From Candidatus Alistipes intestinipullorum (lineage in GTDB: Bacteria; Bacteroidota; Bacteroidia; Bacteroidales; Rikenellaceae): a DNA stretch of 35,825 bases. This document shows positions 1 to 35,825 of the stretch, in pieces. A program made the position numbers and the translations under genes. Under the pieces are notes generated by a model. It saw nothing but the letters and a program-made list of their open reading frames with translations. It made no database searches and was not told the origin of the DNA. Numbering within the stretch: position 1 is the first letter of the stretch; each line of letters starts with the position of its first letter. Location: assembly GCA_019113885.1 (NCBI GenBank), contig DXGO01000055.1, forward strand, positions 1 through 35,825, written 5' to 3'.

Positions 1-1160
1 AACTTGTTGATGCAGGCTACCGAGTCGCCGCCGCCGATGAGCGAGTAGGCGCCCTTCTTCGTAGCCTCGGCGATGGCCAGGGCCACCTCCTTCGAGCCGG
101 TGGCGAACTTGTCGATCTCGAAGACGCCCACGGGGCCGTTCCAGAGGATCGTCTTGCAGCCGAGGATGTGCTCGCGGAAGATCTTCTTGCCCTCATCGGC
201 GATGTCGACACCCTCCCATCCGTCGGGAATATTGTCGGCCGGGGCCGTCGAGGTGTTGGCGTCAGCCGAGAAGGCGTCGGCGATCAGTGCGTCGGGCGAC
301 ATGACGAGCTGCACGCCCTTCTGCTTGGCCAGTTCGAGGATTTCGAGCGCTACGGGGAACATGTCGGGCTCGCAGATCGAGTTGCCGACCTTGCCACCCT
401 GGGCTGCGGCAAAGGTGTAGGTCATGCCGCCGCCGATAACGATCGAATCGACCTTCTCGATCAGCGCCTTGATCACGCCGATCTTGGTCGAAACCTTCGA
501 ACCGCCGATGATGGCGCAGAACGGGTGCTGCGGGGCCTCCATGAGCGACGAGATGGCCTTGACCTCCTTCTCCATCAGGTATCCGAACATCTTGTCGTTG
601 GGGAAGTGCTTGGCGATCAGGTACGTCGAGGCGTGCTTGCGGTGTGCCGTACCGAAGGCGTCGTTGATGTAGCAGTCGGCGTACGAAGCGAGCTTCTTGA
701 CGAACTCCTTCTGCGGACCCTCCTTCAGGGCCTTCTTGGCGGCATCCTTCTCCTCCTTGGTGGCGTCCTCGGCAAGGCCGCGGGGTTTGCCCTCCTCCTC
801 GGCGTAGAAACGCAGGTTCTCCAGCAGCAGGACTTCACCCGGCTTGAGGTTCTTGGCCATTTCGGCAGCCTTCTCGCCCATGCAGTCGCCGGCGAACTGG
901 ACCTTCACGCCGAGGTTCTTCTCGATGGCCGGGATGATCTGCTCCAACGAATATTTCGGATCGGGGTTCTTCTTCGGACGGCCCATGTGCGACATCAGGA
1001 TCACGGCGCCACCCTCTGCGAGCACCTTCTTGACGGTGGGCATGGCGGCACGGATACGCGTATCGTCGGTCACTTCGCCCTTCTCGTTGAGGGGCACGTT
1101 GAAATCCACGCGGATGATCGCGCGCTTGCCTTTGAAATCGTAGTTGTCGATCGAAATCAT
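1..1160 (-). CDS. pgk: Phosphoglycerate kinase (3' end beyond window edge)
   Basis: Minus-strand reading from ATG at 1160 gives [36 protein letters not shown]..., ...MSHMGRPKK..., ...[19 protein letters not shown]..., ...[11 protein letters not shown]; typical PGK motifs. Open to position 1, so it is missing from the ORF list. Confidence 0.97.
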
Positions 1161-1216
1161 AGCTCTTTGAGATTTAAGTATTTTGTAGGAATTCAAGTTC
1201 ATTTCCGAATCCGCGA

Positions 1217-1224
1217 CAAATTTA
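1217..1224 (-). promoter_or_regulatory. Bacteroidota -7 element TAAATTTG upstream of pgk
   Basis: Plus strand caaattta reads TAAATTTG on the minus strand, matching TAnnTTTG; no clear -33 element seen. Confidence 0.4.
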
Positions 1225-1280
1225 GGAAATTATTTCAAGAAATCTGTTATCCGAATAACAGAAAATTGATCTTCACGGCG

Positions 1281-1310
1281 AAAAAAACGGGTCGCGTCGT
1301 GCGGCCCGTC
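1281..1310 (-). terminator. Intrinsic terminator downstream of ABC permease gene
   Basis: Minus strand ACGGGCCGC-ACGAC-GCGACCCGT followed by T7; stem with one mismatch. Confidence 0.7.
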
Positions 1311-1326
1311 GTTCCGGCGGAGGGGG

Positions 1327-2655
1327 TCAGTATTTGTACCGTACCCATTTGAACAACTCCTTGAGTGTCGGTTTCTTGCCGTACATGAAGATGCCCACGC
1401 GGTAGATTTTCGCGGCGAACCAGACCATCGCCACGAACGAGGCGTAGAGCACCGCGAGCGAGAGGATGATCTCCCACCACGGAATGTCGTAGGGGATGCG
1501 GGCCATCATCACTACGGGCGACGTGAAGGGGATGATCGAGAACCAGAAGGCCATCGGGGAGTTGGGGTCCTTGATGACGGCGAGCATCATCAGCAGCGCG
1601 AGGATGATCGGCAGCGTGATGGGCATTTGCAGCTGCGAGGCGTCCTGGACGTTGTCGACGGCCGAGCCCACGGCAGCAAACATCGCCGAGTAGAGCAGGT
1701 AGCCTCCGAAGACGAAGAGCAGCAGGCAGACGAAAATCTTGAGGATGTATCCCAGGTCGGACATGGCGGCTACGGCCTGCAGCATTTCGGGGTCCATGCC
1801 GCTGGCGGCCGCTGCGTCGGGCATGCCCTGCTGCATGGCTGCGACGCCGGCCATTGCATCGGCGGGCATCAGGTGGGGCATCACGAAGGTGCCTGCGGCG
1901 ATGATCAGCACGCCCCAGATGAGCACCTGCACCACGGCTACCGCGGCCACGCCGAGAATCTTGCCCAGCATGAGGTCGAACGGCCGCACCGAGGAGACCA
2001 TCACCTCCAGCACGCGGTTGTTCTTCTCCTCGATGACCGACTGCATGACCATCGAACCGTAGATCAGCAGGAACATGTAGAGAATGAAGCCGAGGATGTA
2101 ACCCGCCACGGTCGCCACGGTCGACGACTGCGCCTGCGTATCCTCCTCCTGCGACTTGTCGTTGCGGAAGGTCTGCAGCGTCACGGAGGTCTTCACCTCG
2201 TCGAGAATCCGGTCGAGGTTTTCGATGTTGTAGGCCTTGAGCTTTTCGGTTTCGAGAATCTTCTCGATCTGTTCCGTGATGTTGCTCTCGACCGACATCG
2301 AGGTCGACGAATTGGCGTAGAGGCGCACGTTGTTGGAGTTTTCGAGGATGTCGGCGCCGATGACCAGCACGCCGAAGCGGTCGGTAAGCTCCCGGCGGGC
2401 CTCGTCGGGCGTCAGATCGGTGGTCTCGAAGCGCAGCTCCTCGTCGCTTGCAAGCTGCGGGGCGACAAGCCCGCTGCGGTCGATCACGGCGATCGTCTTC
2501 TGTTCCCCCTTGGAGTACTCCATGATGAGCGCCGGGGCGACCATCAGGGCGATCATCAGCACGGGCATGAGGATCGTGGTGATGATGAAGGACTTTTTGC
2601 GCACGCGCTCGTTGAACTCGCGCTGGATGATGAGGGTTATGTTGGATTTTGACAT
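1327..2655 (-). CDS. ABC-2 type transporter permease (NatB-like)
   Basis: 442 aa; N-terminal MSKSNITLIIQREFNERVRKKSFIITTILMPVLMI, large extracytoplasmic domain, then several C-terminal TM segments; directly follows an ATPase gene. Confidence 0.9.
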   Translation of the reverse strand: MSKSNITLIIQREFNERVRKKSFIITTILMPVLMIALMVAPALIMEYSKGEQKTIAVIDRSGLVAPQLASDEELRFETTDLTPDEARRELTDRFGVLVIGADILENSNNVRLYANSSTSMSVESNITEQIEKILETEKLKAYNIENLDRILDEVKTSVTLQTFRNDKSQEEDTQAQSSTVATVAGYILGFILYMFLLIYGSMVMQSVIEEKNNRVLEVMVSSVRPFDLMLGKILGVAAVAVVQVLIWGVLIIAAGTFVMPHLMPADAMAGVAAMQQGMPDAAAASGMDPEMLQAVAAMSDLGYILKIFVCLLLFVFGGYLLYSAMFAAVGSAVDNVQDASQLQMPITLPIILALLMMLAVIKDPNSPMAFWFSIIPFTSPVVMMARIPYDIPWWEIILSLAVLYASFVAMVWFAAKIYRVGIFMYGKKPTLKELFKWVRYKY

Positions 2656-2667
2656 GGCTTTCTGGGT

Positions 2668-3588
2668 TTAAAGTTGTCCGTTCACGGCACGGATGAAGAT
2701 GTCGTTCATCGAGGGGATGATCTCTCGGAACGAGCGCAGGTCGACCGCTTCGTTCACGGCCGCGATGACGCCGCGTACTTCGCTGTCGTCGGCGACGTGG
2801 AGCTTCAGGGTCTGATAGACGGACTCTTCGGCTGCGCCCTCGAGGATTTCGCAGCGCCCCTCGACAGCGCGGCGCAGCGCCGCCTCGTCGCCCCGGTAGG
2901 CCACCTCGAAGATGTTGGCTCCATGGCGGCGGCGGATGTCGTCGACACGTCCCGAAAGGATGTTGTGCGATTTGTTGATCAGCGTGATGTGGTCGCAGAT
3001 CTCCTCCACGGAGGACATGTTGTGCGTCGAGAAGATCACCGTGGCGCCCTTGTCGCGCAGGGCGAGGATCTCCTCCTTCAGGAGGTTGGCGTTGATGGGG
3101 TCGAATCCCGAGAAGGGTTCGTCGAAGATCAGCAGCCGCGGCTCGTGGAGCACCGTGACGATGAACTGCACCTTCTGGGCCATGCCCTTCGAGAGCTCCT
3201 CGACTTTCTTGTCCCACCATCCCTGGATACCGAACTTCTCGAACCACAGCTTCAATCGCCGGGTGGCCTCGCGGCGCGAGAGTCCCTTGAGGCGGGCGAA
3301 GAAGAGGGCCTGTTCGCCGACCTTCATCTTCTTGTAAAGGCCGCGTTCCTCGGGCAGGTAACCGATGCGGTAGATGTCGTCGGGGGCGATCTCGCGCTCG
3401 CCGAACAGCACGCGGCCCGTGTCGGGGGCCGTGATGCGGTTGATGATGCGGATCAGCGTGGTTTTGCCCGCTCCGTTGGGACCGAGGAGTCCGTAGACCG
3501 ATCCTTCGGGAATGACGAGCGACACGTCATCGAGGGCCGTATGGGCGGCGTAGCGTTTGGTGACGTGTTCGACGGTGAGCAGATTCAT
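2668..3588 (-). CDS. ABC transporter ATP-binding protein (NatA-like)
   Basis: 306 aa; Walker A GPNGAGKTT, LSKGMAQKVQ signature, Walker B LLIFDEPFSGFDP. Confidence 0.95.
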   Translation of the reverse strand: MNLLTVEHVTKRYAAHTALDDVSLVIPEGSVYGLLGPNGAGKTTLIRIINRITAPDTGRVLFGEREIAPDDIYRIGYLPEERGLYKKMKVGEQALFFARLKGLSRREATRRLKLWFEKFGIQGWWDKKVEELSKGMAQKVQFIVTVLHEPRLLIFDEPFSGFDPINANLLKEEILALRDKGATVIFSTHNMSSVEEICDHITLINKSHNILSGRVDDIRRRHGANIFEVAYRGDEAALRRAVEGRCEILEGAAEESVYQTLKLHVADDSEVRGVIAAVNEAVDLRSFREIIPSMNDIFIRAVNGQL

Positions 3589-3625
3589 ATCCGTTTAAAA
3601 TTAGTTGTTCGGGTTTATCTGACCG

Positions 3626-3655
3626 CAAATATAAATACAAATTCTGAAAATCAAA
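3626..3655 (-). promoter_or_regulatory. Candidate promoter for the ABC transporter operon
   Basis: Minus-strand TATATTTG (plus caaatata 3626-3633) with TTTG (plus caaa 3652-3655) 18 nt upstream. Confidence 0.55.
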
Positions 3656-3862
3656 AAATATTTATCGTTTTTCGATAAATTTAACGGGCTTGTAGCGGTC
3701 TTTTCTTCCTGCCGGTTCCCCGGTCCTGCCAATGCACGGCTGAGAATCAGCCGATATGGCTGTCTGTCGGGACGGATTCCCGGTTCCGGCGTCTCCCGGC
3801 GGAAGTGCCGCTGCCGGAGCGGGCTTCCTGCCCCGGGAAGGCGCAATCTCTCCGATTTTTTG

Positions 3863-3870
3863 TATCTTTG
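3863..3870 (+). promoter_or_regulatory. -7 element TATCTTTG 5 nt before the kinase start codon
   Basis: tgTATCTTTGgtggcATG; exact TAnnTTTG match. Confidence 0.5.
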
Positions 3871-3875
3871 GTGGC

Positions 3876-6455
3876 ATGAAGGAGTCGAAATTCGTCAAGA
3901 CCAAGATCGTTGCCGGCTATTTGCTGCTGATCGCCGTCTGCATCCTCTCGTTGGGCTATATCTATCGGGTGGTGGTGCGTTTTTCGACCCCCGACGTCAG
4001 CTATTCACAGTTGCAGAATAAACGCAATGCCGTGAATATCACCCTTTACCATCTTTACCAGGCCGAAAGCTACGGGCAGCTTATGCTGGCCGGATATCAG
4101 TCCTACGAGGAGCGTTACCGCAAGGAGTTGCGTACGGTACGGGCCTGCATCGACTCGTTGAGAAGCCTCTCCGAGGAGGAGGACTCGCTGCAGACCATGC
4201 GCCTGGACAGCATCACGCGCCTGATTGCCGACAAGGAACGGCGTACGGTGAGCCTGCGCCGGACGATCCGTTCGGGCTCCACGGCCGGACTGCTCGACCA
4301 GAATATCCGTGACCTGATCGGCCCGCAGGCCAGTATCGTGGCAGATACGACCCCGTTCCGCCGGATCGTCTATCCCGATACGGTGGGATCGGACCTTTGG
4401 CTGCGGTCGTTGTCCAGCCGGGCCGGCGATCGGACGGACGGTGCGGCAGACTCCCTGCGTTCGGAACCGCGCCGCTCCTCGTCGGGCAGCGTCCCGGCCC
4501 AATCGGTGAAGGATACCATTACGCTCGTGTTGAGGGCCCTGCAGGACAGTGTCACGAGCAAGCGCCTGGGCATCTACGACCAGGCATGGCAGGAGGGGCT
4601 GCGCCTGCGCTACAACAACGACCTGGTCAACACGAAAATCTACCGGTTGATTTTGGATTTCGAGGCCGAGGATACGGAGTTCCTCCTGGCGCGCATCCGC
4701 CGCAACGAGGCCCTGCGGCGTCGGGCGTCACATGTTCTGGGCGGCGTGACGGCCGGCTCCGTGGCGTTGATGCTCCTCTTTGTGGGAATCCTTTGGCGCG
4801 ACGTCAACCGCAGCAACCGTTACCGTCGTGCCCTGGAGCAGGCCAACCGCGACAAGGAGGCCCTGCTGGTGGCCCGCGAGAAGCTGATGCTGGCCATTAC
4901 ACACGACATCAAGGCGCCGCTGGGGTCGGTGATGGGCTATATCGACTTGCTGGAACGCCTGACCTCCGACCGGCGTCAGGAGCTCTACCTGCACAACATG
5001 AAGGAGTCGTCGGAACACCTGCTGGCGTTGGTCAACAACTTGCTGGACTACTACCGGCTCGACATCAACAAGATCGAGGTCAACCGGATCGTTTTCCATC
5101 CCGTACAGCTCTTTGAAACGATCCGTGCGGGATTTGCGGCGCAGGCGGCGGCCAAGGGACTCGATCTGCGGCTGGTTGTCGAACCGGCCGCCGCGGAGCG
5201 CGTCCGGGGCGATGCGTTCCACATCCGGCAGATCGCCGACAACCTGATCTCCAACGCCTTGAAATTCACCGATTGCGGGTCGGTGACGATTCGCGTCGAC
5301 CGCGCGGGGGCGTTGCTCGTCTTTGCGGTGCGCGACACGGGCCGCGGCATCGGCCGCGAGGAGAAAGAACGTATCTTCGGGGAGTTCGTGCGTCTGCGCT
5401 CCGCCCAGGGGGTTGACGGATTCGGCCTGGGGCTTTCGATCGTCGATCGGCTGGTGAAGCTGCTTGGAGGCCGGATTTCGCTCGAAAGTCGTCCCGGAGA
5501 AGGAAGCCGCTTCATCGTGTCGGTCCCGGTCGAGGCGGTCTCCGGGGTTGAGGCGGAGTCCGGCCGGGAAGAGGCTGCCGCGCTGCCCGGGACGCCTGCG
5601 GCCCCACCTTCGCTTCGACCCGGATTGCGGATTCTCCTGGTCGATGACGATCCGCTGCAACTCGAGATGACCGCTGCGATGTGCCGTCAGGCCGGGATGG
5701 TCCCCGAGGCGTGCCAATACCCCGAATATGTTGCCCGGCTTGTTGGCGAGGAACGTTTCGATGTCGTCCTGACCGATATTCAGATGCCTGCGGCCGACGG
5801 ATTTACGGTGCTGGCTGCCGTGCGTCGTGCCGATCCCCGGGTGAAGGTGCTTGCCGTCTCGGCCCGTGAGGAGCTGGGAAGTGAGGAGTTCCTCTCCCGC
5901 GGATTCGACGGGTGCCTGCGCAAGCCTTTTACCGGACGCGAGCTCGTTGAGGCCGTTTGCCGGGCGTGCGGGTCGGCTGCTCCCGAGCCGGACGGAGAGG
6001 AGCATGCGACCGGGATTCCGGAAGGTATGGCTACGCCCTTCGGTGCAGCCTCTCCCGAACCATCGCTCTCCGGTGCGGCGCCCGATTTCACCCCGCTGAC
6101 GGCCTTTGCGGGAAACGATGCCGAGGCGGCGCGCAGCATTCTGGTCTCCTTTGCCGAACAGACGGCCGCCAACGGCGATGCGCTCGAACAGGCGCTCTCC
6201 GCGCGGGATACCACGGCAGTGAAGGCTTTGGCGCACAAGATGCTGCCGATCTTCACGATGTTGAAAAACGAACCCCTCGCCGGAATATTGCAGCGGGCCG
6301 AGGTTTCGAACGACCCTTTGACCGACGCCGCCTGCCAGGAGCTGCAGCAGGCCGTCGGGATGATTCGTGCGGCGGCGGAGGCTGCCAGGCGAACGACGGA
6401 TGTGCCGTATGGGTCGGAAAATCCGTCCGGAGGCTCCGCAACGGAGTGCGAATAG
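3876..6455 (+). CDS. Hybrid sensor histidine kinase/response regulator with C-terminal Hpt domain
   Basis: Start taken as ATG 3876 (MKESKFVKTKIVAGYLLLIAV). Contains HisKA ITHDIKAPLGSVMGYIDLL, HATPase N-box/G-boxes (DNLISNALKFT, DTGRGIG, GFGLGLSIV), REC (ILLVDDDPLQ...DVVLTDIQMP), Hpt-like ALAHKMLPIFTMLKN. Confidence 0.95.
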   Translation: MKESKFVKTKIVAGYLLLIAVCILSLGYIYRVVVRFSTPDVSYSQLQNKRNAVNITLYHLYQAESYGQLMLAGYQSYEERYRKELRTVRACIDSLRSLSEEEDSLQTMRLDSITRLIADKERRTVSLRRTIRSGSTAGLLDQNIRDLIGPQASIVADTTPFRRIVYPDTVGSDLWLRSLSSRAGDRTDGAADSLRSEPRRSSSGSVPAQSVKDTITLVLRALQDSVTSKRLGIYDQAWQEGLRLRYNNDLVNTKIYRLILDFEAEDTEFLLARIRRNEALRRRASHVLGGVTAGSVALMLLFVGILWRDVNRSNRYRRALEQANRDKEALLVAREKLMLAITHDIKAPLGSVMGYIDLLERLTSDRRQELYLHNMKESSEHLLALVNNLLDYYRLDINKIEVNRIVFHPVQLFETIRAGFAAQAAAKGLDLRLVVEPAAAERVRGDAFHIRQIADNLISNALKFTDCGSVTIRVDRAGALLVFAVRDTGRGIGREEKERIFGEFVRLRSAQGVDGFGLGLSIVDRLVKLLGGRISLESRPGEGSRFIVSVPVEAVSGVEAESGREEAAALPGTPAAPPSLRPGLRILLVDDDPLQLEMTAAMCRQAGMVPEACQYPEYVARLVGEERFDVVLTDIQMPAADGFTVLAAVRRADPRVKVLAVSAREELGSEEFLSRGFDGCLRKPFTGRELVEAVCRACGSAAPEPDGEEHATGIPEGMATPFGAASPEPSLSGAAPDFTPLTAFAGNDAEAARSILVSFAEQTAANGDALEQALSARDTTAVKALAHKMLPIFTMLKNEPLAGILQRAEVSNDPLTDAACQELQQAVGMIRAAAEAARRTTDVPYGSENPSGGSATECE

Positions 6456-6456
6456 A

Positions 6457-6488
6457 TTTGGCCGGACGCCCCGCAAATATTATCTTTG
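6457..6488 (+). promoter_or_regulatory. Promoter of the response regulator gene: TTTG-N20-TATCTTTG
   Basis: TTTG 6457-6460 and TATCTTTG 6481-6488; ATG at 6493. Confidence 0.6.
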
Positions 6489-6492
6489 TATT

Positions 6493-7884
6493 ATGATGGA
6501 ACGGATTCTGATCGTAGACGACGATATTACCTTTGCGTTGATGCTTCGTACGTGGCTCTCCAAACACGGGTTCGAGGTCGTGACCGCCTCGTCGGTTTCG
6601 GCAGCCCGCGTGGCCCTCGGGGCCGGGGACTATGCGCTTGTGCTGAGCGACATGCGCCTGCCCGATCAGGACGGCATCGCGTTGCTGCAGTGGATGGCCG
6701 GGCAGGGAATCGCCGCTCCAGTGATCGTCATGACGAGTTACGCCGAGATTCAGAACGCTGTGTTGTGCATGAAACTCGGTGCGCGCGATTATGTCTCCAA
6801 GCCGGTCAATCCCGACGAGCTGATGAAAAAGATTCGCGAAGCCCTCGATGCGGTGCGGCGGGAGTCCGGGGAGCCGGATGACAAGTCCCTCTCCCGATCC
6901 TCCGCGAAGGCGCCCCGAAACGGCTCCGATGTTCGTTCGGAACAGGTTGCCTCCAAACTCAATTACATCGAGGGGCGGAGCGACCCGGCCCGGCAACTTT
7001 ACGAATATATCCGTCTTGTGGCGCCGACGAACATGTCGGTGCTTATCAACGGGGCCAGCGGTACCGGCAAGGAGCACGTCGCGCAGTTGATCCATCAGGG
7101 CAGCAAGCGGGCTGGAAAACCCTTTGTGGCGGTCGATTGCGGGGCCATTCCGCGCGAGCTGGCCGCATCGGAGTTTTTCGGGCATGTCAAGGGGTCGTTC
7201 ACCGGGGCGCTCTCCGACAAGATCGGGGCTTTCAAGGCCGCCGACGGCGGAACGCTCTTCCTCGACGAGGTGGGGAATCTCTCCTACGAGACGCAGGTCC
7301 AACTGCTCCGTGCCCTGCAGGAGCGACGTATCCGACCCGTGGGCAGCAACCGGGAGATCCCTGTCGACATCCGCCTCGTGGCTGCCACGAACGAGGACCT
7401 CGAGGCGGCCATTGCCCGGGGAACCTTCCGTGCCGATCTTTATCATCGGATCAACTCTTTCGCGTTGCACATGCCCGAACTGCGGCAGATGCGCGAAGAT
7501 ATTCCGCTCTATGCCGATTTCTTCCTCGACCAGGCCAACCACGAACTTGACAAACACATCGTGGGGTTCGATCCTGAGGCGCTTGCGGTGCTCTCGTCCT
7601 ACGACTGGCCGGGTAACCTGCGGCAGTTGAAGAATACGGTGATGTCGGCGACGCTGCTGGCGGCGGGCGAGTATGTTTCGTTACAAGACTTGCCGGAGGA
7701 GATTACGGGCCGTGGTGCGACCGTGGCCCCGGCGCCGTTGGCCTTGCGCGATCCTGCCACCGAGGAGGAGCAGATACGTCGGGCGCTCGCCGTGACGGGC
7801 GGCAACAAGTCGCAGGCCGCCAAACTCCTCGGGATCGACCGCAAGACACTCTATAACAAGATGCATCTCTACGGGATTGAATGA
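6493..7884 (+). CDS. Sigma54-dependent (NtrC-family) response regulator
   Basis: REC domain (ILIVDDD...VLSDMRLPDQDG), AAA+ Walker A GASGTGKE, GSFTGA loop, GGTLFLDEVGNL Walker B, C-terminal Fis-type HTH (NKSQAAKLLGIDRKTLYNKMHLYGIE). Confidence 0.95.
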   Translation: MMERILIVDDDITFALMLRTWLSKHGFEVVTASSVSAARVALGAGDYALVLSDMRLPDQDGIALLQWMAGQGIAAPVIVMTSYAEIQNAVLCMKLGARDYVSKPVNPDELMKKIREALDAVRRESGEPDDKSLSRSSAKAPRNGSDVRSEQVASKLNYIEGRSDPARQLYEYIRLVAPTNMSVLINGASGTGKEHVAQLIHQGSKRAGKPFVAVDCGAIPRELAASEFFGHVKGSFTGALSDKIGAFKAADGGTLFLDEVGNLSYETQVQLLRALQERRIRPVGSNREIPVDIRLVAATNEDLEAAIARGTFRADLYHRINSFALHMPELRQMREDIPLYADFFLDQANHELDKHIVGFDPEALAVLSSYDWPGNLRQLKNTVMSATLLAAGEYVSLQDLPEEITGRGATVAPAPLALRDPATEEEQIRRALAVTGGNKSQAAKLLGIDRKTLYNKMHLYGIE

Positions 7885-7952
7885 CCGTGTGCACGCCGGT
7901 CCTGTTCCCGCATGCGGCAGACCGGTCCGCATGTGAAGCCGTACGAAACCAT

Positions 7953-7990
7953 GATGCCCCTTCCGTCTTGACGGAAAGGGGCATCTTTTT
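7953..7990 (+). terminator. Intrinsic terminator after the response regulator
   Basis: GATGCCCCTTCCGTC-TT-GACGGAAAGGGGCATC followed by T5. Confidence 0.85.
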
Positions 7991-8041
7991 CATGTCGTTT
8001 GGCGGAGTTTTCTTTTATCCTTTATCTTTTTCCCGGCTTTT

Positions 8042-8068
8042 CCTGCTTCCCCTGCTTCCCCTGCTTCC
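8042..8068. repeat. Short tandem repeat, 3 x CCTGCTTCC (9 bp)
   Basis: CCTGCTTCC CCTGCTTCC CCTGCTTCC read directly; followed by degenerate copies. Confidence 0.85.
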
Positions 8069-8138
8069 CTGTCTTTCCTGACTTTTCTGCGCCCGGGCAC
8101 TTTTGGCAGCCAGGGTGGCCCGGCGCTTCGGGTTCCGG

Positions 8139-9146
8139 TTACAAACGGCGTTTTTTCTTGATTCCGAGGTGCTCGCAAAGCCGCTGGCTGAACTCCTCGC
8201 GGCGGTGTTTGAGATTGGCCCGCCACCCTTCCCAGCGCGTATAACGTTGCCGTTTCTCGGGATAGATATCCCGGATGGTGACCAGGATGCCGGTCTCCTC
8301 GACCCCTCCGAAATCGGGGTTCGACACCGTGTCGAAGACCCGCATCGTAGGCGAGAGGTTCATGTAGGCGTTGATCAGCGGCGGAACGTTTTCATTGAAC
8401 TCGCGGACCTTCTGGATCAGAATCCGGTAGTTCTCCATGTAGGTCGCGCCGCAGAAGAGCTGTTCGTAATAGGGGTCATCGAGGTCGAGCCGGATCGGGT
8501 GAATCCCTTCGACCAGCCCTTCGCGGTCGGGGAAGTAGCGGCGCAGGAACCAGATCAGGGCGTTGCGCGCCACGGCCTTGTAGGTCGTATACATCGTGAC
8601 CTTGCCGAAGAGGTATTTCGCCTCGGGATAGAGCACGATGAGCGCCCCGAGCCCGTCCCAGAGGTTGTCGAGGGCATAGAGCCCCTTGGCGCTGCCGCGG
8701 GCCTGGTAGGCGGGCTGTACGAACGAACGTCCCAGTTCGATGGTGCGCGGCAGGTATTTTTCACGGAAACGCTCGCTGAAGCGGAAATAGTGCTCGGTGG
8801 AGAGGTGCCGCGGATGCGACGTCGTGCAGATGATGAAACGGTAGCCACCGACGATCTCGCGTGCCGCAGGATCCCAGACGATGAGCTGGTAATAGCCGTC
8901 TTCGGCGAGGTCTTCGGCGTCGATGTCGAGCTCCTCGCCCGTACCGCCGCCGGCGCCGCGGAAGGCCAGCTCCCGGAGACGTCCCACCTCACGCATCAGC
9001 GCGGGGCACTCTCCTGCCGAAAAGATGTAGATCTCGTTCCCTGCGCGGGTCGTATCGCGGACCTTGCGCTCCGGAATGAGTTCCTCCATCAGCAGGTCGC
9101 GGTCGACCGGGTCGATGATGGGTTTGAGTACTCGTTTCTGTTGCAT
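8139..9146 (-). CDS. glsB: GNAT-family acyltransferase (OlsB/GlsB-like, hemolysin-like)
   Basis: 335 aa: ...IYIFSAGECPALMREVGRLRELAFR...IVWDPAAREIVGGYRFI...ELGRSFVQPAYQ...; adjacent to a PlsC-like gene, as in OlsB/OlsA and GlsB/GlsA pairs. Symbol assigned by analogy. Confidence 0.75.
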   Translation of the reverse strand: MQQKRVLKPIIDPVDRDLLMEELIPERKVRDTTRAGNEIYIFSAGECPALMREVGRLRELAFRGAGGGTGEELDIDAEDLAEDGYYQLIVWDPAAREIVGGYRFIICTTSHPRHLSTEHYFRFSERFREKYLPRTIELGRSFVQPAYQARGSAKGLYALDNLWDGLGALIVLYPEAKYLFGKVTMYTTYKAVARNALIWFLRRYFPDREGLVEGIHPIRLDLDDPYYEQLFCGATYMENYRILIQKVREFNENVPPLINAYMNLSPTMRVFDTVSNPDFGGVEETGILVTIRDIYPEKRQRYTRWEGWRANLKHRREEFSQRLCEHLGIKKKRRL

Positions 9147-9166
9147 GACGCCGCAAAAATACGAAA

Positions 9167-10000
9167 TTACTGTTTTTTAATCTCCGGAGAGAGCCTATTT
9201 TTCAAAAAATAGCACCTTTTGCGTACTTCCTCCACCTGATCGCGCAACGATCCGTACCGCTGGAGGTCCGCAACGGGGATCGGATCGCCCGCGACGATGC
9301 GGAAATGCCGCCCCTTCTGGGAGAACATCTCGTCCGGCAGCCAGAGCATTTCGATGTTGAACTTCACGCCCAAGGCCTTTCGAATCTTATAAATCCGGTA
9401 GAAATGGTTTGAGAGGTGTCCCTCGACGAAGATCGGTACGATCAGCCGTTGCGAGGCGTAGGCCTTCTTCAGAAAACTGAGTTTCCATTGGGGGTCGGTG
9501 ATTTGGCCGCCGAAGGGCCGTGAGCAGAGCCCGGCGGGGAAGGTCAGCACCGGAAGTTCTCCGAAGAGCTCTCCGTCGAGTTTGCGGGCGTAGGCGGCGT
9601 TCTGCGATCCGTGTTTGTTGACCGGAATCCAGAGCGGCCGCAGCGGATCGAGGTACATCAGCAGGTCGTTGACCACCACGCGTGCGTCACCGAAGCGGTC
9701 GATCAGCTTGTCGGCCAGCATCAGCCCGTCCATGCCGCCGAAGGGGTGGTTCGAGACGAAGAGGTAGCGTTGCCGGGGGTCGAGCTTTTCGAGCCCTTCG
9801 ATCGAATAGGTGACCTGCCATTCGCGGAAGCAGGCCCGGATGAACTCCTGGGGTGGCAGGGACCAGTAGTGTTCGAGAATATGGTTGATTTCACGTTCGT
9901 GAACGATGCGGCGCAGTCGGTTGACCACCGGACGGGGAATCCAGCGGGAGAGTCGGGGGGCTTTCTCCCTGAGTACGGCGCCGATGTCTATTTTGGGCAT
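9167..10000 (-). CDS. glsA: 1-acyl-glycerol-3-phosphate acyltransferase-like (PlsC/GlsA-like)
   Basis: 277 aa; acyltransferase motifs VSNHPFGGMDGL and LTFPAGLCSRP. Confidence 0.75.
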   Translation of the reverse strand: MPKIDIGAVLREKAPRLSRWIPRPVVNRLRRIVHEREINHILEHYWSLPPQEFIRACFREWQVTYSIEGLEKLDPRQRYLFVSNHPFGGMDGLMLADKLIDRFGDARVVVNDLLMYLDPLRPLWIPVNKHGSQNAAYARKLDGELFGELPVLTFPAGLCSRPFGGQITDPQWKLSFLKKAYASQRLIVPIFVEGHLSNHFYRIYKIRKALGVKFNIEMLWLPDEMFSQKGRHFRIVAGDPIPVADLQRYGSLRDQVEEVRKRCYFLKNRLSPEIKKQ

Positions 10001-10024
10001 GAGGGATTCAAAAAATTATATCCA

Positions 10025-10032
10025 CAAATATA
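10025..10032 (-). promoter_or_regulatory. -7 element TATATTTG upstream of the acyltransferase pair
   Basis: Plus caaatata; ATG of glsA-like gene at 10000. Confidence 0.4.
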
Positions 10033-10093
10033 TGAAATCTTTTTTGGAAAAACACTAACTTTACACCCAAATAGACTTTCGTCAGAGGCACTT

Positions 10094-10996
10094 ATGGCTG
10101 AATATCATATACCTGTGTTGCTCGAGGAGTCCGTGGGGCTGCTTGCGATCGATCCGGCGGGCACGTACGTCGATCTCACCTTCGGCGGCGGCGGCCATTC
10201 GCGCCGGATTCTCTCGGCTCTGGGACCCGAGGGACGTCTCTATGCCTTCGACCAGGACCGCGATGCTCGGAGGAACTGCCCCGATGACCGGCGGTTCCAT
10301 TTCGTCGAGAGCAACTTCCGCTTCCTGCGCGGTGCGTTGCGTCTGCGCGGTGTCGGGCAGGTCGACGGCATTTTGGCCGACCTGGGGGTTTCGTCACATC
10401 ATTTCGATGCCCTCGAACGGGGTTTCTCGTTCCGAGGTGAGGCTCCTCTCGACATGCGCATGAACCAACGGGCGCGCCGCTCGGCCGCCGAGGTGGTCAA
10501 CGGCTACTCCTCGGAGGAGCTGACGCGTATCCTGGGCGACTGGGGTGAACTGGAAACTCCCTGGAAGGTGGCTAATTGTATTGTCCGGGCCCGCGCGGCG
10601 GCGCCCCTCGTCACGACGGCGCAACTGGTCGGGGCCGTGCGGCCCTGCACGCCCCGCAAGGAGGAGTCGAAGTTCCTCACGAAGCTCTTCCAGGCGCTGC
10701 GTATCGAGGTTAACGGCGAGATGGAGGCCCTGCGCATGGCTTTGGAGCAGAGCCTCAAGGTGCTGCGTCCGGGCGGGCGGCTGGTGGTGATCTCCTACCA
10801 TTCGCTCGAGGACCGTCTGGTGAAGAATTTCCTGCGCAGCGGCAACTTCTCGGGACAGCCTGAAACGGATTTTTACGGACGTCGGCTGGCCCCGTTCGAG
10901 GTCTTGACCCGCAAGGCCGTGGTACCTTCCGCCGAGGAACTCGTGCGCAATCCCCGATCCCGCTCGGCAAAACTCCGGGCGGCTGTAAAATGTTGA
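10094..10996 (+). CDS. rsmH: 16S rRNA (cytosine(1402)-N(4))-methyltransferase
   Basis: MAEYHIPVLLEESVGLLAIDPAGTYVDLTFGGGGHSRRIL..., DGILADLGVSSHHFD, MDMRMN-like box, VISYHSLEDRLVKNF. Confidence 0.97.
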   Translation: MAEYHIPVLLEESVGLLAIDPAGTYVDLTFGGGGHSRRILSALGPEGRLYAFDQDRDARRNCPDDRRFHFVESNFRFLRGALRLRGVGQVDGILADLGVSSHHFDALERGFSFRGEAPLDMRMNQRARRSAAEVVNGYSSEELTRILGDWGELETPWKVANCIVRARAAAPLVTTAQLVGAVRPCTPRKEESKFLTKLFQALRIEVNGEMEALRMALEQSLKVLRPGGRLVVISYHSLEDRLVKNFLRSGNFSGQPETDFYGRRLAPFEVLTRKAVVPSAEELVRNPRSRSAKLRAAVKC

Positions 10997-11006
10997 TGCT
11001 TGAGCC

Positions 11007-11522
11007 ATGTACAGCGACCACGAATTCGATCCCATAACACCCGAAGAGGAGGAGCGCCGCCGCGAGGAGGAGGAGTTCGCACGCCGTGTGCGCCGTGAGG
11101 TGCGCCGCATGGAGCGTGGCGAGGCCGACGACGATATCCGCGCCGACGAGGAGGCCGAAGCAGCCGAGCGCGCCGAGCGGATCGCCCGTCAGCGGCGTGA
11201 CCGTCGTCGTCGCTCCAGCATGCTGTGGCAGCTCTTCTCGGGGTCGATCCTCGTGCGTGAGGGCGTCTCGAAATATTACCCCTACATGCTCACCATCGCG
11301 GGCATGTTTTTTCTGAGCATCATGGTGATGTTCTGGTCGTTGCATCTCGACCGCCGCTTCTCGCGCCTCGACCGTGAGGTGCAGATGCTGCGCGAACGCT
11401 CGATCCGCCTCCAGGAGCAGCGTTACCAGCGGACGACCCATTCGGCCATCGTTGAACAGCTCCGGGCCCGCGGTATCGAGCTCCGGGACCCCGTCGCCCC
11501 GGGAGAAATCATTGAAAACTGA
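11007..11522 (+). CDS. ftsL: FtsL-like division protein with charged N-terminal extension
   Basis: Position between rsmH and ftsI; about 90-aa Glu/Arg-rich N-terminus, single TM (YMLTIAGMFFLSIMVMFWSL), coiled coil after it. Confidence 0.75.
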   Translation: MYSDHEFDPITPEEEERRREEEEFARRVRREVRRMERGEADDDIRADEEAEAAERAERIARQRRDRRRRSSMLWQLFSGSILVREGVSKYYPYMLTIAGMFFLSIMVMFWSLHLDRRFSRLDREVQMLRERSIRLQEQRYQRTTHSAIVEQLRARGIELRDPVAPGEIIEN

Positions 11523-11530
11523 CGCCGGCG

Positions 11531-13792
11531 ATGAAGGAGGAACGATCGAAAATCAAAAGCGACATCCTGTTGCGGGTGCGGGTGCTCTATGCGTTCTTCA
11601 TCCTGGCGGGCGTCGTCGTGCTCGCAAGGCTCGTCTGGGTGCAGCTGTTCAGCTCCGAGGTGGCCTACAATGCCGACCGCCTGGCCCGGAGGATCTTCAC
11701 CGAGGAGGTGATTCCGGCGCAGCGCGGCAGCATTCTCTCGCGTGACGGCGAGCCGCTGGCTACCTCGATTTTCCGTTACCAGGCCGCCTTCGACTTCGCC
11801 TCGCCCGGACTCGATTCGTTGAAGACCTTCCACGAACAGGCCGACTCGCTCTCGAAACTCCTCGCGGCCTTTTTCAAGGACAAACCCGCATCGGAGTATG
11901 CCCGGTTTTTCCGTCAGGAGCATGCTCGGCGCTACCGGTTGGTCAATGCTCGCGACACCTCCTACCTGCGTTCCGAGGGGTGGTTTGCCCGGATCATGGA
12001 CCGTCTGCGCGGCGAGGAGTATGTCAAAAAACGCATCTACGACACGATCCGCGATCATACGCCTGTGAACATCTTCCCCCGCGAGGTGGATTTCGCCGAG
12101 TGGGAGACCCTTCGCCGCTACCCGTTGCTGAACTGGAACATGGGCATGGTCTACCGCTTGGTCGAGCGCGACGAGCGCATCTACCCGCAGGGCGAGCTGG
12201 CGCGCCGCACGATCGGGTTGATCGGCGACCGCGGCAACTACGGCATCGAGGAGGCCTACCGTGAGGAGTTGGCCGGACGCGACGGGCGTGTCACGCGCCA
12301 GCGCATTGCCCGGGGATTCTACGGTTGGGTGGCGGGGGGTGACCATGTCGATCCGGAGGACGGGTGCGACATCGTCACGACGCTCGACCTCGACCTGCAG
12401 GATGTCGCCGACAAGGCCTTGCGGCGCCAGCTCGAGACGCAGAACGCCTTGTGGGGTACGACGATCGTCATGGAGGTCCATACGGGCGAGATCCTGGCGA
12501 TGGTCAACCTCGGGAGGAATGCCGACGGGTCGTTCGCCGAGCGTGAGAACTACGCTTTGGGCCGCAGCATGGAGCCCGGGTCAACCTTCAAATTGGCGAC
12601 GATGCTCACGCTGCTCGACGACGCGCGGATGCCCGTTTCAACCGTTTACGACACGCACAACGGCGACCCGGTGACCGTCGGCCCGGCCAAGAACATCCGC
12701 GACTCGCATCGCGGCGACCATGAGATCGACTTCCGCCGGGCGGTGGCCTCGTCGTCGAACGTCTACTTCGCCAAGGCGATGTGGGACCGTTACGGCATTA
12801 CGGGCAAGAAGCAGGAGTACAGCGATTACCTTCACAACGAGCTCCACCTGGGTGAGACGGTCGGGTTGGAATGCCTCGGCGAGCGCAAGCCCTCGATTAC
12901 GACCGACTGGAAGGTGCCCGACCCGGGAGTCATGCTCGTGAAGATGGCCTATGGCTACCGCGTGCGGCTGGCGCCGATCCAGATGATTACCTTTTACAAC
13001 GCCATCGCCAACGGCGGACGGATGATCTCTCCGGTGCTGGTGCGCGAGATGCGCCGCAACGGCCGCACGGAGGAGCGCTTCGAAAGCCGCACGATCGCCT
13101 CGTCGATCGCCTCGCGGGCTGCCTTGCAGGAGGTCTACACCTGCCTTCAGGCCGTCTGCACCGAGGGTACGGCGAGTAACTTCTTCCGTGATACGACCCA
13201 CGTGCGGGTCGCCGCGAAAACCGGTACGGCGCAGATCACCGACGCCCGCAGCCGCGAAGGCCGTTACTACTTGGGCTCGATGATCGCCTTCTTCCCGGCC
13301 GATGCGCCCCGCTATACGGTGTTGACGACCATCGAAACCCGTGCCCAAGCCGGCAAGGCCTATTACGGAGGTCCGCTGGCCGGCCCGGTGGTCAAGCGCA
13401 TGGTCGACTACATCTACAACCGCGGGCAGGATTGGTACAGCCGTCTCGAAACGGGCGGGCCGAACCGGTATCCCGAGCAGGTGAAGGGCGGCGACATCGC
13501 CCAGATACGTCGTGTGACCGACAAGCTTTCGCCCCGCACGTCGTTCGACCGACGCACGGGGTGGGGACGTACACGGGTCGACAGCCTTTCGAATGTGACG
13601 ATCACGTCGTTGGACGCTGCTGCCGACCGGATGCCCGATGTGCGCGGCATGGGGTTGAAGGATGCGCTGTTCCTGCTCGAAAGCCGTGGCCTGCGGGTCC
13701 GTTTTTCGGGGCAGGGCGCCGTCGTGCAGCAGTCGCCTGCCGCCGGAACGCGAGTCTCGTCCGGCATGACGGTCTCCATTGCATTGAAATGA
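11531..13792 (+). CDS. ftsI: Penicillin-binding protein, FtsI/PBP3 type, with C-terminal PASTA domain
   Basis: SxxK EPGSTFKL, SSN, KTGTAQ motifs; C-terminal MPDVRGMGLKDALFLLESRGLRVRFSGQGAVVQQSPAAGTRVSSGMTVSIALK. Confidence 0.95.
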   Translation: MKEERSKIKSDILLRVRVLYAFFILAGVVVLARLVWVQLFSSEVAYNADRLARRIFTEEVIPAQRGSILSRDGEPLATSIFRYQAAFDFASPGLDSLKTFHEQADSLSKLLAAFFKDKPASEYARFFRQEHARRYRLVNARDTSYLRSEGWFARIMDRLRGEEYVKKRIYDTIRDHTPVNIFPREVDFAEWETLRRYPLLNWNMGMVYRLVERDERIYPQGELARRTIGLIGDRGNYGIEEAYREELAGRDGRVTRQRIARGFYGWVAGGDHVDPEDGCDIVTTLDLDLQDVADKALRRQLETQNALWGTTIVMEVHTGEILAMVNLGRNADGSFAERENYALGRSMEPGSTFKLATMLTLLDDARMPVSTVYDTHNGDPVTVGPAKNIRDSHRGDHEIDFRRAVASSSNVYFAKAMWDRYGITGKKQEYSDYLHNELHLGETVGLECLGERKPSITTDWKVPDPGVMLVKMAYGYRVRLAPIQMITFYNAIANGGRMISPVLVREMRRNGRTEERFESRTIASSIASRAALQEVYTCLQAVCTEGTASNFFRDTTHVRVAAKTGTAQITDARSREGRYYLGSMIAFFPADAPRYTVLTTIETRAQAGKAYYGGPLAGPVVKRMVDYIYNRGQDWYSRLETGGPNRYPEQVKGGDIAQIRRVTDKLSPRTSFDRRTGWGRTRVDSLSNVTITSLDAAADRMPDVRGMGLKDALFLLESRGLRVRFSGQGAVVQQSPAAGTRVSSGMTVSIALK

Positions 13793-13815
13793 ATCGAACG
13801 AAAAGAAAAAAGAAT

Positions 13816-15276
13816 ATGAAAACACTTAGCGAATTGTTGCGCGAGACGCCCGTCGAAACGCTGTACGGCGCTGCCGAGACGCCCGTCGGAGGGTTGACCT
13901 ACGACTCCCGGGCAGTGAAACCCGGCGACTGCTTTTTCGCCGTCGTCGGCACGCAGGCCGACGGGCATGACTACATCGGGTCGGCCGTGCAGCGCGGTGC
14001 CGCAGCGGTAGTGTGCGAGCGGATGCCCGAGCGGCCGGCCAAAGGGGTCGCTTATGTCGTGGTGCGGGATTCGGCAGGTGCGATGGCCGATCTGGCCACG
14101 GCCTTCTACGGACACCCGAGCCGCGAACTGAAGCTCGTGGGCATTACCGGCACCAACGGCAAGACCACGACCGTGACGCTGCTTTACGATCTGGTGCGGG
14201 CCCTGGGATACCGTGCCGGGTTGATCTCCACGGTGGTCTACCGCATCGACGGGCGTGCGGTCGAGGCGACGCACACGACGCCCGACCCGATCCGGTTGAA
14301 CGCCATGATGCGCGAGATGGTCGATGCCGGGTGCGACTACTGCTTCATGGAGTGCTCGTCGCACGCCATTGCCCAGGAGCGCATCCGGGGATTGGATTTT
14401 GCCGGCGGGCTCTTCTCGAACATCACGCACGACCACCTCGATTACCACAAGACCTTCGCCGAGTACATCCGGGCCAAGAAGCGCTTCTTCGATGCCCTGC
14501 CCCGGGAGGCGTTTGCCCTGACGAATGCCGACGACCGCAACGGCGCGGTGATGGTGCAGAACACCGCCGCGCGGGTGAGCACCTACTCGCTGCGGTCGAT
14601 GGCCGACTTCCGCGGCCGGATCGTCGAGATGCACCCCGACGGCATGCTGCTGCGTGTGGACGGGCAGGAGGTATGGGTCTCCCTGCTGGGCCGCTTCAAC
14701 GCCTACAACCTCCTGGCGGTCTACGGCGCGGCGCGTCTATTGGGATTCGGCCGCGACGAGGTGCTGCGCGTGTTGTCGACGCTGCGTCCCGTCGACGGGC
14801 GTTTCGAGGTGGTGCGTGCCGCGAACGGCACCGTGGCCATCGTCGACTATGCCCATACGCCCGATGCGTTGGAGAATGTCCTCCAGACCGTCGAGGAGCT
14901 GCGCACCCCCGCACAACAGCTCTTCGTGGTGTGCGGCTGCGGCGGCGACCGCGACCGCACGAAGCGTCCCGAGATGGCGGCCATTGCGGTGAAACACGCC
15001 TCGACGGCGATCTTCACCTCCGACAACCCGCGCCACGAGTCGCCCGAGGCAATTCTCGACGAGATGACCGCCGGGCTCGACGCCGGGACGCGTTGGCTGC
15101 GTATCGTGGACCGTGCCGAGGCGATCCGTACGGCCGTGATGATGTCCCGCCCGGGCGACCTGATCCTGGTGGCCGGCAAGGGACATGAGACCTACCAGAT
15201 CGTCGGCGACGAGAAGCACCATTTCGACGACCGCGAAGAGCTTCGCAAATCCTTCGAAACCCTGTCCAGAAACTAA
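13816..15276 (+). CDS. murE: UDP-N-acetylmuramoyl-L-alanyl-D-glutamate ligase
   Basis: Start taken as ATG 13816 (MKTLSELLRETPVETLYG). GITGTNGKTTT, THTTPDP, DYAHTPDALENVL, SDNPRHESPEAI (the DNPR motif suggests meso-DAP as substrate). Confidence 0.97.
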   Translation: MKTLSELLRETPVETLYGAAETPVGGLTYDSRAVKPGDCFFAVVGTQADGHDYIGSAVQRGAAAVVCERMPERPAKGVAYVVVRDSAGAMADLATAFYGHPSRELKLVGITGTNGKTTTVTLLYDLVRALGYRAGLISTVVYRIDGRAVEATHTTPDPIRLNAMMREMVDAGCDYCFMECSSHAIAQERIRGLDFAGGLFSNITHDHLDYHKTFAEYIRAKKRFFDALPREAFALTNADDRNGAVMVQNTAARVSTYSLRSMADFRGRIVEMHPDGMLLRVDGQEVWVSLLGRFNAYNLLAVYGAARLLGFGRDEVLRVLSTLRPVDGRFEVVRAANGTVAIVDYAHTPDALENVLQTVEELRTPAQQLFVVCGCGGDRDRTKRPEMAAIAVKHASTAIFTSDNPRHESPEAILDEMTAGLDAGTRWLRIVDRAEAIRTAVMMSRPGDLILVAGKGHETYQIVGDEKHHFDDREELRKSFETLSRN

Positions 15277-15298
15277 ACACAGCTTGCAGAAATAAATC

Positions 15299-16543
15299 AT
15301 GCTTTACCATCTTTTCAACTATCTCGACCGGGTGTACGACCTTCCCGGATCGGGTATGTTCCAGTACATTTCGTTCCGTGCCTCGATGGCGATCATCCTT
15401 TCGCTGCTCATTGTCATCATCTTCGGCCGGAGGGTCATCGACTACCTGCGGCGCAAGCAGATCGGTGAGGATATCCGCGACCTCGGCCTCGAGGGACAGC
15501 TCCAGAAGAAGGGTACCCCGACGATGGGTGGGATCATTATCCTGATTGCCATCCTGGTTCCGGTGCTGCTCGTCGGGCGTCTGGACAACGTCTACGTGCA
15601 GCTGCTGCTGGTTTCGACCGTATGGCTGGGGCTCATCGGCGGCCTCGACGACTACATCAAGGTCTTCCGCCACCACAAGGAGGGCCTCAAGGGCCGCTTC
15701 AAGATTATCGGCCAGGTGGGTTTGGGAATCATCGTCGGTACGACGATGTGGCTCTCTCCCGAGATCGTTGTGCGCGACAAGGTGACGCAACCCGTGCAGA
15801 CGGTCTACATGGACCAGAACGGGGAGATGCTCGAGAGCGTGCAACGCAACGTGGTCCTGAGTTCGGAGAGCGTCAAGACCACGCAGACGACCATCCCCTT
15901 CGTCAAGAACAACGAGTTCGACTACGGATGGCTCACCGGCGGCAATGAGACGGCCACGTGGCTCCTCTATGTGCTGGTGGCCATCTTCGTCGTCACGGCC
16001 GTGTCGAACGGCGCCAACCTCACCGACGGCCTCGACGGCCTGGCCACGGGCGTCTCGGTGCCGATCGTCGCCGTGTTGGGTGTGCTGGCTTACCTCTCGG
16101 GTCATATCGTCTATGCCGACTACCTCAACATCATGTATATCCCCGACAGCGGCGAACTGGTGGTCTTCGCTGCGGCGCTGGTCGGCGCGCTGGTCGGATT
16201 CCTCTGGTACAACTCCTTCCCGGCGCAGATCTTCATGGGAGACACCGGCTCGCTGTCGATCGGCGGCATCATCGCCGTCTTCGCCCTCTGCATCCGCAAG
16301 GAGCTGCTGCTGCCGCTGCTGTGCGGAGTCTTCCTGGTCGAGAGCTTCTCGGTGATGATGCAGGTCTCGTGGTTCAAGTACACCAAGCGCAAGTACGGTG
16401 AGGGACGCCGCATCCTCCTCATGTCGCCCATCCACCACCATTACCAGAAGAAGGGTATCTTCGAAACGAAGATCGTCCTGCGCTTCTGGATCATTTCGCT
16501 GCTGCTGGCAGCCATCACATTGGTAACGCTGAAGATTCGATAA
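15299..16543 (+). CDS. mraY: Phospho-N-acetylmuramoyl-pentapeptide-transferase
   Basis: [48 protein letters not shown]. Confidence 0.97.
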
Positions 16544-16546
16544 CGT

Positions 16547-17896
16547 ATGAAAAACATCGTCGTACTGGGCGGGGGAATCAGCGGCTACGGCTCCGCGATC
16601 CTCGCCAAGAAGAAGGGCTTCGGGGTCTTCCTCTCCGATGCCGGAAAGATTGCCGACCGCTACAAGTCGAAACTCGACGAGTGGGAGGTCCCCTACGAAG
16701 AGGGTGGCCACACCGAGGAGCGCATCCTCGCCGCCACGGAGGTGGTGAAGTCGCCGGGCATCCCCGACACGGCTCCCATCGTGCGGCGGGTGCGCGAGGC
16801 GGGCATTCCGGTGATCTCGGAGATCGAGTTCGCGGGCCGCTACATGGGCCGCGCGAAGTGCATCTGCATCACAGGGTCGAACGGCAAGACCACCACCACG
16901 TCGATCATCTACAAAATCCTTTGCGACGCGGGCTACAACGTCGCCCTCGGGGGCAATATCGGCGAGAGCTTCGCCTACTCGGTCGCCACGGGCTCGTACG
17001 ATTGGTATGTGCTCGAACTGAGCTCGTTCCAGCTGGACGGCATGTACCGTTTTCGCGCCCACATCGGGGTGCTCATGAACATCACTCCCGACCACCTCGA
17101 CCGTTACGACCACTGCTTCCAGAACTACATCGACGCCAAGATGCGCATCACGCAGAACATGACCTCGCGCGACTGGTTTATCTACTCGGGCGACGACGCG
17201 GTGATCCGCGAGCAGCTGCCAAAATACGACCTGCGGATGCGGCAGCTCCCGTTCATGGCCCACAGTGCCGTGGCGAGCGGCGCCGGCGACGCCTTCCTTT
17301 GCGACGGCGTGTTCACCGCCACGGCCGGCAAGGCGTCGGTCGAGATCGACACCGCAAAGCTGCAGATCAAGGGGCTCCACAACGCCTACAACGCCATGGC
17401 GGCAGCTTTGGCGGCCCTGGCGGCCGGGGTTGAACCCGCGCAGATCCGCCGCTCGCTTTACGACTTTGCGCCCGTCGAGCACCGCCTCGAACCCGTTCTG
17501 GAGAAGGACGGTGTGCTGTGGATCAACGACTCGAAGGCCACGAACGTCGATTCGGTCTACTATGCCCTCGAGAGCATGACGCGTCCGGTGGTGTGGATCG
17601 CCGGCGGGACCGACAAGGGCAACGACTACGAACCCTTGAAGGCCTTTGCCCGCGAGAAGGTGCATACGCTGGTCTGCATGGGGGTCGACAACGAAAAACT
17701 CGTGCGTGAGTTTACGGGCGTCGTTCCCGAGGTGGTCTCGACCGACTCGCTCGATGCCGCACTGAGGGCCTGCAGGGCGGCGGCACGTCCCGGGGATGTG
17801 GTGCTGCTGTCGCCGGCCTGCGCGAGCTTCGATCTCTTCAAAAACTACGAAAACCGCGGCGAACTCTTCAAGGAGTGGGTTCGCGCCAACGCCTGA
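16547..17896 (+). CDS. murD: UDP-N-acetylmuramoylalanine-D-glutamate ligase
   Basis: VLGGGISGYGSAILAKKKG, ITGSNGKTTT, ELSSFQLDG, NDSKATNVDS, LLSPACASFDLFKNYENRGE. Confidence 0.97.
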   Translation: MKNIVVLGGGISGYGSAILAKKKGFGVFLSDAGKIADRYKSKLDEWEVPYEEGGHTEERILAATEVVKSPGIPDTAPIVRRVREAGIPVISEIEFAGRYMGRAKCICITGSNGKTTTTSIIYKILCDAGYNVALGGNIGESFAYSVATGSYDWYVLELSSFQLDGMYRFRAHIGVLMNITPDHLDRYDHCFQNYIDAKMRITQNMTSRDWFIYSGDDAVIREQLPKYDLRMRQLPFMAHSAVASGAGDAFLCDGVFTATAGKASVEIDTAKLQIKGLHNAYNAMAAALAALAAGVEPAQIRRSLYDFAPVEHRLEPVLEKDGVLWINDSKATNVDSVYYALESMTRPVVWIAGGTDKGNDYEPLKAFAREKVHTLVCMGVDNEKLVREFTGVVPEVVSTDSLDAALRACRAAARPGDVVLLSPACASFDLFKNYENRGELFKEWVRANA

Positions 17897-17908
17897 CGGT
17901 AGCCGGTG

Positions 17909-19459
17909 ATGGAGCGCAAGGAGCTGAAATACGACGAACACGCGGTGGCGGAGTTGGCCCGTGACGCCCGGTCGCGGCGCAGCCACGGGACGGAGTCCCC
18001 GGCGTGGGATGCTGTGTCGGGAGGCGGGGGCACGTCGCGCAACGATGCTTTCCGCAGCGACGATTCGCCCCGCGAAGCGTTCCGCGATGGTATGTCCCGG
18101 GCGGATGGCCCGTGGAACGACGCCCGGCCGCGTGACGGTGCTTCATGTGATGCGTCGCGACGCGGGACTTCCGGCTCGGAAGCCTTTCCCCGCGCTGCCG
18201 CGCAGCAGAGCGCCCCGGAGGGCGAACAGCCCAAGTTTCGCCTCTTTACCGGCGACCGTGTGCTGTGGATCATCATCGCCGCCCTGGCGGTGATCTCCGT
18301 GCTGGTGGTCTACTCGTCAACGGCCAAGATGGCCTACGACGCCCACACGGCCCGCACGACGGCCCACTTCCTGCGCCAGCAGCTGATGATCCTGGCCGTC
18401 AGCCTGGTTATCATGATCGCCGTGCAGAAGATCAACTGTCGCATCTACAACCTCTTTGCGCGTCCCTTTTACCTCCTGTCGGTGGCGTTGACCGTTGCGG
18501 TCTACTTCATCGGCGCCACGACCAACGGCGCCGCCCGGTGGTTCCCGATCGGGCCTTTCCAGTTCCAGCCCTCCGAGGCGCTGAAGGTTGCCACGGTCCT
18601 CTTCCTGGCCCGGCAGCTGGCCGGGCGACAATCGAAGATCGACCGCCTCCGCATCGTCCCGAGCTGGAAGTTCTGGACATGGCGCTCGTCGCCCGCCCAG
18701 CGCAAAATCTGGCGCGAGGGAACGTGGCCTATCCTGATGCCCGTCGTCGTGTCGTGTGCGGTCATCTTCCCGGCCCACACCTCCTCGGCCGTGCTGGTCT
18801 TCATCGCCTCGTGGGTGATGATGCTCATCGGCCGCGTGCGCTTCGGTGAGCTGATGAAACTCGTCGGGTGGGCCCTGGCGGGCATCGTGCTGATCATGAC
18901 CCTCAACCTCGGGCGCAGCGAGACCGCCGAGGGCCGTGTCTCGACCTGGATTCACCTCTGGACCCAGTCGCAGACCGAGAAACCCATCGAACATCTCTCC
19001 GATACGGAGCGTTCGATGATCGCCATCCATAACGGCGGCATCCTCGGCGAGGGTGCCGGACAGAGCGCCATGCGCGTGGAGATGATCCATCCCGAGAGCG
19101 ACTATGCCTACGCCTTTTTCGTCGAGGAGTACGGTATTATCCTGGCGGTGGTGTTGCTGATGCTCTACCTGTGGATCTTCTTCCGCGGGATCGAGATCTT
19201 CCAACGGTGCGGAACGGCCTTCCCGGGGCTGCTGGTGCTGGGGTTGGCGTTGCTGATTACCTGCCAGGCGCTGCTGCACATCATGGTGACCGTCAACCTC
19301 ATCCCCGAAACGGGTCAGACCCTGCCGCTCATTTCGCGTGGCGGTTCGTCGGTGCTCTTCACGACCATCGCTTTGGGAATGATTCTCAGCGTGAGCCGCC
19401 AGAACGACGAACAGTCGCACGACCGGCCGAAGAATGAAACCCTTTACGAAAAAGGCTGA
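17909..19459 (+). CDS. ftsW: FtsW/RodA/SpoVE family lipid II polymerase with long N-terminal extension
   Basis: VVYSSTAKMAYD, FIGATTNGAARWFPIGPFQFQPSEALKVA, GQTLPLISRGGSS; about 115 aa of low-complexity charged sequence precede the first TM. Start could be GTG 17906 or ATG 17909. Confidence 0.92.
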   Translation: MERKELKYDEHAVAELARDARSRRSHGTESPAWDAVSGGGGTSRNDAFRSDDSPREAFRDGMSRADGPWNDARPRDGASCDASRRGTSGSEAFPRAAAQQSAPEGEQPKFRLFTGDRVLWIIIAALAVISVLVVYSSTAKMAYDAHTARTTAHFLRQQLMILAVSLVIMIAVQKINCRIYNLFARPFYLLSVALTVAVYFIGATTNGAARWFPIGPFQFQPSEALKVATVLFLARQLAGRQSKIDRLRIVPSWKFWTWRSSPAQRKIWREGTWPILMPVVVSCAVIFPAHTSSAVLVFIASWVMMLIGRVRFGELMKLVGWALAGIVLIMTLNLGRSETAEGRVSTWIHLWTQSQTEKPIEHLSDTERSMIAIHNGGILGEGAGQSAMRVEMIHPESDYAYAFFVEEYGIILAVVLLMLYLWIFFRGIEIFQRCGTAFPGLLVLGLALLITCQALLHIMVTVNLIPETGQTLPLISRGGSSVLFTTIALGMILSVSRQNDEQSHDRPKNETLYEKG

Positions 19460-19492
19460 CAGAACAGTCATTCCGGATTGTTGCTGTTAAGT

Positions 19493-19508
19493 CCCCTCCG
19501 AGGAGGGG
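19493..19508. repeat. Perfect palindrome CCCCTCCGAGGAGGGG followed by ATTTAGGAGAGGG
   Basis: Read directly; resembles interspersed short intergenic repeats. No T-tract directly after the stem. Confidence 0.6.
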
Positions 19509-19611
19509 ATTTAGGAGAGGGTCAGGATTGGATACGCAGCCTGTGGCCTCGGGCAACGGCGGTCGGGGATGCTTTGGCGACCGAAATGTGAAAATATGAA
19601 AATGTAATACG

Positions 19612-20007
19612 ATGGAAGATATTCGTTTGGACAAATACCTTTGGGCCGTGCGGGTGTTCAAGACCCGCAGCGATGCCGCCGACGCCATACGCACCAACAA
19701 GGTCACCGTGAACGGCTCCTATGCCAAACCGTCGCGTGAGGTGAAGATCGGCGACGTGATCGCCGTGCGCAAGCAACAGGTCACCTTCTCCTACAAGGTG
19801 CTCGACCTGGTGTCGAGCCGCCAGCCGGCGAAGAATGTTCCGGCATACTGCCTCAATGTCACGCCGCAGGAGGAGCTCGACAAACTCAACGTCCCGCGCG
19901 AGACGATCTTCGTCTTCCGCGAGCGCGGTACGGGGCGCCCCACGAAGAAGGAGCGGCGCGAGCTGGACTCGCTCATGGACGACCTCTATTACGACGACGA
20001 GGAGTGA
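19612..20007 (+). CDS. S4-domain RNA-binding protein (Hsp15-like)
   Basis: MEDIRLDKYLWAVRVFKTRSDAADAIRTNKVTVNGSYAKPSREVKIGDVI; S4 fold motif, acidic C-terminus. Confidence 0.9.
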   Translation: MEDIRLDKYLWAVRVFKTRSDAADAIRTNKVTVNGSYAKPSREVKIGDVIAVRKQQVTFSYKVLDLVSSRQPAKNVPAYCLNVTPQEELDKLNVPRETIFVFRERGTGRPTKKERRELDSLMDDLYYDDEE

Positions 20008-20056
20008 CCGGCTTCTGCCGCAGGCACAGTGCGGGAGTGAAAAAAGAGCTTGAAAA

Positions 20057-20088
20057 TTTGGCCGTGCAGCCGAAACATCCTACCTTTG
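20057..20088 (+). promoter_or_regulatory. Promoter upstream of MATE leader: TTTG-N20-TACCTTTG
   Basis: TTTG 20057-20060, TACCTTTG 20081-20088. Confidence 0.7.
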
Positions 20089-20182
20089 CCCCTCGAAAGG
20101 AAGTTTTGTAATCCTCATCGGAGGGCAAACACATGCCGGATAAGATGACTGGGTAAAACCACGATGCTTGTCCGGCTTTTTT
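20089..20182 (+). promoter_or_regulatory. Structured leader RNA with kissing-loop potential and terminator; candidate guanidine-IV (mepA motif) riboswitch
   Basis: P1: CCCUC 20090-20094/GAGGG 20121-20125 and AGGA 20098-20101/UCCU 20112-20115 around an internal loop; L1 GUUUUG 20103-20108 is complementary to UAAAAC 20154-20159 in the loop of terminator stem GCCGGAUAAG 20135-20144/CUUGUCCGGC 20167-20176; T6 at 20177-20182; MATE gene follows. Confidence 0.6.
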
Positions 20183-20197
20183 CTTGTTTGGCGCACT

Positions 20198-21556
20198 ATG
20201 GAAAGAGACGCTCTCGATTTGGGTTCCCTGCGAGTGGGGACCCTGTTCCGGAAACTTTTTGTCCCTACGCTGCTGGGGATGGTCAGCATGTCGGCTGTGG
20301 CAGTTGTAGACGGAATCTTCGTTGGCCACGGTGTGGGTAGCGACGGTATCGCGGCCGTCAATATCTGTATTCCGCTGCTGATGATCTTTACGGGTATCGG
20401 ACTCATGGCCGGCGTCGGAAGCTCGGTCGTCTCTTCGATCCACTTCGCCCGTGGACAGGTCAAGGCCGCACGGATCAATGTTACGCAGGCGCTGCTTTTC
20501 GTGACGCTCGTTACTCTTCTCCCTGTGACCGTGATCCTCGCTTTCCCCCGTTTGACGGCATTGTTGCTTGGTTCCTCGGAGCATCTCCTGCCGTTAGTGG
20601 TCGACTATCTCATATGGTTTGTCCCGGGACTCATTCCGCAGTTGTGGATCGCCGTGGGACTCTTCGTCGTACGTCTCGACGGCGCCCCGCGGCTGGCTAT
20701 GTGGTGCAGCGTTCTTTCGGCACTGGTCAACGTCCTGCTCGACTGGCTTTTCATCTTCCCGCTCGGTTGGGGTGTCATGGGTGCCGCCTTTGCCTCGACA
20801 ATCAGCATTGCTACCGGCGGTGTGATTGTCGTTCGCTACCTCACGCACGGCGCCCGGACACTACGTCTCTACCGGCTCAAATGGAGCCGCAAGAGCTTTA
20901 GGCTCACGTTCCGCAACATCGGTTATCAATGTCGTATAGGTTCCTCGGCGCTGCTGGGCGAGATGACCATGGCCGTGCTGCTGTTCACCGGCAACCAGGT
21001 CTTCATGCGCTACCTGGGTGACGCAGGTGTCGGGGCCTTCGGTATCACCTGTTACTACATGCCCTTCATCTTCATGATCGGGAATGCCGTGGCGCAGTCG
21101 GCACAGCCCATTATCAGTTACAGTTTTGGTCGCATGGAGTGGCCGCGGGTCATTGAGGCGCGTCGTATCGCCCTGCTTACGGCTCTTGCCTGCGGGTGTC
21201 TGGTGGCGGCGTGCTTTATCGCGGTGCCGCGTCTTCTCGTGGCCCTCTTTGTCGATCCGGCGGACCCTGCGGCACAGATTGCCATCGACGGATTCCCGCT
21301 TTTTGCCCCGGGGTGTATCTTCTTTGTGGTCAACCTGGCTGCGATTGGCTATTTCCAAAGTCTCGAGCGTCTTGCTCCGGCCACGCTCTTTGCCCTGTTG
21401 CGTGGATTGGTGCTGCTCGTGCCGAGTTTCGTCTTTTTGCCGCAGCTGCTCGGGGTCTCGGGTATCTGGTTTGCCATGCCGCTCTCGGAGTGTCTGACTT
21501 TCCTGTCGATTGTCGGATACGTTGCCATGAGACGTCGGAGGTGTGCCGGGCGGTGA
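20198..21556 (+). CDS. MATE family efflux transporter (MepA-like)
   Basis: About 450 aa, 12 TM-like hydrophobic segments; LGSLRVGTLFRKLFVPTLLGMVSMSAVAVVDGIFVGHGVGSDGIAAVNICIPLLMIFTGIGLMAGVG. The ORF listing uses an upstream TTG (20168) lying in the terminator; ATG 20198 preferred. Confidence 0.92.
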   Translation: MERDALDLGSLRVGTLFRKLFVPTLLGMVSMSAVAVVDGIFVGHGVGSDGIAAVNICIPLLMIFTGIGLMAGVGSSVVSSIHFARGQVKAARINVTQALLFVTLVTLLPVTVILAFPRLTALLLGSSEHLLPLVVDYLIWFVPGLIPQLWIAVGLFVVRLDGAPRLAMWCSVLSALVNVLLDWLFIFPLGWGVMGAAFASTISIATGGVIVVRYLTHGARTLRLYRLKWSRKSFRLTFRNIGYQCRIGSSALLGEMTMAVLLFTGNQVFMRYLGDAGVGAFGITCYYMPFIFMIGNAVAQSAQPIISYSFGRMEWPRVIEARRIALLTALACGCLVAACFIAVPRLLVALFVDPADPAAQIAIDGFPLFAPGCIFFVVNLAAIGYFQSLERLAPATLFALLRGLVLLVPSFVFLPQLLGVSGIWFAMPLSECLTFLSIVGYVAMRRRRCAGR

Positions 21557-21572
21557 TATTCGGAATCCCACA

Positions 21573-21608
21573 AAAAAGAACCGCTCCTCCATCAGGGGGC
21601 GGTTCTTT
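21573..21608. terminator. Bidirectional intrinsic terminator between convergent MATE and lrp genes
   Basis: AAAAGAACCGCTCC...GGGGGCGGTTCTTTT; A and T tracts on both sides. Confidence 0.85.
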
Positions 21609-21758
21609 TCATTTTTGTCTCGACCATTCTTGCCGATAAGCGGAGTGGCGGGGCAGACCTTTATTCGTTCACAAAGTTTCGTTCGAGGGCCTGTCCACCT
21701 TCTCGGCTTTTTTCTCTGCCGCTCCGGTTACCGTGTGGCGGTTCGGCAACAAACGGGG

Positions 21759-22232
21759 TTACTCCTCGATGAAGTCGATGTTCACCTCGCGCTGGAACAC
21801 CTCCTGCAACGAGATGTTCGTCTCCGTGGTGGCGATTCCCTGGATGCGCAGGATGCCGTCGAAAATCGTGTGCATCAGGTGTTCGTTGTCCACGCAGTAG
21901 AGCTTCACCAGAATATTGCCCTTGCCGGTGATGTAGTGGCACTCGACGATTTCGGAGACCTTCTTCAACTCTTCGACCGTACGGGCCTGCAGTTGCGGGT
22001 CCTTAAGCATGATGCTGATGTAGGCACAGACATCGAAGCCCATCACCTTGGGGTCGACGATCAGCCGGCTGCCGAGAATGACTCCAGCTTCATCGAGTTT
22101 GTGGATGCGCTGGTGGATGGCGGCTCCCGAGATGCCGCATTCGCGTGCGATCTCCAGGAAGGGCATGCGGGCGTTCTTGATCAGGAACTTGAGAATCTTG
22201 CGGTCGATTGTGTCCAGTACGGTCTTGGCCAT
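21759..22232 (-). CDS. Lrp/AsnC family transcriptional regulator
   Basis: 157 aa: LDTIDRKILKFLIKNARMPFLEIARECGISGAAIHQRIHKLDEAGVILGSRLIVDPKVMGF. Confidence 0.96.
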   Translation of the reverse strand: MAKTVLDTIDRKILKFLIKNARMPFLEIARECGISGAAIHQRIHKLDEAGVILGSRLIVDPKVMGFDVCAYISIMLKDPQLQARTVEELKKVSEIVECHYITGKGNILVKLYCVDNEHLMHTIFDGILRIQGIATTETNISLQEVFQREVNIDFIEE

Positions 22233-22245
22233 GGCGATAGTCGGT

Positions 22246-23433
22246 TTATTTGATGACGTTCAACTCTTTGCCGATCTTCGTGAAGGCGGCGATGCAGCGG
22301 TCGAGCTGCTCGATGGTGTGTCCGGCGGATACCTGCACACGTATGCGGGCCTGCCCCTTCGGCACGACGGGGTAGTAGAATCCCGTGACGAAGATACCCT
22401 CGTCCTGCAACTTCGCGGCGAAGTCCTGCGACAGCTTCGCGTCGTAGAGCATCACGGCGCAGATGGCCGACTGCGTAGGCTTGATGTCGAATCCGGCGGC
22501 CATCATGCCCTTGCGGAAGTGCTCGACGTTGGCGACCAGGCGGTCGTGCAGCTCGTTGCTCTCGGCAAGCATGCGGAACATCTCGATGCCGGCGCCCACG
22601 ACGGCGGGGGGCAGCGAGTTGGAGAAGAGGTACGGGCGCGAACGCTGGCGCAGCATGTCGATGATCTCCTTGCGGCCGGTGGTGAATCCGCCCACGGCGC
22701 CGCCGAAGGCCTTGCCCAGCGTGCCGGTGAGGATGTCGACCTGTCCGCGGAGGTTGTAGAGTTCGGTGATACCGCGGCCCGTCTTGCCCAGCACGCCGGC
22801 CGAATGGCACTCGTCAACCATTACCAGGGCGTCGTATTTCTCGGCCAGGGCGCAGATCTTGTCGAGCGGTGCGGCGTTGCCGTCCATCGAGAAGACGCCG
22901 TCGGTGCAGATGATGCGGAAGCGCTGTGCCTGGGCCTTCTTGAGGCACTCCTCGAGGTCGGCCATGTCGGCGTTGGCGTAGCGGTAGCGCACGGCCTTGC
23001 AGAGACGTACGCCGTCGATGATCGAAGCGTGATTCAGGGCGTCGGAGATGATTGCGTCCTGCTCGGTGAAGAGCGGTTCGAAGACTCCTCCGTTGGCGTC
23101 GAAGCAGGCGGCGTAGAGAATCGTGTCTTCGGTGCCGAAGTAGTCGGAGATGGCCTTTTCGAGCTCTTTGTGGATGTCCTGGCAGCCGCAGATGAAGCGC
23201 ACGGAGGACATGCCGAAGCCGCGGGCGTCCATGGCGCGTTTCGCGGCGTCGATCAGGCGCTGGTTGTCCGAAAGTCCGAGGTAGTTGTTGGCGCAGAAGT
23301 TCAATACCTTTTTACCTGCAACCTCGATCTCGGCCCGCTGGGGCGAGCAGATGATGCGTTCCCGTTTGTAAAGCCCTGCGGCCTCGATTTCGGCCAGTTC
23401 ATGTTGCAGGTGCTCTTTGATTTTTCCGTACAT
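22246..23433 (-). CDS. kbl: Glycine C-acetyltransferase (2-amino-3-ketobutyrate CoA ligase)
   Basis: 395 aa; KVLNFCANNYLGLSDNQRLIDAAK, GFGMSSVRFICGCQDIHKELE, MVDECHSAGVLGKTGRG, GTLGKAFGGAVGGFTTG; alpha-oxoamine synthase family. Confidence 0.95.
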   Translation of the reverse strand: MYGKIKEHLQHELAEIEAAGLYKRERIICSPQRAEIEVAGKKVLNFCANNYLGLSDNQRLIDAAKRAMDARGFGMSSVRFICGCQDIHKELEKAISDYFGTEDTILYAACFDANGGVFEPLFTEQDAIISDALNHASIIDGVRLCKAVRYRYANADMADLEECLKKAQAQRFRIICTDGVFSMDGNAAPLDKICALAEKYDALVMVDECHSAGVLGKTGRGITELYNLRGQVDILTGTLGKAFGGAVGGFTTGRKEIIDMLRQRSRPYLFSNSLPPAVVGAGIEMFRMLAESNELHDRLVANVEHFRKGMMAAGFDIKPTQSAICAVMLYDAKLSQDFAAKLQDEGIFVTGFYYPVVPKGQARIRVQVSAGHTIEQLDRCIAAFTKIGKELNVIK

Positions 23434-23483
23434 AGCGTATTATCTTTTTTGTTGTGAATGCGCTTTTAAGTGTCGAATTGTTA

Positions 23484-23491
23484 CAAATGTA
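23484..23491 (-). promoter_or_regulatory. -7 element TACATTTG of the kbl-lrp operon
   Basis: Plus caaatgta reads TACATTTG on minus strand, embedded in inverted repeats (23470-23515). Confidence 0.5.
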
Positions 23492-23792
23492 CGACAATTT
23501 TTCGAAAATCGACACATTGCAACCCTTATTTTTTGTGTCCGAGGTTACGGATCGTCAGCCGGATGTTTGAAATGGGTTCGTAGAGGCTCCGTACGGGCCT
23601 GCTCCGGCGAAAGGCGACGGCCGAAACGGAAGACGTCCGAGCATTCGATGTCCGCCTGATTCGGCGAGTGTGCGGCGGCGCGGGAACCCTCCCTGCCGAC
23701 CGGAAAAATGGTAAAACAGCCGACTTGCACCACCGTTCCGTGGTCTCGGTAAATTTTATCCGCTTCGTGCCCGCATGTTCCGAAAAAATTTA

Positions 23793-23800
23793 TATCTTTG
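23793..23800 (+). promoter_or_regulatory. -7 element TATCTTTG upstream of galE
   Basis: TATCTTTG 27 nt before the ATG at 23828. Confidence 0.5.
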
Positions 23801-23827
23801 TTATTCAATCAATCATCTTTGCTACGT

Positions 23828-24856
23828 ATGAAAAAATCGTGTGTCTTGGTGAGCGGCGGTGCCGGTTACATCGGCTCGCACACCACCGTCGAACTGATCA
23901 ATGCCGGCTACGACGTCGTCATCGTCGACAACTTTTCGAACAGCGACATGGGCGCCGTTGAGGGGGTGCGCAAAATCACCGGCGTCGACATCCCCTTCGT
24001 CGAGGTCGACTGCTGTGACCGCGCGGCCTTCCGCAAAGTCTTCGAGGAGTATGAATTCGACTCGGTGATCCACTTCGCCGCTTCGAAGGCCGTGGGCGAG
24101 TCGGTACAGAAACCCCTCGAGTACTACGGCAACAACCTTACGTCGTTCATGAACGTCGTCTCGCTCATGCGTGAATTCGGAAGGCAGAACATCGTCTTCT
24201 CTTCGTCGTGCACCGTCTACGGAGAGCCCGAGAAGCAACCCGTCACGGAGCAGACGCCCCGCAAGCCGGCCACCTCGCCCTATGGCAACACGAAGCAGAT
24301 GTGCGAGGACATCCTGCGTGACTCGCTGGCCGCCTATCCCGGCCTGAAAGGTATCGCCCTGCGTTACTTCAACCCCATCGGTGCCCATCCGTCGGCCCTG
24401 ATCGGCGAGTTGCCGCGCGGCGTGCCGCAGAACCTCGTACCCTATATCACGCAGACGGCCGCCGGTATCCGCGAGTGCCTCTCGGTCTTCGGTGACGACT
24501 ACCCGACGCCCGACGGGTCGTGCATCCGTGACTACATCGACGTCGTCGACCTGGCAAAAGCCCATGTGGCCGCCATCCGTCGCATGATCGAGGACAAGAA
24601 CAAGAGCCCCTACGAGATCTTCAACATCGGCACGGGCCGCGGGGTCTCGGTATTGGAGCTGGTTCACAAGTTCGAGGAGGTCAACCACCTGAAGCTCAAT
24701 TATAAGATCGCGCCGCGCCGTGAAGGTGACATTATCGCCATCTGGGCTGACCCGTCGCTGGCCAACAACGAATTGGGTTGGAAGGCCGAGCGTACGCTCG
24801 ACGAGACCCTCGCTGCGGCCTGGGCTTGGGAGAAGCACGTCCGCGGTATCAAATAA
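23828..24856 (+). CDS. galE: UDP-glucose 4-epimerase
   Basis: MKKSCVLVSGGAGYIGSHTTVELINAGYDVVIVDNFSNS; YGNTK catalytic motif; RYFNPIGAHPSALIGE. Confidence 0.96.
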   Translation: MKKSCVLVSGGAGYIGSHTTVELINAGYDVVIVDNFSNSDMGAVEGVRKITGVDIPFVEVDCCDRAAFRKVFEEYEFDSVIHFAASKAVGESVQKPLEYYGNNLTSFMNVVSLMREFGRQNIVFSSSCTVYGEPEKQPVTEQTPRKPATSPYGNTKQMCEDILRDSLAAYPGLKGIALRYFNPIGAHPSALIGELPRGVPQNLVPYITQTAAGIRECLSVFGDDYPTPDGSCIRDYIDVVDLAKAHVAAIRRMIEDKNKSPYEIFNIGTGRGVSVLELVHKFEEVNHLKLNYKIAPRREGDIIAIWADPSLANNELGWKAERTLDETLAAAWAWEKHVRGIK

Positions 24857-24878
24857 TCCGACGCGCATGTTGCACTCG

Positions 24879-24912
24879 GGACGGGGACTCGCAAGGTCTC
24901 CGTCCTTTTTTT
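24879..24912 (+). terminator. Intrinsic terminator after galE
   Basis: GGACGGGGAC-TCGCAAG-GTCTCCGTCC then T7. Confidence 0.9.
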
Positions 24913-24975
24913 GCTCCAAAGGGCCGGATATCCCTGATTTTTTAGCCTTTGTTTCCTTTTTTCAATTCATTTTCT

Positions 24976-24983
24976 TACCTTTG
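24976..24983 (+). promoter_or_regulatory. -7 element TACCTTTG upstream of rplY
   Basis: TACCTTTG; start codon at 25074, so a leader of about 90 nt. Confidence 0.5.
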
Positions 24984-25073
24984 CAGCCCGAACAGGCGGA
25001 ATTGGGATGCAGCCCGGCGAGGTTGCGTTGAGAACCGCCGAAGGAAACACTTAACTAAAAACTTTTCAACACC

Positions 25074-25646
25074 ATGAAAACCATTTCCGTAAAGGCCGTG
25101 AAGCGCGATGCTTTCGGCAAGAAGGCTGCCAAGACCGTGCGTCGCGAAGGCCTGATCCCCTGCGTATTGTGCGGCAACGGCGAGACCGAGACCTTCTCGG
25201 TGGACCCCCGCGAGATCAAACCCCTGATCTACACCCCCAATTCGTATATCGTCGAGTTTGACGTCGAGGGCAAGAAGGAGCTCGCCGTATTGCGCGAGGC
25301 TCAGTTCCACCCCGTCCGCGAGCAGATCCTCCACATGGACTTCTTCCGCATCGCTGCCGGCAAGCCCGTTTCGATCGCTATTCCGGTGCGTCTGACCGGT
25401 AACGCCGAGGGTGTGAAGGTCGGCGGTAAGCTGACCCTCTCGGCCCGCAAGCTGACGGTGAGCGCCCTGGTCGAGAACCTTCCCGACGAGATCGTCGTGG
25501 ACGTGACCGAGCTGGGTGTCGGCAAAACCATCTTCGTCGGCGACCTGAAGTTCGAGAACCTCAAGTTCGTGACGCCCGCTACGACGGCTGTCTGCGCCGT
25601 ACGTGTCACCCGTGCTTCGCGCGGTGCCGAGGCTGCTGCGAAATAG
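25074..25646 (+). CDS. rplY: 50S ribosomal protein L25/general stress protein Ctc
   Basis: MKTISVKAVKRDAFGKKAAKTVRREGLIPCVLCGNGETETFSVDPREIKPLIYTPNSYIVEFDVEGKKELAVLREAQFHPVREQILHMDFFRI. Confidence 0.95.
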   Translation: MKTISVKAVKRDAFGKKAAKTVRREGLIPCVLCGNGETETFSVDPREIKPLIYTPNSYIVEFDVEGKKELAVLREAQFHPVREQILHMDFFRIAAGKPVSIAIPVRLTGNAEGVKVGGKLTLSARKLTVSALVENLPDEIVVDVTELGVGKTIFVGDLKFENLKFVTPATTAVCAVRVTRASRGAEAAAK

Positions 25647-25665
25647 TCGCTGAGCGATCGCGGTT

Positions 25666-26229
25666 ATGAAATACCTCATTGTTGGGCTCGGGAACATCGG
25701 TGTCGAGTATGCCGGAACCCGCCACAACATCGGATTCAAAGTGTTGGACGCCCTTGCAGAGGCGTCCAACGCTGTTTTTACCACCGCCCGCTATGGCGAT
25801 GTGGCCGAGGTCCGTTACAAGGGGCGTACGCTCCTGTTGCTCAAGCCCTCGACCTACATGAATCTCTCGGGCAAGGCCGTCCGCTACTGGATGGATGCCG
25901 AGAAGATCCCGCTCGAGAACCTGCTCGTCATTTCGGACGACATCGCCTTGCCGTTTGGTACGTTGCGCCTGCGCCCGAAAGGGAGCGCCGGTGGCCATAA
26001 CGGCTTGAAGAACATCGCCGAACTGCTTGGAACCGAGGAGTATGCCCGCATGCGTTTCGGCGTGGGCGGCGATTTTCCGCGGGGCCATCAGGTCGACTAC
26101 GTGCTGGGCGAGTGGACCGAGGAGGAGCGTCAGGCCATGCCCGAACGCCTGAAGGTCTTTGTCGATGCGATCCGTTCGTTCGCTACGCAAGGGTGCGCCA
26201 TGACGATGAACTTCTTCAACCGGAAGTGA
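25666..26229 (+). CDS. pth: Peptidyl-tRNA hydrolase
   Basis: [59 protein letters not shown]. Confidence 0.97.
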
Positions 26230-26272
26230 GTGATATATAGGCTTTTCGGCCTTGTTTTTTTGAATTTTATGA

Positions 26273-26301
26273 GCCGCCGAATGGAAATTTCGGCGGCTTT
26301 T
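26273..26301 (+). terminator. Intrinsic terminator after pth
   Basis: GCCGCCGAA-TGGAAAT-TTCGGCGGC followed by TTTT. Confidence 0.8.
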
Positions 26302-26402
26302 CTGTGTCATAAGATGATATGTTTTAAAAAGTCCTGGGAATGTAAAATTTAAGTAATTGATTGACAGAGGTTTGAGGGGGGGGGTATTTTGCCTCTTGAA
26401 AA

Positions 26403-26434
26403 TTTGGTTCTTTATGTCTTTTTGGTTACTTTTG
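26403..26434 (+). promoter_or_regulatory. Promoter of the capsule/EPS locus: TTTG-N20-TACTTTTG
   Basis: TTTG 26403-26406, TACTTTTG 26427-26434; G9 tract at 26376-26384 just upstream. Confidence 0.6.
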
Positions 26435-26615
26435 TCCAAAATCGTAAGTATTTTATATACTGAAGAGAGAGGCTGGAGCGAGAAATGCATCTATGGGAGT
26501 AACATAAGTGATTGGTATTCTTGCTTTTGCATGATTACCAATGTCCCTGGGGAATGCCCATACTCGAACAAAAGGCCCTGTAAAGCGGATTCCGGAAAAC
26601 GCAGGAAAATTGGTC

Positions 26616-27158
26616 ATGATCGATCAGCAAATAGCCTGGTATGTACTTCGAGTAACCTATCAGCGCGAACTCGCGGCAAAAGAGGCCATGGAGCGCTTCG
26701 GGGTTGAAGCCTATGTTCCAGAACGGTTGGTTCGTCGTCGCGACAGCCATGGACGTTTCAGCACCTTTCGCGAAGCTGCCATCCACAATTATCTTTTTGT
26801 CAGAACCTCAAAACTCGTTATCGATGATTTGAAGACTTTTCGTCTGCCAATGTTACGATATGTAATGCATGTGGTGGACGGAGTGAGGTGCCCGATGACC
26901 GTTCCGGAGATGCAGATGCGGCACTTCATCGCTATCACGGGAAACCGCGAGGCGCGAATTCTTTACCTTTCGCCGTTGGAACCCGAATTGATGAAGGGAG
27001 ATCGTGTGCGGATTACGGGAGGACCGTTAGAGGGGGTGGAAGGGAAGTTCGTGCGAATCCGAAATACGAAAGAACGTTGTGTCGTTGTTACGATCGAAGG
27101 GATTGCCGCGGTAGCGACTGCGGATGTCTCCCCGGCCCTGGTCGAAAAGATTCCGTAA
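26616..27158 (+). CDS. UpxY-like transcription antiterminator (NusG family) of capsular polysaccharide locus
   Basis: WYVLRVTYQRELAAKEAMERFGVEAYVPERLVRRR...HNYLFVRTS...; C-terminal KOW-like KGDRVRITGGPLEGVEGKFVRIRNTKERCVVVTIEGIAAVATADV. Alternative in-frame start at 26541. Confidence 0.9.
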   Translation: MIDQQIAWYVLRVTYQRELAAKEAMERFGVEAYVPERLVRRRDSHGRFSTFREAAIHNYLFVRTSKLVIDDLKTFRLPMLRYVMHVVDGVRCPMTVPEMQMRHFIAITGNREARILYLSPLEPELMKGDRVRITGGPLEGVEGKFVRIRNTKERCVVVTIEGIAAVATADVSPALVEKIP

Positions 27159-27260
27159 ATGTCGTTGGTCGGTTTTGGCGTATCGATGGCTCTGGTTGTC
27201 GCCGCATTGGAAAACAGACTGGAAAATCTAGCTCAAAATGGAATCGATCGTTGGAAATAG
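27159..27260 (+). CDS. Hypothetical small ORF (33 aa) directly abutting upxY
   Basis: TAAATG junction; MSLVGFGVSMALVVAALENRLENLAQNGIDRWK*. Too short to be in the supplied ORF track. Confidence 0.3.
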   Translation: MSLVGFGVSMALVVAALENRLENLAQNGIDRWK

Positions 27261-27324
27261 GTTGTCTCGTTGGTGTTGCAATTTCCACGTTCGATAAAAA
27301 AGAGGAAGAAATTCACATTTAGCC

Positions 27325-28497
27325 ATGGAAGTTTACACATTCATTCAGATTGTATTACTCCCCTTCTTTACGGCATTGTTGTGTGTCGCCCTTGTTCATC
27401 CTACCATGGTTCGTATCGCACTCCTGAAAGGGATTGTCGATGTTCCGAACGCCCGCAAGCTTCAGCGGACCCCAGTTCCGATTCTGGGGGGTGTCAGTGT
27501 GTTCCTGGGTATCGTTGTCGGACTGGGCGTTACGAGTGTCTTCGAAAACTGCACCGACCTGTTCGTCGTTGTCATGGCGGCTACCGTCATGCTCTATATG
27601 GGAATCGGAGATGACATTTTGGGCCTGTCTCCCAGAATTCGTTTCATCGTCGAGATACTCATGGTCCTGTGTCTGATCGGGATTGGAGGTTACAGCCTGA
27701 ATGATTTTCATGGTCTTTGGGGGCTGGAGCTCATCCCTGGCTGGGTGGCAATTCCTCTGACGATCTTTGCTTCTGTGGGAATCATCAATGCGATCAACCT
27801 GATCGATGGCGTAGATGGCCTTTCCTCGGGATTCTGTATCATAGCCTGCATCATGTTTGGAAGTTTGTTTTACTTGTCGGGCGATGCTTCCATGACCATT
27901 TTGGCGGCATTGTCGGCCGGAGCTTTGGTCCCTTTTTTCTTTCACAACGTATACGGGAAAACTTCGAAAATGTTTATTGGCGACGGGGGGACGCTTGTCC
28001 TGGGAGTCATCATTTCGGTCTTTGTGATCCGGATGTTGCAACACGATACCCCTTGCGGATGGTATGTCGATCATGGCATGGGGTTGATCCCCTTCACGTT
28101 GGCGGTACTTTCCGTTCCGGTATTTGACACGTTACGGGTGATGACTGCACGCATTCTTCGGGGGCACTCTCCGTTTCTGCCGGATAAGACCCATCTGCAC
28201 CATCTGTTTATTTCGCTGGGGTTCTCACATGCCGGAACAACGGGGGTCATTCTGACTCTGAATACATTGGTCGTCCTTCTTTGGTGGGCGATGTATGCTG
28301 CGGGGGCTTCCATTGACATGCAATTGTATGGTGTATTGATTTTGGGATTCCTCATTACGACGGGGTTGTATTATCCGCTGCAGAATTTGAATCCTTCAGG
28401 ACGCCTTCACCGTATATTGCATCACATAGGACATAAGACACATATCGAACGGACGGGATTTATCCTGTGGCTGCAGAATTTGATGGATAAGATGTAA
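27325..28497 (+). CDS. Glycosyltransferase family 4, WecA/MraY-like undecaprenyl-phosphate sugar-1-phosphate transferase
   Basis: Multi-[68 protein letters not shown]. Confidence 0.93.
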
Positions 28498-28502
28498 AAA
28501 TC

Positions 28503-29378
28503 ATGAAAGGCATAGTTTTGGCGGGCGGTAGCGGCACGCGCCTCTATCCGGTGACCAAAGGTGTGAGCAAGCAACTGTTGCCGGTTTATGACAAACCGAT
28601 GGTTTATTATCCCATCTCGGTGCTGATGCTCGCAGGTATCCGGGAGATTCTCATCATCTCCACTCCCCAGGATTTGCCGGGATTCAAACGGTTGCTGGGT
28701 GACGGATCAGACTATGGAGTCCGCTTCGAATATGCCGAACAGCCCTCTCCTGACGGCCTGGCGCAGGCGTTTATCATCGGAGCGGACTTTATCGGCAATG
28801 ATTCGGTATGTCTGGTCCTCGGTGACAACATTTTCCACGGCGCCGGATTCTCCGGAATACTCAAGGAGGCGGTGCGCACGGCTGAGGAGGAACGGAAGGC
28901 GACGGTCTTCGGCTACTGGGTGAGCGATCCCGAACGTTATGGCGTCGCGGAGTTCGACAAGCAAGGCAACTGCCTCTCGATCGAGGAGAAGCCCGCACAT
29001 CCCAAATCCAACTACGCCGTGGTGGGGCTGTACTTCTACCCCAATAAGGTGGTTGACGTTGCTAAGAGCATAAAACCCTCGGCCCGCGGGGAACTGGAGA
29101 TCACGACCGTGAACCAACGCTTCCTGGAGGACGGGGAGCTGAAGGTGCAGACCCTCGGCCGCGGCTTCGCGTGGCTCGACACGGGCACGCATGACTCGCT
29201 GAGCGAGGCGTCGACCTTTATCGAGGTTATCGAGAAGCGCCAGGGGCTGAAGATTGCCTGTTTGGAAAGCATTGCCTACCGTAAAGGATGGATCAGCAGT
29301 GAGAAGCTGAGAACCCTTGCTCAGCCCATGCTGAAGAACCAATACGGGCAATTTTTGCTGAAAGAGCTCGATGAGTAG
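28503..29378 (+). CDS. rmlA: Glucose-1-phosphate thymidylyltransferase
   Basis: [55 protein letters not shown]. Confidence 0.98.
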
Positions 29379-29393
29379 CATAACAACAGACCG

Positions 29394-29969
29394 ATGAAGA
29401 TCATTCCTACGGACATAAAGGAGGTTGTCGTCATTGCTCCCCGGCTTTTTGAGGATGCCCGCGGCTATTTTTTCGAAAGTTGGACCGAAGAATGGTTCAA
29501 TGCGGCGGTTCGTCCGATCCGGTTTGTCCAGGATAACGAAAGCAAATCGTGCTATGGGGTGGTGCGGGGCCTTCATTACCAAAAGGGCCGTTTCGCACAG
29601 TCGAAACTGGTGCGGGTCATCCGTGGCCGGGTTCTGGATGTGGCGGTGGATATCCGTCGCGGGTCTCCGACCTTCGGACAACATGTCGCCGTGGAGCTTT
29701 CGGAGGAGAACCATTGGCAGCTGTTCATCCCGAGAGGTTTTGCCCACGGTTTTTCCGTGCTGAGCGAAGAGGCGGTGTTCCAATACAAGTGCGACAACTA
29801 TTATGCACCGCAACAGGAAGGCGCCATCGCATGGGATGATCCCGATCTCGGGATCGATTGGCGTCTCCCTGCCGGGGATATCATTCTTTCGGCCAAGGAC
29901 GCCGCTCATCCCCGGTTTCGGGAGGCCGGGGAGTTGTTCGACTACAACGAAGACTATTATGCAGAGTAA
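29394..29969 (+). CDS. rmlC: dTDP-4-dehydrorhamnose 3,5-epimerase
   Basis: DARGYFFESW, VQDNESKSCYGVVRGLHYQKG, VDVAVDIRRGSPTFG-like, IPRGFAHGFSVLSEEAVFQYKCDNYYAP. Confidence 0.97.
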   Translation: MKIIPTDIKEVVVIAPRLFEDARGYFFESWTEEWFNAAVRPIRFVQDNESKSCYGVVRGLHYQKGRFAQSKLVRVIRGRVLDVAVDIRRGSPTFGQHVAVELSEENHWQLFIPRGFAHGFSVLSEEAVFQYKCDNYYAPQQEGAIAWDDPDLGIDWRLPAGDIILSAKDAAHPRFREAGELFDYNEDYYAE

Positions 29970-30840
29970 ACGTATTCTCGTTACGGGTAGCAACGGCCAG
30001 TTGGGCCGGGCTTTGCAACGTCTGGGTGCTGTTTCTCCTCATACGTATCTTTTTACGGATCTTGAGGAGCTGGATATTACCGACCGTCGGGCGGTACTCG
30101 ATTATGTGACGCGCGAGAAGATCGATCTTGTCGTGAATTGTGCCGCCTATACACGAGTTGAACAGGCCGAGGAGGAGGAGTCCGTGGCCGAGGCTGTAAA
30201 TGCTGTTGCCGCCGGGAATCTTGCCGAGGCGGTGAGAACCGTTGGCGGTGTGTTCTTTCATATTTCGACCGACTACGTGTTTGCGGGAGACGGGAACATT
30301 CCTCTGACGGAAGAGATGCCTGTGAATCCTCGGAGTGCCTACGGACGTACGAAGCTTCATGGCGAGGAGGCCATTGCCGCGTCGGGATGCAGGGCGATCG
30401 TTATTCGTACGGCATGGCTTTATTCGGAGTGGGGCACGAATTTCCTGAAGACAATGCTCCGGCTGACCGCCGAACGGGAGACGCTTTCTGTTGTTTTCGA
30501 TCAGGTGGGGAGCCCCACATATGCCGGGGATCTTGCCCTGGCCATCTTTTCCATTATCGAGAACGACTCCTATGAGGGAAACGAAGGCGTCTATCACTTT
30601 TCGAACGAAGGTGTCTGCTCATGGTACGACTTTGCCGTGGAGATTGTCGAAGCCGCAGGACATGACCGCTGCAGAATCGTTCCGTGCCACAGCAATGAAT
30701 TTCCCTCAAAGGTGTGTCGCCCGGCCTATTCGGTGTTGGACAAAAGCAAAATCAAGCGTACCTTTGGCGTGGAAATACCCCATTGGCGGGATTCGATGCG
30801 TTATTGCATCGCGAGAATCATGAAAGCACAAGGGAAGTGA
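29959..30840 (+). CDS. rmlD: dTDP-4-dehydrorhamnose reductase
   Basis: Start taken as ATG 29959 (MQSKRILVTGSNGQLGRALQRLG), overlapping rmlC stop; FHISTDYVFAGDG, YGRTKLHGEEA. Confidence 0.96.
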   Translation: MQSKRILVTGSNGQLGRALQRLGAVSPHTYLFTDLEELDITDRRAVLDYVTREKIDLVVNCAAYTRVEQAEEEESVAEAVNAVAAGNLAEAVRTVGGVFFHISTDYVFAGDGNIPLTEEMPVNPRSAYGRTKLHGEEAIAASGCRAIVIRTAWLYSEWGTNFLKTMLRLTAERETLSVVFDQVGSPTYAGDLALAIFSIIENDSYEGNEGVYHFSNEGVCSWYDFAVEIVEAAGHDRCRIVPCHSNEFPSKVCRPAYSVLDKSKIKRTFGVEIPHWRDSMRYCIARIMKAQGK

Positions 30841-31991
30841 TGAAATCAATATTGATCACCGGCGGCGCCGGCTTCATCGGTTCGCACGTGGTACGGCTGT
30901 TCGTGAACAAATACCCCGACTATCGGATCATCAACCTCGACAAGCTGACTTACGCCGGGAACCTGGCCAATCTGAAGGATATCGAGGAGCGCCCGAACTA
31001 TCTATTTGTCAAGGCCGACATCTGCGATTTCGAGAAGATGTGCGAGGTGATGCAAGAGTACCATGTGGACGGCATTATTCACCTGGCTGCCGAAAGCCAC
31101 GTGGACCGTTCGATCAAGGACCCGTTCACCTTCGCACGGACCAACGTCATGGGTACGCTGAGCCTGCTGCAGGCCGCCAAACTTTACTGGGAGTCCCTTC
31201 CCGAGGGTTACGAGGGCAAGCGTTTCTACCACATCTCCACGGACGAGGTATACGGGGCCCTGGAGATGACCCATCCCGAAGGCATCGAACCGCCGTTTAC
31301 CACCAAGGCGTCGTCGGGCAAGCATCACCTGGCCTATGGCGAAGCGTTCTTCTATGAAACGACGAAGTACAATCCGCACAGCCCATACAGCGCGAGCAAG
31401 GCGAGCAGCGACCACTTTGTACGTGCTTACCACGATACCTACGGCATGCCGACGATCGTGACGAACTGCTCGAACAATTATGGCCCCTACCAGTTCCCGG
31501 AGAAGCTGATCCCGCTCTTCATCAACAACATCCGCCACCGCAAGCCGCTGCCGGTGTATGGTAAGGGTGAGAACGTGCGCGACTGGCTCTATGTGGAGGA
31601 CCATGCCCGAGCCATCGACGTAATCTTCCACAACGGGCGGATCGCCGAGACGTACAACATCGGCGGGTTCAACGAGTGGAAGAACATCGACATTATCAAG
31701 GTGGTGATCAATACGGTGGACCGGTTGCTGGGACGTAAGGAGGGAGAGGATATGGATCTGATCACCTATGTAACGGACCGTGCGGGACACGACCTGCGCT
31801 ATGCGATCGACTCGACGAAACTCCAGAAGGAGTTGGGTTGGGAGCCGTCGCTTCAGTTCGAGGAGGGTATCGAGCGGACGGTCCGCTGGTACCTGGACAA
31901 CCAGGAGTGGATGGACAACGTCACTTCGGGCAACTACCAGAAGTATTACGAGGAGATGTACGGAGTTTGTAGAGACGGTATGAATATTTGA
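30840..31991 (+). CDS. rmlB: dTDP-glucose 4,6-dehydratase
   Basis: ATG 30840 overlaps rmlD TGA; MKSILITGGAGFIGSHVVRLFVNKYPDYRIINLDKLTYAGNLANL; HLAAESHVDRSI; YSASKASSDHFVRAY. Confidence 0.98.
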   Translation: MKSILITGGAGFIGSHVVRLFVNKYPDYRIINLDKLTYAGNLANLKDIEERPNYLFVKADICDFEKMCEVMQEYHVDGIIHLAAESHVDRSIKDPFTFARTNVMGTLSLLQAAKLYWESLPEGYEGKRFYHISTDEVYGALEMTHPEGIEPPFTTKASSGKHHLAYGEAFFYETTKYNPHSPYSASKASSDHFVRAYHDTYGMPTIVTNCSNNYGPYQFPEKLIPLFINNIRHRKPLPVYGKGENVRDWLYVEDHARAIDVIFHNGRIAETYNIGGFNEWKNIDIIKVVINTVDRLLGRKEGEDMDLITYVTDRAGHDLRYAIDSTKLQKELGWEPSLQFEEGIERTVRWYLDNQEWMDNVTSGNYQKYYEEMYGVCRDGMNI

Positions 31992-32014
31992 ACCAAAAAC
32001 CATAAATTAGATAC

Positions 32015-34438
32015 ATGCGAAAGATTTTAGGATTTTCGGTGCTGCTGCTGTTGCTTGCGGGTGGTGGCCCGGTGCTGGCTCAGATGAGCGATGAGGCCGT
32101 CGTGCGTTATGCGATGGAGGCAAAGCAGTCCGGCAAGAGCGATCAGCAGATCGGTAGGGAATTGTTGGCCAAAGGGGTCACTCCCCAACAGGCTGAACGG
32201 TTGAAACGTCAGTATGAAGCGGGTATGGGGAAGACGAACTCCATGACCGATTCGCGGGGGACGGGTCAGTCCCGAAGCCGGCTGTCTGTCCAGGACTCCC
32301 TTGCTGTCGGGATGCCGGATGGGATGAATCTTCCGACAACGGACTCCGTAGCACGTTTTAGTAATGTTCCCGAGGTGTATGGCCGCAATATCTTCCGCGG
32401 TTCGGCCCTGACTTTCGAGCCGAACGAGAACCAGGCTACCCCCGAGAACTATCGCCTGGGACCCGGTGACGAGGTGATTATCGATATTTGGGGTGAGAAC
32501 GAGCGGAGTCTTCGTGAAGAGATATCCCCCGAAGGAAATATCATGGTCGAGCAGGTTGGACCGGTGTATCTGAATGGTCTGACGATCCGGGAGGCAAACG
32601 ACAAACTCCGCGGCGTATTCAGTCAGATGTATGCCGGTGTGTCGGGCGAGGAACCGTCGTCGGATGTCCGCGTGACGTTGGGCCGGCTGCGCACCATCCA
32701 GGTCAATGTCCTCGGGGAGGTCGCTACACCGGGAACCTATCGGTTGTCTTCGTTGGCGACGGTTTTCCATGCGCTCTATCGGGCGGGAGGCGTGACGCCT
32801 ATCGGCGGCCTGCGTGACATCCGCGTGATGCGCAACGGTCATGAGGTGGCCCGGGTCGATGTATACGACCTGCTGTTGAACGGTCGGCAGCCCAATGACA
32901 TCCGCCTTGAGGAGGGGGATGTAATCCTTGTTCCTCCCTATGAACAGTTGGTGGAGATTTCCGGAAACGTCAAACGCCCGATGTATTACGAGATGAAGTC
33001 CGGCGAAAATCTCGGGCAACTGATGGAGTATGCCGGGGGCTTTACGGGCGATGCTTACCGCGACGAAGTGCGCGTCATCCGTGAATTGGGCCGTGAATAT
33101 CAGATTTACAGCGTTCGGGAACCGAACTATGCCTCCTGGACTCTTGAAGATGGAGATTCTGTTGCGGTGAGTTCCGTGCTGGATCGCTTTGCCAACCGCG
33201 TGGAGGTGCGCGGCGCCGTCTATCGCGAAGGGATGTACGAACTGGGTGACGAGGTCCACACCGTACGGGGCCTGATCGACCGCGCCGAAGGACTCAAAGG
33301 AGATGCTTTCCCGGGCCGTGCTCAGTTGTTGCGTGAGCGTGAGGACCTTACGACCGAGGTTATCGCCATTGATCTTGCCGGCCTGATGGCCGGACAGTCC
33401 CCCGATGTCGAGTTGCAGCGCAACGACATCCTGTATATTCCGAGCATTCACGATCTCAAGGAGTATGAGACGCTTACGATTGGAGGAGCGGTTGCTCGTC
33501 CGGGAGAATATCCGTATGCCGAGAACATGACGATCGAGGACCTCGTGATGCAGGCCGGGGGGCTTCTCGACGGCGCTTCGACCGCCATGGTTGAGGTGGC
33601 CCGGAGAATCAAGGATCCCGGCAGCCTGGAGCCTTCGAGCGAATTGGGTAAGATCTACACCTTTTCGCTCAAGGACGGGTTGGTTGCAGATGGGGAACCG
33701 GATTTCGTATTGGCCCCGTTCGATATCGTGGAGATACGCAACAGCCCTGCATACCGGATACAGGAACGGGTCATTCTGGATGGCGAGGTAGCTTTTTCGG
33801 GAGGATATACGCTGGCAAAGAAAAACGAGCGCTTGTCGGATGTCGTGAAACGCGCCGGAGGGCTTACGCCCGACGCCTATGCCCATGGAGCCCGTTTGAT
33901 CCGTCGCATGAATGACGAAGAGCGTGCCGTCAGGGAGGTTACGCTCCGCATGGCTCTTCAGAGTCAGAGCGGTGGGGATTCCCTTTCGATGGACAAACTT
34001 CAGTTGAACGACTTTTACTCGGTAGGTATCGAGCTTGACAAGGCCCTTGCCGAGCCCGGATCGGATTATGACATGGTGCTCCGCGAAGGCGACAGGTTGG
34101 TTATTCCTCAATATGTCTCTACGGTCAGCATCTCGGGAGAGGTAATGTATCCCAATACGGTGCTTTATCTCCAGGGGAAAAACTTGAAGTATTATGTAGA
34201 ACAGGCCGGCGGTTACGGATTCCGTGCGAAGAAGAGCCGGGCCTATATCGTCTATATGAATGGGACGGTGGCCCGTGTTCGGGGACTTAACAAGACGAAG
34301 ATCGAGCCGGGATGCCAAATCATTATTCCGTCGAAACGGGAACGCAAGGGCTTGACACTCCCGGCCATTATGAGCCTTGCTACCTCGGCAGCCTCTATCG
34401 GTACGATGGCTGCGACCATTGCCAACCTTACCAAATAA
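32015..34438 (+). CDS. Polysaccharide export outer-membrane protein with SLBB repeats (Wza-like)
   Basis: 807 aa, signal-peptide-like N-terminus, YRLGPGDEVIIDIWGENE export domain, several SLBB-type repeats (VLGEVATPGTYRL, VEISGNVKRPMYYEM, VRGAVYREGMYEL, IGGAVARPGEYPY, ISGEVMYPNTVLY). Confidence 0.93.
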   Translation: MRKILGFSVLLLLLAGGGPVLAQMSDEAVVRYAMEAKQSGKSDQQIGRELLAKGVTPQQAERLKRQYEAGMGKTNSMTDSRGTGQSRSRLSVQDSLAVGMPDGMNLPTTDSVARFSNVPEVYGRNIFRGSALTFEPNENQATPENYRLGPGDEVIIDIWGENERSLREEISPEGNIMVEQVGPVYLNGLTIREANDKLRGVFSQMYAGVSGEEPSSDVRVTLGRLRTIQVNVLGEVATPGTYRLSSLATVFHALYRAGGVTPIGGLRDIRVMRNGHEVARVDVYDLLLNGRQPNDIRLEEGDVILVPPYEQLVEISGNVKRPMYYEMKSGENLGQLMEYAGGFTGDAYRDEVRVIRELGREYQIYSVREPNYASWTLEDGDSVAVSSVLDRFANRVEVRGAVYREGMYELGDEVHTVRGLIDRAEGLKGDAFPGRAQLLREREDLTTEVIAIDLAGLMAGQSPDVELQRNDILYIPSIHDLKEYETLTIGGAVARPGEYPYAENMTIEDLVMQAGGLLDGASTAMVEVARRIKDPGSLEPSSELGKIYTFSLKDGLVADGEPDFVLAPFDIVEIRNSPAYRIQERVILDGEVAFSGGYTLAKKNERLSDVVKRAGGLTPDAYAHGARLIRRMNDEERAVREVTLRMALQSQSGGDSLSMDKLQLNDFYSVGIELDKALAEPGSDYDMVLREGDRLVIPQYVSTVSISGEVMYPNTVLYLQGKNLKYYVEQAGGYGFRAKKSRAYIVYMNGTVARVRGLNKTKIEPGCQIIIPSKRERKGLTLPAIMSLATSAASIGTMAATIANLTK

Positions 34439-34455
34439 CCAATACGCGAACGACG

Positions 34456-35580
34456 ATGGAAGAAAATACGAAACCGCAGGCTTCCGAAACGCCTGAACAG
34501 GAGATCGATTTGTTGGAGTTGGTTCAGAAATTGTGGGCCGAGCGGCGGTTGATTCTCAAATGGTGTGTTATCGGGGCCATTGCGGGCCTTGTCATTGCCT
34601 TCAGTATTCCCAAGGAGTACACCACGACCGTTAAACTGGCCCCGGAAATCCAGGGCAGTAAATCGAATCTGGGGGGCTTGAGTTCCCTGGCATCGATGGC
34701 CGGTATCAACATGGGGAGCTTGAACTCTGCGGATGCTGTCTCTCCGGAACTGTATCCCGATATCGTCCAGTCGGTGCCGTTTATGACGGCACTGTTTGAC
34801 GTGACTCTTGCGGATGCCAAGGGCGAGCAGACCTGGCCCGTATCGGAATATGTTTCCGAAGAGTTGCGGTCGCCGTGGTGGAGTGCCGTATTGGGTCTCC
34901 CATTCAAGGCCTTGGGATGGGTCAAAGGGCTTTTCTCGAAAGAGGATGAGGATGCAGCTGCCGGGAACGGTGTGAATCCTTTCCGTTTGACCGAGGTGGA
35001 GAATGGAATCGTAAAATCGCTCCAAGAGCGTATTGCCGTCAGTGTTGATAAAAAGACAATGATCGTTTCGCTTTCGGTGACCATGCAGGACCCTCTGGTT
35101 TCGGCCATGCTGACGGATACTGTAATGTGCCATTTGCAGAACTATATCACGGAGTACCGTACGAACAAGGCGCGTAACGATCTGGAGTTTACGCAGCGCT
35201 TGTTCGATGAGGCCCAGAGCAAATACTATGAGGCCCAGCAGCGCTATGCACAGTATGTGGATCAGAACCAGGGTATCGTCCGCCGCAGCTTTATGACGGA
35301 ACAGGAGCGTTTGCAAAACGAGATGAACTTGGCTTTCAACCTTTACAACCAGACGGCCCAGCAACTTCAGTTGGCCAAGGCGAAGGTGCAGGAGTCCACC
35401 CCGGTGTATGCGGTGGTCCAGCCCGCCACAGTGCCGCTGAAAGCCTCGAAGCCGTCGAAGATGATGACTCTTGTCGGCTTCGTCTTCCTGGCCGGAGTTG
35501 GGGCGACAGGCTGGATTCTTTTCGGCCGTGAATTTTTGGCACGTTTCCGCTCACCTCGGAAAAAGGAGGAAGAATTTTAG
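34456..35580 (+). CDS. Wzz-type chain length determinant / tyrosine-kinase-like capsule protein without kinase domain
   Basis: IDLLELVQKLWAERRLILKWCVIGAIAGLVIAFSIPKEYTTTVKLAPE; C-terminal second TM (MMTLVGFVFLAGVGATGWILFG). Confidence 0.92.
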   Translation: MEENTKPQASETPEQEIDLLELVQKLWAERRLILKWCVIGAIAGLVIAFSIPKEYTTTVKLAPEIQGSKSNLGGLSSLASMAGINMGSLNSADAVSPELYPDIVQSVPFMTALFDVTLADAKGEQTWPVSEYVSEELRSPWWSAVLGLPFKALGWVKGLFSKEDEDAAAGNGVNPFRLTEVENGIVKSLQERIAVSVDKKTMIVSLSVTMQDPLVSAMLTDTVMCHLQNYITEYRTNKARNDLEFTQRLFDEAQSKYYEAQQRYAQYVDQNQGIVRRSFMTEQERLQNEMNLAFNLYNQTAQQLQLAKAKVQESTPVYAVVQPATVPLKASKPSKMMTLVGFVFLAGVGATGWILFGREFLARFRSPRKKEEEF

Positions 35581-35825
35581 GATTTTGGATTCTGCGTCCC
35601 CGGTAGGACGAGTACAAGTTCTTTGCCAGGATGCTCTATATTAGGGACTCATGCAGAACAAGTTGGATAGGACTTTTAGAAAATTTATGATGCACTGCAA
35701 AACGGTCCTTCAGAGAGATCACTGCAAAATCAGGTCTGGCGTTGAAAACTTTAAGAGAAAAGTTTTCTCAAGAAGCTTTCTTTATGGGGTACATCAAAAT
35801 TAGGCGTATACAAATGGACATTGAC

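Follow-up and report, generated by a model that had tools for sequence, protein, structure and literature searches.

A structured leader in front of a MATE gene

The DNA analysed here, a stretch of 35,825 nucleotides from Candidatus Alistipes intestinipullorum (hereafter the window, to which all positions refer), carries a gene for a MATE efflux transporter that starts with an ATG at 20198. NCBIfam MATE models also match the protein, below their cut-offs. The gene and the leader that precedes it comprise the following elements:

20057–20088, + strand: Bacteroidota-type promoter, TTTG (20057–20060), N20, TACCTTTG (20081–20088)
20103–20114, + strand: 5' strand of the outer antiterminator helices, GUUUU (20103–20107), bulge GUA, AUCC (20111–20114)
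20115–20119, + strand: 5' strand of P1, UCAUC, with its partner at 20144–20148
20120–20123, + strand: 5' side of the internal loop, GGAG, within an invariant block (putative ligand pocket)
20124–20137, + strand: P2 stem-loop, GGCA-AACACA-UGCC, with covariation across 40 diverse RNAs
20138–20143, + strand: 3' side of the internal loop, GGAUAA (putative ligand pocket), doubling as a portion of the terminator 5' arm
20144–20148, + strand: 3' strand of P1, GAUGA, pairing with 20115–20119
20151–20159, + strand: 3' strand of the outer helices, GGGU plus AAAAC, with substitutions in relatives that keep the pairing
20135–20176, + strand: intrinsic terminator stem, GCCGGAUAAG / CUUGUCCGGC, of which 20135–20137 and 20144 are also paired in the antiterminator
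20150–20152 / 20159–20161, + strand: apical hairpin of the terminator, UGG/CCA
20177–20182, + strand: T-tract of the terminator, T6
20198–21556, + strand: MATE efflux transporter gene, 452 aa (Pfam PF01554 MatE, 1.2e-27)

A first-pass annotation of this DNA had proposed the promoter, the terminator (GCCGGATAAG at 20135–20144 and CTTGTCCGGC at 20167–20176, followed by T6) and the MATE gene, and all three could be read as described. The TTTG-N20-TAnnTTTG layout is also found upstream of the RNA in many relatives, and transcription probably starts at about 20092–20096. The leader folds better than 200/200 dinucleotide-shuffled sequences (z = -4.0).

The annotation had further interpreted the leader as a guanidine-IV (mepA motif) riboswitch, with a 5' hairpin (CCCUC/GAGGG plus AGGA/UCCU) whose GUUUUG loop would contact UAAAAC near the tip of the terminator. 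This hairpin is the minimum-energy fold of the window sequence taken alone, and, judging from the -7 box, part of its left arm precedes or coincides with the probable start of transcription.

Distribution of the RNA

A first covariance model, built from four sequences, recovered the RNA in 23/180 genomes of the genus Alistipes (the window's own and 22 others), as well as in a single genome from a different family. A second model found it in 12 Bacteroidales genomes of genera other than that of the window, among 393 searched. An exact pattern of the core matched contigs in a collection of named genomes, at least 120 in all, from the phyla Bacteroidota and Firmicutes; as the search pattern itself fixed the shared core (P1 and the internal loop), invariance there is partly imposed. 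Among the matches listed were Alistipes, Bacteroides, Parabacteroides, Prevotella, Paraprevotella, Muribaculaceae and Odoribacter, and also Faecalibacterium, Megasphaera, Anaerovibrio and other Clostridia. In two Firmicutes orders, the RNA was present in 8/146 and 7/62 genomes. The pattern scan did not find it in a viral contig collection.

Weak matches of the first model in other Bacteroidota (L056–L058) were judged to be due to chance, because they lacked the conserved blocks and a MATE gene. A copy on the Bacteroides plasmid pCACC737_1 (L061, 2857–2917) has neither the 3' arm of the terminator nor a downstream transporter and is probably a decaying relic. Another sequence, MT837625.1 (L062), is labelled 'Bacteriophage sp.' and looks like a bacterial contig; it carries a MATE gene with the RNA, in which GUUUUG is changed to AUUUUA.

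MATE orthologs at 69–74% identity to the window's protein are preceded by the same RNA, and those at 43–55% identity are not. Among 75 proteins encoded downstream of the RNA, 68 were MatE and 3 were MFS exporters, and the RNA was associated with non-orthologous MATE subfamilies. No aminotransferase family and no SMR/sugE family was matched among these 75 proteins. At one locus (L234), the gene behind the RNA is not an exporter and was identified by eye as a putative Eis-type N-acetyltransferase.

Conservation and covariation of the structure

The RNAs gathered first (24 in all, 23 from the genus and 1 from another family) share blocks of 22 and 23 nt that are invariant or nearly so, whereas the sequence varies in the flanks and in the stretch that links the two blocks. 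GUUUUGUAAUCCUCAUCGGAGG and GAUAAGAUGACUGGGUAAAACCA (with one A to G) are invariant in these 24 RNAs. Because the region 5' of GUUUUG varies in the 23 other genomes while GUUUUGUAAUCCUCAUCGGAGG does not, the CCCUC/GAGGG hairpin is not conserved. A mini-hairpin, CCUC(AUCG)GAGG, was considered as a conserved 5' element and dropped despite its invariance, because compensated variants support the pairing of UCAUC with GAUGA instead.

The complementarity of GUUUUG (20103–20108) to UAAAAC (20154–20159) is real, but it does not represent a loop-loop contact: the two strands enclose UCAUC/GAUGA and P2 within one nested hairpin of the nascent RNA. The strand at 20103–20114, invariant in the 24 sequences, pairs with 20151–20159. 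This pairing characterizes the first of three types of the RNA. Type I, to which the window's RNA belongs, has the outer helices GUUUU/AAAAC and AUCC/GGGU, in which 336/340 and 271/272 cells, respectively, are paired across 68 RNAs; the 3'-strand variants AAAGC, GGAAC and AGAAC found in relatives all stay paired through G-U. Type II RNAs begin at about CUCAUCGGAGG and lack the outer helix; in type III RNAs, the core is preceded by AUC and the apical part reads AAUGGUG...UCAUU. The apical 20-nt segment out-folds shuffled sequences in all three types.

In the more distant RNAs, GGAG and GGAUAA are joined by a variable hairpin, P2, at 80/80 loci examined. Across 40 diverse RNAs, it showed 35 both-sided changes and a covariation score of 0.289, versus 0.158 for shuffled sequences (0/500) and at most 0.092 for slid controls. 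GGAUAA is invariant in nearly all first-copy RNAs. As P1 and the internal loop are both invariant in most first copies, the case for P1 pairing comes from tandem copies and a few variants. Two of the latter are compensated, CAAUC/GAUUG in L232 and UGUC/GACA in L221. The tandem second copies have entirely different but compensated P1 stems (UUCCC/GGGAA, AUAUC/GAUAU, UCUGCCC/GGGCAGA and CUGUAGC/GUUGCAG) and retain GGAG.

Second copies of the internal-loop hairpin were seen at eight loci (L093, L123, L129, L142, L184, L221, L223 and L227), and several of them lie within the apical region of the terminator. In these tandem copies, GGAG is combined with GGAUAA, GAAGUAA, GAUAAA, GACGUAA or AGAAGA. 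The terminal loop of P2 in type II RNAs is often (U)CGNA(A), for example in L105, L147 and L156; CGNA was matched in the P2 region of 25/45 type II and 3/68 type I RNAs, and a tertiary contact of this loop is possible.

These findings uphold the view that the MATE gene is preceded by a conserved RNA that regulates in cis and uses a terminator as its expression platform. They also caution against trusting the fold of one sequence, here the 5' hairpin and its 'kissing loop', where 20 relatives are enough to decide the structure.

Two predicted folds that exclude each other

The first predicted fold, an antiterminator that would also be the aptamer, consists of P1, the asymmetric GGAG/GGAUAA loop and the variable P2, to which type I RNAs would add the outer helices. 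The second is the Rho-independent terminator, whose 5' arm would be formed by the 3' strand of P2 and GGAUAAG. In the nascent window RNA, before the 3' arm of the terminator is made, P1 and P2 form with probabilities of 0.97 and 0.99, respectively; P1 is disfavoured in the nascent fold of some members (0.21 in L096, 0.13 in L147 and 0.13 in L105). For the complete window RNA with an assumed start at 20092, the energy model gives -30.5 kcal/mol for the terminator and -17.6 kcal/mol for the antiterminator, a difference of about 13 kcal/mol in favour of the terminator, with bases 20135–20137 and 20144 common to both states. The sequence comparison and the energy model support a competition between mutually exclusive aptamer/antiterminator and terminator folds.

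In this model, the layout fits an ON-switch at the level of transcription, which requires some factor to keep the antiterminator in place. We infer that this factor is a small molecule occupying GGAG/GGAUAA, because the loop is extremely conserved, the RNA occurs in tandem and is sporadically distributed, a linked regulator is lacking and several non-orthologous exporter families are involved. In the absence of ligand, the terminator, being far more stable, would win and the MATE gene would be off. If a ligand bound the GGAG/GGAUAA loop of the nascent RNA before the antiterminator had given way, the terminator would form later and the exporter would be switched on. The ligand could be a substrate of the pump or a compound that signals one, and the tandem copies found in Firmicutes may sharpen the response.

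The RNA has the hallmark of a riboswitch, a conserved core with stems that covary, found upstream of genes of several families. We consider it rather probable that the window RNA is a leader that attenuates transcription, its most probable identity being that of a small-molecule riboswitch from a class of which we found no description. The first-pass annotation was right to leave room for a new ligand class. With confidence slightly above even, we propose a broader reading, in which riboswitches with the GGAG/GGAUAA loop, single or in tandem, sense a toxic gut metabolite in gut Bacteroidota and Firmicutes and induce a MATE or MFS exporter.

Discussion

We considered the possibility that the RNA is a guanidine-IV riboswitch, or the published orphan variant of it named Gd4v, drawn differently. 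Guanidine-IV (mepA motif, GGAM-1) is built from two hairpins that touch through their loops, and it lies chiefly in front of sugE genes (PMC7736828). Gd4v is known from Bacteroidetes, Firmicutes and Actinobacteria, with enrichment in the gut; it precedes MATE and GNAT genes, has a hairpin atop its terminator, is presumed to be an ON-switch and is documented by an alignment of 395 sequences (PMC9788692). Occurrence in gut bacteria belonging to phyla shared with Gd4v, MATE targets, an apical terminator hairpin, the orphan status and the one putative acetyltransferase at L234 would all fit. Yet, the main target of Gd4v is a transaminase (PRK07324), which accounts for over 50% of cases (PMC9788692), against 0/75 here. 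Both published RNAs have a first hairpin with a conserved loop that pairs with loop 2, forming a pseudoknot in Gd4v, whereas here the 5' region varies, as do the stem and loop of P2, and what is conserved is the pairing within a nested antiterminator. Loop 2 of guanidine-IV contains a conserved G-U (G66-U67 in the L. lactis construct, G71-U72 in C. botulinum); the GGGU of our type I RNAs is absent from some of the others.

A scan against Rfam 15 gave no riboswitch match for the window leader, at gathering or relaxed thresholds, nor for the motif in 30 related loci, the presence of a guanidine-IV model in Rfam 15 not being established. All that the relaxed scan yielded was a snoRNA (21.5 bits, gathering threshold 75) and a fragment of U4, and we regard both as due to chance. 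Comparators for guanidine-IV, sought through SMR genes in plasmids and Clostridia, brought up only Guanidine-I, and no recognisable Gd4v comparator was found before aminotransferases in 10 genomes of one Firmicutes order. One structured leader with a T-rich end, about 120 nt before an aminotransferase ORF (L270), might be another regulatory RNA. A description of the motif was not found in the open-access literature, although supplementary files could still contain one. With the first hairpin unconserved, the supposed kissing pair nested and SMR/sugE genes missing among the 75 downstream genes, membership in guanidine-IV or Gd4v is not supported. As our class is set apart from both by the text descriptions in the papers rather than by their alignments, we leave a small residual chance that it is one of them.

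Slightly less probable still is that the hairpin serves as a protein-binding antiterminator of the RAT type, recognized by a BglG/LicT-like protein, in which case an unlinked RNA-binding protein would sense the toxic compound and keep the antiterminator folded. A hairpin with a purine-rich internal loop that overlaps the 5' arm of a terminator fits such a role, and extreme conservation of the primary sequence would suit any specific binder. Yet, no regulator gene of this type lies beside the MATE gene in the window, and the sporadic distribution (23/180 genomes in the genus, 8/146 and 7/62 in the Firmicutes orders), the varied MATE subfamilies and the tandem copies are better suited to a self-contained riboswitch. 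Ribosome-mediated attenuation through a tiny upstream ORF, GAUGACUGGGUAA (AUG-ACU-GGG-UAA, Met-Thr-Gly-stop, 20145–20156), is very improbable: this frame is present in 67/68 type I RNAs, but types II and III share the loop, P1, P2 and the terminator without it, their frames have no common length, and the pairing of AUCC/GGGU and GUUUU/AAAAC accounts for the same bases.

The small-molecule riboswitch remains our preferred reading. If it is correct, it would add an orphan class that is common among gut bacteria. Natural substrates are known for few MATE pumps of gut anaerobes, and a widespread RNA sensor placed in front of such pumps would provide a handle, testable in vitro, on the compounds that they export.

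Comparison with known regulatory RNAs

The in-vitro selected FMN aptamer has a purine internal loop of AGGAUAU / AGAAGG. It is described with the words 'A11 folds out, 11-nt bulge'. The loop of the window RNA, (Y)GGAUAA / GGAGG, coincides with it in GGAUA and G-N-AGG, but A25 of the aptamer would be a G here, and tandem second copies differ on the GGAUAA side. No association of the RNA class with flavin genes was found. YeeO is a flavin-exporting MATE protein with homologs in Bacteroidaceae (preprint, PMC12934955). Together with the aptamer analogy, this is a lead to the ligand rather than evidence; because of the resemblance, flavin-like or other planar compounds would be the first candidates, though we give a flavin itself only a poor chance of being the ligand.

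RAT hairpins of the BglG family are antiterminators that overlap the 5' arm of a terminator. The RNA described here shares this overlap, but neither a protein partner nor sugar genes were seen with it.

With guanidine-IV, it has in common the terminator expression platform, the presumed ON-switch logic and exporter genes including MATE (PMC7736828). It differs from it in having a single nested hairpin built around an internal loop, in lacking a conserved loop-bearing 5' hairpin, and in its targets, which are 68/75 MatE and 3 MFS instead of mainly sugE/Gdx. The HMP-PP riboswitch (thiS motif, PMC6478431), which has itself been compared to guanidine-IV (PMC8632094), differs in sequence and genes and is related by mechanism only: its conserved aptamer bases lie inside the terminator stem and ligand binding blocks the terminator, as we propose for the RNA in front of the MATE gene.
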